Below, piece by piece: positions 1-64,000 of a DNA stretch of 64,000 bases; positions within the stretch are counted from its first letter, which is position 1, and each line of letters begins with the position of its first letter. The notes beneath the pieces were generated by a model. The model was given only the letters and a program-made list of their open reading frames with translations. It was not told where the DNA came from and searched no databases. The stretch is from Paracoccus homiensis (GTDB lineage: Bacteria; Pseudomonadota; Alphaproteobacteria; Rhodobacterales; Rhodobacteraceae): assembly GCF_900111675.1 (NCBI RefSeq), contig NZ_FOHO01000001.1, forward strand, positions 310,001 to 374,000, written 5' to 3'. The translations under genes and the position numbers were made by a program.

Positions 1-1224
1 CGCCAGCGCCGCCGGAGAGGCGTTGATGACCGTATCGGCCAGCCCCCCGGTCAGCGCGACCAGCGGCACCGTGCCATAGCGCAGCCCGTAAAGCTGTGTC
101 AGGCCGCAGGGTTCGAACCTTGACGGCACAAGGATCGCATCCCCGCCCGCGATCATCCGGTGGGACAGGGCTTCGTCGTAACCGATCCGGACGGCGACAT
201 TCGGGTCGCGCGCGGCGTCCTGCCAGGCCGATTGCAGCGCGGCGTCGCCCGATCCCAGAACCGCCAGCTGCCCGCCCCCATCCAGCAGCGCGGGCAGCGA
301 TTCCAGAACCAGATCCAGCCCTTTCTGATGCGTCATCCGCGATACGATCACACATAGGGGACCGTCACTGTCGGGCAGGCCCATTTCAGCCCGCAGCGCG
401 GCGCGGTTCGGGGCCTTGCCGGCGGGCCGATCATAGGGCGTGATCGCCGGATCGGTTGCGGGGTTCCAGACATCGCTGTCGATGCCATTCAGGATCCCGG
501 TCAGATCGGCGCGGCGATGGCGGATCACCCCCTCCATCCCCATGCCGAATTCCGGTGTCATCAGCTCGGTCGCATAGGTCGGGGACACGGTCGTCAGGCG
601 GTCTGCCCCGATCAGCCCGGCCTTCAGCGCGGAAATCTGACCCCAATATTCATAGCCTTCGCTGTGAAACCGCGCCGGATCCAGTCGCAACGCATGCAGT
701 CGGTCGGGGCGTGCCGGGCCGGTAAAGGCGATATTATGGATGGTCAGCACGCTGCGGATATCGCCCACGCCGAAGCGGCGCAGATATTCCGGCATGAACC
801 CCGCCTGCCAGTCATGGCCATGCACGATGTCTGGCCGCCAGTCCCCCGCGCCCTGCGCCGCGATCTGCGCCGCCACCCAGGACAGCGCGGCAAAGCGTTC
901 GGGATTGTCGGGCCAGTCGTGGCCATCGGGGCCCAGATAGGGATTGCCGGGCCGCTGATACAGATGCCCGGCCTCGATCACCAACAGGTCCAGCCCCGCC
1001 GCCTGCCCCGCCAGCAACCGCGCCGTGCCGCCGAACAGATCGTCGATCTGCGAAAGCTCGCGGGTATCCGTCAAGGCCGCGATGATCGCGGGATAACCCG
1101 GCAGCAGGGTCCGCATCTGCACCCCTTCGCGGGCCAGCGCGGCAGGCAGCGCGCCGACCACATCGGCCAGACCACCGGTCTTGACCAAGGGCGCGCATTC
1201 CGAGGCGACCGACAGAACCCGCAT
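1..1224 (-). CDS. glgA: Glycogen synthase GlgA (3' end beyond window)
   Basis: Transfers glucose from ADP-glucose to the non-reducing end of growing alpha-1,4-glucan in the cytoplasm. The reading frame starts [20 protein letters not shown], and KTGGLADVVGALP is the ADP-glucose-binding signature of bacterial GT5 synthases. Further on, HGHDWQAG, LTIHNIAF, SRMTHQKGLDL and SRFEPCGLTQ fit the two Rossmann domains, the last being the C-terminal catalytic-Glu region. About 408 of roughly 480 expected codons are present, and the gene runs off the left edge. Its ATG overlaps the glgC stop by one base (TGATG), so the two are translationally coupled. Assignment is firm; only the C-terminus is unseen. 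Confidence 0.95.
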   Translation of the reverse strand, partial: MRVLSVASECAPLVKTGGLADVVGALPAALAREGVQMRTLLPGYPAIIAALTDTRELSQIDDLFGGTARLLAGQAAGLDLLVIEAGHLYQRPGNPYLGPDGHDWPDNPERFAALSWVAAQIAAQGAGDWRPDIVHGHDWQAGFMPEYLRRFGVGDIRSVLTIHNIAFTGPARPDRLHALRLDPARFHSEGYEYWGQISALKAGLIGADRLTTVSPTYATELMTPEFGMGMEGVIRHRRADLTGILNGIDSDVWNPATDPAITPYDRPAGKAPNRAALRAEMGLPDSDGPLCVIVSRMTHQKGLDLVLESLPALLDGGGQLAVLGSGDAALQSAWQDAARDPNVAVRIGYDEALSHRMIAGGDAILVPSRFEPCGLTQLYGLRYGTVPLVALTGGLADTVINASPAALA

Positions 1225-2483
1225 CACAGGCTGGCCGCGCGGGCGTCCAGCATCGCCTGAGTGATCAGGGTCACGCCGTTCTCGCTGACCCGGAACCACC
1301 TGGCATCCTCGCGCGCATCCTCGCCCACGATCAGCCCCTCGGGGATGACCACGCCGCGGTCGATCACCGCCTTGGTCAGCCGTGCGCGGCGATGGACCGT
1401 GACATAGGGCAGCGCCACGACATGATCCAGCGAGGCCCAGGAATTCGTCTGCACCCGTGTGAACAGCAGCGAATTGCGGATCTCGGTCCCCGAAATGATG
1501 CATCCGCCCGACACCATTGACGACAGCGCCATCCCGCGGCGGTCCTTTTCGTCATGGATGAATTTCGCCGGGGGCACCGATTCCGAATAGGTCCAGATGG
1601 GCCAGTCATTGTCCCACAGGTTCAGTTCCGGCGTGAAATTCGTCAGGTCGATATTGGCCTGCCAGAACGCATCGACCGTGCCGACATCCTTCCAATAGGC
1701 GGGTGCCCCTTCGGCCCGGACGCAGGACACGTCAAAGCGATGCGCCATCGCCTTGCCGCGCCGTACGATGTCGGGGATCAGGTCATGGCCGAAATCATGG
1801 CTGGAGTTGGGATCCTCGGCATCGGCCCGCAGCAGATCGCGCAGAAAGGCCCAGTTGAAGACATAGATCCCCATCGAGGCCAGCGACTTGTCGGGATCGC
1901 CGGGCATTCCGGGCGGATCGGCGGGTTTTTCCAGAAACGAGGTGATGCGCCCCTTGTCGTCCACCGCCATGACGCCAAAGGCGCTGGCCTCGCTGCGCGG
2001 GACGGTCAGGCAGCCGACCGTCACATCGGCGCCGCTTTCGACATGCTCGCGCAGCATGATCTCGTAATCCATCTTGTAGATGTGATCGCCCGCAAGGATG
2101 ATGACGTAATCCACGTCATAGCTGTCAACGATGTCGATATTCTGCGCGACCGCATCGGCGGTCCCGCGATACCAGTGTTCCTCGGACATGCGCTGACTGG
2201 CGGGCAGGATGTCCAGAAATTCGTTCCGCTCGGCCCGAAAGAAGTTCCAGCCGCGCTGGCAATGGCGGATCAGGCTGTGGGCCTTGTACTGGGTGGCGAC
2301 GGCGATCTTGCGGATGCCGCTGTTCATCGCGTTCGACAGGGCGAAATCGATGATCCGGGTCTTGCCGCCGAAATAGACGGCGGGCTTGACGCGCCGGTCG
2401 GTCAGTTCCTTCAGGCGGCTGCCACGCCCCCCCGCCAGAACAAAAGCCATCGCCCGGCGGGTCAGTCGTTTCGTCTCGGCCAT
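1224..2483 (-). CDS. glgC: Glucose-1-phosphate adenylyltransferase GlgC
   Basis: Makes ADP-glucose from ATP and glucose-1-phosphate, the committed step of bacterial glycogen synthesis. The 419-residue product has the nucleotide-binding start [19 protein letters not shown], the activator/substrate loop [19 protein letters not shown] and a C-terminal left-handed beta-helix region ([17 protein letters not shown]). Length is normal for the family. A strong ribosome-binding site (GGGGAGGA) precedes the ATG. It lies 21 bases after glgB and is coupled to glgA by a one-base stop/start overlap, so glgBCA is one operon. Confidence 0.97.
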
Positions 2484-2504
2484 GTCAGATCCTCCCCAAT
2501 GATG

Positions 2505-4691
2505 TCAGTCGTCGGCCGTAAAGATCACCACGGACAGCGGCGGCAAGGTCACCGCCATCGACGCAGGCTGTCCGTCCTGCGCGGGCCCGTCCGCCGTGAC
2601 GCGCCCCAGATTGCCCAAGCCGCTGCCGCCATAGATCGCGGCGTCGGTATTGATCGCCTCGCGCCACGATCCCGCGCGCGGCACCCCGATCCGGAACCTA
2701 TCGCGCGGGACCGGGGTAAAGTTGCACGCGACCACCACCGGCGGGTCGGCGTCGTCACCGCGACGCAACCAGATATAGGTGGATTGATCGGCATCGGTCG
2801 CGATCCACTGGAAGCCGTCGGCATTGCAATCCTTCAGATGCAGCGCGGGCGTTTCGCGATACAGCCGGTTCAGGTCGCGGATCAGCGCCTGCACGCCCTT
2901 GTTCGGCGGCTGTTCGGCGGCATGCCAGTTCAATTCGCCATTGTGGTTCCATTCCTCGGGCTGGGCGAATTCGCAGCCCATGAACAACAGTTTCTTGCCC
3001 GGATGCCCCCACATGAAGCCGTAATAGGCCCGAAGATTGGCGAATTGCTGCCATTCGTCGCCGGGCATCTTGCGCAGCATGCTGCCCTTGCCATGCACGA
3101 CCTCGTCATGGCTGATCGGCAGGATGAAATTCTCGGAAAAGGCATACATCAGGCCAAAGGTCATCTGGTCGTGATGGTATTTGCGATGCACCGGGTCCTG
3201 CTGGATATAGCGCAGGGTGTCGTTCATCCAGCCCATGTTCCACTTGAACCCGAAGCCCAGCCCGCCGGTATCGACAGGCGTCGAGACATTCGGAAAGGAC
3301 GTGCTTTCCTCGGCCACGGTCATGATGCCGGGGCATTCGCCATAGCTGATGACATTCATGTTCTGCATGAAGGCGATGGCTTCGTAATTCTCGCGCCCGC
3401 CATCGCGGTTCGGCACCCATTCGCCATCCTTGCGCGAATAGTCGCGATACAGCATCGAGGCGACGGCATCCACGCGCAGCCCGTCGATATGATATTCCTG
3501 CAACCAGTACAACGCGTTCGAGATCAGGTAATTCTGCACCTCGGTCCGGCCATAATTGTAGATCAGGGTGTTCCAGTCCTGGTGGAACCCCTCGCGCGGG
3601 TCGGCATGTTCATAAAGCGGCGTGCCGTCGAACCGTGCCAGCCCATGCGCATCGGTCGGGAAATGGCCCGGCACCCAGTCCAGCAGAACACCCAAGCCCG
3701 CCTGATGCGCGGCATCGACCAGATCGCGGAATTCATGCGGCGGGCCGAACCGGATCGTCGGCGCGTAAAGGCCGACCGGCTGATAGCCCCATGAGCCGTC
3801 AAAGGGAAACTCGCTGACCGGCAAAAGTTCCAGATGGGTAAAGCCCATATCCTTGGCATAGCCGACCAGATCGCGGGCCAGTTCCTTGTAGGACAGGGGC
3901 CGCCCGTGATCGTCCCAGCGGCGGCGCCAACTGCCCAGATGCACCTCGTAGATGCTGATCGGGGCCTGATGGTCCTGTATTTCGCTGCGGGTCGCCATCC
4001 ACAGGTCATCCCGCCAGCCAAAACCGGAAATGTCGCGCACCACGCTGGCTTTTTCGGGGGGATGCTGGCTGCCGAACCCGACCGGATCGGCCTTCTGCAT
4101 GACCGAGCCATCGGCGCCGAGGATCTCGTATTTGTAAAGTTCCCCCTCGGACAGGGATGGCAGGAAGATTTCCCAGACACCGGAACCGCCGATGCGCCGC
4201 ATCGGATGGCGGCGACCGTCCCACTGGTTGAATTGGCCCACCACCGAAACCCGCCGCGCATTGGGCGCCCAGACGGCGAAATGCGTGCCCGCGACGCCCT
4301 GATGGGTCATCACATGCGCCCCAAGCGCCTGCCACAACCTGCGATGCGTCCCCTCGCCCAGAAGATGCAGATCAACCTCGCCCAGCACCGGATCGAACCG
4401 ATAGGGGTCGTGAAATTCCCACGCGACCCCGCCGCCCGACACCGCCTTCAGCCGATAGGGCCCGGCCCCGACCGGACCCGCGAACAGATCGCCCTTGATG
4501 CGGGGCAAGGGCATCTCGCCCGTGTCGGTGATGGCCGACAGCGACGCGATATCGGGGTGAAAAGCCGTGACCCACCAGCGGCCCTTGTGCTTGTGCGGTC
4601 CCAGCACGTCGAAGGGCCGATCGTGCTGCCCCGCGCCCAGCAAAGCCAGATCACGTTCCGCGATGGGTGAAGGATTCGGCATCTCGCTCAT
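2505..4691 (-). CDS. glgB: 1,4-alpha-glucan branching enzyme GlgB
   Basis: Introduces alpha-1,6 branches into glycogen. The protein (728 residues from the chosen ATG) has an N-terminal CBM48 region, then a GH13 barrel with [12 protein letters not shown] (nucleophile Asp), TVAEEST (acid/base Glu) and [15 protein letters not shown] (transition-state His-Asp), and a C-terminal beta domain. I chose the ATG at 4691 (MSEMPNPSP); an in-frame GTG at 4721 adds ten residues, and neither has a good ribosome-binding site. First gene of glgBCA. The 123-base gap to the divergent alpha-glucosidase must carry both promoters. Confidence 0.96.
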
Positions 4692-4732
4692 ACCCGCACT
4701 GTAGCCTGCGCAAGTTTTCACACAATGCGCAT

Positions 4733-4744
4733 GTGAACGCTAAC
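4733..4744. promoter_or_regulatory. Possible LacI-family operator between glgB and the alpha-glucosidase gene
   Basis: The sequence GTGAACGCTAAC is an imperfect palindrome around a central CG, the form typical of LacI/GalR operators (ideal GTTAGCGCTAAC). It sits in the shared divergent regulatory region. A related half-site occurs before manB at 35568-35579. No regulator gene is in the window, so this is inference from shape and place only. Confidence 0.3.
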
Positions 4745-4814
4745 TTCCACTTTCCCTTGCTGCCGGTGTCGTGCTTGTCTGGCCTCGACACGCATCACGG
4801 GACAGGAGTTTCCG

Positions 4815-6416
4815 ATGACCGAATGGTGGCGAGACGCGGTGATCTACCAGATCTATCCCCGCAGCTTTCAGGACGACAATGGCGATGGGATCGGCGATCT
4901 GCGCGGCATCACGCGGCGGCTGGATCACGTGGCCGCGCTGGGGGTGGATGCGATCTGGCTGTCGCCGATCTTCACCTCGCCGATGAAGGACATGGGCTAT
5001 GACGTGTCGGATTACACCGATATCGACCCGCTGTTCGGCACGCTGGCGGATTTCGACGCGATGGTCGCGCGGGCGCATGATCTGGGCCTGAAGGTCATCA
5101 TCGATCAGGTCATCAGCCATACCAGCGACAAGCATCCCTGGTTCGAGGAATCGCGCCAAAGCCGCAGCAACCCCAAGGCCGACTGGTATGTCTGGGCCGA
5201 TCCCAACCCCGACGGCACGCCGCCGACGAACTGGCCCTCGGTCTTTGGTGGGCCGGCCTGGGAATGGGAACCGCGCCGCCGACAGTATTACCTGCACAAC
5301 TTCCTGATCCAGCAGCCGGACCTGAATTTCCACCACCGCCCGGTGCAGGATGCGCTGCTGGACACGATGCGCTTCTGGCTGGACCGGGGCGTCGACGGGT
5401 TCCGGCTGGACACGGTGAACTACTATTTCCACGACGACAAGCTGCGCGACAACCCGCCCAATCCCGACGCGGACGGGCCGGAAACCTATGGTTATCAACA
5501 GCATATACACTCCAAGAACCGCCCCGAGAATATCGGCTTTCTGAAACGGCTGCGCGCGCTGACCGATGAGTACGACGCGCGGATGATGGTGGGCGAGGTC
5601 GGCGATGGCGGCGACACCGCGATCCGCATCATGGCCGAATATACCGAGGGCAGCGACCGCCTGCATATGTGCTACAGCTTTGAAATGCTTGGCCCCGCCT
5701 TTACCGCCAGGCATTTCCGCCATGTGATCGAGGGCGTGCAGAAAGGCGCACCCGACGGGCATTCCTGCTGGTCCTTTTCCAACCATGACGTGCCGCGCCA
5801 TGTGACCCGCTGGGGCGATCACGCGCTGAACCGGGACGATCTGGCGAAACAGGCGGCGGCGATGCTGCTGTCCTTTCCCGGCTCGGTCTGCCTTTATCAG
5901 GGCGAAGAGCTGGGCCAGACCGAAACCGAGCTTGTCTATGCGGAACTGACCGACCCCCCTGCCCTGCGCTTCTGGCCCGAGGTGAAGGGCCGCGACGGCT
6001 GTCGCACGCCGATGGTCTGGGACGCCGACGCCCCGAATGCGGGCTTTTCATCGGCCAAACCCTGGCTGCCGGTCAAGGAACCGCAGGCGGCCCGTGCCGT
6101 CGCCACGCAAGAGGCCGGAAATGACAGCGTGCTGTCGGGCTATCGCGCGACGCTGGCCCATCGCAAGGCCACGCCCGCGCTGCGCTGGGGCGCGACAAGG
6201 TTTCTGGACCTGCCCGAACCGTTGCTGGCCTTTCGCCGCGACCATGACGGCCAGACGGTGACCTGCATCTTCAACCTGTCAAAGACCCCGGCAGTGGTGC
6301 AGGCCGCCGGATGCACGCTGATCGGTCCGGGTCATGCCAGCCTGTCGGGCGATGTCCTGAACCTGCCTGCCAATGGCTTTGCATGGCTGGACGGCGCCCC
6401 GGATCTGACGGTCTGA
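4815..6416 (+). CDS. aglA: GH13 alpha-glucosidase (AglA type)
   Basis: Hydrolyses terminal alpha-1,4-glucosidic bonds of short maltooligosaccharides or similar disaccharides, probably in the cytoplasm since no signal peptide is visible. The 533-residue protein has the GH13 start [31 protein letters not shown] (region I), GFRLDTVN with nucleophile Asp199, MVGEVGD with acid/base Glu261, and FSNHDVPRH with Asp325. DQVxSHTS is typical of proteobacterial GH13 alpha-glucosidases. The start has the ribosome-binding site ACAGGAG. It is divergent from glgBCA, so breakdown and storage of alpha-glucans may be co-regulated. Exact substrate (maltose, sucrose, trehalulose and so on) cannot be read from sequence. 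Confidence 0.92.
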
Positions 6417-6424
6417 TGCGGCGT

Positions 6425-6450
6425 GCAAGGCGGGCTTCAATCCGCCTTGC
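6425..6450. terminator. Bidirectional hairpin between the alpha-glucosidase gene and a small ORF
   Basis: GCAAGGCGG and CCGCCTTGC form a perfect 9-bp stem with an 8-base loop. It starts 8 bases after the alpha-glucosidase stop and overlaps the stop of the convergent small gene. No long T-run follows on either side, so termination strength is uncertain. Confidence 0.5.
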
Positions 6451-6616
6451 GCAGGAAGAACAGCTGATAGCACAGGTAAAGCCCGGCGGCCGCAAACAGA
6501 AGTGCCCAGAAACCATTGCCGTGCCAGGCCTCGACCCCGGCCCAAAGCAGGGGCGACAGACCGCAGATCAGGCGCACCCACAGCGGGCGGAAGAACGGGG
6601 CGTTCGGGTCGATCAT
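6437..6616 (-). CDS. Small two-helix membrane protein
   Basis: A 59-residue protein ([19 protein letters not shown]...) with two hydrophobic segments at about residues 12-28 and 35-52 and a charged C-terminus (LRKAD). I recall similar short proteins starting xDPNxPFFRPLW in other Rhodobacteraceae, but no function is known to me. AGGA stands at proper distance from the second of two adjacent ATG codons, so I start at 6616. It is convergent with the alpha-glucosidase gene and in the same direction as the upstream acyl-CoA synthetase gene, 78 bases away. Confidence 0.65.
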
Positions 6617-6694
6617 CACATGGTCCTGTCAGTTGCGGACGCGGCATTCGTGCCGCGCCCCAGCCCTGCCACAAATCGCCCACGCGGGAAAGCG

Positions 6695-8203
6695 TCAGCC
6701 CCTGAACAGCGCGGCATGTTCGCTGCGCAACGCGGCCTTCTGCACCTTTCCCATGGTATTGCGCGGCAGTTCATCGACCACGATCACCTTCCTGGGTTGC
6801 TTGAACCTGGCCAGCCGATCCGCCAGCGCGTCGATGATCGCCTGCGGATCAGGGTCCTGGCCCTTGTCGCGCGCCACCACGGCCACCACCCCTTCACCAA
6901 GATCGGGATGCGGCACGCCGATCACCGCGCTTTCCAGAACGCCCGGCAATTCATCGATCAGCAACTCGACCTCTTTGGGATAGATGTTGAACCCGCCCGA
7001 GATGATCATGTCCTTGCCGCGTCCGACGATGACGACATAACCATCCTCGTCGATCAGCCCCAGATCGCCGGTCTTGAACCAGCCATCCCCGGCCAGTTCC
7101 TCGGCGGTCTTTTCGGGCATCCGCCAATAGCCCTGAAACACATTGTCGCCGCGCACCTCGATCATGCCGATCTGACCCTGCGGCAGGTCGGCACCGTCAT
7201 CATCGGTGATCTTCAATTCGACCCCCGGCAGCGGAAAGCCCACCGTCCCCGCGCGGCGCTCGCCGTCATAGGGGTTCGAGGTGTTCATGTTGGTTTCCGT
7301 CATGCCATATCGTTCAAGGATGCGGTGCCCAGTGCGCTGTTCGAAGGCGCGGTGGGTTTCGGCCAGAAGCGGCGCACTGCCCGAGGTGAACAGCCGCATC
7401 TTCTGGGTCAGGTCGCGGTTGAATTCGGGCCGATCCAGCAGCCGGGTATAGAATGTCGGCACGCCCATCAGGCTTGTGGCCTGCGGAATCAGGCGAATGA
7501 TCGCATCGGCATCGAAACGCGCCAGCCAGATCATCGCACCGCCGGTCAGCATCATCACATTGCTGGCCACAAACAGGCCGTGGGTGTGAAAGATCGGCAG
7601 CGCATGCAGCAGCACGTCATCCGCTCCGAACCGCCAAGCATCGGCCAGCGTGCGGGCATTCGACAGCAGATTGTCATGGCTCAGCATGGCGCCCTTGGAC
7701 CGGCCCGTCGTGCCCGACGTATACAGGATCGCCGCCAGGGCACTGCCCTCGCGCGGGGTCGGGCTGTGGGTTTCGGGATGGCGGATCGCCTCGGCCATCA
7801 GACTGCCGCTGCCATCCGCGGCCAGCGTCAGCAGCGCTGCATCGGGGGCCATGAAATCATCGCGCAGCCCTTCACGCGCCGGGTCGCAGACGACCAGCGC
7901 GGGTTCCGCATCGCCGACGAAATAGGCGATCTCGGCCGGGGTATAGGCGGTGTTCAGCGGCAAAAAGACCGCCCCCGCCCGCACGGTCGCCAGATACAGC
8001 GCAAGCGCCTGCGGCGATTTCTCGACCTGCGCGGCCACCCGGTCGCCGGGCGTAACCCCTTGGGCCACCAGCAGATTCGCCAGACGGCCAGACAGGCGGT
8101 GGATCTGGTCATAAGAATGCCGCGTACCGTCCGGCAGGATCAGGAAATCGCGCTGCGATCCGGCATGAGGGGCCATCAAGGCATCGTAAAGCGTGTTGAT
8201 CAT
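6695..8203 (-). CDS. matB: Malonyl-CoA synthetase-like acyl-CoA ligase (MatB type)
   Basis: Adenylate-forming enzyme, probably activating malonate (or methylmalonate) with ATP and CoA. The 502-residue product matches the usual MatB length. Seen motifs: P-loop [41 protein letters not shown], the hinge [14 protein letters not shown], and [13 protein letters not shown], whose Lys (GKVQK) is the catalytic lysine. I start at MINTLYDAL. No malonate transporter or decarboxylase is adjacent. It is divergent from the VOC/dioxygenase island. A medium-chain acid ligase is the main alternative. Confidence 0.82.
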
Positions 8204-8428
8204 GTCTGTCCGTCCGTGATGTCCGCCCGGGCCATTGCCCCGATCCTGCCGACGGCATCCTGCAACCCTTTGCGCCCCGCGACAATCCGCGATCCTGCCC
8301 GGAACCGCCATGCGACCGCCCGGCGCGGTGTTCGCGCAAAGCGAACGCCGCTTTGCACCGATGGCGCCTGCCGGAAACGCCGCCAGCCCCGCATATTGAG
8401 ATCAAGCAACATCGACAGGAGTTTCGCC
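8204..8428. promoter_or_regulatory. Divergent intergenic region matB / ring-cleaving dioxygenase
   Basis: The 225-base gap must hold promoters for both divergent genes. The only palindrome I see is TTGAGATCAA at 8396-8405 (arms TTGA/TCAA), a core shape common in MarR-family operators, 23 bases before the dioxygenase start. The ribosome-binding site AGGAG is at 8417-8421. The rest shows no further ORF or RNA that I can support. Confidence 0.35.
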
Positions 8429-9370
8429 ATGCAATTGCAAGGCATTCACCACCTGACCGCCATCACCGCCGACGCGGCCGGAAACAACCGCTTCTATACC
8501 GAAACGCTGGGAATGCGGCGGGTCAAGAAGACGGTGAACCAGGACGACACCTCGGCCTATCACCTGTTCTTCGCGGATGGCGCGGGGACGCCGGGCACCG
8601 ACATCACCTTTTTCGACTGGCCGGCCGCCCGCGAACGTCGCGGCACTAATTCGATCAGCCGCACCGGGCTGCGCGTGGCGCAGGACAGTCTGGATTACTG
8701 GGCGCGCCGCCTGCGTGATCTGGGTGTGTCCAGCGGAACGATCACCGAACTGGATGGCCGCGCCAGCCTTGATGTCGAGGACCCCGAGGGACAGCGCCTG
8801 CGCCTGATCGCCGCCCCCGACCCGGTGGGACAGCCGTGGGCGCACAGCCCGGTGCCCGCCGATCATCAGATCCGCGGCCTTGGCCCGATCACCATTTCGG
8901 TCCCGGACCTGGCCCCGACCCAGGCGCTGCTGACGCAGGTGATGAACATGCGCAAGGCGCGGGACTATGCCAGCCCCGATGGCGAAGGCCGGGTTCATGT
9001 CTTTGACATGGGGCCGGGCGGGGCCGCGGCGGAACTGCATGTTGCGGTCCAGCCGGGTCTGCCGATGGCCCGTCAGGGCGCGGGCGGCGTGCATCACGTG
9101 GCCTTTCGCGTGCCGGGCAAGCCCGAACTGACCGAATGGGCATCCCGCGTCGCACAGTTCCGCGTGCCGAATTCCGGCGAGGTCGAGCGTTACTATTTCC
9201 GCTCGCTGTATTTCCGCGAACCGGGGGGCAACCTGTTCGAACTGGCCACCGACGACCCCGGCTTCGACGTGGATGAACCGCGCGACACGATGGGTCAGGG
9301 CCTGTCCCTGCCGCCCTTCCTGGAAGGCAAGCGCGCCCAGATCAAGGCGGAACTCAAACCGCTCGACTAG
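8429..9370 (+). CDS. Ring-cleaving dioxygenase of the VOC superfamily (MhqO-like)
   Basis: Predicted metal-dependent extradiol-type dioxygenase of the glyoxalase fold, 313 residues, cytoplasmic. It opens with [20 protein letters not shown], has a second module with [18 protein letters not shown], and ends with [18 protein letters not shown]; the His of GIHH, the His of GVHH and the Glu of NLFELA are the expected metal ligands. Overall layout matches Bacillus MhqO and related hydroquinone-cleaving enzymes. AGGAG precedes the ATG; the same frame stays open far upstream, but that part is antisense to matB and not real. It is followed by an FMN reductase and a second VOC gene in the same direction. 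True substrate unknown. Confidence 0.85.
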
Positions 9371-9418
9371 CATAGGTCCGGGGGGCACCATGCCCCCACC
9401 CACCGGAAGGAGCCTGAC

Positions 9419-9958
9419 ATGACGACGATCCTCGGCCTCAGCGGCAGCCTGCGCCGCGCGTCCTTCAACACCGGCCTGTTGCGGGCCGCCCGTGACAGCG
9501 CCCCTGACGGGGTCCGGATCATCATCGGGTCCATCACCGATGTCCCCCTGTATAATGGCGATGCCGAGGCGGCCTCGGGCACGCCCAAGGCAGTGCAGCG
9601 CCTGAATGCGCAGCTTGCCGGGGCCGACGGGCTGCTGCTGGTCAGCCCGGAATACAACAACGGCATTCCCGGCGTCTTCAAGAACGCGATCGACTGGATG
9701 TCGCGCGGCGACGGGCTGGCGAATTTCAAGGGCAAGCCCGTCGCGGTGACCGGTGCCTCGCCCGGCAGTTTCGGCACCGCCCACGCACAAAGCCACTGGC
9801 TGCCGGTGCTGCGGACATTGCAGACGCGCCCGTTCTGGGAGGGGCGGCTGATGGTGTCGAAGGCGGGCGATCTGTTCGACGAGGACGGCAACCTGACCGA
9901 TGACAAGACGCGCGACCGGCTGGCCCGCTTTGTCGCCGATTTCGCCGCCACGCTGTAG
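9419..9958 (+). CDS. NADPH-dependent FMN reductase / quinone reductase
   Basis: Flavodoxin-fold reductase of 179 residues that uses NAD(P)H and FMN to reduce flavins, quinones, azo dyes or metals. ILGLSGSLRRASFNTGLL is the FMN phosphate-binding loop, and LLVSPEYNNGIPGVFKNAID is the family's central signature. A strong ribosome-binding site GGAAGGAG precedes the ATG. Placed between two extradiol-dioxygenase-like genes, a two-electron quinone reductase role (quinone to hydroquinone, which the dioxygenases could then open) is a sensible inference. Family is firm, substrate is not. Confidence 0.85.
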   Translation: MTTILGLSGSLRRASFNTGLLRAARDSAPDGVRIIIGSITDVPLYNGDAEAASGTPKAVQRLNAQLAGADGLLLVSPEYNNGIPGVFKNAIDWMSRGDGLANFKGKPVAVTGASPGSFGTAHAQSHWLPVLRTLQTRPFWEGRLMVSKAGDLFDEDGNLTDDKTRDRLARFVADFAATL

Positions 9959-10011
9959 ACGGACCGACCGGGCCGTCGCGACAGGTCCGGGATCAGGAAA
10001 GGGGAACGCCA

Positions 10012-10773
10012 ATGGATGGGCGTGAAATCGATCATGTGGCCCTGACCGTGCGCGATCTGCCCGGCATGGAACGCTTTTATGAAACGGCGCTGGGACTGCG
10101 GCCGATGGGCGGCGACGGCGCGACGCGGCGACTGGGCACAGGCAGCCGTGTCCTTCTGGAACTGCGCGGCGATCCGGCGGCCATGCCGCAGGATCCGTCG
10201 CAGGCAGGGCTGTTTCACACCGCCTTTCTGCTGCCGTCGCGCAGGGATCTGGCCGAATGGCTGCGTCACGCCGCCGATACGGGCCTGCGTCTGACCGGCG
10301 CCAGCGACCACGGCGTCAGCGAGGCGATCTATCTGGACGACCCCGAGGGCAACGGGATCGAGGTCTATCGCGACCGAGCCCCGCAGGACTGGCCGCGCGA
10401 CATGGGCCGGATCCGGATGTTCACGCATCGGCTGGACCTGAACGATCTGGCGGCTGAGGCGCAGACAGCGTGGCACGGCATCGCGGCGGACGCGACGGTC
10501 GGGCATGTGCATCTGCAGGTGGGCGATCTGCGACAGGCGGATGGGTTCTTTCTGGATGAACTGGGGCTGGATCTGCAATTTCAGGCGACAGGCGGCGGCT
10601 GGTATGGCTGGAACGGCTATCACCACCACCTTGCGGGAAATATCTGGAACAGCCGCAATGCCGGCCCCCGCCCGCAAGGCATGGCCGGCCTTGCCGAAGT
10701 GGTGATCGCGGACCCCGCCCGCGCCGGGCATCAGATAACCGACCCGTGGGGCACCCGGTTTCGCATTGCCTAG
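10012..10773 (+). CDS. VOC-family dioxygenase, CatE-like
   Basis: A 253-residue two-module VOC protein. Module one begins REIDHVALTVRDLPGMERFY and ends PEGNGIEVYRDRAPQDWP; module two begins VGHVHLQVGDLRQADGFFLD and contains GYHHHLAGNIW. His in IDHVAL, His in GHVHLQV and Glu in GIEVYRD are candidate metal ligands. The pattern resembles Bacillus CatE (catechol-2,3-dioxygenase). It follows the FMN reductase by 53 bases with GGAAAGGGG as ribosome-binding site, so the three genes probably form one operon. A glyoxalase or fosfomycin-resistance role is less likely given length and neighbours. Confidence 0.82.
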   Translation: MDGREIDHVALTVRDLPGMERFYETALGLRPMGGDGATRRLGTGSRVLLELRGDPAAMPQDPSQAGLFHTAFLLPSRRDLAEWLRHAADTGLRLTGASDHGVSEAIYLDDPEGNGIEVYRDRAPQDWPRDMGRIRMFTHRLDLNDLAAEAQTAWHGIAADATVGHVHLQVGDLRQADGFFLDELGLDLQFQATGGGWYGWNGYHHHLAGNIWNSRNAGPRPQGMAGLAEVVIADPARAGHQITDPWGTRFRIA

Positions 10774-10811
10774 GGGCAAGGCTGCGGCCCATCGCGGGCC
10801 GCAGCGGTTGG

Positions 10812-12308
10812 CTATAGCCATTGTTGCGCGGTGGTCAGATCATCAGGCGACAGATTATGCCCGGCATTGATCTGCCGCGCCGTCAGATCGGCACCGCTGT
10901 TCCGCAACCATGCGTTCAGCGCCGGGGCATAGCGGCCATATGGATCCTGCGCCCCGGCCAAAGTCAGGACCCGCGTGCCCGTCAGATCGACCTTCGGCAT
11001 CTGTGACAGCACCGCCATCGGGCGCAGCAGCACCGCCTGCCGGATCAGTCCGGGATAAAGCCCCATGACCGCGCCGGCGAAATTCGCGCCGTTGGAATAG
11101 CCCAGCACGGTCAGCCGCGCCGGGTCCAGATCATAGCCGGACACCGCCCCATCCCAGAAGGCGCGAAAGGCCCGCGCCTCGGACCGGATGTCGTCCTGAT
11201 CGAAGCTGTCCACCGACAGCCGCCGGAAAAAGCGCGCCACCCCTTCTTCGGTTGATCGTCCACGGACGCCGATCAGCGTGGCATGGGGCGCGATGCGATG
11301 GGCCAGCGGCATCAGATCGGCCTCGTTTCCGCCGGTGCCATGCAACAGCACCATCGCCGAGCCGTCGGCGGCATCGGGGCGGTGGATCCGGTGAACGAAG
11401 GGCAGTTGTCGCATGATGGTCCTTTCCTCGCCCGGACGGGCGAATTGCGGCAGGCTGACGCGCAGATCCGCGCTTTGCGCTGCAAATTCAGGGGGAAAGA
11501 CCAGCTTGTGTCCCAAGGCCTCGGCAGGCTCGTCCACCGCCATGCCGGGACCGTCGCTGGCCAGTTCGATCAGCACGCCCGCCGGGTCCCGCACATAAAG
11601 CGAGGTGAAATACCTGCGGTCATGCACGGTGGTAGCGCCGGGCAGTCTGGCCTGCCATGTCGTGACCTGCGCCGCATCCGGCACGCGCAGCGCGACATGG
11701 TCGATGACCCCGGTGCCGGGAATACCCGGAACGAAGCCCGACGCATCGCGGATATCCAGCGCCCCGCCCGGCGATGTCAGGCGGGTGACCCCCGCCTCGA
11801 CCGCCGTGATGCCAAAGCCGAACTGCGCCAGAAATGCCGTTGTGGCGAAGACGTCATCGGACCACAAAGTCGCCGCATGCAGACCCGAAGGCGCGGCAGG
11901 CCAGTCGCCATCGGGCTGATCGGTGCCGACCAGCTTGACGATGATGCCGTCGGGGTCCTTCAACCGCAGTACCGAGGCGCCGAATTCGCGCGAAGGCCCC
12001 TGAACCGCGATGCCGTGATCCAGGGCGCGCGTCAGCCAGTCGCCGATCCGGCCACGGGGGATCGTCAACGCGATCTCGGCCACCTGACCGTGCCCCACCC
12101 GCCCCGGCGCGCCGCCCTGCCAGACCAGAAAGCTGATCAGCGTCCCCGGACGACCCCGCGCATCCCCATAGAACAGGTGCAATTGCTGCGCATCCTCGAA
12201 CCCGGCGGTCTGCTTGACCAGCGACAGGCCCAGAAATCCCATCCAGAAATCGACATTCGCCTGCACATCGCGGGTGATGGCAGTGACGTGATGCAAGCCG
12301 CCGCGCAT
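10812..12308 (-). CDS. Fusion of ring-cleaving VOC dioxygenase and alpha/beta-hydrolase (MhqO-MhqD like)
   Basis: The single 498-residue frame joins two enzymes separate in Bacillus. Residues 1-290 are a two-module VOC dioxygenase: GLHHVTAITRDVQANVDFW, VIDHVALRVPDA, DPAGVLIELASDGPG. Residues 299-498 are a phospholipase/carboxylesterase-like hydrolase: LLHGTGGNEAD oxyanion region, nucleophile Ser405 in GYSNG, Asp455 in GAQDPYG, His484 in AGHNLSP. At the junction Met299 (ATG at 11412-11414) is preceded by AGGAAAGGA at ribosome-binding distance, so the hydrolase may also be made alone. The gene faces the 8429-10773 operon and probably shares its task of opening hydroquinone-type rings and cleaving products. 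Confidence 0.87.
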   Translation of the reverse strand: MRGGLHHVTAITRDVQANVDFWMGFLGLSLVKQTAGFEDAQQLHLFYGDARGRPGTLISFLVWQGGAPGRVGHGQVAEIALTIPRGRIGDWLTRALDHGIAVQGPSREFGASVLRLKDPDGIIVKLVGTDQPDGDWPAAPSGLHAATLWSDDVFATTAFLAQFGFGITAVEAGVTRLTSPGGALDIRDASGFVPGIPGTGVIDHVALRVPDAAQVTTWQARLPGATTVHDRRYFTSLYVRDPAGVLIELASDGPGMAVDEPAEALGHKLVFPPEFAAQSADLRVSLPQFARPGEERTIMRQLPFVHRIHRPDAADGSAMVLLHGTGGNEADLMPLAHRIAPHATLIGVRGRSTEEGVARFFRRLSVDSFDQDDIRSEARAFRAFWDGAVSGYDLDPARLTVLGYSNGANFAGAVMGLYPGLIRQAVLLRPMAVLSQMPKVDLTGTRVLTLAGAQDPYGRYAPALNAWLRNSGADLTARQINAGHNLSPDDLTTAQQWL

Positions 12309-12310
12309 CT

Positions 12311-12348
12311 CTCCATCCTTTCGTCAGAAACCTGACTGCAAGATGGAG
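12311..12348 (-). promoter_or_regulatory. Leader hairpin covering the ribosome-binding site of the fusion gene
   Basis: In the minus-strand mRNA, CTCCATC (5') pairs with GATGGAG (3') over 7 bp, and inside this GTCAG pairs with CTGAC around a GTTT loop. The 3' outer arm is itself the ribosome-binding site, three bases before the ATG. Closed, the stem would hide it. The inner inverted repeat GTCAG-N4-CTGAC could instead be a DNA operator. Confidence 0.45.
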
Positions 12349-12411
12349 GCGAACCATGTCCGCGCCCAGTGGACAGCTACGGAACAGGGTGTTCGACGGG
12401 ATCGAACGGAA

Positions 12412-13287
12412 TCAGGCCGCGAAATCGGCGGCGCGATAGCCTTGCAGATACAGAAGCGCGGTCAGATCGCCATGGTTGATGCGGATGCCCGCCTGCGCGG
12501 CAACGGCGGGCTTGGCATGCAGCGCCACGCCAGCCCCGGCCAGTTGCAGCATTCCCAGATCATTCGCGCCGTCCCCGACCGCAATCGCCTGATCGACGGT
12601 GATGCCGCGCGTGGCGGTGATGTCCTGCAGCGCCTCGATCTTGGCCTCGCGGCCCAGGATCGGGCGGCCCACATCGCCGGTCAGCTTGCCGTCACGGGCC
12701 AGAAGGATATTGGCCCGGTTCTCGTCAAAGCCAAGCATGGCGGCGACCGGCCCCGTAAAGCTGGTGAACCCGCCCGACACCAGCGCGGCATAGGCCCCGT
12801 TGGCGCGCATGGTGGCGACCAGCTCCAGACCGCCGGGCGCCAGGGTGATCCGGGTCTTCAGCACCTCGGCGATGACCGATTCGTCCAGACCGGCCAGCAG
12901 GCCCACCCGCTCGATCAGGGCGTCGTTGAAGTTCAGCTCGCCATTCATGGCGCGGGCGGTGATATCGGCGACACGCGCCCCGACCCCCGCCATATCGGCC
13001 AGCTCGTCGATGCATTCCTGCTGAATCATGGTCGAATCCATATCGGCCAGCAGCAGCATCTTGCGGCGGCCCTGTGCCGGCTGGATCGCCAGATCGATAC
13101 CGACGCGTTGCAGATCGGCCCAGACGCGATCCAGATCCGCAGGTTGCGCGGCCACATCGAATTCCGCTGCGATGCCGGGGTTCAACCAGCGCAGCCCGCT
13201 GCCATCCCAGCCGCGCGCCAGCCCGTCCACAAGGGCGCTTTCCAGATTGGCCCGCGCGGGGGCAGCGATCAGCGAGACGGTGAACAT
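12412..13287 (-). CDS. serB: Phosphoserine phosphatase SerB
   Basis: Last step of serine biosynthesis: O-phosphoserine to serine. The 291-residue HAD-family protein has LLADMDSTMIQQECIDELA (motif I, nucleophile first Asp, with the Met-Asp-Ser-Thr of SerB), ALVSGGFTSF (motif II), GREAKIEALQ (Lys, motif III) and IAVGDGANDLGML (motif IV). About 80 residues before the HAD core form the usual N-terminal extension. I start at MFTVSLIAAP, preceded by CAGGAG. It is divergent from serC, with a 133-base gap, so all three serine-pathway genes are clustered. Confidence 0.96.
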   Translation of the reverse strand: MFTVSLIAAPARANLESALVDGLARGWDGSGLRWLNPGIAAEFDVAAQPADLDRVWADLQRVGIDLAIQPAQGRRKMLLLADMDSTMIQQECIDELADMAGVGARVADITARAMNGELNFNDALIERVGLLAGLDESVIAEVLKTRITLAPGGLELVATMRANGAYAALVSGGFTSFTGPVAAMLGFDENRANILLARDGKLTGDVGRPILGREAKIEALQDITATRGITVDQAIAVGDGANDLGMLQLAGAGVALHAKPAVAAQAGIRINHGDLTALLYLQGYRAADFAA

Positions 13288-13360
13288 GGACGCTCCTGTT
13301 ATTGGACAGATCGGGATGTAGGCCAAAGTTTTCGCTTGCGCCAGTGCGGCCGAGACCTGT

Positions 13361-13413
13361 ATGTCCGTCCGTGGGACACCCTTCCCCAACGAAGGGCTTT
13401 TAGCTGGAAGGCT
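13361..13413 (+). ncRNA. Structured leader upstream of serC (candidate serC RNA motif)
   Basis: Just before the serC ATG there are three consecutive hairpins: GTCC/GGAC (13363-13377), CCCTTC-CCCAAC-GAAGGG (13379-13396), and AGC/GCT (13402-13413) whose loop holds the ribosome-binding site GGAAGG. A conserved 'serC RNA motif' is described in alphaproteobacteria in the 5' leader of serC operons; position and shape fit, but I could not test it against the covariance model. Confidence 0.55.
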
Positions 13414-13420
13414 GAGTCAC

Positions 13421-14566
13421 ATGACTGATCCGACGATCCCGGCCACGCGGCCGGCAAATCCGCGTTTTTCGTCTGGCCCCTGCGCCAAATTCCCCGAATA
13501 TGATCTGAACCTGCTGTCCGACGCCCCTCTGGGCCGCTCGCACCGTGCCGCTGTCGGCAAGGCGAAGCTGGCCGAGGCGATCGACAAGACGCGCGAGGTT
13601 CTGGGCGTTCCCGCAGATTACCGCATCGGCATCGTTCCGGCCTCGGATACCGGCGCCGTCGAGATGGCGATGTGGACCATGCTGGGCGCCCGCCCCGTCG
13701 AAATGCTGGCCTGGGAAAGCTTTGGCGAAGGCTGGGTCACCGACGCGGTCAAGCAGCTGAAGCTGGACGCCACCGTCCGCAAGGCCGATTACGGCCAGAT
13801 CGTCGACTTCGCCGAAGTCGATTTCAACAAGGACGTGGTCTTCACCTGGAACGGCACCACCAGCGGCGTGCGCGTTGCCAATGGCGATGCGATCCCGGCC
13901 GATCGCGAGGGCCTGACCATCTGCGACGCCACCAGCGCCGCATTTGCCATGGACCTGCCCTGGGACAAGCTGGATGTCGTCACCTTCAGCTGGCAGAAGG
14001 TTCTGGGCGGCGAGGCCGCGCATGGCATGCTGATCCTGTCGCCCCGCGCCGTCGAGCGTCTGGAAAGCTTTACCCCGGACCGCCCGCTGCCCAAGATCTT
14101 TCGCCTGACCAAGGGCGGCAAGCTGATCGAGGGCATCTTCCGTGGCGAGACGATCAACACGCCCTCGATGCTGGCGGTCGAAGATTACCTGGCAGCCCTG
14201 AACTGGGCGCAGAAGATCGGCGGCCTGCAGGGCCTGATCGCGCGCGCCGACGCCAATGCCAAGGCCGTGCGCGATTTCATCGCCGACAAGGACTGGATCG
14301 CCGATCTGGCCGCAGACCCGGCCACCGCATCGACCACCAGCGTCTGCCTGAAATTCACCGATCCCGCGATCAAGGACGGGGCCAGCTTTGCCAAGGCCGT
14401 GGCCAAGCGGCTGGAGAAAGAGGGTGTGGCCCTGGACGCCGGCGCCTATCGCGATGCTCCGGCAGGTCTGCGGATCTGGTGCGGATCGACCGTCGAGGCG
14501 GCCGATGTCGCGGCGCTGATGCCGTGGATCGAATATGCCTATCGCGCGGAACTGGCCGCGCAGTAA
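13421..14566 (+). CDS. serC: Phosphoserine aminotransferase SerC
   Basis: PLP-dependent transamination of 3-phosphohydroxypyruvate with glutamate to O-phosphoserine. The 381-residue protein starts [32 protein letters not shown] is the alphaproteobacterial SerC opening. [15 protein letters not shown] carries the PLP-binding Lys (SWQK). An open frame extends 20 codons upstream, but the ATG at 13421 has GGAAGG at good distance. It is followed by a hairpin and then serA, and preceded by the structured leader. Confidence 0.96.
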
Positions 14567-14583
14567 TTCGCGTCCCGCGACCG

Positions 14584-14604
14584 CCGGGGGCTGTCTGCCC
14601 CCGG
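14584..14604 (+). terminator. Hairpin after serC
   Basis: CCGGGGGC and GCCCCCGG form an 8-bp stem around TGTCT, followed by ACCCCCGAGGATATTT. This hairpin-plus-tail form looks like the GC-rich intergenic element often seen after genes in Rhodobacterales. There is no clean T-run, so read-through into serA is possible. Confidence 0.5.
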
Positions 14605-14686
14605 ACCCCCGAGGATATTTCTTCACAGAAGATGATCAGGCACCTGCGAGGCGTGGGCCCGGGTGCAGCATATGAGGATGATTGAC

Positions 14687-16276
14687 ATGCCGAAGGTTCT
14701 TGTATCGGACAAGCTGTCGGAAACCGCCGTCCAGATCTTTCGCGATCGCGGTGTCGAGGTGGATTATCTGCCCGACCTGGGCAAGGACAAGGAAAAGCTG
14801 GCCGAGGTGATCGGTCAGTATGACGGGCTTGCCATCCGGTCGGCCACGAAGGTCACGGAAAAGCTGCTGGAGAATGCGGCCAATCTGAAGGTCGTGGGGC
14901 GCGCGGGGATCGGTGTCGACAATGTCGATATCCCGGCCGCATCCAAGAAGGGTGTGATCGTGATGAACACGCCCTTCGGCAACTCGATCACCACGGCGGA
15001 ACATGCGATCGCGATGATGTTCGCCGTCGCCCGCCAATTGCCCGAAGCCAGCGCAAGCACCCATGCCGGCAAGTGGGAAAAGAGCCGCTTCATGGGGGTC
15101 GAGCTGTTCAACAAGACGCTTGGCGTGATCGGCGCGGGCAATATCGGTTCCATCGTGATCGACCGTGCGCTGGGTCTGCACATGAAGGTTCTGGCCTTCG
15201 ATCCGTTCCTGTCGGAAGAGCGCGCCAAGGAACTGGGCGTCACCAAGGTCGAGTTGGACGAGCTGCTGGGCAAGGCGGATTTCATCACCTTCCACGTGCC
15301 GCTGACCGACAAGACCAAGAACATCCTGTCGCGCGAGAATATCGCCAAGCTGAAGAAGGGCGTTCGCATCGTAAACTGTGCCCGTGGCGGTCTGGTTGAC
15401 GAAGAGGCGCTGGCCGAGGCCCTGAAGGACGGGCGTGTCGCCGGAGCCGCCTTTGACGTCTTTGCGGTCGAACCCGCCACGGAAAGCCCGCTGTTCAACC
15501 TGCCCAATGTCGTCGTGACGCCGCATCTGGGCGCATCGACCACGGAAGCGCAGGAAAACGTGGCACTGCAGGTGGCCGAGCAGATGTCGGATTATCTGCT
15601 GACCGGCGCCGTGCAGAACGCGCTGAACATGCCGTCGGTCACCGCCGAGGAAGCCGCCGTGATGGGCCCGTGGATCAAGCTGGCCGGGCATCTGGGTGCA
15701 TTCGTGGGCCAGATGACGGATGAACCGATCAAGGCGATCAACATCCTGTATGACGGCGTCGTGTCCGAGATGAACCTGAACGCGCTGAACGCGTCGGTGA
15801 TCGCGGGCGTGATGAAGGCGACCAACCCTGATGTGAACATGGTGTCCGCCCCGGTGATCGCGAAGGATCGCGGCATTCAGGTCGCCACCACCCGTCAGGA
15901 CAAGGCCGGCGTCTACGAGGGTTACATCAAGCTGACTGTGGTCACGGCCGAGCGTGAACGCTCGATCGCGGGGACGGTGTTCAGCGATGACAAGCCGCGC
16001 TTCATCCAGATCCGCGGCATCAATATCGATGCCGAGGTCGGGGAGCATATGCTGTACACCCGCAACAAGGACGTGCCCGGCGTGATCGGCGCCCTGGGGA
16101 TGACGCTTGGCAATCTGGGGGTGAACATCGCGAACTTTACCCTGGGCCGCTCGGCCAATGGCGATGATGCGATCGCGATCCTGTATCTGGACGAGCCCAT
16201 CAAGGACGAAACCCTGGCCGTGCTGCGCGAGACGGGCAAGTTCCTGCAAGCCCGCCGGTTGCAGTTCGAAGTCTGA
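14687..16276 (+). CDS. serA: D-3-phosphoglycerate dehydrogenase SerA
   Basis: First step of serine synthesis: oxidation of 3-phosphoglycerate to 3-phosphohydroxypyruvate with NAD. The 529-residue length is the long form with catalytic domain, intervening domain and C-terminal ACT domain (TRNKDVPGVIGALGMTLGNL). NAD-binding LGVIGAGNIGSIV, catalytic Arg in NCARGGLVDEEAL and catalytic His in VVTPHLGASTTEAQ are visible. I start at MPKVLVSDKLS with GAGG upstream; earlier in-frame ATG codons at 14663 and 14672 lack this spacing. The ACT domain suggests serine feedback control. Confidence 0.96.
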   Translation: MPKVLVSDKLSETAVQIFRDRGVEVDYLPDLGKDKEKLAEVIGQYDGLAIRSATKVTEKLLENAANLKVVGRAGIGVDNVDIPAASKKGVIVMNTPFGNSITTAEHAIAMMFAVARQLPEASASTHAGKWEKSRFMGVELFNKTLGVIGAGNIGSIVIDRALGLHMKVLAFDPFLSEERAKELGVTKVELDELLGKADFITFHVPLTDKTKNILSRENIAKLKKGVRIVNCARGGLVDEEALAEALKDGRVAGAAFDVFAVEPATESPLFNLPNVVVTPHLGASTTEAQENVALQVAEQMSDYLLTGAVQNALNMPSVTAEEAAVMGPWIKLAGHLGAFVGQMTDEPIKAINILYDGVVSEMNLNALNASVIAGVMKATNPDVNMVSAPVIAKDRGIQVATTRQDKAGVYEGYIKLTVVTAERERSIAGTVFSDDKPRFIQIRGINIDAEVGEHMLYTRNKDVPGVIGALGMTLGNLGVNIANFTLGRSANGDDAIAILYLDEPIKDETLAVLRETGKFLQARRLQFEV

Positions 16277-16278
16277 TC

Positions 16279-16317
16279 CCGACAATTTCCGCGCCGCCCG
16301 TTGTCGGTGGCGCGGAA
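16279..16317 (+). terminator. Interleaved hairpins after serA
   Basis: Two stems overlap in the order A-B-A'-B': CCGACAA (16279-16285) with TTGTCGG (16301-16307), and TTCCGCGCC (16287-16295) with GGCGCGGAA (16309-16317). They are best read as mutually exclusive folds. The longer second stem could act as a terminator for serA. Confidence 0.45.
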
Positions 16318-16364
16318 CCCTGCCATCTGTCGCGTAGCGGGCGACATAACGATGGGACGATGCG

Positions 16365-17087
16365 ATGCGACTTTATGCGATCGGCGATGTGCATGGACAG
16401 TTGGACCTGCTGAAGGCCGCGCATGAGCGCATCTTCAGCGATGGCGGCAAGGACGCGTTGATCGCGCATGTCGGCGATCTGATCGATCGGGGCCCGGATT
16501 CGCGCGGCGTGGTTCAGCATCTGCTGCAAGGTCGCATCGACGGGCGCAACTGGGTCGTCACGCGCGGCAATCACGATCGCTTTCTGCCCGCCTATCTGCG
16601 CAATCCCGCCTGGGTCGATCCTGGCGTCGGTTCGGGCAGGCCCTGGACGGCGCATCCCGGTCTGGGCGCGGCCGCAACGCTGCAATCCTATGGGCTGGAT
16701 ACCGACCTGCCTGCCCCCGAACTTCATGCCCAGGCTTTGCGGGCGGTGCCGCGCGCCCATGCCGATTTTCTGGCCAACCTGCCTTTGTGGTTCCTGCACC
16801 CCGAGGCGTTGGTCGTGCATGCCGGCATCCGTCCGGGCATCGATCTGCAACATCAGGCCGAGCAGGATCTGGTCTGGATCCGCAAGGGTTTTCTGGAAGA
16901 CACCCGCGATCATGGCACGCTGGTGATCCATGGACACACCGCGCTGGACACGGCGGTCCATCACGGCAACCGGCTGAACATCGATGGCGGCGCGGCCTAT
17001 GGACGACCGCTTTGCGCCATTGTCATCGAGGATGGGAAGGCCCACCTTCTGACCGATGAAGGACGTGTCCCCCTGCACCCGGAGTAA
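16365..17087 (+). CDS. PPP-family metallophosphatase
   Basis: Calcineurin-like phosphoesterase of 240 residues, of the type of bacterial PrpA/PrpB or diadenosine tetraphosphatases. All metal-site blocks are present in order: AIGDVHGQ, GDLIDRGPDS, TRGNHDRF, VVHAGIR and IHGHTALDT. No signal peptide. Substrate may be phosphoprotein or dinucleoside polyphosphate; sequence alone does not decide. It stands 88 bases after serA and 4 bases before creA. Confidence 0.88.
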   Translation: MRLYAIGDVHGQLDLLKAAHERIFSDGGKDALIAHVGDLIDRGPDSRGVVQHLLQGRIDGRNWVVTRGNHDRFLPAYLRNPAWVDPGVGSGRPWTAHPGLGAAATLQSYGLDTDLPAPELHAQALRAVPRAHADFLANLPLWFLHPEALVVHAGIRPGIDLQHQAEQDLVWIRKGFLEDTRDHGTLVIHGHTALDTAVHHGNRLNIDGGAAYGRPLCAIVIEDGKAHLLTDEGRVPLHPE

Positions 17088-17091
17088 GCCG

Positions 17092-17547
17092 ATGTTTCGT
17101 GCCGCCTGCCTTGCGCTGATGATGCCCCTGACCGCCCAGGCCGAGGAAATCGGCAAGATCGGCGTCGATTGGGTCGGAAACGACATCGTCGTCGAGGCGG
17201 TTCAGGACCCCAAGGTCGGCGGCGTGACCTGTCATCTGGCCTATTTCGACCGCTCGGTCATCGACCGGCTCAGCAAGGGCAACTGGTTCGAGGACCCCTC
17301 GAACAGCGCCATCGAGTGCAGTCAGACCGGCCCCATCGACCTTACCCGGATCGAGCGCGGCCCGAAGGGCGAGAACGTGTTCAGCGAAGGCCGCTCGCTG
17401 ATCTTCAAGTCGCTGCGGGTCAAGCGCATCTATGACGAGGCCAATCAGGTGCTGGTCTATCTGGCGCATGGCAACCAGATCACCGACGGTTCGGCCAAGA
17501 TGGCGATTTCGACCGTGCCGGTGCCGGTCGAGGCGCAAACCCCCTGA
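17092..17547 (+). CDS. creA: CreA family periplasmic protein
   Basis: A 151-residue secreted protein. MFRAACLALMMPLTAQA is a signal peptide, cut before EEIGKIGVDW. The mature part has VEAVQDPKVGGVTCHLAYF, SNSAIECSQTGPIDL, SLIFKSLRVKRIYDE and KMAISTVPVPV, which align by eye with E. coli CreA. Molecular role is unknown in the family. The ATG at 17092 has GGAG from the end of the preceding phosphatase gene; the two are probably co-transcribed. Confidence 0.85.
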   Translation: MFRAACLALMMPLTAQAEEIGKIGVDWVGNDIVVEAVQDPKVGGVTCHLAYFDRSVIDRLSKGNWFEDPSNSAIECSQTGPIDLTRIERGPKGENVFSEGRSLIFKSLRVKRIYDEANQVLVYLAHGNQITDGSAKMAISTVPVPVEAQTP

Positions 17548-17637
17548 CCCGCGGGCATGGTGGACAGAATCGGGCGGCGGCGCTAGAACGCCTGCCAGCG
17601 CTACAACAACGGCTTATACCTCTTGGGATCGTCCCGA

Positions 17638-17970
17638 ATGCAATCTGGTCAACGCATCGCGAAATACAGTCTGGGTCAGGTGGTCCGCCACAGGGAACGT
17701 CCGTTCCGTGGCGTGATCTTCGACGTGGACCCGGAATTCGCGAATACCGAGGAATGGTACGAATCCATCCCCGAAGACGCGCGACCGGCCAAGGACCAGC
17801 CCTTCTATCACCTTTATGCCGAAACCGAGGCGACCTACTACATCGCTTATGTCTCGGAACAGAACCTGGTCCCGGATTATTCGGGCGAGCCGTTGGACCA
17901 CCCCGAAGTCACGGAGATGTTCGGTGATTTCGAGGACGGGCGCTATCCGCTGCAGGAACGCCTGAACTAG
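17638..17970 (+). CDS. hspQ: Heat shock protein HspQ
   Basis: Small protein of 110 residues (MQSGQRIAKYSLGQVVRHRE...) with the YccV/HspQ core: QVVRHRERPFRGVIFDVDPE, PFYHLYAE, YIAYVSEQNLVPD and FGDFEDGRYPLQERLN. In E. coli HspQ acts on stability of DnaA mutant protein and as an adaptor for Lon. I choose ATG 17638; a TTG at 17623 would add five residues. GGGATCGTCCC just before the start is a small inverted repeat and there is no clear ribosome-binding site. Confidence 0.9.
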   Translation: MQSGQRIAKYSLGQVVRHRERPFRGVIFDVDPEFANTEEWYESIPEDARPAKDQPFYHLYAETEATYYIAYVSEQNLVPDYSGEPLDHPEVTEMFGDFEDGRYPLQERLN

Positions 17971-17973
17971 CGC

Positions 17974-18462
17974 CTAATGCGCCCTCTCGACACCGTCAAA
18001 GGGTACGCTGAAGGCCAGGAAATTGCGATGCCGCTCGCGGTAATAGCACAGCGCCTGCGTCAGATCCTGAATAAGATACCAACCGAACCCGCCCTCGGGC
18101 AGTTCGGTTGCGCCGTCCTGCGGCAGGTTGCGCGGTTGCAGGCATTCCTGCGGCAAAGACACCCCGTCATCGGTGATCGCGCAGGCAAAGCCCGCATCCT
18201 GCCGGACGATGCACAGGTGGATCGATGTGCCCTGCCGCACATCGACCGCATGTTCGGCGACATTGTTCAACACCTCTGCCAGAACCAGTTCCAGCCGGCC
18301 CATCGTATCTTCGTCCAGCCCGGCACCGAAACGTGCACGGATATCGACAAGCGTCTTGCGCACGACCGAAGGTTCGGCCGCGAAAACACGATGGAACATG
18401 GGCTTGGTGGACATCGAGGGGCGAGGGTGCGGCCCGACATTCTGCCGGTGCGATGGGGTCAT
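17974..18462 (-). CDS. RsbW-like ATP-binding anti-sigma regulator
   Basis: GHKL ATPase domain of 162 residues or somewhat less, as in serine kinases/anti-sigma factors RsbW and SpoIIAB. N-box LAEVLNNVAEHA, G1 box ITDDGVSLPQE and G2 box GGFGWYLIQDLT are seen. Its ATG overlaps the stop of the STAS gene by four bases (ATGA), so both are made as a pair. In the known partner-switch scheme it would bind or phosphorylate the STAS protein and release a target, often a sigma factor; no sigma factor or PP2C phosphatase is nearby. Internal Met codons at about residues 17 and 22 are alternative starts. Confidence 0.82.
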   Translation of the reverse strand: MTPSHRQNVGPHPRPSMSTKPMFHRVFAAEPSVVRKTLVDIRARFGAGLDEDTMGRLELVLAEVLNNVAEHAVDVRQGTSIHLCIVRQDAGFACAITDDGVSLPQECLQPRNLPQDGATELPEGGFGWYLIQDLTQALCYYRERHRNFLAFSVPFDGVERAH

Positions 18463-18791
18463 GTCGTCATCTCCTGCTGGTCACCGGAAGCCTTGATCTG
18501 AAACACGGAATCCATCCGCGTCAGTCGAAACACCCGCATGACATCGGGGGTCAGATCCTGAAGGGTCAGATGCACGCCCTGCGGCATCGCCTTGTGCACG
18601 GCGATCATGGCACCCAGACCGGAACTGTCCATGAACTGAACGGAACGCATGTCGACCAGCACCGGCTTGCGATGCTTGGTGATGATTTCGCGCATCGTAT
18701 CCTTGAACCGCGTCGCGATGGCCGCATCGATGCGCGGCTCTGCCAGCGTCACGACAACCTGTTCGCCCTGATCGTTGGCGGTGAGTTCCAT
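18459..18791 (-). CDS. STAS-domain anti-sigma factor antagonist (RsbV-like)
   Basis: A 110-residue single STAS domain. VLVDMRSVQFMDSSGLGAMI contains the DSSGLG loop whose Ser is phosphorylated by RsbW-type kinases. The start MELTANDQGEQ is preceded by AGGAAAGG. Four-base overlap with the RsbW-like gene shows it is the upstream partner. Divergent from the thiolase gene 89 bases away. Confidence 0.86.
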   Translation of the reverse strand: MELTANDQGEQVVVTLAEPRIDAAIATRFKDTMREIITKHRKPVLVDMRSVQFMDSSGLGAMIAVHKAMPQGVHLTLQDLTPDVMRVFRLTRMDSVFQIKASGDQQEMTT

Positions 18792-18880
18792 CGGGGTAAC
18801 CTTTCCTGCAGACCTTATCCTGTGACTAGACGTCAAAGGTTACGATCCGGTAAGCGAGGCCGGAAAGGGAGTGTGGAATA

Positions 18881-20047
18881 ATGAAAATTAGAGATATCTT
18901 CATCCACGGTGCGGCCCGGACCCCGATGGGCGGGTTGCAGGGGGCACTGTCGGGTCAGACGGCGGCGCAGCTGGGGGGCACCGCCATCAAGGCCGCACTT
19001 GAGCGCGCAAACACGGCCGCCGACCAGCCGCAGGCGCTGTTCATGGGCTGTGTTCTGCCCGCGGGTCAGGGTCAGGCCCCCGCGCGGCAGGCGGGATTCG
19101 CGGCTGGCCTGCCGCAGACGGTTCCGGCCACGACGCTGAACAAGATGTGCGGCTCGGGGATGCAGGCGGTGATGATGGCGGGCGACATGATTCGCGCAGG
19201 CAGCGCCGATCTGGTCGTGGCCGGCGGCATGGAAAGCATGTCGAACGCGCCCTACCTGCTGCCCAAGATGCGGGCAGGCGCACGGCTGGGTCATGGGCAG
19301 GTGATCGACCACATGTTTCTGGACGGGCTGGAGGACGCCTATGACAAGGGCCGCCTGATGGGCACCTTTGCCGAGGATTGCGCCGCCGAATTCGCCTTTG
19401 GCCGCGAGGCGCAGGACGACTATGCGCTGGCCAGCCTGTCGCGCGCCAATCGCGCCATCGAAACCGGGGCCTTTGCGCGGGAAATCGCGCCTGTCATCAT
19501 CAGCACCCGCAAGGGCGAGGAAATCGTCGATACCGACGAACAGCCCGGCAATGCGCGACCCGACAAGATCCCCCAACTGAAGCCCGCCTTCCGCAAGGAC
19601 GGTACGGTGACGGCGGCCAATTCCAGCTCTATCTCGGACGGCGCGGCGGCACTTGTCATCAGCGCGCAGGAACAGGGCGCGATCGCCCGCATCGTCGGCT
19701 ATGCCAGTCACGGGCAGGAACCCGGCAAATTCCCGACCGCGCCCGTCCCCGCCGCGGAAAAGCTGCTGACCGCAATCGGCTGGACCAAGGACGAGGTCGA
19801 TCTGTGGGAGGTGAACGAAGCCTTCGCCGTCGTGCCCATGGCCTTCATGGCGCGGATGGACCTGCCGCACGACAAGGTCAACGTGAATGGCGGCGCCTGC
19901 GCGCTTGGCCACCCGATCGGGGCCTCGGGCGCGCGGATCATCGTGACCCTGATCCATGCATTGCAGGCGGCGGGCAAGCGCCGCGGCGTCGCGGCCATCT
20001 GTATCGGCGGCGGCGAGGGCACGGCGATTGCCATCGAACTGATCTGA
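18881..20047 (+). CDS. Acetyl-CoA C-acetyltransferase (thiolase)
   Basis: Condenses two acetyl-CoA to acetoacetyl-CoA or works in reverse. The 388-residue protein has the nucleophile Cys in LNKMCGSGMQAVMMAG, the His in GGACALGHPIGASGARI and the base Cys in AAICIGGGEGTAIAIEL. NEAFA is also present. No phaB or other beta-oxidation gene is adjacent, so PHB synthesis, ketone-body use or general degradation cannot be separated. A strong hairpin follows. Confidence 0.93.
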   Translation: MKIRDIFIHGAARTPMGGLQGALSGQTAAQLGGTAIKAALERANTAADQPQALFMGCVLPAGQGQAPARQAGFAAGLPQTVPATTLNKMCGSGMQAVMMAGDMIRAGSADLVVAGGMESMSNAPYLLPKMRAGARLGHGQVIDHMFLDGLEDAYDKGRLMGTFAEDCAAEFAFGREAQDDYALASLSRANRAIETGAFAREIAPVIISTRKGEEIVDTDEQPGNARPDKIPQLKPAFRKDGTVTAANSSSISDGAAALVISAQEQGAIARIVGYASHGQEPGKFPTAPVPAAEKLLTAIGWTKDEVDLWEVNEAFAVVPMAFMARMDLPHDKVNVNGGACALGHPIGASGARIIVTLIHALQAAGKRRGVAAICIGGGEGTAIAIELI

Positions 20048-20062
20048 CTGCACAATATCCGG

Positions 20063-20099
20063 GCAAGGGGCGGCGCATTTGACCTGCGCCGCCCCTTGC
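20063..20099 (+). terminator. Strong hairpin after the thiolase gene
   Basis: GCAAGGGGCGGCGCA and TGCGCCGCCCCTTGC form a perfect 15-bp stem with loop TTTGACC, starting 16 bases after the stop codon. No T-run follows, so it may act with Rho or as mRNA 3' protection. Confidence 0.65.
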
Positions 20100-20221
20100 G
20101 TCACTGAAAATGCCGGAACTTTCGGCAGGTTCCCGCCATTCCCTTGTGGACTCGCGGCCGACTGTCTCGGATCATCCGACTGTTGCGTTGATCCGTCGGT
20201 TCCTTTGTCCAATGTGGGGGG

Positions 20222-21634
20222 ATGATGACATTCTATAACGAAATGCTTGAAGGGGATCGGGTGCGCGATCCCTATGCGCGGCTCAGTGAATGGGTCGAAA
20301 CCATGCCCCAGGACTTCCGCCAGATGAAACAGGCCGAGGCCGAGGATCTGTTCCGCCGTATCGGCATCACCTTCGCCGTCTATGGCGAGGGCGGCGACCC
20401 CGACCGCCTGATCCCCTTCGACATGATGCCGCGGGTCTTCGAACAGGCCGAGTGGCGCAAGCTGGAACGCGGCATCAAGCAACGCGCCCGCGCCTTGAAC
20501 GCCTTTCTGCGCGACGTCTATGGCCGTGGCGAAATCATCCGCGCGGGCCGCATTCCGGCGCGGCTGGTCTATCGCAACGAGGCCTATGAAAAGGCCGTCG
20601 TGGGCTTTGTGCCCCCGCGCGGGGTCTATTCCCATATCATCGGCGTCGATCTGGTCCGCACGGCGAAGGACGAATTCTACGTGCTGGAGGATAACTGCCG
20701 CACCCCGTCCGGGGTCAGCTATATGCTGGAGAACCGCGAGATCATGATGCGGATGTTTCCGCAGCTGTTCCGCCAGAACCGGATCGAGCCGGTGGACCAG
20801 TATCCGCAACTGCTGCGCCATACGCTGGAATCGGTGGCACCGCAGAAATGCGACAGCCGCCCGACCTGCGTCATCCTGACGCCGGGCCATTACAACAGCG
20901 CCTATTACGAACACAGCTTTCTGGCCAATCTGATGGGGGTCGAACTGGTCGAGGGCGCGGATCTGTTCGTGGATGGCGAATTCGTCTACATGCGCACCAC
21001 GCAGGGGCCCAAGCGGGTCGATGTGATCTATCGCCGGATCGACGATCCCTTCCTTGATCCGCTGTGTTTCCGGCCGGATTCGATGCTGGGCATTCCGGGT
21101 CTGATGGATGTCTATCGTTCGGGCGGGGTGTCGATCTGTTCGGCGCCCGGCGCGGGTGTGGCCGATGACAAGGCGATCTATACGTTCGTGCCGGAAATGG
21201 TCCGCTTTTATCTGGGCGAAGAGCCGATCCTGAACAATGTCCAGACCTGGACGCTGTGGAAGGATGACGATTACCGCTATGTGATGGACAACCTGCCGGA
21301 TCTGGTCGTCAAAGAGGTTCACGGCTCGGGCGGGTATGGGATGCTGGTCGGCCCCAAATCCACCAGGGAAGAGGTCGAGATCTTTCGCAAGAAGATCGAG
21401 GCCAACCCCTCGAACTATATCGCGCAGCCGACGCTGTCGCTGTCGACCTGCCCGACCTTTGTCGAGGAAGGCGTCGCGCCGCGCCATGTGGACCTGCGCC
21501 CCTATTGCCTGTGCGGCGACCGGATCGAACTTGTGCCCGGCGGCCTGACCCGCGTCGCCCTGCGCGAGGGCAGCCTTGTCGTGAACTCGTCGCAAGGCGG
21601 GGGCGTCAAGGACACCTGGGTCCTGTCGGAATAA
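20222..21634 (+). CDS. Circularly permuted ATP-grasp protein of the Anbu operon
   Basis: A 470-residue protein of the circularly permuted ATP-grasp (formerly DUF404/DUF407) family. DGEFVYMRTTQGPKRVDVIY, RRIDDPFLDPLCFRPDSMLG, VKEVHGSGGYGMLVGP and NYIAQPTLSLSTCPTF are characteristic. Such enzymes are predicted to form amide or peptide bonds with ATP. It heads a run of four genes (ATP-grasp, alpha-E, transglutaminase-like, Anbu peptidase) conserved together in many proteobacteria. Published genomic analysis predicts that they make and process a peptide-like tag or metabolite, but no product is established to my knowledge. Starts with two adjacent ATGs; the first is used here. Confidence 0.9.
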   Translation: MMTFYNEMLEGDRVRDPYARLSEWVETMPQDFRQMKQAEAEDLFRRIGITFAVYGEGGDPDRLIPFDMMPRVFEQAEWRKLERGIKQRARALNAFLRDVYGRGEIIRAGRIPARLVYRNEAYEKAVVGFVPPRGVYSHIIGVDLVRTAKDEFYVLEDNCRTPSGVSYMLENREIMMRMFPQLFRQNRIEPVDQYPQLLRHTLESVAPQKCDSRPTCVILTPGHYNSAYYEHSFLANLMGVELVEGADLFVDGEFVYMRTTQGPKRVDVIYRRIDDPFLDPLCFRPDSMLGIPGLMDVYRSGGVSICSAPGAGVADDKAIYTFVPEMVRFYLGEEPILNNVQTWTLWKDDDYRYVMDNLPDLVVKEVHGSGGYGMLVGPKSTREEVEIFRKKIEANPSNYIAQPTLSLSTCPTFVEEGVAPRHVDLRPYCLCGDRIELVPGGLTRVALREGSLVVNSSQGGGVKDTWVLSE

Positions 21635-21649
21635 GAGGAGGGACAACAC

Positions 21650-22606
21650 ATGCTTAGCCGGACCGCCTCGAACCTGTTCTGGATGGGTCGCCATCTTGAA
21701 CGCGCCGACACCGCCGCCCGCCTGCTGGATGTAGGTCAGCGGATCACCCTGTTGCCGAATACGGAAGCCGGGTATCAGAACGAATGGAACGCGCTGTTGC
21801 GCGCTTCGGGCACTGCTGAGGTCTTTGCCAGCAAATATGGCGAGGCCACGCAGGAAAAGATCGAGGAATTCATCTTCTTCGACCGCGACAACCCATCATC
21901 GGTCGTCTCATGCATCGAAAAGGCCCGCGAGGCCGGGCGCATCGTCCGCACCGCGCTGACCAGTCAGGTCTGGGACGCGCTGAACGTGGCCTTTCAGGAA
22001 CTGCGCCGGATCGAGCGGACCCCAAGGGCAAAGCTGGACACCGCGACGCTGACCGATTTCACCACCGGCCATATCTCGACCGTGCGCGGCGCGATCAATG
22101 CCACGCAGCTGCGCAATGACGGCTGGCATTTCATGCATACGGGTTACGGCCTTGAACGCGCCGATGCCACGGCGCGGCTGCTGGACGTGAAATATTTCGT
22201 GCTGCTGCCCCGGATCGAGTTCGTCGGCTCGGGTCTGGACACCTATCAATGGCAGGTGATCCTGCGCGCCCTGTCGGCGCATCGGGCGTTCCACTGGGCC
22301 TATGGCGGCGACATTTCCGCCGCGCGGGTGGCCGATTTCCTGATCCTGAACGGCGAAAGCCCCCGCTCGCTGATCACCTCGCTTTACGAGACGGTCTGGC
22401 ATCTGGAAGGCATCGCCCGCCGCTATGGCGACAGCGCGCCGACCAGTGCCCGCGATCAGGCCCGCCATTCGCTTGAGGCGCTGCAATCGCGCGATATCGA
22501 CATGATCTTCGACGAGGGGCTGCACGAATTTCTCAGCTGGTTCATCGGCGAGATCGGGACGATCTCGAACCGGGTGCATCAGGACTATCTGCTAGGGGGG
22601 GCCTAA
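21650..22606 (+). CDS. Alpha-E domain protein of the Anbu operon
   Basis: All-helical alpha-E protein (formerly DUF403), 318 residues. MLSRTASNLFWMGRHLERAD is the family's opening; a similar helix pattern recurs at GYGLERADATARLLDVKYFV. Function is unknown; it always travels with the circularly permuted ATP-grasp partner, so a common complex is likely. Strong ribosome-binding site GAGGAGGG, 15 bases after the ATP-grasp stop. Confidence 0.9.
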   Translation: MLSRTASNLFWMGRHLERADTAARLLDVGQRITLLPNTEAGYQNEWNALLRASGTAEVFASKYGEATQEKIEEFIFFDRDNPSSVVSCIEKAREAGRIVRTALTSQVWDALNVAFQELRRIERTPRAKLDTATLTDFTTGHISTVRGAINATQLRNDGWHFMHTGYGLERADATARLLDVKYFVLLPRIEFVGSGLDTYQWQVILRALSAHRAFHWAYGGDISAARVADFLILNGESPRSLITSLYETVWHLEGIARRYGDSAPTSARDQARHSLEALQSRDIDMIFDEGLHEFLSWFIGEIGTISNRVHQDYLLGGA

Positions 22607-22609
22607 GCC

Positions 22610-23422
22610 ATGAAGCTGCGCATCTCGCACGAGACGACCTATGGCTATGACATGCCCATCCGCAACCTGGTGCAAAGCCTGCGCCTGACGCCATCTGTCT
22701 TCGAGGGGCAGAAAACCCATGAATGGCTGATCGAGGTGACGAACGGCCTGAAAGGGCCCGGCTTTCGCGACGGCGCGGGCGACTGGGTCGAGGGCTGGAC
22801 CGTGCGTGGCCCGGTGCAGGAAATCACCGTCCGCACCTCGGGCCATATCGAAACCCGCGACACCGCGGGTGTCCTGCGCGGACATCGCGAGATCATTCAC
22901 CCGCTGGCCTATCTGCGCGACACCAAACCGACCGCGCCCGACGAGGCGCTGCGCGAGCTTGCGCATTCGGTGGACGGCTCGACCGATGATGCGCTGGATC
23001 TGTCACATCGGCTGTCCTCGGCGGTGACCGATGCCATTGCTTTCCGTCCCGGCGTCACCGAGGCGCATACCACCGCGGCCGAGGCGCTGGCCCTGGGCGA
23101 GGGCGTCTGCCAGGACCACAGCCACGCGCTGATCGCGCTGGCAAGGCTGCGCGGGCTGCCCGCGCGCTATGTCTCGGGGTATCTGCACTCGACGCTGGAC
23201 GGCCAACCCCATGATGCCGCCCATGCCTGGGCGGAAATCCATGTCGGCGGCCTTGGCTGGGTCGGTTTCGATGCCGCCAACCGGTGCTGTCCCGACGAAC
23301 GCTATGTCCGTCTGGGATCGGGTCTGGACAGTTCTGATGCCGCGCCGATCCGGGGCGTAGCGATGGGATCGGGGGCCGAACGTCTGGACGTGGCCGTCCA
23401 TGTCGAGGAAATCGCACAATAG
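22610..23422 (+). CDS. Transglutaminase-like cysteine protease of the Anbu operon
   Basis: A 270-residue protein with N-terminal beta domain and papain-fold transglutaminase core. Catalytic triad is visible: Cys167 in GEGVCQDHSHALIALAR, His205 in HDAAHAWAEIHV, Asp221 in GWVGFDAANR. Bacterial members usually act as peptidases rather than cross-linkers. It starts three bases after the alpha-E stop, so it is in the same operon. No signal peptide, therefore cytoplasmic. Confidence 0.92.
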   Translation: MKLRISHETTYGYDMPIRNLVQSLRLTPSVFEGQKTHEWLIEVTNGLKGPGFRDGAGDWVEGWTVRGPVQEITVRTSGHIETRDTAGVLRGHREIIHPLAYLRDTKPTAPDEALRELAHSVDGSTDDALDLSHRLSSAVTDAIAFRPGVTEAHTTAAEALALGEGVCQDHSHALIALARLRGLPARYVSGYLHSTLDGQPHDAAHAWAEIHVGGLGWVGFDAANRCCPDERYVRLGSGLDSSDAAPIRGVAMGSGAERLDVAVHVEEIAQ

Positions 23423-23507
23423 CCCGGCGGACCTGACCGAAAGGAAAGATTGCGACCCGCAGCCGCGATGCCTAGATTGCGGGTTGATTTGAATGGGACG
23501 AACCTGA

Positions 23508-24233
23508 ATGACTTACTGCGTCGGCCTGAAGCTGAATGCCGGGCTGGTCTTGCTGTCCGACACCCGCACCAATGCCGGGCTGGACAATATTTCCTGCTAT
23601 CGCAAGATGTTCATCTTTGAAGAACCGGGTGAACGCAGCCTAGTGATCATGACCGCCGGGTCGCTGTCGGTGACCCAGACCACGCTGGCCCGTCTGGAAG
23701 AGGCCATCGAGGACGAGATGGCCGACGAGACCACGTCGATCATGAAGGCGCCGAACATGCTGCGTGTGGCCACGATCATCGGCGATACCCTGACCCGCAC
23801 CCGCCGCGAGATCGCCGATCAGTGCCGCGATCTGAAACAGCAGGCCTCGGCCAGCATGATCGTCGCCGGTCAGCGCAGGGGCGGCGACATGCGCATGTTC
23901 CTGATCTATCCCGAAGGCAACTTCATCGAGGCGACCGATGACACGCCCTTCCTGCAGATCGGCGAACATAAATACGGCAAGCCCATCCTCGACCGCGTCG
24001 TGACCCCCGATACCAGCCTGTCGGACGCGCAGAAGGCGGTGCTTCTGTCGATGGATTCGACCCTGCGGTCGAACCTGTCGGTGGGGATGCCGCTGGATCT
24101 GGCGGTGATGGAAAAGGACGCCTGCCGGGTCACCACCCGCCGCCGCATTCAGGAAGGCGACCCCGATTTCATGGAAATGAGCGCCGCCTGGTCCGCCGCG
24201 CTGCGTGACAGTTTCACCAAGGTCACGCTTTAA
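23508..24233 (+). CDS. Anbu, proteasome-like peptidase
   Basis: A 241-residue Ntn-hydrolase fold protein related to proteasome beta subunits and HslV. It begins MTYCVGLKLNAGLVLLSDTR; removal of Met exposes Thr2 as the expected N-terminal nucleophile. SDTRTNAGLDNISCYRKMF and LVIMTAGSLSVTQTTLARL are typical of Anbu. Structures of homologues show open helical or ring assemblies instead of closed barrels. An 85-base gap from the transglutaminase gene may include an own promoter. No ATPase partner is nearby. Confidence 0.92.
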   Translation: MTYCVGLKLNAGLVLLSDTRTNAGLDNISCYRKMFIFEEPGERSLVIMTAGSLSVTQTTLARLEEAIEDEMADETTSIMKAPNMLRVATIIGDTLTRTRREIADQCRDLKQQASASMIVAGQRRGGDMRMFLIYPEGNFIEATDDTPFLQIGEHKYGKPILDRVVTPDTSLSDAQKAVLLSMDSTLRSNLSVGMPLDLAVMEKDACRVTTRRRIQEGDPDFMEMSAAWSAALRDSFTKVTL

Positions 24234-24313
24234 ACCACGACTTTCCCCGGAACGGCGTTGAGGCAACCCCTCTGCCGCGTTAAGCAGCAGGGACGCCCAC
24301 CCGGAGGAGAGAC

Positions 24314-26593
24314 ATGGCAGAAAAGACGCGCCGCGGCACCCGCATCACGCCCGAAGAGGCGCTGGCCTACCATATGGAGCCCAGCCCGGGGAAATACGAC
24401 ATCACCGCCTCGACCCCGATGGCGACACAGCGCGACCTGTCCCTGGCCTACAGCCCCGGTGTGGCCGTTCCGGTGCAGGCGATCGCCGACAAGCCCGAAA
24501 CCGCCTATGACTATACCACCAAGGGCAACATGGTGGCGGTGATCTCGAACGGGACGGCCATCCTTGGCATGGGCAATCTGGGTGCGCTGGCCTCGAAGCC
24601 GGTGATGGAAGGCAAGGCGGTGCTGTTCAAGCGCTTTGCCGACGTGAATGCCATCGACATCGAACTGGATACCGAGGATGCCGATGAGTTCATCAACGCC
24701 GTGCGCCTGATGGGTCCGACCTTCGGCGGCATCAATCTGGAAGACATCAAGGCGCCGGAATGTTTCATCATCGAACAGCGGCTGAAGGAACTGATGGACA
24801 TTCCGGTCTTTCACGACGACCAGCATGGCACCGCCGTGATCTGCGCCGCCGGCCTGATCAATGCGCTGGAACTGTCGGGCAAGAAGATCGAGGATGTGCG
24901 CATCGTCCTGAACGGCGCGGGGGCGGCCGGGATCGCCTGTCTGGAACTGCTGAAATCCATGGGCGCGCGGCATGAAAACTGCATCATGTGCGACACCAAG
25001 GGCGTGATCTATCAGGGTCGCACCGAGGGCATGAACCAGTGGAAATCGGCCCATGCGGTCGTCACCGAAGCCCGCAGCCTGGAAGAGGCCATGAAAGGCG
25101 CGGACGTGTTCCTGGGTGTCAGCGCCAAGGGTGCGGTCACGCAGGACATGGTGCAATCCATGGCCGACAATCCGGTCATCTTCGCCATGGCGAACCCGGA
25201 CCCGGAAATCACCCCCGAGGATGCCCATGCCGTCCGCCCCGATGCCATCGTGGCCACCGGGCGCAGCGACTATCCCAATCAGGTGAACAACGTCCTGGGC
25301 TTTCCCTATCTGTTCCGCGGTGCGCTGGACATTCATGCCCGCGCCATCAACGATGACATGAAGATCGCCTGCGCGCAGGCCCTTGCCGAACTGGCCCGCG
25401 AGGATGTCCCCGACGAGGTTGCCGTCGCCTATGGCCGCAAGCTGCAATTCGGGCGCGATTACATCATCCCGACGCCCTTCGACCCGCGCCTGATCCATGT
25501 CGTGCCGCCCGCCGTCGCGCGTGCGGGCATGGACACGGGCGTCGCGCGCCGCCCGATCATCGACATGGACGGCTATGTCCAGTCGCTGAAGAACCGGATG
25601 GATCCGACCGCCGCGATCCTTCAGGGCATCCATGCCCGCGCCCGCGCCAAGCAGGCCCGCATGATCTTTGCCGAGGGCGACGAGCCCCGCGTCCTGCGTG
25701 CCGCCGTCGCATGGCAGCGCGCCAATATGGGCCAGGCACTGGTCGTCGGCCGCGAGGCCGAGGTCAAATCCGAGCTTGAGGCCCTGGGCCTTGGCGATGC
25801 CTTCCGCGAAATCACCGTGGTCAATGCCGCCAACACCCGCCACCTCGAGGCGTATCACGACTTTCTCTATCAGCGCCTGCAACGCAAGGGCGTGGACCGC
25901 GAAGATGCCTACAAGCTGGCCAATCGCGACCGCCATGTCTTTGCCGCGCTGATGCTGGCGCATGGCCATGCCGATGGTCTGGTGACCGGCGCCACGCGCA
26001 AGAACGCGCATGTGCTGGCGCAGATCGGCCATGTCTTTGACCTGCGGCCGCAGGATGGCGCGGTCGGCATCACCGGCGTCCTACACAAGGGCCGGATCGT
26101 GCTGATCGGGGATACGCTGGTCCATGAATGGCCCGACGCCGAGGATCTGGCCGATATCGCAACCCGCGGCGCGCATGTGGCCCGCGGGCTGGGTCTGGAT
26201 CCGCGCGTGGCCTTCCTGTCCTTCTCGAACTTCGGCTACCCGGTCAGCGAACGCGCAACCAAGATGGCCGAGGCTCCACGGGTTCTGGATGCGCGCGGCG
26301 TCGATTTCGAATACGAGGGCGAGATGACCGTGGACGTCGCCCTGAACCCCGAGGCGGCGGCCCGCTATCCGTTCAGCCGCCTGACCGGAGCAGCCAATGT
26401 TCTGGTCGTGCCGGCGCGGCACTCGGCCTCGATCTCGGTCAAGCTGTTGCAGGAAATGGCCGGGGCGACGGTGATCGGCCCGATCCTGACCGGCGTGCCG
26501 AAGCCGATCCAGATCGTGTCCACCAACTCATCGGTGAATGACATCGTGAACATGGCCGCAATCGCGGCGGGCGGCGTCGGTCAGGCCGGCTGA
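24314..26593 (+). CDS. maeB: NADP-dependent malic enzyme with phosphotransacetylase-like domain
   Basis: Oxidative decarboxylation of malate to pyruvate with NADP. The 759-residue protein is the MaeB two-domain form: malic enzyme in residues 1-430 (AYSPGVAVPVQAI, FHDDQHGTAVI, VLNGAGAAGIACLELL, VFLGVSAKG) and a phosphotransacetylase-like region after about 435 (ARMIFAEGDEPRVLRAA, SFSNFGYPVSERATKM), which in characterised members binds acetyl-CoA as regulator. Strong ribosome-binding site GGAGGAG. Links the TCA cycle to pyruvate and NADPH supply. Confidence 0.96.
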   Translation: MAEKTRRGTRITPEEALAYHMEPSPGKYDITASTPMATQRDLSLAYSPGVAVPVQAIADKPETAYDYTTKGNMVAVISNGTAILGMGNLGALASKPVMEGKAVLFKRFADVNAIDIELDTEDADEFINAVRLMGPTFGGINLEDIKAPECFIIEQRLKELMDIPVFHDDQHGTAVICAAGLINALELSGKKIEDVRIVLNGAGAAGIACLELLKSMGARHENCIMCDTKGVIYQGRTEGMNQWKSAHAVVTEARSLEEAMKGADVFLGVSAKGAVTQDMVQSMADNPVIFAMANPDPEITPEDAHAVRPDAIVATGRSDYPNQVNNVLGFPYLFRGALDIHARAINDDMKIACAQALAELAREDVPDEVAVAYGRKLQFGRDYIIPTPFDPRLIHVVPPAVARAGMDTGVARRPIIDMDGYVQSLKNRMDPTAAILQGIHARARAKQARMIFAEGDEPRVLRAAVAWQRANMGQALVVGREAEVKSELEALGLGDAFREITVVNAANTRHLEAYHDFLYQRLQRKGVDREDAYKLANRDRHVFAALMLAHGHADGLVTGATRKNAHVLAQIGHVFDLRPQDGAVGITGVLHKGRIVLIGDTLVHEWPDAEDLADIATRGAHVARGLGLDPRVAFLSFSNFGYPVSERATKMAEAPRVLDARGVDFEYEGEMTVDVALNPEAAARYPFSRLTGAANVLVVPARHSASISVKLLQEMAGATVIGPILTGVPKPIQIVSTNSSVNDIVNMAAIAAGGVGQAG

Positions 26594-26618
26594 CACAGCG
26601 GGAATCGCGCGGCGGGGA

Positions 26619-27509
26619 TCAGTCTTCGCCGCGCCGTTCGGCCAGATCGAACTGATGCTGACGCTCGCGGAACCGCGCGCGGTCCTCGGCGGTATATTCA
26701 TCGACACAATGGTGGCAGCAGACGCCCTCTTCATATTCGGGGCGGTCGCGATCCTCGGGCAACAGCGGGCGGCGGCAGGCGTGGCACATGATATGGCGGC
26801 CCTGACGCAGACCGTGGCCCAGGCTGACGCGCTTGTCGAAGACAAAGCATTCGCCCTGCCATTTGCTGTCCTGTTCGGGCACGTCCTCAAGATATTTCAG
26901 GATGCCGCCCTTCAGGTGGAACACATCCTCGACGCCCTGCGACATCAGGTAGTTCGTCGATTTTTCACAGCGGATGCCGCCGGTGCAGAACATGGCGATG
27001 CGCTTGTTGTGAAAGCGATGCGCGTTTTTTTCCCACCATGCCGGGAAATCACGAAAGCTGCGGGTGCCGGGATCGACCGCGCCCTCGAAGGTGCCGATGC
27101 CGACCTCGTAATCATTGCGGGTATCGATCACCGCCACATCCGGCGCGCTGATCAGCTCGTTCCAGTCGCCCGGCTCGACATAGCGGCCGACGGCGGCGGT
27201 CGGATCGACATCGGGCTGGCCCATGGTGACGATCTCGCGTTTCAGGCGCACCTTCATGCGGCCAAAGGGCATGTCGGACGCGCCGCTTTCCTTCCAGTCC
27301 AGATCGGCACAGCCCGGCAGCGCGCGGATATGGGCCAGAACGGCGTCGATCCCCTGACGGGTGCCCGCGATCGTGCCATTGATCCCTTCGCGCGCAAGCA
27401 GCAGCGTGCCGCGAATGCCCTGGGCCTCGCACAGCTGCAACAGCGGGCCGCGCAGGGCGGCGGGATCGTCGAAACGGGTAAAGTGGTATAGCGCGGCAAC
27501 GGTCAGCAT
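26619..27509 (-). CDS. trhO: tRNA uridine-34 hydroxylase TrhO (YceA)
   Basis: Oxygen-dependent hydroxylase making 5-hydroxyuridine at tRNA position 34. The 296-residue protein has an N-terminal ferredoxin-like domain ([16 protein letters not shown]), a rhodanese domain with Cys175 in [13 protein letters not shown], and a C-terminal Cys-rich segment ([19 protein letters not shown]) that may bind zinc. I start at [10 protein letters not shown]; the frame is open 28 codons further but without support. It lies downstream of and parallel to the SLC13 gene, 41 bases away. Confidence 0.94.
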
Positions 27510-27550
27510 GGGCGCGGCATATGCCAGCCGCGCCCTGTCTGACAAGTGCC

Positions 27551-29122
27551 TTAGAAGGTCAGGCCCATCGCCAGACCGCCCAGCAGATAGCACACTGCCG
27601 TGATCAGCAGGATGCCGACGATGTTCAGGACGACCCCGCCCCGCGCCATCTGACCGATGGTCACGGTGCCGGTGCCGAAGACGATGGCATTGGGCGGCGT
27701 ACCGACCGGCAGCATGAAGGCGCAGGTGGCGGCAAAGGCCGCCGGGATCAGCAGGCTCAGCGCGTCACTGCCGATCCCCAGCGCGACCCCGCCCAGAATC
27801 GGGATGAAGGTCGCAGCCGTCGCGGTGTTCGATGTCACCTCGGTCAGAAACAGGATGATGGTGACCACCGCCGCCACCAGAAGGATGCTGGGCAGCGCGC
27901 CAAGCCCCTGCACCTGCTGGCCGAACCACTGATCAAGACCCGAGGCGCCGACCGACGAGGCAAGGCTGAGACCGCCGCCGAACAGCAGCAGAACACCCCA
28001 GGGCAGGCCGTTTTCCGCATCCTTCCAGTCCAGAACCATGCGCTGACGCCCCTGCGCCGGCAGGATGAACATGATCAGCCCCGCGCCCACGGCAATCGCG
28101 GTATCGTCCAGCATGTCCAGCCAGGGCAGCGCGGCCTCGACACCCGGGATGTTGGTCAGAAGCCCCGGCACCACCCACAGGAAGGCCGCGCCCAGAAAGA
28201 CGAACATCACCATACGCTCGCCCTGCGCCAGCGGACCCAACGCGGCGATCTGGTCGTCGATCATCCGACGCCCGCCCGGAATTTCCGGCAGATCAAAGCG
28301 ATACAGCACGCGGGTCATCAGCACCCAGGCGATCAGGATGAAGATCAGCGCCAGGGGCAGGCCGATCACCATCCATTCCAGAAAGCCGATCTCGCGGCCC
28401 AGTTCATCGGCGGCATAGCCTGCGACGATGGCGTTGGGCGGACTGCCCAGCAGCGTGCCCAGCCCGCCCATCGAGGCCGACCACGCGATCGCCAGCACAA
28501 GGCAGACGCCGAAGGCACGGATATTCGGGTCGCTGACGACATCGCTGATCTTCTGGCCCGCCGCCAGTGCATCGTCGGCGGCGGCACCGTCCTGACGCGA
28601 ACCGCGATCCACGACCAGCGCCAGAACCGACATCCCGATGGGCAGCATCATCAGCGTGGTCGCGGTGTTTGACACCCACATCGACAGAAAACCGGTGGCC
28701 AGCATCATGCCAAGAACGATCCGGCGCGGCTGCACCCCGACCCGCGCCAGCGTCATCAACGCGACACGGCGATGCAGGCCCCATTTTTCCATCGCGATGG
28801 CGATCAGAAAGCCGCCCAGAAACAGAAAGACGATGGAACTGGCATAGGGGGCAGTGGCCTCGCCGACGCTGCGGTCGGTCAGGGCCGGGATCAGCACGAT
28901 GGGCAGCAGCGCCGTGGCCGATAGCGGGATCGCCTCGGTCATCCACCAGATCGCCATCAGCGTGCCGACCGCAGCCACGATCCGCGCATCGGCGGGCAAA
29001 CCCTCGGACCCGCCAAGAAGCACCCAGACCAAAAGCGCCATCGCGATCCCAAGGGCGCGCAGCCCCCAGATCAGCGCCGGGCTTCGTCCGCCTGTCGGCT
29101 CTTCGTAGTCGTCAATGCTCAT
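27551..29122 (-). CDS. SLC13/DASS-family sodium:dicarboxylate-type symporter
   Basis: Inner-membrane transporter of 523 residues with about 11-13 hydrophobic segments. The two family signatures are present: [15 protein letters not shown] in the first half and [16 protein letters not shown] in the second (SNT motifs for substrate and sodium), plus [15 protein letters not shown] near the end. Substrate is likely a di- or tricarboxylate or sulfate. Start MSIDDYEEP is preceded by CTAGGAGATGG. Malic enzyme is close but on the other strand, which makes C4-dicarboxylates a fair guess. Confidence 0.88.
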
Positions 29123-29279
29123 CCCATCTCCTAGCGCGGCCATGACCGCCTTTTGTGCATTCTAACGCGCCCAGCCCCGCCCCCAAAGCGATTTGCGGAA
29201 ACTGCAATCGAATCGGCAAAGATTGACGCGCGCCGGGGGGCTTCTTACTCATGACGACGGCAAGGGAAAGGAGTGCGCG

Positions 29280-29876
29280 ATGGCACATGCTTTGATCGTG
29301 ATCGATATGCAGAACGACTTTTGCCCGGGCGGCGCGCTGGCCGTGGCGGGTGGCGATCAGATCGTCGCGCCGATCAACGACATGATGCGCGACTATGACG
29401 CCGTTGTGCTGACCCAGGACTGGCATCCCGCGGATCACAGCAGCTTTGCCGAAAACCACCGCGACGCGCAGCCCTTCAGCGTCACCCAGATGCCCTATGG
29501 CCCGCAGGTCCTGTGGCCGCGCCATTGCGTCATCGGCAGCGAGGGCGCCGATTTTCACAGCGGCCTGCGCCTGGACCGCGCCGATCTGGTGATCCGCAAG
29601 GGCTTTCGCCGCCAGATCGACAGCTATTCCGCCTTTTTCGAGAACGACCACGAAACCACCACCGGTCTGGCCGGCTATCTGCGTGACCGGGGGCTGACCG
29701 ATCTGACGCTGGTCGGGCTGGCACATGATTTCTGCGTCGCCTGGAGCGCGATCGACGCCGCCCGTCTGGGATTTGCCGTCCGGGTCGTGGAATCCGCCAC
29801 GCGGGCCATCGACCTGAACGGCAGCCGCGATCAGGCCCGGACCCAGATGCGGCAGGCGGGCGTTGTTCTGGCCTGA
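29280..29876 (+). CDS. pncA: Nicotinamidase PncA
   Basis: Hydrolyses nicotinamide to nicotinate for NAD salvage. The 198-residue protein has catalytic Asp9 (VIDMQNDFCPGG), Lys107 (VIRKGF) and Cys152 (AHDFCVAW), and the metal site DWHPADH (Asp47, His49, His53). GAAAGGAG precedes the ATG. The next gene, pncB, uses the product. Confidence 0.95.
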   Translation: MAHALIVIDMQNDFCPGGALAVAGGDQIVAPINDMMRDYDAVVLTQDWHPADHSSFAENHRDAQPFSVTQMPYGPQVLWPRHCVIGSEGADFHSGLRLDRADLVIRKGFRRQIDSYSAFFENDHETTTGLAGYLRDRGLTDLTLVGLAHDFCVAWSAIDAARLGFAVRVVESATRAIDLNGSRDQARTQMRQAGVVLA

Positions 29877-29933
29877 AAGTCTTGCACCGCAAGCGTTTTT
29901 CAGGGACCAAGGTGAAAAGTCAGGGGGCCGCAG

Positions 29934-31226
29934 ATGGTCGATATTGCCACGCGCGTTTACAATCACAAATGGAAGATCGACCCGATCGTCCGGTCGCTGA
30001 TCGACAATGATTTCTACAAGCTGCTGATGTGCCAGTCGGTGTTCCGCAACCGGCCGGACACCAATGTCACCTTCAGCCTGATCAATCGCAGCAAGCAGAT
30101 CCGTCTGGCCGACCTGATCGACGAGGGCGAACTGCGTGAACAGCTGGATCACGTGCGCGGCCTGTCGCTGTCGCGTGGCGAAAGCACATGGCTGCGCGGC
30201 AACACCTTCTATGGCAAGCGGCAGATGTTCCGCTCGGATTTCATGGAATTCCTCGAAGGGTTGCGGCTGCCCGCCTACCATCTGGAAAAGCGTGACGGTC
30301 AGTATGAGCTGACCTTCGAAGGCCGCTGGCCCGAAGTGATGCTGTGGGAAATCCCCGCGCTTGCCATCCTGATGGAACTGCGCTCGCGCGCGGTGCTGAA
30401 GGATATGGGCCGGTTCGAATTGCAGGTACTTTATGCGCAGGCGATGACCCGGCTGTGGGAAAAGGTTCAGCATCTGCGCAACCTGCCCGATCTGCGGATC
30501 GCCGATTTCGGCACCCGTCGGCGGCACAGCTTTCTGTGGCAGGACTGGTGCGTGCAGGCCATGATCGAGGGGCTGGGCGACCGCTTTACCGGCACATCCA
30601 ACTGCCTGATCGCCATGCATCGCGACATCGAGGCGATCGGCACCAACGCCCATGAATTGCCGATGGTCAATGCCGCCCTGGCCGAGGACGACACCGCCCT
30701 GCGCCGTGCGCCCTATGACGTGCTGGCCGATTGGCACGACGAACACGAAGGCAACCTGCGCATCATCCTGCCCGACACCTATGGCACCCGCGGCTTTCTG
30801 GAACAGGCCCCCGACTGGCTGGCGGGCTGGACGGGCATCCGCATCGACAGCGGCGATCCCGCGACGGGCGCGGAAACCGCGATTTCGTGGTGGAAGTCGC
30901 GCGGCGAGGATCCCCGCAACAAGCTGATCATCTTTTCCGACGGGCTGGATGTCGACAAGATTGCCCAGCTGCACCACCAGTTCCACGGCCGCGTGAAGGT
31001 CAGTTTCGGCTGGGGCACACTGTTGACCAATGATTTCCGCGGGCTGGTCCCAGGTGATGGGCTGGCCCCGTTCAGCCTGGTCTGCAAGGCCGTCGCCGCG
31101 AATGGCCAACCAACGGTCAAGCTGTCGGACAACCCGGCCAAGGCCATGGGTCCGGCGGATGAGGTCGAACGCTACAAACGCGTCTTCGGCGTCGGCCAGC
31201 AGACCGCATCCGAGGTCGTCGTCTAA
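29934..31226 (+). CDS. pncB: Nicotinate phosphoribosyltransferase PncB
   Basis: Forms nicotinate mononucleotide from nicotinate and PRPP with ATP. The 430-residue length is normal. [25 protein letters not shown] (with the autophosphorylated His region further on in [10 protein letters not shown]) and GIRIDSGDP are family marks. It follows pncA by 57 bases, giving a two-gene NAD-salvage operon. Its TAA shares bases with the stop of the convergent phosphate transporter gene (CTAA at 31223-31226). Confidence 0.95.
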
Positions 31227-32662
31227 AGCCCGTTCGCCGCCGCCACCAACAGATAGGCCACCCCGCCAAGCAGCGCCGTCACCGGCACCGTCACCAGCCA
31301 GGCCGCCGTCATCGTCGCCACATGGCTGCGCCGGATCAGGCGGCGGCGGCGGCGCTCTTCGATGGGCAAGGCGTCGCGTTGCCGGTCGCTTTGGCGATCC
31401 AGCCATTCGCGGGCAAAACCCACGCCGAAGATGCCGCCCACCGCCACATGCGTGGTCGACACCGGCAGCCCGGCCCCCGATGCGATCAACACGGTCGCCG
31501 CCGTCGCCAGCGACACGCAGAACGCGCGAACCGGATTAAGCCGGGTGATCCCGCTGCCGACCATGACGACCAACCGCCGCCCGAACAACAGCGTTCCCAG
31601 CGCGATCGCCAATCCGGCCCCGGCAAGCACCCAGATCGGCACCTGCGACGCGCCATGCGGGGCCCCTGTCGGCAGAATGACCGAAAGCGGGCCGGCCACA
31701 TTGCCCACGTCATTGGCGCCATGCGCGAAGGCCATGATGACCACGGCCACGACCAATGGTGGCCGGAACAGATGTTTCAGGCGGGGTCTGGACTGGATGC
31801 GGCTGAACTCGGCCACCAGGCGGCGGCGCATGGCCCAGGCCGCAGGCCCGGCGATCAGCAGCGACGCCACCTGCATCGAGACCAGCGGCACATCCAGCCT
31901 GCGCGAGATCAGCAGCGACAGATAGATGCCGAACAGCCCGACCATCACACCGACAAGCGCGGGGATCCAGCGCAGCGCGGCGGCCTCGCGGTTATCGGCC
32001 TGTGCGACGCGCAGCGTGATCAGGATCAGGACACCACCGGCCAGCCCGGCCGCGATCAGGGGCGACACCACCCAGGCCGAGGCGATGCTGGCAAGCACGC
32101 TCCATTTGACGGCAAAGACACCCATCGCCGCGACACTGGCCCCTGAAATCGCACCGACAATCGAATGCGAGGTACTGACCGGCAACCCGATTCCGGTCGC
32201 CAGCGTGATCCAGCTTGCCGCGCCGATCAGTGCGCCCAGCATCAGAACCTGCAGATGAAAGGCCGAAGGTGCCATATCCAGATTGAAGATACCCCCGGCA
32301 AGGCGCTGTGTCACGGCACCGCCGCCAAGCGAGGCGCCCGCAAGCTCGGCCATCGCCACAAGGAACAGTCCGGGCAGAACACCGATGGCCCCTGCCCCCA
32401 CCGCCGGACCAAGCGAATTGGCCACATCGTTCGATCCGATCGCCAGCCCCAGCCACACGGCCACGACGACGGCGGCACTGATCGCGATGTTCTGGTCGAC
32501 GCCGGATTGAAAGCTCATGAATACCAGCAGCCCCGCGACCGCCACGATCAGGCCCAGACCCAGCCGCCAGACGGGCTGAAACGCATGGACCTGCGCCTGC
32601 TCGGCGTGGGTCAGGCGGGTCAGATCCTTGTCGAGGATCCGATATTCGGAAGGCGGCGGCAC
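31223..32662 (-). CDS. Inorganic phosphate transporter, PiT family
   Basis: Low-affinity phosphate (metal-phosphate) symporter in the inner membrane, 479 residues. The PiT repeats are clear: [17 protein letters not shown] in the N-terminal half and [16 protein letters not shown] in the C-terminal half, with about ten hydrophobic helices. The gene begins with GTG and lies 15 bases after the Nudix gene, so nudix-arfB-pit may be one transcript. It complements the high-affinity Pst system at 56776-61520. Confidence 0.93.
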
Positions 32663-32677
32663 GCGTGACGGTCCCGT

Positions 32678-33124
32678 CTATGCCGCGGGCAAGGCGCGCA
32701 GGATGCGTTTCAGCCCCGGTTCCGCGACCAGATCCGCCGCATCGTCAGGCGCGAACCATTCGCGGCGGCGTTGATCGTGTTCGGGAAAGCGATCCTGCAA
32801 CTGCAAGACCCTCAGGCGAAAGACACGAACCTCGACCGGGATGGAAAACCCCTCATCCTGATCCTTGTCATAGCTGTAGCGACCCAGCTCCAGTTCCGAG
32901 ATGTCACCCCGAACCCCGGCCTCTTCCCACGCCTCTTGCGCGGCGGCACCCGACAGGCTGCGCCCTTCCATGGGCCAGCCCTTCGGGATGACCCAGCGGC
33001 CCGTTCCACGGCTGGTTATCAAAAGAACATTCGCGGTGTCGGGATGAATGCACAGTGCGGCGACCTGCATCTGCGGCGGGCGACGTCCGATCACCATGTT
33101 GAAGGTGCGGTGAAGAAGGTTCAT
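32678..33124 (-). CDS. Nudix hydrolase, DIPP-like
   Basis: A 148-residue Nudix protein related to diphosphoinositol-polyphosphate/dinucleoside polyphosphate hydrolases (RWVIPKGWPMEG). The Nudix box reads GWPMEGRSLSGAAAQEAWEE followed by AGV: the catalytic Glu cluster (QExxEE) is intact, but the usual RE is QE and the first Glu of the box is Arg. Substrate unknown. Its ATG overlaps the arfB stop by four bases. Confidence 0.85.
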   Translation of the reverse strand: MNLLHRTFNMVIGRRPPQMQVAALCIHPDTANVLLITSRGTGRWVIPKGWPMEGRSLSGAAAQEAWEEAGVRGDISELELGRYSYDKDQDEGFSIPVEVRVFRLRVLQLQDRFPEHDQRRREWFAPDDAADLVAEPGLKRILRALPAA

Positions 33125-33543
33125 TCCTCGCCCTCCACCTTGCCACGCAGGGATTTGACCTCACCCCGAATGGATTTCGCCTTCAGACGACGTTTCTGGC
33201 TGCCCAAGGTCGGACGGGTCGCGATGCGGCGCTTGGGGGCGACGCTGGCCTTGCGGATCAATTCGGCCATCCGCTCGCGCGCAATGTCGCGGTTGCGCGC
33301 CTGCGACCGCGTGTCCTGACACAGAATCACCACGGCGCCGTCCGACGTCCAGCGGCGACCCGAAAGACGCCTGAGACGACGTTTCACGGCGTCGGTCAAA
33401 CTGGGCGAACGCTCTGCTTCGAAGCGTAATTCTACTGCCGTTTCAACCTTGTTCACGTTCTGGCCCCCGGGCCCCTGAGACCGGGTAAACTGCTCGGACA
33501 GTTCCCACTCCTGTATTTTTATATCATCGGACACATGCAGCAT
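33121..33543 (-). CDS. arfB: Alternative ribosome-rescue factor ArfB (peptidyl-tRNA hydrolase)
   Basis: Frees stalled ribosomes by hydrolysing peptidyl-tRNA. The 140-residue protein has the catalytic GGQ (residues 26-28) in TRSQGPGGQNVNKVETAVEL and a basic C-terminal tail (RRLKAKSIRGEVKSLRGK) that enters the empty mRNA channel. I take ATG 33543; TTG at 33552 is possible. Neither has a clear ribosome-binding site. Confidence 0.94.
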   Translation of the reverse strand: MLHVSDDIKIQEWELSEQFTRSQGPGGQNVNKVETAVELRFEAERSPSLTDAVKRRLRRLSGRRWTSDGAVVILCQDTRSQARNRDIARERMAELIRKASVAPKRRIATRPTLGSQKRRLKAKSIRGEVKSLRGKVEGEE

Positions 33544-33631
33544 AACGGCCAATATGCTGCTTGGTTCCCCGATTAAAAGTGCCCAAGCGTTAACTTTGAA
33601 TTAATTTTCGCCCCGGATGCCTAAAGAATGT

Positions 33632-34489
33632 TCATTTGATCCGGCCGATCCCGTCCTGTTCGGGCCAATGCGCAAAGGGCAGAACCGCCCCGTCGCTGCG
33701 GCTTTTCTTTACCCTGTTCAAATCGACCTCGGCAAATACCCAGCCGGGCTGATCCATTTCCCCTTCGGAAATGATTCCGGTTTCGGGCCAAAAACCATCG
33801 GGCGGCCCGTAAATGGCGGCTTTTCCGTGGTTTTCGTCAATCGCGGGGTTCCAGTCGACCGGGCAGACGGTCGGTGCATGGACCACCACGCATTGGCTTT
33901 CCAAGGCCCGCGCCATAGACCCGATCCGCACACGGTGAAAGCCTGCGACGGTGTCGGTGCAGCTGGGAACCAAGATCAGTTCCGCCCCCGCCGTGGCCAG
34001 AACGCGCCCCAGAAGGGGAAACTCGCTGTCATAGCAGATCAGGATGCCGATCCGACCCAAAGCCGTGTCAAATAGCCGCAGCCCCGGCGCGCCGCGGACA
34101 TCCCAATCGTCCCGCTCGAACCGGGTCATGATCTGCTTGTCCTGATGACCGATCACGCCATCCGGGCCGAACAGAACCGCGCGATTGACCGGACGGTCCC
34201 CGGTGAATGCCGGCCCCGAGGCCGCAAGGATGTGACAGCCATGATCGCGTGCCAGCCGCAGATGCAGATCGGCCACGGCGTCGGCATGGCGGGCAACCTC
34301 GTGCAGGGATCTTTCCAGATCGCCTGCAATGTCGCGCCCGCCAAGCGAGGCCAGCTCCATCGCGCCATATTCGGGAAACACCAGCAGATCGGCCCCCTCT
34401 GCCGCCTGGACCCATCGGGTGATCTTGTCGGCATAGGCGTCGAAACTGTCGAGCCAATCCATCGGATAGGCGGCAGAGGCGATCTTCAT
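33632..34489 (-). CDS. Carbon-nitrogen hydrolase (nitrilase superfamily)
   Basis: A 285-residue amidase/nitrilase-fold enzyme with the catalytic triad visible: Glu in LLVFPEYGAMEL, Lys in GHQDKQIMTRFE, Cys in IGILICYDSEFPLLGR. It acts on amides or nitriles in the cytoplasm. Its ATG overlaps the stop of the GNAT gene by four bases, which in turn overlaps the SnoaL gene, so the three are coupled. Such GNAT-nitrilase couples are common in bacteria, but I know no defined substrate. Confidence 0.9.
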   Translation of the reverse strand: MKIASAAYPMDWLDSFDAYADKITRWVQAAEGADLLVFPEYGAMELASLGGRDIAGDLERSLHEVARHADAVADLHLRLARDHGCHILAASGPAFTGDRPVNRAVLFGPDGVIGHQDKQIMTRFERDDWDVRGAPGLRLFDTALGRIGILICYDSEFPLLGRVLATAGAELILVPSCTDTVAGFHRVRIGSMARALESQCVVVHAPTVCPVDWNPAIDENHGKAAIYGPPDGFWPETGIISEGEMDQPGWVFAEVDLNRVKKSRSDGAVLPFAHWPEQDGIGRIK

Positions 34490-35070
34490 AGGGACCTCAT
34501 CCAGAATTGCAGCGGCTTGCCGGTTTCGACCGGCTCGCCGACATCCTTCCATGAAAACCGGGCCGTGACACCCGGCAAGGGCTGATAGCCCCGCTTGCGC
34601 CAGAACCCGTCCAGCGGGCGATAGGTTGCGGGCCGCGCCGGATGATCGGCCGGGCGCTGCACGCTGCAAAAGGCCGAATAGCGAAAGCCCAGGCGCCGCG
34701 CGTGATCTTCGCGCGCATCAAAGAAGGCATGGCCCAGGCCATGCCCGCGATACCGGGGCAACAGCACCGATTCCGCACAGTAGAAGATCTGCGACAGATC
34801 CTCGGGACGGTCGGCAAAGGCGGCGGCGAAATCATCCGCGTGATCGGCCATCGGCGCCCCGGTCGAGGCCCCGACGATCCGACCGCCATCGCGGGCCACG
34901 ACCACCACCGCATCTGGCGACTGATAGGCCGCCAGATAGCGCCGTTCGTAGTCCGGATCGCCGTCATACAGATAGGGCCAGTCGCGAAACACCGCGATGC
35001 GCAACCGCGCCACATCGTCCAGCGCGTCGGTCAGCGCCGCGCCTGTCAGCACCCGCGTGGTGACGGTCAT
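34486..35070 (-). CDS. GNAT-family N-acetyltransferase
   Basis: A 194-residue acetyltransferase. VLLPRYRGHGLGHAFFDARE is the acetyl-CoA pyrophosphate loop (R/Q-x-x-G-x-G/A), and VVVARDGGRIVGASTG is the preceding beta strand. Middle gene of a tightly overlapping three-gene operon with a nitrilase-fold hydrolase downstream and a SnoaL-like protein upstream. Acyl acceptor unknown. Confidence 0.88.
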   Translation of the reverse strand: MTVTTRVLTGAALTDALDDVARLRIAVFRDWPYLYDGDPDYERRYLAAYQSPDAVVVVARDGGRIVGASTGAPMADHADDFAAAFADRPEDLSQIFYCAESVLLPRYRGHGLGHAFFDAREDHARRLGFRYSAFCSVQRPADHPARPATYRPLDGFWRKRGYQPLPGVTARFSWKDVGEPVETGKPLQFWMRSL

Positions 35071-35468
35071 CCCGCAACCTGACGCATCCAGTCGGCGAGA
35101 TTGTAATAGGTGGTCACCCGCGAAATCTTGCCGTCGCGGATGGTAAAGAACGATCCCGCAGGCAGGCGGTAGGTCTGGCCATTGGCGGGGGGCAGCCCCT
35201 CGTCGGTCGACAGATAGGTGCCGTTGACGACGAATTCCGCCGCGGCGCGATCGCCCGCCTCATTGGCGAAGATCACCATATCGGTCAGGTTTTCGCGATA
35301 GCATTCGGTCATATGGGCGTTGAACCGGGCAAACAGATCCTTGCCCTTGCGGATCTGACCTTCGTTGACGTGATGTTCCACCTCGTCATGCAGCAGGTCC
35401 AGCATCCGGTCGGTCTGCCCGGCGTTGAACGCCTCGAAATAGGTCGCGATCAAAGTTTTGGTATCCAT
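35067..35468 (-). CDS. SnoaL/NTF2-like protein
   Basis: A 133-residue NTF2-fold protein (MDTKTLIATYFEAFNAGQTD, then GDRAAAEFVVNGTYLSTDEG and ISRVTTYYNLADWMRQV), as in SnoaL-like polyketide cyclases and ketosteroid isomerase relatives. Often a small-molecule-binding domain without catalysis. First gene of the three-gene operon, with AGAGGGG as ribosome-binding site; four-base overlap with the GNAT gene. Confidence 0.86.
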   Translation of the reverse strand: MDTKTLIATYFEAFNAGQTDRMLDLLHDEVEHHVNEGQIRKGKDLFARFNAHMTECYRENLTDMVIFANEAGDRAAAEFVVNGTYLSTDEGLPPANGQTYRLPAGSFFTIRDGKISRVTTYYNLADWMRQVAG

Positions 35469-35559
35469 GTGCCCCTCTTGCGCGTTTGACCGTTCTGTAG
35501 CGGGAATCTGGGCCGCGCGTCACCTCGGCACAAGGGACCAGATCGACTTGAATTTACCG

Positions 35560-35580
35560 GACAAGCTGTTAGCGCTTGTC
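35560..35580. promoter_or_regulatory. Palindromic site upstream of manB
   Basis: GACAAGC and GCTTGTC form a 7-bp inverted repeat around TGTTAGC. Within it GTTAGCGCTTGT has the central CG and half-site shape of LacI-family operators and resembles the site at 4733-4744. It lies 29 bases before the manB ATG, where a repressor would block transcription. Confidence 0.35.
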
Positions 35581-35609
35581 ATGAACCTAGCGCATGGAGG
35601 GTTGCGCCA

Positions 35610-36998
35610 ATGACCGACAAGAACAATCTTGGCCACCGCGAGATCACTTGCTTCAAGGCCTATGACGTCCGGGGCGAACTGGGCAAGAACCTGGACACCG
35701 ACGTCGCCTACCGGATCGGCCGCGCTTTTGCGCAGGCGCGGGATGCCAAACGCGTGGTCGTGGGCCGTGACAGCCGCGAAACCTCGCCCGAGCTGTCGGC
35801 GGCGCTGATCGAGGGCCTGACCGATGGGGGCGCGGATGTGCTGGATCTGGGCCTTGCCGGCACCGAAGAGGTCTATTTCCACACCGGTTTTCACGACACC
35901 GATGGCGGGATCGAGGTCACGGCATCGCATAATCCGATCAACTACAACGGAATGAAGATCGTCGGCCGTGGCTCGGCCCCGCTGGACCCGGCGACCGAAC
36001 TGCCGCCGATCGTCGAACTGGCGACGGGGGGCGCCTTCACCCCCGCCAGCAAGGGCAGCGTCACCGATTTCAGCCATGCCCGCGCCGATTACGCCAAGGC
36101 GATGGCCGATTTCGTGGATATCTCGGCGCTGCGCCCGATGAAGATCGTGGTCAATGCCGGGAACGGCACCGCAGGCCCGACCTTTGATGCCATTGCAGAA
36201 GAATTGCAGCGCCGGGGCGCGCCGCTGACCTTCGTGCGGATGCATCACGACGTGGACAGCAGCTTTCCGAACGGCATTCCCAACCCGCTGCTGCCGGAAA
36301 ACCAGCCGCCCACCGTCGAAAAGGTGCAGGCCGAAGGTGCCGATCTGGGGGTTGCCTGGGACGGCGATTTCGACCGCTGCTTCTTTTTCGACGAGAACGG
36401 GCGCTTTATCCCCGGCGAATATATCGTGGGCCTGCTGGGCGCGGCCTTCCTTGAAAAATCTCCGGGTGAAAAGATCGTGCATGACCCGCGCGTAATCATG
36501 AACACCCGCGCCATGATCCAGGAGGCTGGCGGCGAGGCCGTGGTCAGTAAGACCGGCCACGCCTTCATCAAGCGCAAGATGCGCGATGTCGGCGCGATCT
36601 ATGGCGGCGAGATGTCGGCGCACCACTATTTCCGCGACTTCTATTTCTGCGACAGCGGCATGATCCCGTGGCTGCTGATGATCGAATTGCTGTCGCGCAA
36701 GGGGCAGACGCTGGCCCAGCTGCTATCCGAACGGATGAAGCTTTACCCTTCGTCGGGCGAGACGAATTATCATATCGAGGACCCCGATGCGGCCATCGCG
36801 CGCCTGATCGACGCCTATGAGGCCAAGGCAGACAGCCGCGACGATCTGGACGGGGTGTCGCTCAGCTTCGGGACGTGGCGGTTCAACCTGCGCAAATCGA
36901 ACACCGAACCCGTGGTGCGCCTGAATGTCGAGGCCGATGGTGACGAGGCATTGGTGCGTGACAAGCAGGCCGAACTGGCCGCGCTGCTGAAGGGCTGA
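35610..36998 (+). CDS. manB: Phosphomannomutase ManB/CpsG
   Basis: Interconverts mannose-6- and mannose-1-phosphate (perhaps also the glucose phosphates), feeding GDP-mannose for polysaccharides. The 462-residue protein has ITCFKAYDVRGELG, the active Ser106 in EVTASHNPINYNG, the metal loop DGDFDR (251-256), GGEMSAHHYFRDF for sugar recognition and the phosphate-binding RKSNTEPVVRLN. The closest pattern is E. coli CpsG. It stands at the border of the polysaccharide region, convergent with the sulfotransferase gene. Confidence 0.93.
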   Translation: MTDKNNLGHREITCFKAYDVRGELGKNLDTDVAYRIGRAFAQARDAKRVVVGRDSRETSPELSAALIEGLTDGGADVLDLGLAGTEEVYFHTGFHDTDGGIEVTASHNPINYNGMKIVGRGSAPLDPATELPPIVELATGGAFTPASKGSVTDFSHARADYAKAMADFVDISALRPMKIVVNAGNGTAGPTFDAIAEELQRRGAPLTFVRMHHDVDSSFPNGIPNPLLPENQPPTVEKVQAEGADLGVAWDGDFDRCFFFDENGRFIPGEYIVGLLGAAFLEKSPGEKIVHDPRVIMNTRAMIQEAGGEAVVSKTGHAFIKRKMRDVGAIYGGEMSAHHYFRDFYFCDSGMIPWLLMIELLSRKGQTLAQLLSERMKLYPSSGETNYHIEDPDAAIARLIDAYEAKADSRDDLDGVSLSFGTWRFNLRKSNTEPVVRLNVEADGDEALVRDKQAELAALLKG

Positions 36999-37005
36999 TC
37001 CGAAG

Positions 37006-37027
37006 GGGCCGCGCGTCGTCGCGGCCC
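37006..37027. terminator. Bidirectional hairpin between manB and the sulfotransferase gene
   Basis: GGGCCGCG and CGCGGCCC form a perfect 8-bp stem around CGTCGT, placed in the 34-base gap between two converging genes and ending 6 bases before the sulfotransferase stop. Confidence 0.55.
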
Positions 37028-37032
37028 TTGTC

Positions 37033-38430
37033 CTATGGCGTTTCGGGAAAGCCGAAACTGACGAAATCGCGCTGATAGGCCTGTTTGGCGGCGCGGATCA
37101 GATCCGGCTGGTCCAGAAATTCGGGATAGGCCCCACCGGCCAACCGCTCCAACCTTGGGTCGTCGATGCCGGCAGCAGCGCATAGATGGGCCAGATCCTC
37201 GGACAACCGGCCTTCGCGCAACAGCATGTCGGGGGTGGAAAACCGGGCAAAACCCGCAATGACCTCGGTCTGGCTGGCCCAGTTCGGATGGGTCGGCAAC
37301 GAGGTCTGGCCATTCAGGGTGCGGCGCAGGAAATCCAGAAACTGCCCGAACACCCGCTCCAGATCGCTTTCCGACAGGTCGGCCAAGGCGTCATCGGCGG
37401 GCAGATCGACGCGATGGATATCGCGCAGGGTCTGGCGCAACACCGGCTTGGCCTGTGTCAGCAGGTGCAAGAACGCCTCCCATGCGCGATGCAGGGGATG
37501 ACGCAGGACGCTGAAGCTGCGATGCCCCGGATGGTCGCGTTTCCAGTGGCGCAGCGTCGTCTGGGTGAAATCGGCTTGCAGCGGGCCAAGGGCGGCCAGC
37601 CAATCAGACACCGGATCGTCGCTGCCGGCCTGCACCGGCATATAGATCAGGCCCTGCCCCGCGCCGCAGCCCTGAAAACTGGGCACGGCGGGTCCTCGGG
37701 CCGATTCGAAATTCGGCACCCGGCCCAGCCCAAAGGGATCGATCGCCTGCAAATCCTGCTGCATCTGCGAAAAATTGCGGACTTTCTGCGCCATCTCGCG
37801 CGGGTTCTGCGGCACCTGATCGGTGGCGGGGTTCACCCGGTCCAGATCGCGACGTCCCAGCCAGTGCAGCAGCCCCGTCATCACATCGGGATCGCGCAGA
37901 TCCTCATAGGCCAGCCAGAAACCCGACTGACCGCTGGTCTGCAACCGATGGGCGATACGCTGATGAAACCCTTCGGTTTCCGACAGCATCTGGCGAAATT
38001 CGGCACCGTCATAGGTGATCGCCGCCTCGGCCGGGGTTTCGGTTTCATTCAGTTTCCACTGATCGGTTTCCCAGGCCAGCCGGACCGAGACATAACTGTC
38101 CAGCGGGTTGCGCGTCAGGATGATCTTGGCGCAGCTTTGATCGTCCATGAAGGCGTCGAACACCCGCGGATCATGGTCGTGGAAATAGCGAAATCCGGGC
38201 AGATGCCCCGGCTTGTCGAACAGTTTCGCCAACAGGGCCATGGGATCGGCCTCGCGCGTTTCGCGGCTGATGCCCTGCAATTCCTCCTTGCCCGGCCAGC
38301 CCAGCATATAGGGGTTGAACGCCTCGCCAAAGCAGGTGACCCGTTTGACATGGTTCAGCGTCGCCTCCAGCAGGTTCGAGCCGGTGCGCATTCCGGCAAG
38401 GATCACGAAGCTGCGGAATTCAGTCGTCAT
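37033..38430 (-). CDS. Sulfotransferase, two-domain
   Basis: A 465-residue cytoplasmic sulfotransferase that probably moves sulfate from PAPS to a carbohydrate. FVILAGMRTGSNLLEATLN (residues 8-26) is the 5'-phosphosulfate loop and IILTRNPLDSYVSVRLAW the 3'-phosphate-binding part. In the C-terminal half, RSFSVLRHPLHRAWEAFLHL looks like a second 3'-phosphate-binding region, as in Sulfotransfer_2 proteins, without a recognisable first loop, so the protein may hold one active and one degenerate unit. It overlaps the preceding GT14-like gene by 11 bases. NodH-like labels in databases would refer to this family. Confidence 0.83.
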   Translation of the reverse strand: MTTEFRSFVILAGMRTGSNLLEATLNHVKRVTCFGEAFNPYMLGWPGKEELQGISRETREADPMALLAKLFDKPGHLPGFRYFHDHDPRVFDAFMDDQSCAKIILTRNPLDSYVSVRLAWETDQWKLNETETPAEAAITYDGAEFRQMLSETEGFHQRIAHRLQTSGQSGFWLAYEDLRDPDVMTGLLHWLGRRDLDRVNPATDQVPQNPREMAQKVRNFSQMQQDLQAIDPFGLGRVPNFESARGPAVPSFQGCGAGQGLIYMPVQAGSDDPVSDWLAALGPLQADFTQTTLRHWKRDHPGHRSFSVLRHPLHRAWEAFLHLLTQAKPVLRQTLRDIHRVDLPADDALADLSESDLERVFGQFLDFLRRTLNGQTSLPTHPNWASQTEVIAGFARFSTPDMLLREGRLSEDLAHLCAAAGIDDPRLERLAGGAYPEFLDQPDLIRAAKQAYQRDFVSFGFPETP

Positions 38431-40105
38431 CGGTGGGCTTTCCCTTGCTTGGCGCTGGCGGAGGCGAGATGTCCAGATCGCCGCCCAATCTGGGCCGAAG
38501 CCCGGAATTGCGCAACCGACGCAGCAGCGCAGCCAGACCCGACAGATCGCGCATCACGGGCAGATCGGTGACCGGCGCGGCCTCGGGATCGACCAGATGC
38601 AGCGCGGCGTTCAGGCAATCTAGGGGCCGGGCCAGAAAATCGCCCAGTTCCCAACGCAGGATCCGCGCCCGGACCCAGTTCGATTGCAGCACCTTCAACT
38701 GATCCAGTTCGGCGCGTTGCAGGATCGCGGCGATGCGGCGGATATCGTCAAACGGCATGTCGCTGTCGATCAGGGGAACCAGCCACGCGCCGGTCACCAC
38801 CGCCATCCGCGCATTGGGATCGGTGGCCATGTACCAGTTCAGCGCCTGATTGTCGCGCGCACTGAACTGAAACAGCTGCATCTGCGCGCTGTGCCGGATC
38901 AGCGAGGTCAGAAAACCCTGCGGATCATGGTCGCGCAGCGCGGGGCTATCGGACATCGCGCCCGGTCCGAAAGCGGCTTGATCCGCGAATTGCACCTGCA
39001 CCGGGTCGAACAGGTGACCATGCACCTGCGCCGCCACGCGGGGGGCCAGCCAGCCCTCGAACCCCGGAAAGATATCGCTGAACCCTTGCAGCACCGCATA
39101 GGGACCGGCGGTCTTGCCATTCTCGGCGTCCTTGCGGGGAAAGCGGCTTTGCATATGCAGGCCCGGCCGGCCGGTCACGCGGCGTTCGGCCCGGCGCTGA
39201 ATGATCCGGTCGACGTGATCGGGCCGGGGCGGCGTGGGATCGGTCAGCGCAACCTGTCGCGTTGGAAATTGCTGCAACAGGCCCGACGCCCCCGGCCACA
39301 GCTTTCGCGCGACGAAACAATGCGATTCGGCCAGCAGGGACGCCATATCGTCATACAGCAGATAGGGGCGCCCCTTGTGATCGAACTGCGCAAGGGTCAG
39401 CGAACGGCTTTCGATCCGGGCCGAGTGTCGCCGCGCCAGGGTCTGGAAATAGCTTTCGTCGGGGATCCAGACATGGCGAAAGAACCGGTCGAATTCGGCG
39501 CGTCGTGGATCGGTCAGGATCGCGCGCAGCGTCGTCGCGGTCAGGCACCACCATTGCGATCCCAGATGCGGGTTCACCCCGGCGGGCAGTCTGCGGCGAA
39601 GGCCCAGACGCCGCTGCAGTCTGACGCTGCGATCAAACAACCTGCGCCGCCGTTGCCAGTCAAAAGGATGAAAAAGGGTAAAGCGCTCTTCATGCAGGCC
39701 GCCCTTGGCCCATCCGGCCTCGCGGGCGCTGACGCTTTCGATATGGTCACGGTCGGGGTCGGCCGCCAGAAACGCCGTCATGTCCGATATCGGACGCAGC
39801 GGCAGGCACGACCCCGAGGCCAGATAGACATGCGTGCAATCGGGCCAGCGGTCGAACAGCGCCTGCGCGGCGTCCTGTGTCGCCTGCACCAGATTGAACC
39901 GCCCCCAATCGCAACGACGGCGCGGCGCGAACACCACCCGGTCGTCGCCCTGAAACGCCTGCATCATCCCGCCCGCATCGGATCGCGCATCGACATGGAT
40001 CGCGACCCTTGCGCCGCCATCGGCCCAGATCCGCGCCATCCGCGCCGCGACCTGCAGGTCGGCATGACACAGCAGAACCACCCCCAGCCGGACCTGCGCC
40101 GTCAT
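38420..40105 (-). CDS. GT14 'Branch'-type glycosyltransferase with C-terminal extension
   Basis: A 561-residue protein. Residues 1-250 resemble Core-2/I-branching beta-1,6-N-acetylglucosaminyltransferases and xylosyltransferases: VRLGVVLLCHADLQVAARMA, FNLVQATQDAAQALFD, THVYLASGSCLPLRP, HLGSQWWCLT and WIPDESYFQTLARR. The C-terminal half (from about 280) matches my memory of the Rhodobacteraceae DUF5928 region and ends in a Pro/Lys-rich tail. Cytoplasmic, no helix. Starts by ATGA overlap with the upstream GT2 gene, so it belongs to one polysaccharide operon. Donor and acceptor unknown. Confidence 0.8.
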   Translation of the reverse strand: MTAQVRLGVVLLCHADLQVAARMARIWADGGARVAIHVDARSDAGGMMQAFQGDDRVVFAPRRRCDWGRFNLVQATQDAAQALFDRWPDCTHVYLASGSCLPLRPISDMTAFLAADPDRDHIESVSAREAGWAKGGLHEERFTLFHPFDWQRRRRLFDRSVRLQRRLGLRRRLPAGVNPHLGSQWWCLTATTLRAILTDPRRAEFDRFFRHVWIPDESYFQTLARRHSARIESRSLTLAQFDHKGRPYLLYDDMASLLAESHCFVARKLWPGASGLLQQFPTRQVALTDPTPPRPDHVDRIIQRRAERRVTGRPGLHMQSRFPRKDAENGKTAGPYAVLQGFSDIFPGFEGWLAPRVAAQVHGHLFDPVQVQFADQAAFGPGAMSDSPALRDHDPQGFLTSLIRHSAQMQLFQFSARDNQALNWYMATDPNARMAVVTGAWLVPLIDSDMPFDDIRRIAAILQRAELDQLKVLQSNWVRARILRWELGDFLARPLDCLNAALHLVDPEAAPVTDLPVMRDLSGLAALLRRLRNSGLRPRLGGDLDISPPPAPSKGKPTDDD

Positions 40106-41124
40106 ACCCATCCCCCGCGCGACATCAGGCCCAGATCGTCCAGTTGCCGCCAGTCGCGGAATTCCTGCGACTGCGGGCACCACAGTTGCGTGCCCTGCGC
40201 CAGACCGGCGTGATAGGCGCGATATTCCTGACTGTTGGAATAGTGCTGGCCGCGCGACAATTCCTCGGCCGCCTTCTCGGTAAAGGTCGAGATGAACTTG
40301 GCGTGCAGCAGACAGCCCGAAATCCGTTCGCCCCCGTCCTCGTCATAAACGCGGTTCAGCTGATGCGGCAACAGCATGTGCGTCGAACTGACATAGGCAT
40401 AGCGCCAATGCCATTTCACAAGCGGGATCTTGTTCAGCGCGGGGGCGGCCACGGGATTGTCGCGGAAAAACGCCCGCGCGCGCGGACCGCCCTGAATCCA
40501 CAGATTGCCGAAATAGTCGTTCTTGCTGATCGTATAGCTGCCGGCATCGAAATAGCGCGCGATCTGCAAGGGATCGTCGCCCTCGGCATAGACCTGTTCC
40601 TCGATCCCGCCGTGCGGATACATATCCAGAAGCATCGCCGGAAACGACACCCGCCCCGAGCGATCCAGCCAGTCGGTCAACGCCCGCAGCGGACGCGTAT
40701 CGCAATGCGGATAGACTAGAAACTCGTCCGGATCGACGGTCAGGCACCAATGGCCGTGACCGTAACGCATCAACAGCCGGTCGATCCAATCCATGCCGAA
40801 CCGCGCAGCCTTGTAGCTGCCCTTGCACTGCCACAGCGACACATCGGGCTGATCGGCCAGATAGTCGCGGCTGCCATCGCTGCTGTCATTATCGACGAAC
40901 AGGAAATGCGCGACGCCCATCTTCCGATAGTATTCCAGGAAATAGGGCAGCCGGATCCGTTCATTGCGCTGCGTCACGAAGACCAGAAGATCGCCCTTGG
41001 TGATCTGCGCTGTCCGGTCCGCCACCGGTCGCAACGCCCGGCCCCGGTTCACCGCGCGGGCCAGCAAATACTGCCGCAAGGCGCGGCGGCGCGTTTGCCC
41101 CGACAGACGCAGGCGAAAGGTCAT
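40102..41124 (-). CDS. GT2-like glycosyltransferase, copy 1
   Basis: A 340-residue transferase of the Glyco_tranf_2_4 type. LLVFVTQRNERIRLPYFLEY opens the fold, HFLFVDNDSSDGSRDYL is the nucleotide-sugar region, and CLTVDPDEFLVYP carries the DxD metal site. Near the end, KIPLVKWHWRYAYVSSTHML and RISGCLLHAKFISTF are shared with the next gene. It is about one-third to one-half identical by eye to the 41131-42195 product, so the two arose by tandem duplication. Coupled to the GT14-like gene by ATGA overlap. Confidence 0.85.
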   Translation of the reverse strand: MTFRLRLSGQTRRRALRQYLLARAVNRGRALRPVADRTAQITKGDLLVFVTQRNERIRLPYFLEYYRKMGVAHFLFVDNDSSDGSRDYLADQPDVSLWQCKGSYKAARFGMDWIDRLLMRYGHGHWCLTVDPDEFLVYPHCDTRPLRALTDWLDRSGRVSFPAMLLDMYPHGGIEEQVYAEGDDPLQIARYFDAGSYTISKNDYFGNLWIQGGPRARAFFRDNPVAAPALNKIPLVKWHWRYAYVSSTHMLLPHQLNRVYDEDGGERISGCLLHAKFISTFTEKAAEELSRGQHYSNSQEYRAYHAGLAQGTQLWCPQSQEFRDWRQLDDLGLMSRGGWV

Positions 41125-41130
41125 GCCCTT

Positions 41131-42195
41131 TCAGCCCCGCTCTTCGGGGTGCGCGGGTTCTGTCTGTGCCCTTCGACCTTCACCGGTTCCCATCAACCCT
41201 AGCGCGACAAGCTGTTCCCAACCTTCGTAGCGTTGCGCGGCGGTGCTGTGCAAGACCGGGCCGGTGGTCAGTTCGCGATGATATGCACGATGCCGTGCGG
41301 GATCGACAAAGTGTTGACCGCGCTGCAATTCCTCGTCCGATTTGGCGGCGATCTGAGGCAGGAACTTGCCATGCAGCAACACCCCCGACAGGCGCGGATC
41401 GCCCGGACCGTCATAGCAATCGTTCAACCGCGGGGGCAGCATCGAATGGGTCGAATTCACATAGACATGCCGCCAGTGCCAGCGCACCAGAGGCAACTTG
41501 TTCAGCGTGGGCGACAGGTCGGGATCGTCGCGAAAGAACCGCTCGCGCACGCCGCCCTGCGTGATCCGGTTGCGGCGCGGCTGGACGATTCTGGTGCGAA
41601 ATGGCCCCGGCTGGAACCAGGGCAGCCGCGTCATCATCGGCGCATCGGGGCCTGCATCGGCGGTGCCAAGGGGGCCGGTGGGAAAAGGCTCCAACATCAG
41701 CGCGCCCATCGCCGGAACGCCCTCGCGATCCAGTCTTGCGGTCAGTTCAGTCAGGCTCTGACGGGGGTAATCGGGATAGATCAGCAATTCATCCGCATCG
41801 ACGGTCACGCACCAATGGCCATGACCGTGACGGAATTGCAGCGCGCCCAGCCAATCCATGCCGAAACGCGCGGCGCGATAGCTGTCGCCGCTGCGCCACA
41901 GGGACAGATCCGGCTGGCCACGCAGATAATCCGCGCTGCCATCATCGCTGTGATTGTCGACGATCAGGAAATGGTCGACCCCAAGCCCGCGATAATGGTC
42001 CAGAAATTCGGGCAGACGGTCGATTTCGTTGCGGATCGCCGCAAACAGCAGAATGTCGCGCGCCGAAATCTGTCTGGTGCGGTCGGACAGGGGCGACAAT
42101 CGCCGCCCCGCCCTGATACAGCGCCACAAAAGCTCTCGGCGTTTCCAGCGCGTCCGATAGGCAGACCACCGCTGCCGGAACGTCGCCGGGGCCAC
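41131..42195 (-). CDS. GT2-like glycosyltransferase, copy 2
   Basis: A 354-residue paralogue of the next gene downstream: ILLFAAIRNEIDRLPEFLDH, HFLIVDNHSDDGSADYL, CVTVDADELLIYP with the DxD motif, KLPLVRWHWRHVYVNSTHSM and RLSGVLLHGKFLPQI. The start appears to be GTG at 42195, two bases after the galE TAG, which gives termination-reinitiation coupling. It probably adds a different sugar in the same polymer. Confidence 0.84.
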   Translation of the reverse strand: MAPATFRQRWSAYRTRWKRRELLWRCIRAGRRLSPLSDRTRQISARDILLFAAIRNEIDRLPEFLDHYRGLGVDHFLIVDNHSDDGSADYLRGQPDLSLWRSGDSYRAARFGMDWLGALQFRHGHGHWCVTVDADELLIYPDYPRQSLTELTARLDREGVPAMGALMLEPFPTGPLGTADAGPDAPMMTRLPWFQPGPFRTRIVQPRRNRITQGGVRERFFRDDPDLSPTLNKLPLVRWHWRHVYVNSTHSMLPPRLNDCYDGPGDPRLSGVLLHGKFLPQIAAKSDEELQRGQHFVDPARHRAYHRELTTGPVLHSTAAQRYEGWEQLVALGLMGTGEGRRAQTEPAHPEERG

Positions 42196-42197
42196 GC

Positions 42198-43184
42198 CTA
42201 GGCCTCGTAGCTGCCGTTCTGATGCCAGCGCCAGGCGTCGCCGATCATCTGCCGCATGGTCGAGCGATCGGGCCGCCAGCCCAGTTCATCGCGGGCACGC
42301 TGGCTGCCGCAGACCAGTTTCACGGCATCGCCTGCCCGGCGGGGACCATCCTGCATCGGCACGGGACGATTGGTGACATGGCGCGTCGCCTCGACCACTT
42401 CGCGGACCGAAAACCCGTCGCCGGTGCCCAGGCAGAACACCCGGCTGCCCTTGCCCGCCCGCAGATATTCCAGCCCCTGCACATGTGCATCGACCAGATC
42501 CATGACATGCACGTAGTCGCGAATGCAGGTGCCATCCTGGGTCGGATAATCGGTGCCGTGGATGGTCAGCGCGGCGCGCTTGCCATCGACCGCATCCAGG
42601 ATCAGCGGGATCAGATGCGTTTCGGGGCGGTGGAATTCGCCCACCTCGGCGTCGGGATCGGCACCTGCCACGTTGAAATAGCGGAAGATCACATGCCGCA
42701 GCCCGTGCGAGGCCTGAAAGTCGATCAGCATATCCTCGATCGCGCGCTTGCTGGCGCCATAGGCGTTCAGCGGGGCCTGCGCGGTTTCTTCGTCCAGCAC
42801 CTCGCCGTCGCGGTCACCATAGGTCGCGCAGGTCGAAGAAAAGACAAAGTCCAGGCAGCCTGCGTCAATCGCGGCTTCGATCAGGTTCAGCGAGCCGCTG
42901 ACATTGTTGCGCCAGTATTTTCCGGGCTGGGACATCGCCTCGCCCACCTGGCTCAGCGCCGCGAAATGCAGCACCGCCACCGGACGATGTTCGGCAAAGG
43001 CCGCGTCCAGCGCGGCACGGTCCAGCAGATCGGCCTGCACGAAGGGGCCGAACTTGACCGCATCGCGCCACCCGGTCGACAGATTGTCCAGCGTGACAGG
43101 CACATAGCCCGCCGCCGCCAGCGCCTTGCAGGCATGCGAGCCAATATACCCGGCGCCGCCGGTGACAAGAACCGTCTTCGTCAT
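42198..43184 (-). CDS. galE: UDP-glucose 4-epimerase GalE
   Basis: Interconverts UDP-glucose and UDP-galactose with bound NAD. The 328-residue SDR protein has VLVTGGAGYIGSHACKALAA (NAD loop), Ser in VFSSTCATYGD, the YGASK catalytic Tyr-Lys and RYFNVAGADPD. Six bases separate it from galU, which supplies UDP-glucose. Confidence 0.95.
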   Translation of the reverse strand: MTKTVLVTGGAGYIGSHACKALAAAGYVPVTLDNLSTGWRDAVKFGPFVQADLLDRAALDAAFAEHRPVAVLHFAALSQVGEAMSQPGKYWRNNVSGSLNLIEAAIDAGCLDFVFSSTCATYGDRDGEVLDEETAQAPLNAYGASKRAIEDMLIDFQASHGLRHVIFRYFNVAGADPDAEVGEFHRPETHLIPLILDAVDGKRAALTIHGTDYPTQDGTCIRDYVHVMDLVDAHVQGLEYLRAGKGSRVFCLGTGDGFSVREVVEATRHVTNRPVPMQDGPRRAGDAVKLVCGSQRARDELGWRPDRSTMRQMIGDAWRWHQNGSYEA

Positions 43185-43190
43185 GTGAAC

Positions 43191-44087
43191 TTACTCGGCC
43201 GCGCGGCGCATCGAGACGACATCGGCAAGATAGTCCGAAAACTCTTCCCGCAATTCGTCGCGTTCCAGCCCAAAGGCCACCGTCGCCTGCAGGAAGCCCG
43301 CCTTGGACCCGCAATCGAAACGCTGGCCGCGGAAGCGCAGGCCGTAGACGCCGCGATCGGCCTCGATCTCATCGGCGATCGCGTCGGTCAGCTGGATTTC
43401 CCCGCCCGACCCCTGCTTCAGCTTGTTCAGGTTCTGCATGACCGTCGGCGCAAGGATATAGCGCCCGATCACGGCCAGATTCGACGGTGCCGTGCCCGGC
43501 GCCGGCTTTTCGACCATGCCGCGCGCCTTGACGATGGCACCCATATCCTCGGCCACGTCCAGAACGCCATAGGCCTGCGCCTTTTCGGCCGGAACCTCCA
43601 TCGTGGCGACCATGCTGCCGCCGGTTTCCTCGTAGGCCTCGATCATCTGCTGCAGGCAGGGCGGTTCGCCCATGATCACGTCATCGGTCAGGATCACGGC
43701 GAAGGGCTCGTCCTCGGCAACCAGACGACGTGCGCACCAGACGGCATGGCCCAGACCCAGCGCCTTGTGCTGGCGGATATAGGCAATCGCACCGGATTCC
43801 ATGTTGGTTTCGCGCAGCATGTCCAGAAGGTCGTTCTTGCCTTTCTGTTTCAGGCTGGCTTCCAGTTCATGGGCGTGGTCGAAATAATCTTCCAGCGCAC
43901 CCTTGCCGCGCGAGGTCACGAAGATGAATTCCTTGATGCCGGCGGCACGGGCTTCGTCGATCGCGTATTGGATCAGCGGGCGATCGACCAGGGTCATGAT
44001 CTCTTTCGGGATGCTTTTCGTCGCGGGCAAAAAGCGAGTTCCCAGACCGGCCACCGGGAAGATGGCTTTGGTAACCTTGCGGTTCAT
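43191..44087 (-). CDS. galU: UTP-glucose-1-phosphate uridylyltransferase GalU
   Basis: Makes UDP-glucose from UTP and glucose-1-phosphate. The 298-residue protein has AIFPVAGLGTRFLPATKSIP, the nucleotide-binding signature, then DDVIMGEPPCLQQMI and RFDCGSKAGFLQATVAFGL. I start at MNRKVTKAIF with GGG-type ribosome-binding bases upstream. An AT-richer 147-base gap before it probably carries the promoter for galU-galE and the transferases. No clear -35/-10 pair or RNA could be assigned there. Confidence 0.95.
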   Translation of the reverse strand: MNRKVTKAIFPVAGLGTRFLPATKSIPKEIMTLVDRPLIQYAIDEARAAGIKEFIFVTSRGKGALEDYFDHAHELEASLKQKGKNDLLDMLRETNMESGAIAYIRQHKALGLGHAVWCARRLVAEDEPFAVILTDDVIMGEPPCLQQMIEAYEETGGSMVATMEVPAEKAQAYGVLDVAEDMGAIVKARGMVEKPAPGTAPSNLAVIGRYILAPTVMQNLNKLKQGSGGEIQLTDAIADEIEADRGVYGLRFRGQRFDCGSKAGFLQATVAFGLERDELREEFSDYLADVVSMRRAAE

Positions 44088-44234
44088 GATGTCAGACCCT
44101 TTATACATTTAAAGTCACGGCGTGTTTGCCCACGGACAACACCCCAACGTCATTTTAGTTCGACTGACCATATCTCGCCAAGTCGACCCGGTAAATTCTT
44201 TTCATTTTCAGTCGCGAAACCGTCGCAAAACTGC

Positions 44235-45035
44235 TTAGTCGATGCCCATATCGGCCATCATCCGCTCAAGCCGTGGAACATCCTCGGGATTGTTCAGTTC
44301 CCAGAACTGACGCCCCCTGGCCTGCACCTCTACGCAAAGAACGCGCTGGCCACGCTCAAGAAAGCGAAGCTGTTCAAGGCCTTCCAGCTTTTCAAGCTGC
44401 CCCTCATCCCAGCCGGAATAGGCTCGCAGCGCCGCCGGGCGATAAGCATAGACGCCGACATGATGAAAGACCGGGCTGGGATCGTCGTCGCCGAATTCGC
44501 CCGCCGCAAAAGGAATGACTTCCTTCGAAAAATACAGCGCCTGCCGGTCATGGCCGAACACTGCGGTGGTGCCGCCGACGCGACCGGCCATGCGATCCGC
44601 GATCAGATCGGCCCGCATCCGCCCCGAACACCGCAGGACGGGCGTGGCGACCCCGGCCTGGGGCGCGTTGCGCAGACCCGCGATCAGATCCTCGACGAAC
44701 CATGCCGGGGTCAGGGGCGCATCGCCCTGCAGGTTGACCACGATCTCGGGTTCCGGGGCCAGTTGGCCCAGCACCTCGGCGCAACGCTCGGTCCCGTTGC
44801 GGCAGGCGGTCGAGGTCATCGCGACCTCGGCCCCGAATCCCGTCGCATGATCGGCAATCCGCTCATCGTCGGTGGCGACCAGAACCCGGTCGACACCGCT
44901 GACGGCCTTGGCCGCCATCCAGCTGCGCTGAATCAGGCTGAACGCCGCACCCGACGCGCCGCGCAATTCCACCAGAGGCTTGCCCGGATAGCGGGTCGAG
45001 GCATAGCGGGCCGGAATGACAATGGTCACCGACAT
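44235..45035 (-). CDS. kdsB: CMP-Kdo synthetase KdsB
   Basis: Activates Kdo with CTP for lipopolysaccharide or capsule linker synthesis. The 266-residue protein has TIVIPARYASTRYPGKPLVE, VLVATDDERIADH, VVNLQGDAPLTP (LQGD binds metal) and HHVGVYAYRPAALRAY. The start ATG at 45035 has AAGGA upstream and lies inside the last bases of cysQ. KdsB-like enzymes next to export genes are typical of ABC-dependent capsules, whose polymers sit on a poly-Kdo linker. Confidence 0.9.
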   Translation of the reverse strand: MSVTIVIPARYASTRYPGKPLVELRGASGAAFSLIQRSWMAAKAVSGVDRVLVATDDERIADHATGFGAEVAMTSTACRNGTERCAEVLGQLAPEPEIVVNLQGDAPLTPAWFVEDLIAGLRNAPQAGVATPVLRCSGRMRADLIADRMAGRVGGTTAVFGHDRQALYFSKEVIPFAAGEFGDDDPSPVFHHVGVYAYRPAALRAYSGWDEGQLEKLEGLEQLRFLERGQRVLCVEVQARGRQFWELNNPEDVPRLERMMADMGID

Positions 45036-45040
45036 CGGGA

Positions 45041-45838
45041 TCAATCCTTGACCAGAAGAACGCCCGGCGCATAGGCGATAAAGAACGGATTTTCAAAACC
45101 CTGCTTGCCATAGGCCAATGGGCTGTGATCGTCGAAGCGCACAACCTCGCCGCCCGCGCCACGCAGCACGGCATCGCCCGCGGCGGTGTCCCATTCCATC
45201 GTGCGACCCAGACGCGGATACAGATCGGCCTCGCCCGTGGCCACCAGACAGAATTTCAGCGACGATCCCGCGCTGGTCATGTCGCGCACGCCATAGCGGG
45301 CAATGTAATCATCCGTCGCCGCATCGCGATGCGACTTCGAGGCCACCACCATCAGGCCGCGATTGTCAGGCGTCGGGTTCACGCCCACCGGCAGCGTCTC
45401 GCCGGGCTGGTCGCCGAACGGCGCCCGCTCTTCGACCGAACGGCCATCGGCGGTGGTATAGAACAGCCGGCCCTTGGCGGGCGCATAGACCACGCCGCGC
45501 ACCGGCACCCCGTTTTCGACATAGGCGATATTCACGGTGAAATCGCCGCGCCGTTGCACGAATTCCTTGGTACCGTCCAGCGGATCGACGATCAGAAAGG
45601 TCGAAACCGTCTGATCATGCGTCGCGGCCTGTTCCTCGGTCACCAGCGGCACATCGGGAAAGGCCGCCCGCAGCCCCTGCGAAATCAGCGCGTCCGCGGC
45701 CTCATCGGCGGCGGTTACCGGGGAATCGTCGGACTTGGCGCGTACGTCGAAATCCTCGGCACCGTAGATTTCCATGATCCTGGCCCCGGCCTCCAGCGCC
45801 AGCCGACGCATTTCTGTCGTAAGTCGATCGAATTGCAT
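45041..45838 (-). CDS. cysQ: 3'(2'),5'-bisphosphate nucleotidase CysQ
   Basis: Hydrolyses PAP, the by-product of PAPS-using sulfotransferases and PAPS reductase, to AMP. The 265-residue inositol-monophosphatase-fold protein has LVTEEQ (Glu68-69), the metal site IVDPLDGTKEF (Asp85, Asp88) and EWDTAAGDAVL. Start MQFDRLTTEM has GAAGGA upstream. It overlaps kdsB and lies in the same region as a sulfotransferase gene, so a role in recycling PAP from polysaccharide sulfation is a reasonable inference, besides its general role in sulfur metabolism. Confidence 0.92.
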   Translation of the reverse strand: MQFDRLTTEMRRLALEAGARIMEIYGAEDFDVRAKSDDSPVTAADEAADALISQGLRAAFPDVPLVTEEQAATHDQTVSTFLIVDPLDGTKEFVQRRGDFTVNIAYVENGVPVRGVVYAPAKGRLFYTTADGRSVEERAPFGDQPGETLPVGVNPTPDNRGLMVVASKSHRDAATDDYIARYGVRDMTSAGSSLKFCLVATGEADLYPRLGRTMEWDTAAGDAVLRGAGGEVVRFDDHSPLAYGKQGFENPFFIAYAPGVLLVKD

Positions 45839-45995
45839 CCAGTTTTCCTTCATTCCGGGCACGGCCGGGGCGCCGTGGCGATTGTGCGATATGTCTTCCC
45901 CACTTATGATCGCAGGAGTTTGGCTGGGCAAGCACGGCCCGCCCGCCAAGCTGTCGCATGGGGCTTTCAAGCAACGATCGCAAAGGACCGCCGTC

Positions 45996-46817
45996 TTGTT
46001 CCAGCAGCGCCGCAACCAGAACATGCTGCAAGCCGCGGGCACGACGCTGGCGCTGATCTTTCACCAGACAGTCTACAACCTGCGCACGGAACATCGAAAT
46101 GCCATTGTCGGCATCCTGCTGACGATTCTGCAGACGGCGATGTTCATGGGCGCCTTCATGCTGATCTATCTGATCATCGGCATCAGGCAGTCCCCGATAC
46201 GCGGCAATTTCTTCCTGTTCATCATGAGCGGGATCTTCATCTTCATGACCCATGTCCGCACGGCAGGTGCCGTGTCCGGGGCGCATTCCGTGTCCAGCGG
46301 CATGACCAAGCACGGCCCGCTGAACCCGGCGATCCTGATAGGCGCGGCGGCGGTCACGGTCCTGTATCGCCAGACGATCAGCATGGCGGCGCTGCTGTGG
46401 CTGTATCACGTCCTGATCGAGCCTTTGACGATCGATTTTTTTCCGGGCGTTCTGGCGATGTATCTTCTGGCGTGGTTCTCGGGCGCGACGATGGGCCTGA
46501 TCTTTCTGGGCATCAGGCCCTGGTCGCCCCAGACCGCCAAGATCCTGACCAGCGCCTATCAGCGGATCAACATGTTCGCCTCGGGCAAGATGTTCGTGGC
46601 GAATGTGCTGCCCAACGCGCTGTTGCCGTGGTTTTCGTGGAATCCGCTGTTTCACATCAACGACCAGACCCGCGGCTTTGTTTTCGTCAATTACACGCCT
46701 CTCAAAACCGATCCCTATTACGCGCTTTGGTTTTCGATGGGCGCGGTGATTGTCGGGTTGCTGATCAACTTCACCACCCGCAAATACGAATCGATCAGCT
46801 GGACCGCCGGGCGATAG
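45996..46817 (+). CDS. Polysaccharide-export ABC transporter permease (KpsM-like)
   Basis: ABC-2 type permease of 273 residues with about six hydrophobic helices (for example IVGILLTILQTAMFMGAFML and LLWLYHVLIEPLTIDFF) and the conserved C-terminal WNPLFHINDQTRGFVFVNY. I recall very similar Rhodobacteraceae permeases starting MFQ, which here means TTG at 45996, with AAAGGA nine bases before; ATG 46023 is the alternative. Divergent from cysQ-kdsB. No ATP-binding subunit or outer-membrane partner lies next to it, so they must be encoded elsewhere. Confidence 0.83.
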   Translation: MFQQRRNQNMLQAAGTTLALIFHQTVYNLRTEHRNAIVGILLTILQTAMFMGAFMLIYLIIGIRQSPIRGNFFLFIMSGIFIFMTHVRTAGAVSGAHSVSSGMTKHGPLNPAILIGAAAVTVLYRQTISMAALLWLYHVLIEPLTIDFFPGVLAMYLLAWFSGATMGLIFLGIRPWSPQTAKILTSAYQRINMFASGKMFVANVLPNALLPWFSWNPLFHINDQTRGFVFVNYTPLKTDPYYALWFSMGAVIVGLLINFTTRKYESISWTAGR

Positions 46818-46881
46818 GCCGCTTTCACCGAAATTCACGCGGTTTCCCCCTGGCAACCGGGGAAAATGGCCCGTTTCGCCG

Positions 46882-46909
46882 CTTGCAGCGCGGGTTTCGC
46901 CACCTATAT
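46882..46909 (+). promoter_or_regulatory. Heat-shock (RpoH-type) promoter of dnaKJ
   Basis: CTTG at 46882-46885 is followed after exactly 17 bases by CCTATAT at 46903-46909. This fits the alphaproteobacterial heat-shock consensus CTTG-N17/18-CYTATNT. It lies about 110 bases before the dnaK ATG in a 205-base gap without other genes. Confidence 0.7.
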
Positions 46910-47022
46910 ACACCCCCGAAGCGTCCGGGCATGTCCGGGCCTGAAAGCATCAAGGGATCGGGCCGCGGGGGCCATAACGGACCCAAAGCCCAAAACATCG
47001 CCGCAAGAGAAGGTTACACTAC

Positions 47023-48945
47023 ATGTCCAAAGTTATCGGCATCGACCTCGGCACCACCAACAGCTGCGTCGCCATCATGGATGGCAGCCAGCCGAAGGTC
47101 ATCGAAAACAGCGAAGGCGCGCGCACCACGCCCTCGATCGTCGGCTTCACCGATGGTGAGCGTCTGGTCGGGCAATCGGCAAAGCGTCAGGCTGTCACCA
47201 ACCCCAGCAACACCGTGTTCGCGGTCAAGCGCCTGATCGGCCGTCGCATCGGCGACGAAGCCGTCGAAAAGGACAAGAAGCTGGTTCCCTATGACATCGT
47301 CGATGGCGGCAATGGCGACGCCTGGGTCGGTGTGAAGGGCGAAAGCTATTCCCCCGCGCAAGTCAGCGCGATGATTCTTCAGAAGATGAAGGAAACGGCC
47401 GAATCCTATCTGGGCGAAGAGGTGACGCAGGCCGTCATCACCGTCCCGGCCTATTTCAACGACGCTCAGCGTCAGGCCACCAAGGATGCCGGCAAGATTG
47501 CGGGCCTTGAAGTGCTGCGCATCATCAACGAGCCGACTGCAGCCGCACTGGCCTATGGTCTGGACAAGAAGGAAAGCAAGACGATCGCGGTCTATGACCT
47601 CGGCGGCGGCACCTTCGACATCACCATCCTGGAAATCGACGACGGCCTGTTCGAGGTGAAATCGACCAACGGGGACACGTTCCTTGGCGGCGAAGACTTC
47701 GACATGCGTATCGTCAACTTCCTCGCCGAAGAGTTCAAGAAAGAGCACGGCGTCGATCTGACCAAGGACAAGATGGCCCTTCAGCGCCTGAAAGAGGCGG
47801 CCGAGAAAGCCAAGATCGAACTGTCCAGCAGCAGCCAGACCGAAATCAACCAGCCGTTCATCTCGATGGACAAGGATTCGGGCACGCCGCTGCACATGGT
47901 CATGAAACTGACCCGCGCCAAGCTGGAAAGTCTGGTCAGCGACCTGATCAAGCGCACGATGAAGCCGGTTCAGGAAGCCCTGAAAGACGCCGGTGTCAGC
48001 AAGGGCGAGATCGACGAAGTCGTTCTGGTCGGCGGTATGACCCGCATGCCGAAAGTCATCGCGGAGGTGACCGACTTCTTCGGCAAGGAACCGCATAAGG
48101 GCGTGAACCCGGACGAAGTCGTGGCCCTGGGCGCCGCCATTCAGGCCGGCGTGCTGCAGGGTGACGTCAAGGATGTCGTGCTGCTGGACGTGACCCCGCT
48201 GTCCCTGGGCATCGAAACGCTGGGGGGCGTGTTCACCCGCCTGATCGACCGCAACACCACGATCCCGACCAAGAAGTCGCAGATCTTCTCGACCGCGGAA
48301 GACAACCAGAACGCCGTGACGATCCGGGTCTTCCAGGGCGAACGCGAGATGGCCGCCGACAACAAGATGCTGGGTCAGTTCAACCTCGAGGACATCCCGC
48401 CCGCACCGCGCGGCATGCCGCAGATCGAAGTGACCTTCGACATCGACGCGAACGGCATCGTCTCGGTTTCGGCCAAGGACAAGGGCACCGGCAAGGAACA
48501 GAACATCACCATCCAGGCATCGGGCGGTCTGACCGACGATGACATCGAGCGCATGGTGAAGGACGCCGAACAGAATGCCGAGGCCGACAAGGGCCGCCGC
48601 GAACTGGTCGAAGCCAAGAACCAGGCCGAAAGCCTGATCCACAGCACCCGCAAGTCGCTGGAAGAACATGGCGACAAGGTGGACGAATCGACCGTCGAGG
48701 CGATCGAACTGGCCATCGGCGCGCTGGAAGAATCGCTGAAGTCGGAAGACGCGGGCAAGATCCAGTCGGGCATCCAGAATGTCATGGACGCATCCATGAA
48801 ACTGGGCGAGGCGATCTACAAGTCGCAGCAGTCCGAGCCTGATTCCGCCGATGACGAGGCCGAGGAAGGCCCCCGTTCGGCCGAGCAGGACGATATCGTT
48901 GATGCCGATTTCGAAGATCTCGGCGAAGACAAGAAACGCGGCTGA
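47023..48945 (+). CDS. dnaK: Molecular chaperone DnaK
   Basis: Hsp70 ATPase that binds unfolded peptides. The 640-residue protein starts [20 protein letters not shown] and has [48 protein letters not shown] and the linker [18 protein letters not shown]. The C-terminus is acidic and ends [10 protein letters not shown]. Length is standard. Controlled by the heat-shock promoter at 46882; dnaJ follows after 76 bases with a hairpin in between. Confidence 0.98.
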
Positions 48946-48964
48946 TCCGGGCCGCACCCTCGGA

Positions 48965-48988
48965 CCGGCCCGCCCCGTTGCGGGCCGG
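48965..48988 (+). terminator. Hairpin in the dnaK-dnaJ gap
   Basis: CCGGCCCGC and GCGGGCCGG form a 9-bp stem around CCCGTT. Placed between the two genes it may lower dnaJ expression relative to dnaK (partial termination) or protect the dnaK 3' end. Confidence 0.5.
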
Positions 48989-49021
48989 ATTTCGTTCGGG
49001 GGTCAGTAAACAGGACAAGAT

Positions 49022-50197
49022 ATGGCGAAGCGCTGCTTTTATGAGGTTCTCGGGGTCAGCCGTGGGGCCTCGTCCGAGGAAATCAAGAAAGCCTACCGTC
49101 GCAAGGCCAAGGAACTGCATCCCGACCGCAACAAGGATAACGCTGCGGCCGAGAGCCAGTTCAAGGAAGTCAACGAAGCCTATGAGCATCTGAAGGACGA
49201 CCAGAAAAAGGCGGCCTATGACCGCTTTGGCCATCAGGCCTTCGAGAATGGCGGCATGGGCGGCGGCTTTGGCGGTCGCAGTGGCGGCCCTCAGGGTGAT
49301 TTCGGCTCGGCCTTTGCGGATGTGTTCGAAGATCTTTTCGGCGACATGATGGGCGGCCGCCGCGCCGGCGGCGGCGGGGGCGGACGGTCGCGTGCACAGC
49401 GCGGTCAGGATCTGCGCTACAACCTGCGCGTCGGTCTGGAAGAGGCCTATCGGGGCGTGCAGAAAACCATCACGGTGGCCAGCTCGGTCGCCTGTGAGGA
49501 ATGCGACGGCACCGGGGCCGAGGGCGCGACCCAGCCTGCGACCTGCCCGACCTGCTCGGGCATGGGCCGCGTCCGGGCGCAGCAGGGTTTCTTTACCGTC
49601 GAACGGACCTGCCCCACCTGTGGCGGCCAGGGCCAGATCGTCAAGAACCCCTGCAAGGCCTGCCACGGCGCTGGCCGGGTCGAAAAGGAACGCACCCTGT
49701 CGGTCAATATCCCGGCAGGCGTCGAAACCGGCACCCGCATCCGCCTTGCCGGCGAGGGCGAGGCCGGAATGCGTGGCGGTCCAGCCGGCGATCTGTACAT
49801 CTTCATCGACGTGGCCGAGCACGAGATCTTCCTGCGCGACGGCAAGACGCTGGCCTGCCAGGTCCCCGTCAGCATGGCCACCGCCGCACTTGGCGGCGAG
49901 GTCGAGGTGCCGACAATCGATGGCGGCCGGTCGCGCGTGAAGGTTCCGGCGGGCAGTCAGTCGGGTCGACAGATGCGCCTGCGCGGCAAGGGGATGCCCC
50001 CGCTGCGCCACGGTGCCGGCGCGAATGGCGAGGCTGGCGACATGCTGATCGAGCTGGTCGTCGAAACCCCGGTCAACCTGACCGCTCGGCAGCGCGAATT
50101 GCTGCGCGAGTTTCAGGAGGTCAAGGCTGACAACAGCCCGCAATCGACCAGTTTCTTTAACAAGGTCAAAGGCTTCTGGGACGACATGACGCGCTGA
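49022..50197 (+). CDS. dnaJ: Co-chaperone DnaJ
   Basis: Hsp40 that stimulates DnaK. The 391-residue protein has the J domain ([20 protein letters not shown], then HPD in [10 protein letters not shown]), a Gly-rich linker (about 76-125), four zinc-finger repeats [32 protein letters not shown], and the C-terminal beta domains. Complete type I DnaJ. Confidence 0.98.
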
Positions 50198-50230
50198 CGG
50201 GCGCTGGTCTGTTAACGCTTTGTTCACCGC

Positions 50231-50259
50231 TCGGGGCCATGCTGCTTGCATGGCCCCGA
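50231..50259 (+). terminator. Hairpin terminator after dnaJ
   Basis: TCGGGGCCATGC and GCATGGCCCCGA form a perfect 12-bp stem around TGCTT, beginning 34 bases after the dnaJ stop and followed by ATCGTTCCTTT. It separates dnaKJ from radC and rules out radC start codons upstream of it. Confidence 0.7.
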
Positions 50260-50276
50260 ATCGTTCCTTTGGCGAA

Positions 50277-51035
50277 ATGCCCATGCCCCTGTTCACCCCC
50301 GCCTCGGACGATGTCGGGCCGGTGATCGTTCCGGCGCCTGCCAAGGGCCCGGCAAAGGGCACCCCCTCCTACCTTTCTGATCACCGCGCGCGTCTGCGCG
50401 AACGTTTCATGCAGGGCGGCGCAACGGCGATGCCCGATTACGAATTGCTGGAACTGGTGCTGTTTCGCGCGATCCCGCGACAGGATGTCAAACCTCTGGC
50501 GCGACGACTGATCGAAAGGTTCGGTGATTTCAACCGCGTGCTGTCGGCCAACCCCGCACGCCTGTCCGAGGTCGAAGGCGTCGGCCCCGCCGTCATCACC
50601 GAACTGAAGATCGTCGAGGCCGCCGCCCAACGCCTGTCCCGCGCCAGGATCATCCAGCGTCCGGTCCTGTCAAGCTGGCAGGCGCTTCTGGATTATTGCC
50701 ACACGACCATGGCGCATCGCGAAACCGAACAATTCCGGGTCCTGTATCTGGACCGCAAGAATGTCCTGATCGCGGATGAGGAACAGGCCAGCGGCACCGT
50801 CGATCACGTCCCCGTTTACCCGCGTGAAATCATCAAGCGCGCGCTGGAACTGAACGCCTCGGCGCTGATTCTGGTCCACAACCATCCATCGGGCGACCCC
50901 ACCCCGTCAGATTCGGACATCACCATGACCGCCAGAATCGCCCAGGCAGGGGATACGATGGGCATCGTCATCCACGATCACCTGATCATCGGAAAATCCC
51001 GCGAACTCAGCTTTCGCGCGGAAGGGCTGCTATAG
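50277..51035 (+). CDS. radC: RadC-family JAMM protein
   Basis: DNA-repair-associated protein of uncertain biochemistry. About 252 residues: N-terminal helix-hairpin-helix part (LIERFGDFNRVLSANPARLS, VEGVGPAVITELK) and C-terminal JAMM metalloprotease-like domain with LILVHNHPSGDPTPSDSDI. Start is ATG 50277 or 50283 (MPMPLFTPASDD); longer versions would run through the dnaJ terminator. No clear ribosome-binding site. Confidence 0.9.
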   Translation: MPMPLFTPASDDVGPVIVPAPAKGPAKGTPSYLSDHRARLRERFMQGGATAMPDYELLELVLFRAIPRQDVKPLARRLIERFGDFNRVLSANPARLSEVEGVGPAVITELKIVEAAAQRLSRARIIQRPVLSSWQALLDYCHTTMAHRETEQFRVLYLDRKNVLIADEEQASGTVDHVPVYPREIIKRALELNASALILVHNHPSGDPTPSDSDITMTARIAQAGDTMGIVIHDHLIIGKSRELSFRAEGLL

Positions 51036-51206
51036 GCGCGCCCGCGGAAGATCCGCAGCCTGCGACAAATGCGCCCACCCCCGATCTGCAAAGCGCGACA
51101 AATTTTCAACATGGCTAAGCTTCGGGCATGGGTGCGGGTGGCTTACCTTCTGGACTGACAGGGATTTGATCGCTAGAACCGCCGTCGCGAAGGCTGCGAT
51201 CACACG

Positions 51207-51248
51207 CGGCCCGGATTGTCGTATCGGCCGGTTCGCCGGCCCGGATTG
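51207..51248 (+). promoter_or_regulatory. petA leader: direct repeat and UUCG hairpin
   Basis: CGGCCCGGATTG occurs at 51207-51218 and again at 51237-51248, 30 bases apart. Between and into the second copy, GGCCGG-TTCG-CCGGCC (51226-51241) forms a 6-bp stem with the very stable UUCG loop, ending a few bases before the petA ribosome-binding site. A role in mRNA stability or translation of the bc1 operon is possible. The rest of the 224-base gap must hold the promoter. Confidence 0.45.
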
Positions 51249-51259
51249 GAGAATGACCC

Positions 51260-51820
51260 GTGTCCCACGCAGATGACCACGTAGGCACCCGGAGGGATTT
51301 CCTCTACTATGCCACGGCGGGCGCAGGCACGGTGGCCGCCGGTGCCACCGCCTGGACGCTTGTGAACCAGATGAACCCCTCGGCTGACGTCCAGGCGCTG
51401 TCCTCGATTCAGGTCGATGTCAGCGGCGTCGATGTCGGCACCCAACTGACCGTCAAATGGCTGGGCAAGCCCGTGTTCATCCGTCGTCGGACCGCAGAAG
51501 AGATCGAGGCCGGTCGCGCCGTCGATCTGGGCGATCTGATCGACCAGAACGCCGAAAACCAGAACAAGCCCGGCGAACCCGCCACCGACGAAAACCGCAC
51601 CCTGGACGAGGCCGGCGAATGGCTGGTCCAGATCGGCGTCTGCACCCATCTGGGCTGCGTGCCGATCGGCGATGGTGCCGGCGATTTCGGCGGCTGGTTC
51701 TGCCCCTGCCACGGCTCGCATTACGACACCGCCGGGCGCATCCGCAAAGGGCCTGCTCCGCAGAACCTGCATATTCCGGTCGCTGAATTCGTCAACGACA
51801 CGACCATCAAGCTGGGCTGA
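51260..51820 (+). CDS. petA: Rieske iron-sulfur subunit of cytochrome bc1
   Basis: Ubiquinol-cytochrome c reductase Rieske protein, 186 residues, anchored in the inner membrane with its [2Fe-2S] head in the periplasm. [19 protein letters not shown] is the Tat signal-anchor. CTHLGC and CPCHGS provide the two Cys and two His cluster ligands and the disulfide. The start is GTG at 51260 with GGAGA eight bases before. First gene of petABC. Confidence 0.97.
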
Positions 51821-53155
<1,335 letters not shown>

Positions 53156-53168
53156 GGAGAGCCATCCA

Positions 53169-54347
53169 ATGACCCTGAGAACCAAGACGCTCACGGCTGT
53201 TGCGGCCCTGACCCTGTCTGCGTCGGGCTTTGCCTGGGCGCAGGAGGCCACCAGCCCGGCCCCGACCGAGCAGGCAGCCGAGGCGCAAGCCACGACCGAG
53301 GACACGGCCGCCGACGCGACCGAAGCCCCGGCCGAGGACAGCGCAGCCCCCGAAGCGGCAGAGGAATCTGCCGCTGACGAAGCCCCGCAAGCGGACGAGG
53401 CCGACGCGGCCCCGGACGCCGAAGCTGAAGCTGAAGAACCAGCCGAAGCGACCGAGGACGCCACCGCAGCCGAAGAAACCCCCGCCGCCGAGGCGGAGGC
53501 TGAGGCAGAGGCCCCCGCCGAGGAAGCCGCCGAAGCCCATGCCGACGATCACGGCGATGACGCACATGGCGATGACGCTCACGGCGACGACGCGCATGGC
53601 GAAGAGGGCGATCACGGCGGCGGCCATGGCGCCGTGCATATCGAGGACATCGACTTCAGCTTCGAAGGCCCGTTCGGCAAGTTCGACCAGTTCCAGCTGC
53701 AGCGCGGCCTTCAGGTCTATACCGAGGTCTGCTCGGCCTGCCACGGCATGAAATTCGTGCCGATCCGCACCCTGCATGACGAAGGCGGCCCCGGCCTGCC
53801 CGAGGATCAGGTGCGCGCCTATGCGGCAAGCCTGACCGAAATCACCGATGCGGAAACCGGCGAGGATCGCACCCGTCTGCCGACGGACCATTTCCCGGCC
53901 GTGTCGGGCGATGGCATGGGTCCGGACCTGTCGCTGATGGCCAAGGCGCGCGCGGGCTTTCATGGCCCCTATGGCACCGGTCTCAACCAGCTGATCAACG
54001 GCATCGGCGGCCCGGAATACATCCACGCCATCCTGACCAGCTATACCGGCGAAGAGATGGAGCAGGCTGGCTCGGTGTTCTATGAAAACACGGCCTTCCC
54101 GTCGGGCTATATCGCGATGCCGCCCCCGCTGTCGGATGATCTGGTCACCTATGAGGACGGCACCCCCGCGACCGTCGATCAGATGGCCCGCGACCTGTCG
54201 GCCTTCCTGATGTGGACCGCGGAACCGAAGATGATGGATCGCAAGATGGTCGGTCTGGTCTCGGTCCTGTTCCTGATCGTGCTGGGGTCACTGCTGTATC
54301 TGACCAACAAGCGGATCTGGGCCCCCCACAAGGGCAAGAAAGCCTGA
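53169..54347 (+). CDS. petC: Cytochrome c1 with long acidic N-terminal region
   Basis: Periplasmic haem subunit of complex III, 392 residues. Signal peptide residues 1-24 ([20 protein letters not shown]). Residues 25-155 are low-complexity Ala/Glu/Asp/Pro, ending in repeats of HGDDA (about 128-145). Then the haem site CSACH (188-192), axial Met317 in YIAMPPPL and the C-terminal anchor helix about 360-379. The acidic insertion is a known feature of P. denitrificans c1, thought to help docking of membrane-bound cytochrome c552. Followed by a clean terminator. Confidence 0.97.
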
Positions 54348-54371
54348 TCCGGGACAAAGACCCAATCCTTG

Positions 54372-54397
54372 AAACGCGCCCCTCGGGGCGCGTTTTT
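54372..54397 (+). terminator. Rho-independent terminator of petABC
   Basis: AAACGCGCCCC and GGGGCGCGTTT form an 11-bp stem closing on TC, running directly into TTTTT. The best classical terminator in the window, 25 bases after petC. Confidence 0.9.
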
Positions 54398-54456
54398 CGT
54401 TGCGGCTGGACAATTGCGCATCGGGGCGTTCACATGCCCGGAAGTAGGAGGCACGA

Positions 54457-55335
54457 ATGGCAATCTGGAATCTGGGCTCGATCAATGCCGATCACGTCTA
54501 TCGGCTGCAGCATCTTCCGCAGCCCGGCGAAACGCTGGCGGCAGACAGCTATGCCGTCGGATTGGGCGGCAAGGGTGGCAATCAGTCCATCGCGGCGGCG
54601 CAGGCGGGGACGACACCCCGCCATCTGGGCGCAGTCGGGTCCGGCGACCGCTGGATCGTCGAGCGGTTGCAGGCCTTGGGGATCGATTGCAGCGCGATCC
54701 AGATGCTGCCCGATGAGGCCACGGGCCACGCGCTGATCCTGCTGGATACCGAGGCCGAAAATTCGATCATCATCCATCCCGGCGCAAATCGCGCCATCGG
54801 GATTCGGGCGATGCTGTCCGCGCTGTCGACCATCGGGGCAGGCGATACGCTGCTGATCCAGAACGAAACCAATGGTCAGGTCGAGGCGGCCCGTGCCGCC
54901 CGTCAGGCCGGGGCGCGGGTGATCTATTCCGCCGCGCCCTTCCAGATCGACGCCGTGCGACAGATCCTGCCGCATGTTTCGGTTCTGGCAATGAACGAGG
55001 GCGAGGCGCGCGAGTTGTTCGAAGCCATTCCCGGGGACCTGCCGGTCGAGGGGCTGCTGATCACGCGCGGCGCGGCGGGGGCGGAATATCGCGACCTGAT
55101 CACGGGACGCAGCCATCACCATCCCGCCTTCAAGGTCCAGCCCGTCGATACGACCGGCGCGGGCGATACCTTTGCAGGCTATTTCGCCGCCTGCACCGAT
55201 CGCGGCGACGATATCGACACCGCGCTACGGCTTGCCTCGGCGGCCGCTGCGTTGCAGGTCACCCGCCAGGGCGCGGGTGAAGCCATTCCCGGCATGCAGG
55301 ACACGCTGGCGTTCCTGGATCGGCAACCTGCCTAG
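54457..55335 (+). CDS. PfkB-family sugar kinase (ribokinase-like)
   Basis: A 292-residue kinase. GLGGKGGNQSIAAAQAGT is the sugar-binding N-terminal signature of ribokinases and DTTGAGDTFAGYFAA the C-terminal catalytic one (base Asp in GAGD). Phosphorylates ribose or a similar sugar/nucleoside. No transporter or regulator is adjacent. Its TAG shares the palindrome CTAG (55332-55335) with the stop of convergent phoB. Confidence 0.87.
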   Translation: MAIWNLGSINADHVYRLQHLPQPGETLAADSYAVGLGGKGGNQSIAAAQAGTTPRHLGAVGSGDRWIVERLQALGIDCSAIQMLPDEATGHALILLDTEAENSIIIHPGANRAIGIRAMLSALSTIGAGDTLLIQNETNGQVEAARAARQAGARVIYSAAPFQIDAVRQILPHVSVLAMNEGEARELFEAIPGDLPVEGLLITRGAAGAEYRDLITGRSHHHPAFKVQPVDTTGAGDTFAGYFAACTDRGDDIDTALRLASAAAALQVTRQGAGEAIPGMQDTLAFLDRQPA

Positions 55336-56024
55336 CCAAGCGCATATCCGGTGCCGCGCACGGTGCGCACCGGATTGTCGCCGCCATTCGACATCAGCGC
55401 CTTGCGCAGACGGCCGACATGCACGTCGATGGTGCGGGTATCGACATAGATGTCGCGGCCCCAGACCCGGTCCAGAAGCTGTTCGCGTGTCCAGACCCGC
55501 CCCGGCTTTTCCATCAGCGTCGACAGCAAACGAAATTCGGTCGGGCCAAGATGCAGCGGTTGCCCCGCGCGAAACACGCGATGCTCGGCCGCATCCAGGA
55601 TGATATCGGCAAAGCTAAGCCGTTCACCCATGGTGGCGGGCCGCGTGCGGCGCAGCTGGGTGCGCAGACGGGCCATCAACTCGACCACGGAATAGGGTTT
55701 GACGACGTAATCGTCAGCCCCGGTTTCCAGCCCGCGCACGCGATCGGTTTCCTCGCTGCGCGCCGACAGCATGATGATCGGGATGCCGCGGCTTGAAGGA
55801 TCGGCCTTGACCTGACGGCAGACCTCGATCCCCGACACCTTGGGCAGCATCCAGTCCAGAACCATCAGGTCGGGTTGTTCTTCCTGAACCAGCAAAAGGG
55901 CATCTTCGCCATTGTCGGCCACCACAACCTCGAAGCCCTCGGCTTCAAGGTTGTAGCGCAGAACTTCGCGCTGAGCGCCTTCGTCCTCGACCACCAGAAC
56001 GCAGGGGGCTTGACGGGTCGCCAT
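55332..56024 (-). CDS. phoB: Phosphate regulon response regulator PhoB
   Basis: OmpR-type response regulator of 230 residues. Receiver domain with VVEDEGAQREVL, phospho-acceptor Asp57 in LMVLDWMLPKVSG and Lys in DDYVVKPYSV; winged-helix part with TRTIDVHVGRLRKAL near the end. It follows phoU by four bases as last gene of pstSCAB-phoU-phoB. No phoR is in the window. It would bind the Pho box at 61580-61619 and so regulate its own operon. Confidence 0.95.
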   Translation of the reverse strand: MATRQAPCVLVVEDEGAQREVLRYNLEAEGFEVVVADNGEDALLLVQEEQPDLMVLDWMLPKVSGIEVCRQVKADPSSRGIPIIMLSARSEETDRVRGLETGADDYVVKPYSVVELMARLRTQLRRTRPATMGERLSFADIILDAAEHRVFRAGQPLHLGPTEFRLLSTLMEKPGRVWTREQLLDRVWGRDIYVDTRTIDVHVGRLRKALMSNGGDNPVRTVRGTGYALG

Positions 56025-56028
56025 GGTC

Positions 56029-56757
56029 TCAGCCCTCGATCCCGGTCACATCGACATTGCCCGGAACGCTGTTGGCCTTGGGGCGGGTGTCATCGGGCAG
56101 ATCGCCGGTGACCAGGTAGATCACCTGCTCGGCGATCGAGGTGGCATGATCGCCCATCCGTTCGGTGTTCTTGGCGATGAAATGCAGATGCATGCAGGCG
56201 GTGATATTGCGCGGGTCTTCCATCATGTGGGTCAGGAATTCACGGAACAGCGCGTTGTACATCTGATCGACTTCCAGATCGCGCTGACGCACATCCTCGG
56301 CCAGTTCGGCGTCGCGGCGGATATAGCTGTCCAGCGCATCCTGCAACATTTTGCTGACCGCCTGGCTCATCCGGCGCAGGGCAAGCCCCGACCCTTCGAT
56401 GGCCGGCATCTGCACCAAGACGTTCGAGCGTTTGGCCATGTTCTTGGCGAAATCGCCCACACGCTCCAGCGAGGCGGCGATCTTCATCACCGCCAGTACC
56501 ATCCGCAGATCGGTGGCGGTCGGCGCGCGCAGGGCGATCAGACGCGCGGCATCCTCGTTGATCTGGGCTTCCAGCGCGTCGATCTGCTTGTCGCGGCGGC
56601 GCACTTCGTCGGCCAGTTCCTCGTCGCGGTTCTCCAGCGCGTTCGAGGCATCGGCGATGGCCGCCTCGACCATGCCGCCCATCTTGACCAGCTGCGCCTG
56701 GATCGTCTCAAGATCGCGGTCAAACGCGGATGAGATATGCTTGTCGCGGTTCATCAT
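56029..56757 (-). CDS. phoU: Phosphate transport regulator PhoU
   Basis: All-helical metal-binding regulator of 242 residues linking the Pst transporter with PhoR signalling. Two repeats with E/D-rich motifs (EVRRRDKQIDALEAQINED and DVRQRDLEVDQMYNALF) are seen. GGAGGAG precedes two adjacent ATG codons; the first is used. Eighteen bases after pstB. Confidence 0.95.
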   Translation of the reverse strand: MMNRDKHISSAFDRDLETIQAQLVKMGGMVEAAIADASNALENRDEELADEVRRRDKQIDALEAQINEDAARLIALRAPTATDLRMVLAVMKIAASLERVGDFAKNMAKRSNVLVQMPAIEGSGLALRRMSQAVSKMLQDALDSYIRRDAELAEDVRQRDLEVDQMYNALFREFLTHMMEDPRNITACMHLHFIAKNTERMGDHATSIAEQVIYLVTGDLPDDTRPKANSVPGNVDVTGIEG

Positions 56758-56775
56758 GTCGTTCTCCTCCGACGA

Positions 56776-57573
56776 TCAGCCGATACGGCCCGAGATATAG
56801 GCCTCGGTCCGGGTGTCCCTGGGCTTGGTGAAGATGTCGTCCGTGTCGCCGTATTCCACCAGATTGCCAAGGTGGAAGAAGGCGGTCTTCTGGCTGACGC
56901 GCGCGGCCTGCTGCATCGAGTGCGTGACGATCACGACCGAAAATTCCTGACGCAGCTGGTCGATCAGTTCCTCGACCTGGCCGGTGGCGATGGGGTCCAG
57001 CGCACTGCAGGGCTCGTCCATCAGCAGCACCTCGGGCGAGGTGGCGACGGCGCGGGCGATGCACAGGCGCTGTTGCTGGCCGCCCGACAGGCCGGTGCCC
57101 GGTTCGTTCAGGCGATCCTTGACCTCGTTCCACAGCGCGGCGCCACGCAGGGACTTCTCGATGATCTCGTCCAGCTCGGCCTTGTTGCGGGCCAGACCGT
57201 GGATGCGCGCGCCATAGGCGACGTTGTCATAGATCGATTTCGGGAAGGGGTTCGGCTTCTGGAACACCATGCCCACGCGGGCGCGCAGCTGCACCGGATC
57301 CACGCGCTTGTCATAGATATCCTCGCCATCCAGCTTGATCTGCCCTTCGATGCGGGCGATCGGGATGGTGTCGTTCATGCGGTTGATGCACCGCAGGAAC
57401 GTGGATTTGCCGCATCCCGACGGACCGATGAAGGCGGTGACCGTCTTGTCCAGAATATCGACATCCACATCCTTGATGGCGTGTTTGTCGCCATAATAGA
57501 CCTGCACCTTGCGTGCCGAAATCTTGATGTCGTCCTGGCCCACGATGCTCTCCACTCGCTTCGTATCGTACAT
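56776..57573 (-). CDS. pstB: Phosphate ABC transporter ATP-binding protein PstB
   Basis: ATPase subunit, 265 residues: Walker [20 protein letters not shown], signature [14 protein letters not shown], Walker [14 protein letters not shown], and the switch His in [28 protein letters not shown] is a typical PstB opening. GGAGG precedes the ATG. Confidence 0.98.
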
Positions 57574-57594
57574 AATGACCTCCTTCGGGCCGCT

Positions 57595-58953
57595 TTACCA
57601 ACGCCGCTCGAACTTGCGGCGCAGATAGATCGCCAACAGGTTCATGCACAGCAGGAAGACCAACAGGACGATGATCGCCCCGGAAGCGCGTTCCACAAAG
57701 GCGGGATCGCCGCGCGTGGTGAAGTTATAGACCTGCACCGGCAGCGCCGAGGCGGGTTCGAACAGACCGTCGACCGGCCAGCTGGGATAATCGCGCACAA
57801 AGGCGACCATGCCGATCAGCAACAGCGGCGCGGTTTCGCCCAGGGCCTGTGCAAGGCCAAGGATGGTGCCCGTCAGAATACCCGGCATGGCCAGCGGCAG
57901 CACGTGATGGAACACCGACTGCATCTTCGATGCCCCGACCCCAAGCGCCGCATCGCGGATCGAAGGGGGCACCGCCTTCAGCGCCGCGCGGGTCGAGATG
58001 ATGATCGTCGGCAGCGTCATCAGCGTCAGCACAAGCCCCCCGACGATGGGCGCCGAGGCGGGCAGCCCCGCATAGTTGATGAACACGGCCAGGCCCAGGA
58101 TACCAAACACGATCGACGGCACCGCAGCGAGGTTCGAGATATTGACCTCGATCAGATCGGTCAGGCGGTTCTGGGGGGCGAATTCCTCAAGATAGATGCT
58201 GGCGGCGACGCCGATGGGCAGCGCCAGGAACAGCACGATCAGCATCATGTAGGCCGAGCCGATGATGGCGACGCCCAGACCGGCGGCCTCGGGGCGCAGT
58301 TCCGAGGCATCGGGGAAGGTGATGAAATCCCAGTTGAACCGCTTTTCCAGCAGGTCGGCCTCCATCATGCGGTCGGCCAGTTGCAGCTGTTCGGGGCTGA
58401 CATTGCCGTCACGCTCGGCCGAGGTCATGGTGACCCGGTCCTTCAGGTAGCCGTCGATACGGCCATTCGCCAGCGCCCAGAAGCTGATCGTTTCGCCCAG
58501 CAGATCGGGATTGTTCAGCACCCGGTTGCGCAACTGCGCCGGGGCCTCTTTCGACAGCATGTCGCCGATTTCCTTCTCGGGCACACCCTCGGTCGAGACG
58601 CCGGCCGCCTGCAGCGAGGCGGGGAAAGCCTGCTTCATCAGGTTGCCATAGCCGATGGTCGTGATCTTCGACATCTCTGCCGGATCGCGATTGCCCTTGG
58701 GGTCCAGAACTTCGGGATCCAGCGTGACCTCGATCTTGGCATAGGTCTGGAAGAAGGACGAGGCGCCATTGCCCAGAACCGATGTCAGCAGCATCACCAG
58801 CGCGGCGATGGCCAGACAGATCGCCACCGCGCCATAGGTGCGAAAGCGTTTCTCGGCGGCGTTGCGGCGCTTGGTCCGCGCATCCTGCGTCAACAGCGAT
58901 TTCGGCCGGGCCGGTGCGGCAGCGGGGGCGTTATGTGCGGTCGCGTCGGTCAT
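57595..58953 (-). CDS. pstA: Phosphate ABC transporter permease PstA
   Basis: Inner-membrane permease, 452 residues, long for PstA. A first helix (about 36-62) is followed by a roughly 170-residue periplasmic insertion without helices, then the usual five-helix core with the EAA loop RAALKAVPPSIRDAALGVGA. Such long PstA/PstC pairs are usual in alphaproteobacteria. ATGA overlap with pstC. Confidence 0.95.
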   Translation of the reverse strand: MTDATAHNAPAAAPARPKSLLTQDARTKRRNAAEKRFRTYGAVAICLAIAALVMLLTSVLGNGASSFFQTYAKIEVTLDPEVLDPKGNRDPAEMSKITTIGYGNLMKQAFPASLQAAGVSTEGVPEKEIGDMLSKEAPAQLRNRVLNNPDLLGETISFWALANGRIDGYLKDRVTMTSAERDGNVSPEQLQLADRMMEADLLEKRFNWDFITFPDASELRPEAAGLGVAIIGSAYMMLIVLFLALPIGVAASIYLEEFAPQNRLTDLIEVNISNLAAVPSIVFGILGLAVFINYAGLPASAPIVGGLVLTLMTLPTIIISTRAALKAVPPSIRDAALGVGASKMQSVFHHVLPLAMPGILTGTILGLAQALGETAPLLLIGMVAFVRDYPSWPVDGLFEPASALPVQVYNFTTRGDPAFVERASGAIIVLLVFLLCMNLLAIYLRRKFERRW

Positions 58954-60407
58954 TCATACTGCTCCCGGTATTTGCGCACGATATACAGCGCCAGAACATT
59001 CAGCCCGAGGGTAAAGACGAACAGCGTCAGACCCAGGGCAAAGGCGACCAGCGTTTCGGGGCTGGCAAATTCGGTATCGCCAGTCAGCTGGCTGACGATC
59101 TTCACGGTGACGGTGGTCATCGCCTCGAACGGGTTCATCGACAGCTTGGCGGCGGCCCCTGCCCCCAGCACCACGATCATGGTTTCCCCGATGGCGCGAC
59201 TGGCGGCCAGCAGGACGGCACCGACGACGCCCGGCAGGGCGGCGGGCAGGATCACCTGCTTGATGCTTTCCGATTTCGTCGCGCCCAGCCCGTAGGAACC
59301 GTCGCGCATCGACTGCGGAACCGAGTTGATGATGTCATCCGACAGCGAGCTGACAAAGGGGATCAGCATGATGCCCATGACCAGACCGGCGGTCATCACC
59401 GACGAGGACGAATTCCCCAGACCCAGCGGTTGCGCGAAATAGTCGCGCAGCATCGGGCCGACGGTGATCAGCGCGAACAGACCATAGACGATGGTCGGGA
59501 TGCCGGCCAAAATCTCGATCAGCGGTTTGGCGACGCTGCGCACGCGCTTGGTGGCGTATTCGGCCAGATAGATCGCGGCCAGAAGTCCGATCGGCACCGC
59601 GACCAGCAGCGCGATGAACGAGACATACAGCGTCCCCCAGATCAGCGGCCAGACGCCTAGATCGGAACCGCCGCGGAATTGCGGGTTCCAGGTCAGCGAC
59701 AGGAAGAAATCCTTGGCGGGATACAGCCGGAAAAAATGCATGGTTTCGAAGATCAGCGACAGCACGATCCCGACGGTCGTCAGAATGGCGATCAGCGACG
59801 ATCCCAGAAGCAGCGCCTTGACCACCGCCTCGCTGACATTGCGGGCGCGGAAATCGGGGCGAATGCGGGTCATCGCATAGGCCAGACCGGCCAGCGCGAC
59901 CAGCAGGATCAGCACCGTGCGGATCAGGCCGGCGCTGTTGGTCAGGCTGCGCTTATGTTTGGCGGCTTCGAACACGGCGGGTTCGACATCGGCCCCGACC
60001 GCAACGCCGACCGCGGCCAATTGGCCGCGCAGGTCGGAATCGCCGGGCGTCAGCGCCGTCAGATCATCCTCGGACATGTCATTGGCGGCCATCAGCGCGC
60101 CCAGCCCGTCCGAGATACGTCCGACATCGGCCATTTTCAGGTCGATCTCGGATTGGGATACCCCATCGGTCGTCACGGTGCCCCGGACCTGGCCGTCGAT
60201 GACGCTTGGCGCGGCCAGCAGCCAGACGATCAGCAGCAGCAGCGCAGGAACGACGGTGAACAGAAAGACCGATTGGCCATACTGGCTGGGCAACGAATGC
60301 AGTTTGCGGGGGTCACCCGCAACGCTGGCCAGGGCACGGCGGCGGCCAAGAATATAGCCGATCACACCAAGTCCGACCACGATCAGCAGAAGAAGGCCAA
60401 TGCTCAT
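58950..60407 (-). CDS. pstC: Phosphate ABC transporter permease PstC
   Basis: Inner-membrane permease, 485 residues. An N-terminal helix (3-22), a second at about 50-68, a long periplasmic section, then the core with LLAAIYLAEYATKRVRS, IIEILAGIPTIVYGLFALI-like segment and the EAA loop SMRDGSYGLGATKSESIKQV. Works with PstA as channel. Separated from pstS by a 72-base gap with a hairpin. Confidence 0.95.
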   Translation of the reverse strand: MSIGLLLLIVVGLGVIGYILGRRRALASVAGDPRKLHSLPSQYGQSVFLFTVVPALLLLIVWLLAAPSVIDGQVRGTVTTDGVSQSEIDLKMADVGRISDGLGALMAANDMSEDDLTALTPGDSDLRGQLAAVGVAVGADVEPAVFEAAKHKRSLTNSAGLIRTVLILLVALAGLAYAMTRIRPDFRARNVSEAVVKALLLGSSLIAILTTVGIVLSLIFETMHFFRLYPAKDFFLSLTWNPQFRGGSDLGVWPLIWGTLYVSFIALLVAVPIGLLAAIYLAEYATKRVRSVAKPLIEILAGIPTIVYGLFALITVGPMLRDYFAQPLGLGNSSSSVMTAGLVMGIMLIPFVSSLSDDIINSVPQSMRDGSYGLGATKSESIKQVILPAALPGVVGAVLLAASRAIGETMIVVLGAGAAAKLSMNPFEAMTTVTVKIVSQLTGDTEFASPETLVAFALGLTLFVFTLGLNVLALYIVRKYREQYE

Positions 60408-60433
60408 GGGATACCTGTCACAAATGGGTACGA

Positions 60434-60458
60434 GGCGACGGCGTATACAGCCGTCGCC
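60434..60458 (-). terminator. Hairpin between pstS and pstC
   Basis: GGCGACGGC and GCCGTCGCC form a perfect 9-bp stem with a 7-base loop. In this position it probably stabilises or partly ends the pstS transcript, giving more binding protein than permease. Confidence 0.55.
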
Positions 60459-60479
60459 CCAGCTTTCAACCGAAAGAAA

Positions 60480-61520
60480 TTACTCCAGCGGCCCCATCGG
60501 GGTGCGGTTGGCAACCATTTCCTGGGTCGCGGCCAGTTCCGGGTCCGACACCAGACCATAGGATGCCAGCGGACCGTTCGGGCCGGCGATGTCATCGGAC
60601 ACGAAGAACTCGATATATTCCTGCAGGCCGGGGATGACGTCCAGATGTGCGTTCTTGACGTAGAAGAACAGCGGACGCGACACGGGATATTCGCCCGACG
60701 CGATCGATTCCGTCGAGGGGGTCACACCCGACATGGTCGCCACTTTCAGCTTGTCCATGTTGTTTTCATAGAAGGACAGGCCGAACACGCCGATGGCGTT
60801 CTTGTTTGCGTCGATACGGGCCAGCGTTTCGGTGTAGTCGCCGTCGATATCGACCGACACGCCGTCGGTGCGCAGCGCGGTGCACATCTCTTCGGCCTTG
60901 TCTTCGTCGCCGCCGTTCTGTTCGGCAAAGACTTCCATGGCACCCGATTCTTCACAGCCGGCAAGGATCACCTTTTCGTCGAACACTTCGCGGGTGCCGT
61001 GCTTGGTGCCCGGAACGAAGGCCAGGATTTCCTGCGCGGGCAGGTCGGCATTCACGTCGGCCCAGGTGGCGTTGTCATTGGCTTTGACTTCGCCGTCGAC
61101 GACGATGTCCTTGGCCAGCGCGTTGAACCAGTCGGCCGGGGTAAAGGCGAAGTCGGCGCCGTCGATGTCGCTGGCAAAGACGATGCCGTCATAGCCGATG
61201 CGCACTTCCATGATCTCGGTCACGCCGTTTTCGGCGCACAGGTCGATATCCGACTGCTTGATGCGGCTGGACGAATTCGCGATGTCGATGGTGTTTTCGC
61301 CAACGCCTTCGCACAGCTTCTTGCGGCCCGCGCCCGAACCACCCGATTCGACGACCGGGGTGGGGAAGTCGAAGTTTTCACCGAAGGCTTCGGCGACGAT
61401 GGTGGCATAAGGCAGCACGGTCGAGGAACCGGCGGTCTGGACGTTGTCACGTGCGGCGGCGGCGGTGGCCGAGGCCGCGATGATGGCAATCGCCGAGACG
61501 GTGAATTTCGCGGTGTTCAT
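60480..61520 (-). CDS. pstS: Phosphate-binding protein PstS
   Basis: Periplasmic phosphate receptor, 346 residues. Signal peptide MNTAKFTVSAIAIIAASATA, mature start near ARDNVQTAGSS. TAGSSTVLPYATIVAEAFGE, ESGGSGAGRKKLCEG and NSSSRIKQSDIDLC supply the Ser/Gly/Arg phosphate-binding loops. Four Cys may form disulfides. First gene of the phosphate operon, behind the Pho box. Confidence 0.95.
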   Translation of the reverse strand: MNTAKFTVSAIAIIAASATAAAARDNVQTAGSSTVLPYATIVAEAFGENFDFPTPVVESGGSGAGRKKLCEGVGENTIDIANSSSRIKQSDIDLCAENGVTEIMEVRIGYDGIVFASDIDGADFAFTPADWFNALAKDIVVDGEVKANDNATWADVNADLPAQEILAFVPGTKHGTREVFDEKVILAGCEESGAMEVFAEQNGGDEDKAEEMCTALRTDGVSVDIDGDYTETLARIDANKNAIGVFGLSFYENNMDKLKVATMSGVTPSTESIASGEYPVSRPLFFYVKNAHLDVIPGLQEYIEFFVSDDIAGPNGPLASYGLVSDPELAATQEMVANRTPMGPLE

Positions 61521-61579
61521 GGATCACTCCTGAGTCGGTTTCCCCGTGATGGGGCTGCCTTGTGACCTAGGCCGCCTTC

Positions 61580-61619
61580 GTGACAGCCGTGCAACACAAA
61601 TATGACGATTTTATGACAA
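61580..61619 (-). promoter_or_regulatory. Tandem Pho box upstream of pstS
   Basis: On the minus strand TTGTCATAAAATCGTCATA (61601-61619) matches the PhoB consensus of two 7-bp half-sites with 4-bp spacers. Continuing in 11-base steps comes a degenerate GTGTTGC and a fourth good half-site CTGTCAC (61580-61586), so two PhoB dimers could bind side by side. Confidence 0.82.
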
Positions 61620-61648
61620 GGCGAAATCTGACGCGAAGGCAACAATTG

Positions 61649-61680
61649 CTGGGGCGCCACGCAGTTGCGCGGCGCCCCAG
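61649..61680 (-). terminator. Hairpin after the BCCT transporter gene
   Basis: CTGGGGCGCC and GGCGCCCCAG form a 10-bp stem with a 12-base loop, beginning 27 bases after the BCCT stop. On the minus strand it is followed by CAATTGTTG, so the T-run is weak. Confidence 0.6.
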
Positions 61681-61706
61681 ATGGTTCAACCTGCGATGTT
61701 ATGTGA

Positions 61707-63296
61707 CTATTTGTGACGCTCGGATCGCAGGGCCAGATACAGGCACCACGCCATTGCCAGAACGACCAGCGTGAAGGGAATGCCCATCGACACCGCCGCC
61801 CCCTGCAGCGCATTCAGGCCGCCGCCCAACAGCAGCGCGATCGCCACCAATCCCTCGAACGTGGCCCAGAAGACGCGCTGCGCGACCGGCGCATCCATCT
61901 TGCCGCCCGCCGTGATCGTGTCGATCACCAGCGACCCCGAATCGGACGAGGTGACGAAGAACACCACGATCAGGATCAGCGATACCGGCGCGGTGATGCT
62001 GTAAAGCGGCAGCTGATCCAGCATCCGGAACAGCGCCAGTTCGGGCCGGTATTCCGACACCGCCTGCGCCACGCCGTCATAACCTGCCGCCATCTGTTCC
62101 AGCGCCAACCCACCGAACACGCTCATCCACAGGGCGCAGACCAGCGAGGGCGCGACCAGCACGCACAGCACGAATTCCCGCACCGTCCGCCCGCGCGAGA
62201 TGCGGGCAATGAACATGCCGACAAAAGGCGACCATGCGATCCACCATGCCCAGTAGAAGGTCGTCCAGCCGTGCATATAGCCCGTATCCTCGCGCCCGAA
62301 GGGGTTGGACAGCGGCACGATCTGGACCGCGTAATCGCGCAGCACCGCGCCGAAATTGCCCAGCAGGGACAGCGTCGGCCCGACCAGCAGCACAAAGACG
62401 AACAGGATCACCGCCAACACCATGTTGATTTCGGACAGCCGCTTGACCCCGGCATCCATGCCCAGCACCACGGACACCAACGCCACCGCCGTGATGGCAA
62501 CGATCAGCCCCACGATCAGCGTGTCCGAGATCGGGATGCCGAAAACATCGTTCAGCCCCGCCGCGACCTGCTGCGCCCCCAGACCCAGCGTCGTCGTCAG
62601 CCCGAACAGCGTGGCAAAGACCGCCAGCGTGTCGATCAGATGGCCCGGCCAGCCCCAGACCCGTTCCCCCAGCAGCGGGTAAAAGGCCGAGCGCAGCGTC
62701 AACGGCAGTTCCAGATTGAAATGAAAGATCGCCAGAACCAGCCCGACGACGACATAGACCGCCCAGCCGCTAAGCCCCCAGTGGAACACCGTGCCGACGA
62801 TGCCCATCGTCTCGTTTCCGGGCACCGACGGATCGCGCCCCAACGGCCAGGCGTCAAGATCGGGCAGCGTGTAATACATCGGCTCCAACACGCTGAAGAA
62901 CAGCAACCCGATCCCCATGCCCGCCGAAAACAGCATCGCGATCCAGCCGGGATAGCTGTAGTCGGGCGTCGCATCGCGCCCGCCGATCCGCACCTTGCCA
63001 AGCGGCGAGATCGCCAGAAACAGGCAGAACAGCACCAGGATGTTGACCGCGATCATCAGATACCAGTCGAAGGTGCTGGTCAGGAACGGGCGCAGCCAGC
63101 CAAAGAACTGGGCCGCGGCCTCCTGGTTGGTCAGCGCAACCGCGACGAACAGGATGATCAGGCTTGCCGAGATGACAAAGACCGGATTGTGGATATCCAG
63201 CCCCATCGGACGGATATTGTCCTGACCCAGTTCGTAATCGGTATCGAAATCCAGAACCCGTGGGTCTGCGTCGCCGTCTTGATCCGTATCTGCCAT
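61707..63296 (-). CDS. BCCT-family betaine/choline/carnitine transporter
   Basis: Secondary transporter of 529 residues with twelve hydrophobic helices. GWIAMLFSAGMGIGLLFFSV and the Trp-rich stretch TTFYWAWWIAWSPFVGMFIA are the two BCCT signatures (substrate Trp box and Gly-rich helix). The N-terminal tail (about 38 residues) is acidic. Substrate is probably glycine betaine, choline or DMSP, for osmoprotection or nutrition; not decidable here. Next to the phosphate operon without evident link. Confidence 0.93.
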   Translation of the reverse strand: MADTDQDGDADPRVLDFDTDYELGQDNIRPMGLDIHNPVFVISASLIILFVAVALTNQEAAAQFFGWLRPFLTSTFDWYLMIAVNILVLFCLFLAISPLGKVRIGGRDATPDYSYPGWIAMLFSAGMGIGLLFFSVLEPMYYTLPDLDAWPLGRDPSVPGNETMGIVGTVFHWGLSGWAVYVVVGLVLAIFHFNLELPLTLRSAFYPLLGERVWGWPGHLIDTLAVFATLFGLTTTLGLGAQQVAAGLNDVFGIPISDTLIVGLIVAITAVALVSVVLGMDAGVKRLSEINMVLAVILFVFVLLVGPTLSLLGNFGAVLRDYAVQIVPLSNPFGREDTGYMHGWTTFYWAWWIAWSPFVGMFIARISRGRTVREFVLCVLVAPSLVCALWMSVFGGLALEQMAAGYDGVAQAVSEYRPELALFRMLDQLPLYSITAPVSLILIVVFFVTSSDSGSLVIDTITAGGKMDAPVAQRVFWATFEGLVAIALLLGGGLNALQGAAVSMGIPFTLVVLAMAWCLYLALRSERHK

Positions 63297-63398
63297 GTCG
63301 TCCCCTGCCGGTTGTGGGTCCGCGCGACGCCCTGCCGTCGCGGCGGGTAGCTTCCGTCAGGACAGCATGTTTCGCACGACCTCACAACCCTGTGGGGT

Positions 63399-63414
63399 AA
63401 ACCGCTCGCGGTTT
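63399..63414 (-). terminator. Small hairpin at the aroC stop
   Basis: AAACCGC and GCGGTTT form a 7-bp inverted repeat that overlaps the first base of the aroC stop codon. On the minus strand it ends in TTTACC. Probable weak terminator for aroC. Confidence 0.4.
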
Positions 63415-64000
63415 CAGCCGATCTGGCCGCGGGTTCCGCCGGTCTGGGCGCGGTCCATCAGCAGATGGTCAAGGATGACGCAGGCGGCCATCGCCTCGGC
63501 CACGGGGACGGCGCGAATGCCCACGCAGGGATCGTGGCGGCCCTTGGTGATCAGGTCCAGTTCCTCGCCCATCTGGTTGATCGTCTGGCGCGGCGTGGTG
63601 ATCGAACTGGTCGGCTTGACCGAAAAGCGCACCGCGATGTCCTGCCCGGTACTGATCCCGCCCAGAATGCCGCCCGCATGGTTCGACATGAAGCGCGGGC
63701 CGTCATTGCCCATGCGGATTTCATCGGCATTGGCGGTGCCGGTCAGGGCGGCGGCGGCCATGCCCTCGCCGATCTCGACACCCTTGACGGCGTTGATCGA
63801 CATCATCGCCGCGGCCAGATCGGTGTCCAGCTTGGCATAGACCGGCGCGCCAAGGCCGGGCGGACAGCCCTGCACCAGAACCTCGATCGCGGCGCCGACG
63901 CTGTTCTGATCCTTGCGGATGCCGTCCAGATAATCGGACCATGCCTCGACCGCCGTGGCATCGGGCAGGAAGAACGGATTGCCGGGCACCGCCGACAGAT
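63414..64000 (-). CDS. aroC: Chorismate synthase AroC (5' part beyond window)
   Basis: Converts EPSP to chorismate using reduced FMN, last step of the shikimate pathway. The visible C-terminal ~195 residues contain [71 protein letters not shown] and [19 protein letters not shown], all typical of AroC. The frame is open to the right edge; GTG 63989 is only an internal codon. Confidence 0.96.

Follow-up and report, generated by a model that had tools for sequence, protein, structure and literature searches.

A conserved divergent gene block of Paracoccus homiensis and its relatives with a putative role in the synthesis and export of a sulfated capsule

Introduction

Sulfated capsules with kps export are a known kind of bacterial surface polymer. 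In Cobetia marina KMM 1449 the sulfated capsule has been shown chemically and its structure, with Rha2S, has been solved (PMC11766843), and a sulfated capsule has likewise been demonstrated chemically in Vibrio sp. KMM 8419 (PMC11641403). The Cobetia cluster spans some 70 genes in four regions, includes genes for rhamnose and GDP-mannose and was compared within the genus Cobetia (PMC11766843), and the Vibrio locus holds 80 genes with three sulfotransferase genes, varies between strains within the species and is reported to be devoid of kpsC (PMC11641403). The first of these sources also states that, in group III capsule clusters, variation usually lies in the genes for sugar assembly (PMC11766843). 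A sulfated polysaccharide has in addition been reported from a Paracoccus, P. zeaxanthinifaciens subsp. payriae.

Here, we analysed a window of 64,000 nucleotides from Paracoccus homiensis (contig NZ_FOHO01000001.1, positions 310 001 to 374 000), in which an earlier note, made from the letters alone, had proposed a sulfated surface-polysaccharide locus with a KpsM-like exporter, in an arrangement regarded as undescribed. As to the kind of system, the Cobetia and Vibrio precedents speak against this last point. For the block itself and its family-wide conservation, no description was found in the open-access literature, where broad topics were covered by the top-ranked papers only. The functions in common with the Paracoccus genome are kpsETMD, kpsSC, cysN/C-cysD-cysQ and a sulfotransferase for Cobetia (PMC11766843), and a kps ABC transporter, UDP-Glc and PAPS genes and sulfotransferases for Vibrio (PMC11641403). 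In contrast to Cobetia, as described there, the parts are scattered over the genome in P. homiensis, a small glycan block recurs family-wide and the sulfotransferase has two domains. The RcGTA-receptor capsule of Rhodobacter capsulatus, which by its name belongs to the same family as the window, was considered as the same locus and set apart by its description, since it is reported with Wza/Wzb/Wzc export genes (rcc01081-01086, rcc01958-01960) and the term 'sulfotransferase' is absent from the text (PMC10218006).

Results

All ten genes named in the earlier note are present as open reading frames between 35610 and 46817, and their assigned names hold. The conserved unit is a divergent pair, with a kpsM-like ABC-2 permease gene (46023..46817) on the forward strand and the series cysQ-kdsB-galU-galE-GT2-GT2-GT14/DUF5927-sulfotransferase on the reverse strand. 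As manB also lies on the forward strand, the ten genes do not form one operon. On the reverse strand, cysQ (45041..45838) encodes a 3'(2'),5'-bisphosphate nucleotidase (TIGR01331, 268.5 bits, cut-off 228.8) and kdsB (44235..45035, with an alternative TTG start at 45044) a CMP-Kdo synthetase, which scored 341.3 bits against the subfamily model NF003950 (cut-off 234) and 154.4 bits, slightly below the cut-off of 155.2, against TIGR00466 of NCBIfam. They are followed by galU, for UTP-glucose-1-phosphate uridylyltransferase (43191..44087, a start further upstream at 44108 being equally conceivable; TIGR01099, 326.1 bits, just below the cut-off of 326.8), and galE, for UDP-glucose 4-epimerase (42198..43184; TIGR01179, 402.3 bits, equivalog cut-off 262.3). 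Pfam assigns the next two products to Glyco_tranf_2_4 glycosyltransferases, GT2b (41131..42195) and GT2a (40102..41124). The series ends with a GT14 glycosyltransferase of the Core-2/I-branching type carrying a C-terminal DUF5927 (38420..40105; Pfam Branch 51 bits, cut-off 23.4; DUF5927 353.9 bits) and a two-domain sulfotransferase (37033..38430). The series of ATGA overlaps claimed previously was overstated: one 4-base ATGA overlap exists, between GT2a and GT14, whereas the GT14 and sulfotransferase genes overlap by 11 bases, and a further overlap, TTGA, exists only with the TTG start of kdsB.

For kpsM, the likely start is 46023 (264 aa) and not 45774, a choice preferred since the frames of relatives are often 273-274 aa long (loci L097, L099, L114 and L123), other frames being longer. 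Its product found no match in Pfam, and is homologous to the NCBIfam models VexB (E 9e-11) and KpsM (E 1e-8), scoring far below the cut-offs of both. The manB/cpsG-type phosphomannomutase gene (35610..36998), whose product scored 565.5 bits against NCBIfam (cut-off 801) yet exceeded all four Pfam PGM_PMM cut-offs, is found only in some Paracoccus and lies outside the conserved unit.

Conservation across the family is the point that the first reading could not see. The core order kpsM, cysQ, galU, GT14, sulfotransferase, on the same strands, recurs in 84 of the 85 related loci, from several genera, that had at least 9 kb upstream, and in the single exception (L040) kpsM lies just beyond the fetched stretch; the grouping thus exceeds chance. 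GT14 precedes the sulfotransferase gene in all 100 loci compared, with a spacing of -8 to +12 bases in 75 of the 80 named loci. While GT2a is present in 85/85 full-flank loci, the best-hit label of GT2b was assigned in 24 of 38 Paracoccus-group loci and in 2 of 47 others. Among loci with at least 4.5 kb downstream, manB adjoins the sulfotransferase in 22/43 of the Paracoccus group as against 0/53 elsewhere. A GDP-mannose path within the unit was therefore dropped. As regards vertical descent, distances between loci correlate for sulfotransferase and galU (r 0.86, 68 loci) and more weakly, in the same loci, for GT14 and galU (0.61), GT14 and cysQ (0.44), and kpsM and galU (0.56), and these weaker values for GT14 and kpsM make it possible that single genes of the block have at times been exchanged.

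The sulfotransferase was marginal in Pfam, with 20.3 bits for PF13469 in the N-half (cut-off 27) and 22.3 bits for PF03567 in the C-half (cut-off 22), and no NCBIfam model matched at E 0.01. A structural model (pLDDT 87.4) was used in a structure search that bore essentially on the N-half and hardly on the C-half, and placed residues 3-232 on the PAPS-type fold of Stf0 (1tex; Z 13.2, 198 residues aligned, rmsd 4.0). By profile, the best PDB relative, over residues 7-152, was 9vki, 'LPS sulfotransferase NodH' (E 4e-11). In an alignment of the window enzyme with those of 36 of the 80 named loci, which also underlay the fold analysis and from which L116 with its broken frame was excluded, R15-T-G-S-N19, R107 and S115 of the N-domain are invariant in 37/37 sequences. 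We take R15TGSN19 to be the 5'-PSB loop, and R107 and S115 the 3'-PB arginine and serine, of PAPS-dependent sulfotransferases. The C-half, Sulfotransfer_2-like and degenerate, is devoid of the conserved loop, and a serine eight residues after R310, at the position of the N-half serine, was seen in just 3/37. An origin by internal duplication found no support, as a half-versus-half profile comparison gave a probability of 6 percent. The N-half shares fold and sequence profile with the Stf0/NodH-type enzymes (1tex, 9vki), whose chains of about 240-264 residues have the size of one domain, in contrast to the window enzyme with its fused, conserved second half. Domain surveys may overlook such an enzyme, whose catalytic half in the window protein falls below the Pfam cut-off and for which NCBIfam yielded no model.

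The GT14 enzyme, aligned with those of 39 of the 80 named loci, resembles over residues 1-287 both C2GnT-L (Z 26.1, 269 residues) and XYLT1, xylosyltransferase 1 (Z 24.3, 266 residues), in a structure search informative mainly up to residue 298 and covering little of DUF5927. It differs from both in carrying DUF5927 C-terminally in place of the animal parts. DUF5927 was also considered as a hidden sulfotransferase or second glycosyltransferase domain, and this was discarded at profile probabilities of 3.3, 0.6 and 0.1 percent.

A search for the cognate Kps genes found homologues elsewhere in the genome, where the window's kpsM is the one KpsM match. A KpsE-like gene (TIGR01010, 172.1 bits, cut-off 437.5) adjoins an overlapping KpsT-like ATPase gene (best model VexC, 109.4 bits, cut-off 313) on another contig, and genes for KpsS, a Poly_export outer-membrane export protein (PF02563, 60 bits, cut-off 28) and KpsC lie side by side elsewhere. 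The KpsC/KpsS Kdo transferases scored 179.3 and 200.7 bits against PF05159 (cut-off 20), and against NCBIfam KpsS reached 210.1 bits with its own model, below the cut-off of 600, and KpsC found no match. Homologues of every Kps component are thus encoded, and since they lie on other contigs their link to the block is one of co-occurrence. That KpsM, KpsE, KpsT and KpsS all remain under their NCBIfam cut-offs, and that KpsC has no match there, counts against the capsule reading.

PAPS synthesis genes are likewise present, as the genome encodes CysD and a CysNC whose APS kinase domain scored 235.2 bits (PF01583, cut-off 21.1). APS kinase was dropped as a discriminating marker, as it does not track the sulfotransferase across family genomes: among the candidates scored, which were only part, it found no match in 6/122 sulfotransferase-positive genomes and a match in 21/27 negative ones. 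CysH scored 183.8 bits as APS-type against 148.8 as PAPS-type (NCBIfam, both below cut-off), and the sequence leans towards an APS-type enzyme, which would leave PAPS free for sulfation. As the sole CTP_transf_3 match above cut-off in the genome, kdsB presumably also serves LPS and hence is no proof of a capsule.

Across the family, 122 of 149 genomes and 121 of the 148 genera sampled have a sulfotransferase match. KpsM was matched in 129/149 genomes, including 120 of the 122 positive for the sulfotransferase, and PF05159 (KpsC/S) in 138/149, as well as in four of four hand-picked named genomes with the block, among them Paracoccus kondratievae BJQ0001 (L074) and Sulfitobacter delicatus DSM 16477 (L123). 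All 11 genomes without PF05159 also have no sulfotransferase (Fisher p 9e-10 for co-occurrence, uncorrected for kinship). Of the 27 genomes that lack the sulfotransferase, 16 retain KpsC/S, four of them with a strong KpsM match (G057, G119, G122, G142), indicating a further role for the export system.

Discussion

A sulfated surface polysaccharide with Kps-type ABC export, as first proposed, is still the best reading, and homologues of the cognate Kps genes are found in the genome; the block probably makes and exports a putative ABC-transporter-dependent, sulfate-carrying capsule. GalU and GalE would supply UDP-Glc and UDP-Gal, and the two GT2 enzymes and the GT14/DUF5927 enzyme may assemble the glycan in the cytoplasm. 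KdsB would supply CMP-Kdo, with which KpsS and KpsC would build a Kdo linker on phospholipid. From the gene set we infer that PAPS from CysD/CysNC would serve the two-domain sulfotransferase to place sulfate on this glycan, the by-product PAP being cleared by CysQ. The polymer, as presumed cargo of KpsMT, would then be exported by KpsM from the window, KpsT and KpsE from the other contig, and the Poly_export protein, if the steps run in this order.

The main rival, which we consider unlikely, holds that sulfate is placed on lipopolysaccharide (its core or a short O-chain) instead of a capsule, the glycosyltransferases and the sulfotransferase decorating LPS and KpsM serving a separate task. 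It would suit the name of the NodH relative and the presumed need of LPS for the single-copy kdsB, and outside Paracoccus the block does face ptsN-hpf-lptB-lptA-lptC-kdsD (49, 49, 50, 49, 45 and 31 of 53 loci, respectively), a stretch with LPS and Kdo functions. However, in the loci listed the lpt genes and kdsD lie on the strand opposite to the block, and lptA, lptC and kdsD adjoin it in 0/43 Paracoccus loci. The retention of kpsM in 84/85 loci, and the confinement of the sulfotransferase to genomes with KpsC/S among the 149, also argue against it.

An unsulfated capsule, with the sulfotransferase-like protein as a non-catalytic scaffold or regulator, would be in keeping with the marginal Pfam scores and with a C-half devoid of the conserved loop and, in most sequences, of the serine; the N-domain cofactor motifs, invariant throughout the alignment, make this improbable. 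It is very improbable that the substrate is a glycolipid or small molecule, like the trehalose sulfated by Stf0, the nearest fold found, given that the sulfotransferase gene sits within a block of nucleotide-sugar and glycosyltransferase genes and follows GT14 so closely and so constantly. A chance cluster of housekeeping sugar genes with no shared product, to which the general cellular roles of galU, kdsB and cysQ might point, is scarcely credible when order and strand are held in 84/85 loci of several genera while the flanks vary (manB, or ptsN/lpt).

Beyond the probable sulfated capsule of this genome, we tentatively raise the possibility, which we hold to be less likely than its negation, that the whole family (Rhodobacteraceae sensu lato, with the marine roseobacters) has one ancestral, vertically inherited sulfated capsule, with assembly and sulfation genes conserved besides the exporter. 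Such a surface polymer would resemble a glycosaminoglycan. A GT14/DUF5927 enzyme akin to xylosyltransferase and core-2 enzymes would take part in its assembly, and its sulfation would fall to a two-domain sulfotransferase confined to the family in the class sample searched. In contrast to the usual variability of sugar-assembly genes noted above, the genes for assembly, sulfation and export here keep their order in 84/85 loci, and the block offers a compact, testable gene set. Should the product carry sulfate, a single sulfated surface glycan would be common to a family abundant in the sea and in soil. This, if true, would matter for recognition by phages and predators, for algal attachment and metal binding, and for the sources of marine sulfated polysaccharides.

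Gene organisation in and beyond the window

The ten genes named in the earlier note were all found as open frames in the places assigned to them, and their names hold, though several fall under NCBIfam cut-offs, some just under and some well under. On the minus strand, eight of them run in the order cysQ, kdsB, galU, galE, GT2b, GT2a, GT14/DUF5927 and sulfotransferase, while kpsM (start most likely at 46023) lies on the plus strand, divergent from cysQ, and manB faces the sulfotransferase from its other side. GT2a and GT14 overlap by four bases (ATGA), and GT14 and the sulfotransferase by 11 bases. A dnaK gene and a dnaJ-like frame, both named by eye, adjoin kpsM (window 47023-50197); since dnaK is also near kpsM in 16 of 47 non-Paracoccus loci, this neighbourhood may be old.

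The search for cognate export genes proposed in the earlier note was productive in this 3.87 Mb genome. A KpsE-like protein (contig C26, L156:6121-7866) overlaps a KpsT-like ATPase (L156:7850-8503), and on C19 a Poly_export/SLBB protein (L141:11059-12240) lies side by side with KpsS (L141:9671-11014) and KpsC (L141:12104-14254). The only KpsM match in the genome is the copy in the window. Also encoded are CysD and a CysNC carrying an APS kinase domain, which are predicted to make PAPS. The contig that holds the block carries a further sulfotransferase some 92 kb away (G000:C10:254097-254744, stretch L001; PF00685, 34.9 bits against a cut-off of 22), which may be another PAPS user.

A two-domain sulfotransferase and its GT14 partner

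The structure model of the sulfotransferase (window 37033..38430, minus strand; pLDDT 87.4, pTM 0.53) divides into two parts, each alpha/beta. Stf0 (1tex) aligns to residues 3-232 with a Z of 13.2 and an rmsd of 4.0 over 198 residues, and other PAPS enzymes align there as well. The sequence profile matches 9vki at E 4e-11, an entry titled LPS sulfotransferase NodH, and Foldseek on the whole two-part model gave modest scores (best E 7e-4). The R15-T-G-S-N19 loop, R107 and S115 were invariant in all 37 aligned proteins; presumably the loop binds the 5'-phosphosulfate and R107 and S115 form the 3'-phosphate site. In the window protein the C-half matches Sulfotransfer_2 over residues 296-461, and 27 of the 37 members match that family at E up to 1 anywhere in the protein (best 2.6e-7). 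In the C-half 35 of the 37 retain R310, the position eight residues after it, equivalent to the N-half serine, is serine in only three, and no conserved loop was found among the 37. We therefore take the C-half, from its sequence, to be a non-catalytic or acceptor-binding part. Profile comparison found no similarity between the two halves, and no signal peptide was seen by eye at the N-terminus, the protein opening directly with its first strand.

Among 385 genomes of the class, full-length matches at E 1e-10 occurred in five, all from the family, and two further genomes matched over the N-domain only. DUF5927 of the partner (PF19349, window 38420-39300) was likewise found in five of 385, all of the same family. 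The GT14 partner itself is of the core-2/xylosyltransferase type, aligning with C2GnT-L over 269 residues (Z 26.1) and with XYLT1 over 266 (Z 24.3).

Conservation of the block across the family

The sulfotransferase matched in 122 of 149 family genomes (148 genera searched), 114 of the matches covering 90 percent or more of the query as read off the match table. The other eight include contig-end or split pieces (G115, G147, G133), matches over one half only (G001, G056, G148) and that of G074 (E 1e-9), probably no orthologue.

We compared 100 loci, chosen for holding the sulfotransferase irrespective of neighbours: 80 titled loci (the top-ranking 80 among 572 relatives, a set in which Paracoccus is over-represented) and 20 stretches picked from the family-genome matches. 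One, a metagenome-assembled contig (L116:10001-10465), has a sulfotransferase frame ending after 155 residues, through frameshift or sequencing error. The order kpsM(-), cysQ(+), galU(+), GT14(+), sulfotransferase(+) was found in 84 of the 85 loci in which 9 kb or more lay upstream of the sulfotransferase; in the 85th, L040, kpsM lies just beyond the fetched stretch, at G143:C9:42637-43410. These 85 all carry GT2a, 70 carry kdsB and 68 galE, and 40 have two extra genes, one for a GT2 enzyme that sits between kdsB and galU, the other for a GT4-type enzyme placed ahead of GT2a. Sequence distances of sulfotransferase and galU were correlated, with r 0.86 across 68 loci and 0.53 across the 31 non-Paracoccus loci; those of GT14 (0.61) and kpsM (0.56) tracked galU more weakly, and mainly vertical descent of the block would fit.

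Of 43 Paracoccus-group loci, 22 have manB next to the sulfotransferase; none of 53 others do. Those 53 hold ptsN (49), hpf (49), lptB (50), lptA (49), lptC (45) and kdsD (31), a run that usually faces the block (downstream of the sulfotransferase in L099, L101, L104, L107 and L115, for example) and is not adjacent to it in Paracoccus, so that a rearrangement sets the genus apart.

Capsule or sulfated LPS

With these lpt neighbours outside Paracoccus, and with kdsB single-copy, sulfated LPS is the main rival to a sulfated capsule. All 11 genomes without KpsC/S also lack the sulfotransferase, and where the sulfotransferase is present a KpsM match accompanies it in 120 of 122 genomes, in counts over the 149 genomes that ignore kinship; the two exceptions, G028 and G098, are 86 and 84 percent complete. 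The 27 negatives (20 listed directly, seven by elimination) include 18 without KpsM, 16 with KpsC/S and four with a strong KpsM match, and thus the Kps system does not go with the sulfotransferase exclusively. APS kinase did not discriminate (116 of 122 positives, 21 of 27 negatives). PF05159 occurred in all four hand-picked titled block-bearing genomes.

In the most likely scheme, that of a capsule, block enzymes would supply UDP-sugars and CMP-Kdo, and KpsS and KpsC would lay down the Kdo linker, as excerpts of PMC12220298 state for such systems. Glycosyltransferases and the coupled sulfotransferase would work in the cytoplasm, CysQ would clear PAP, and KpsM, KpsT, KpsE and the Poly_export protein would export the polymer. 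We saw a candidate gene for each step and infer the chemistry of every one.

The kind of system is already known, since excerpts of the sources show sulfated capsules that depend on a kps ABC system, PAPS genes and sulfotransferases both in Cobetia marina KMM 1449 (cysQ in the set; PMC11766843) and in Vibrio sp. KMM 8419 (PMC11641403), and Paracoccus zeaxanthinifaciens subsp. payriae is described as producing a sulfated polysaccharide in part of a review (PMC4189415). In the literature searched we found no description of the block, its two-domain enzyme or its family-wide conservation. The surprising point is that the assembly genes themselves are kept across genera.
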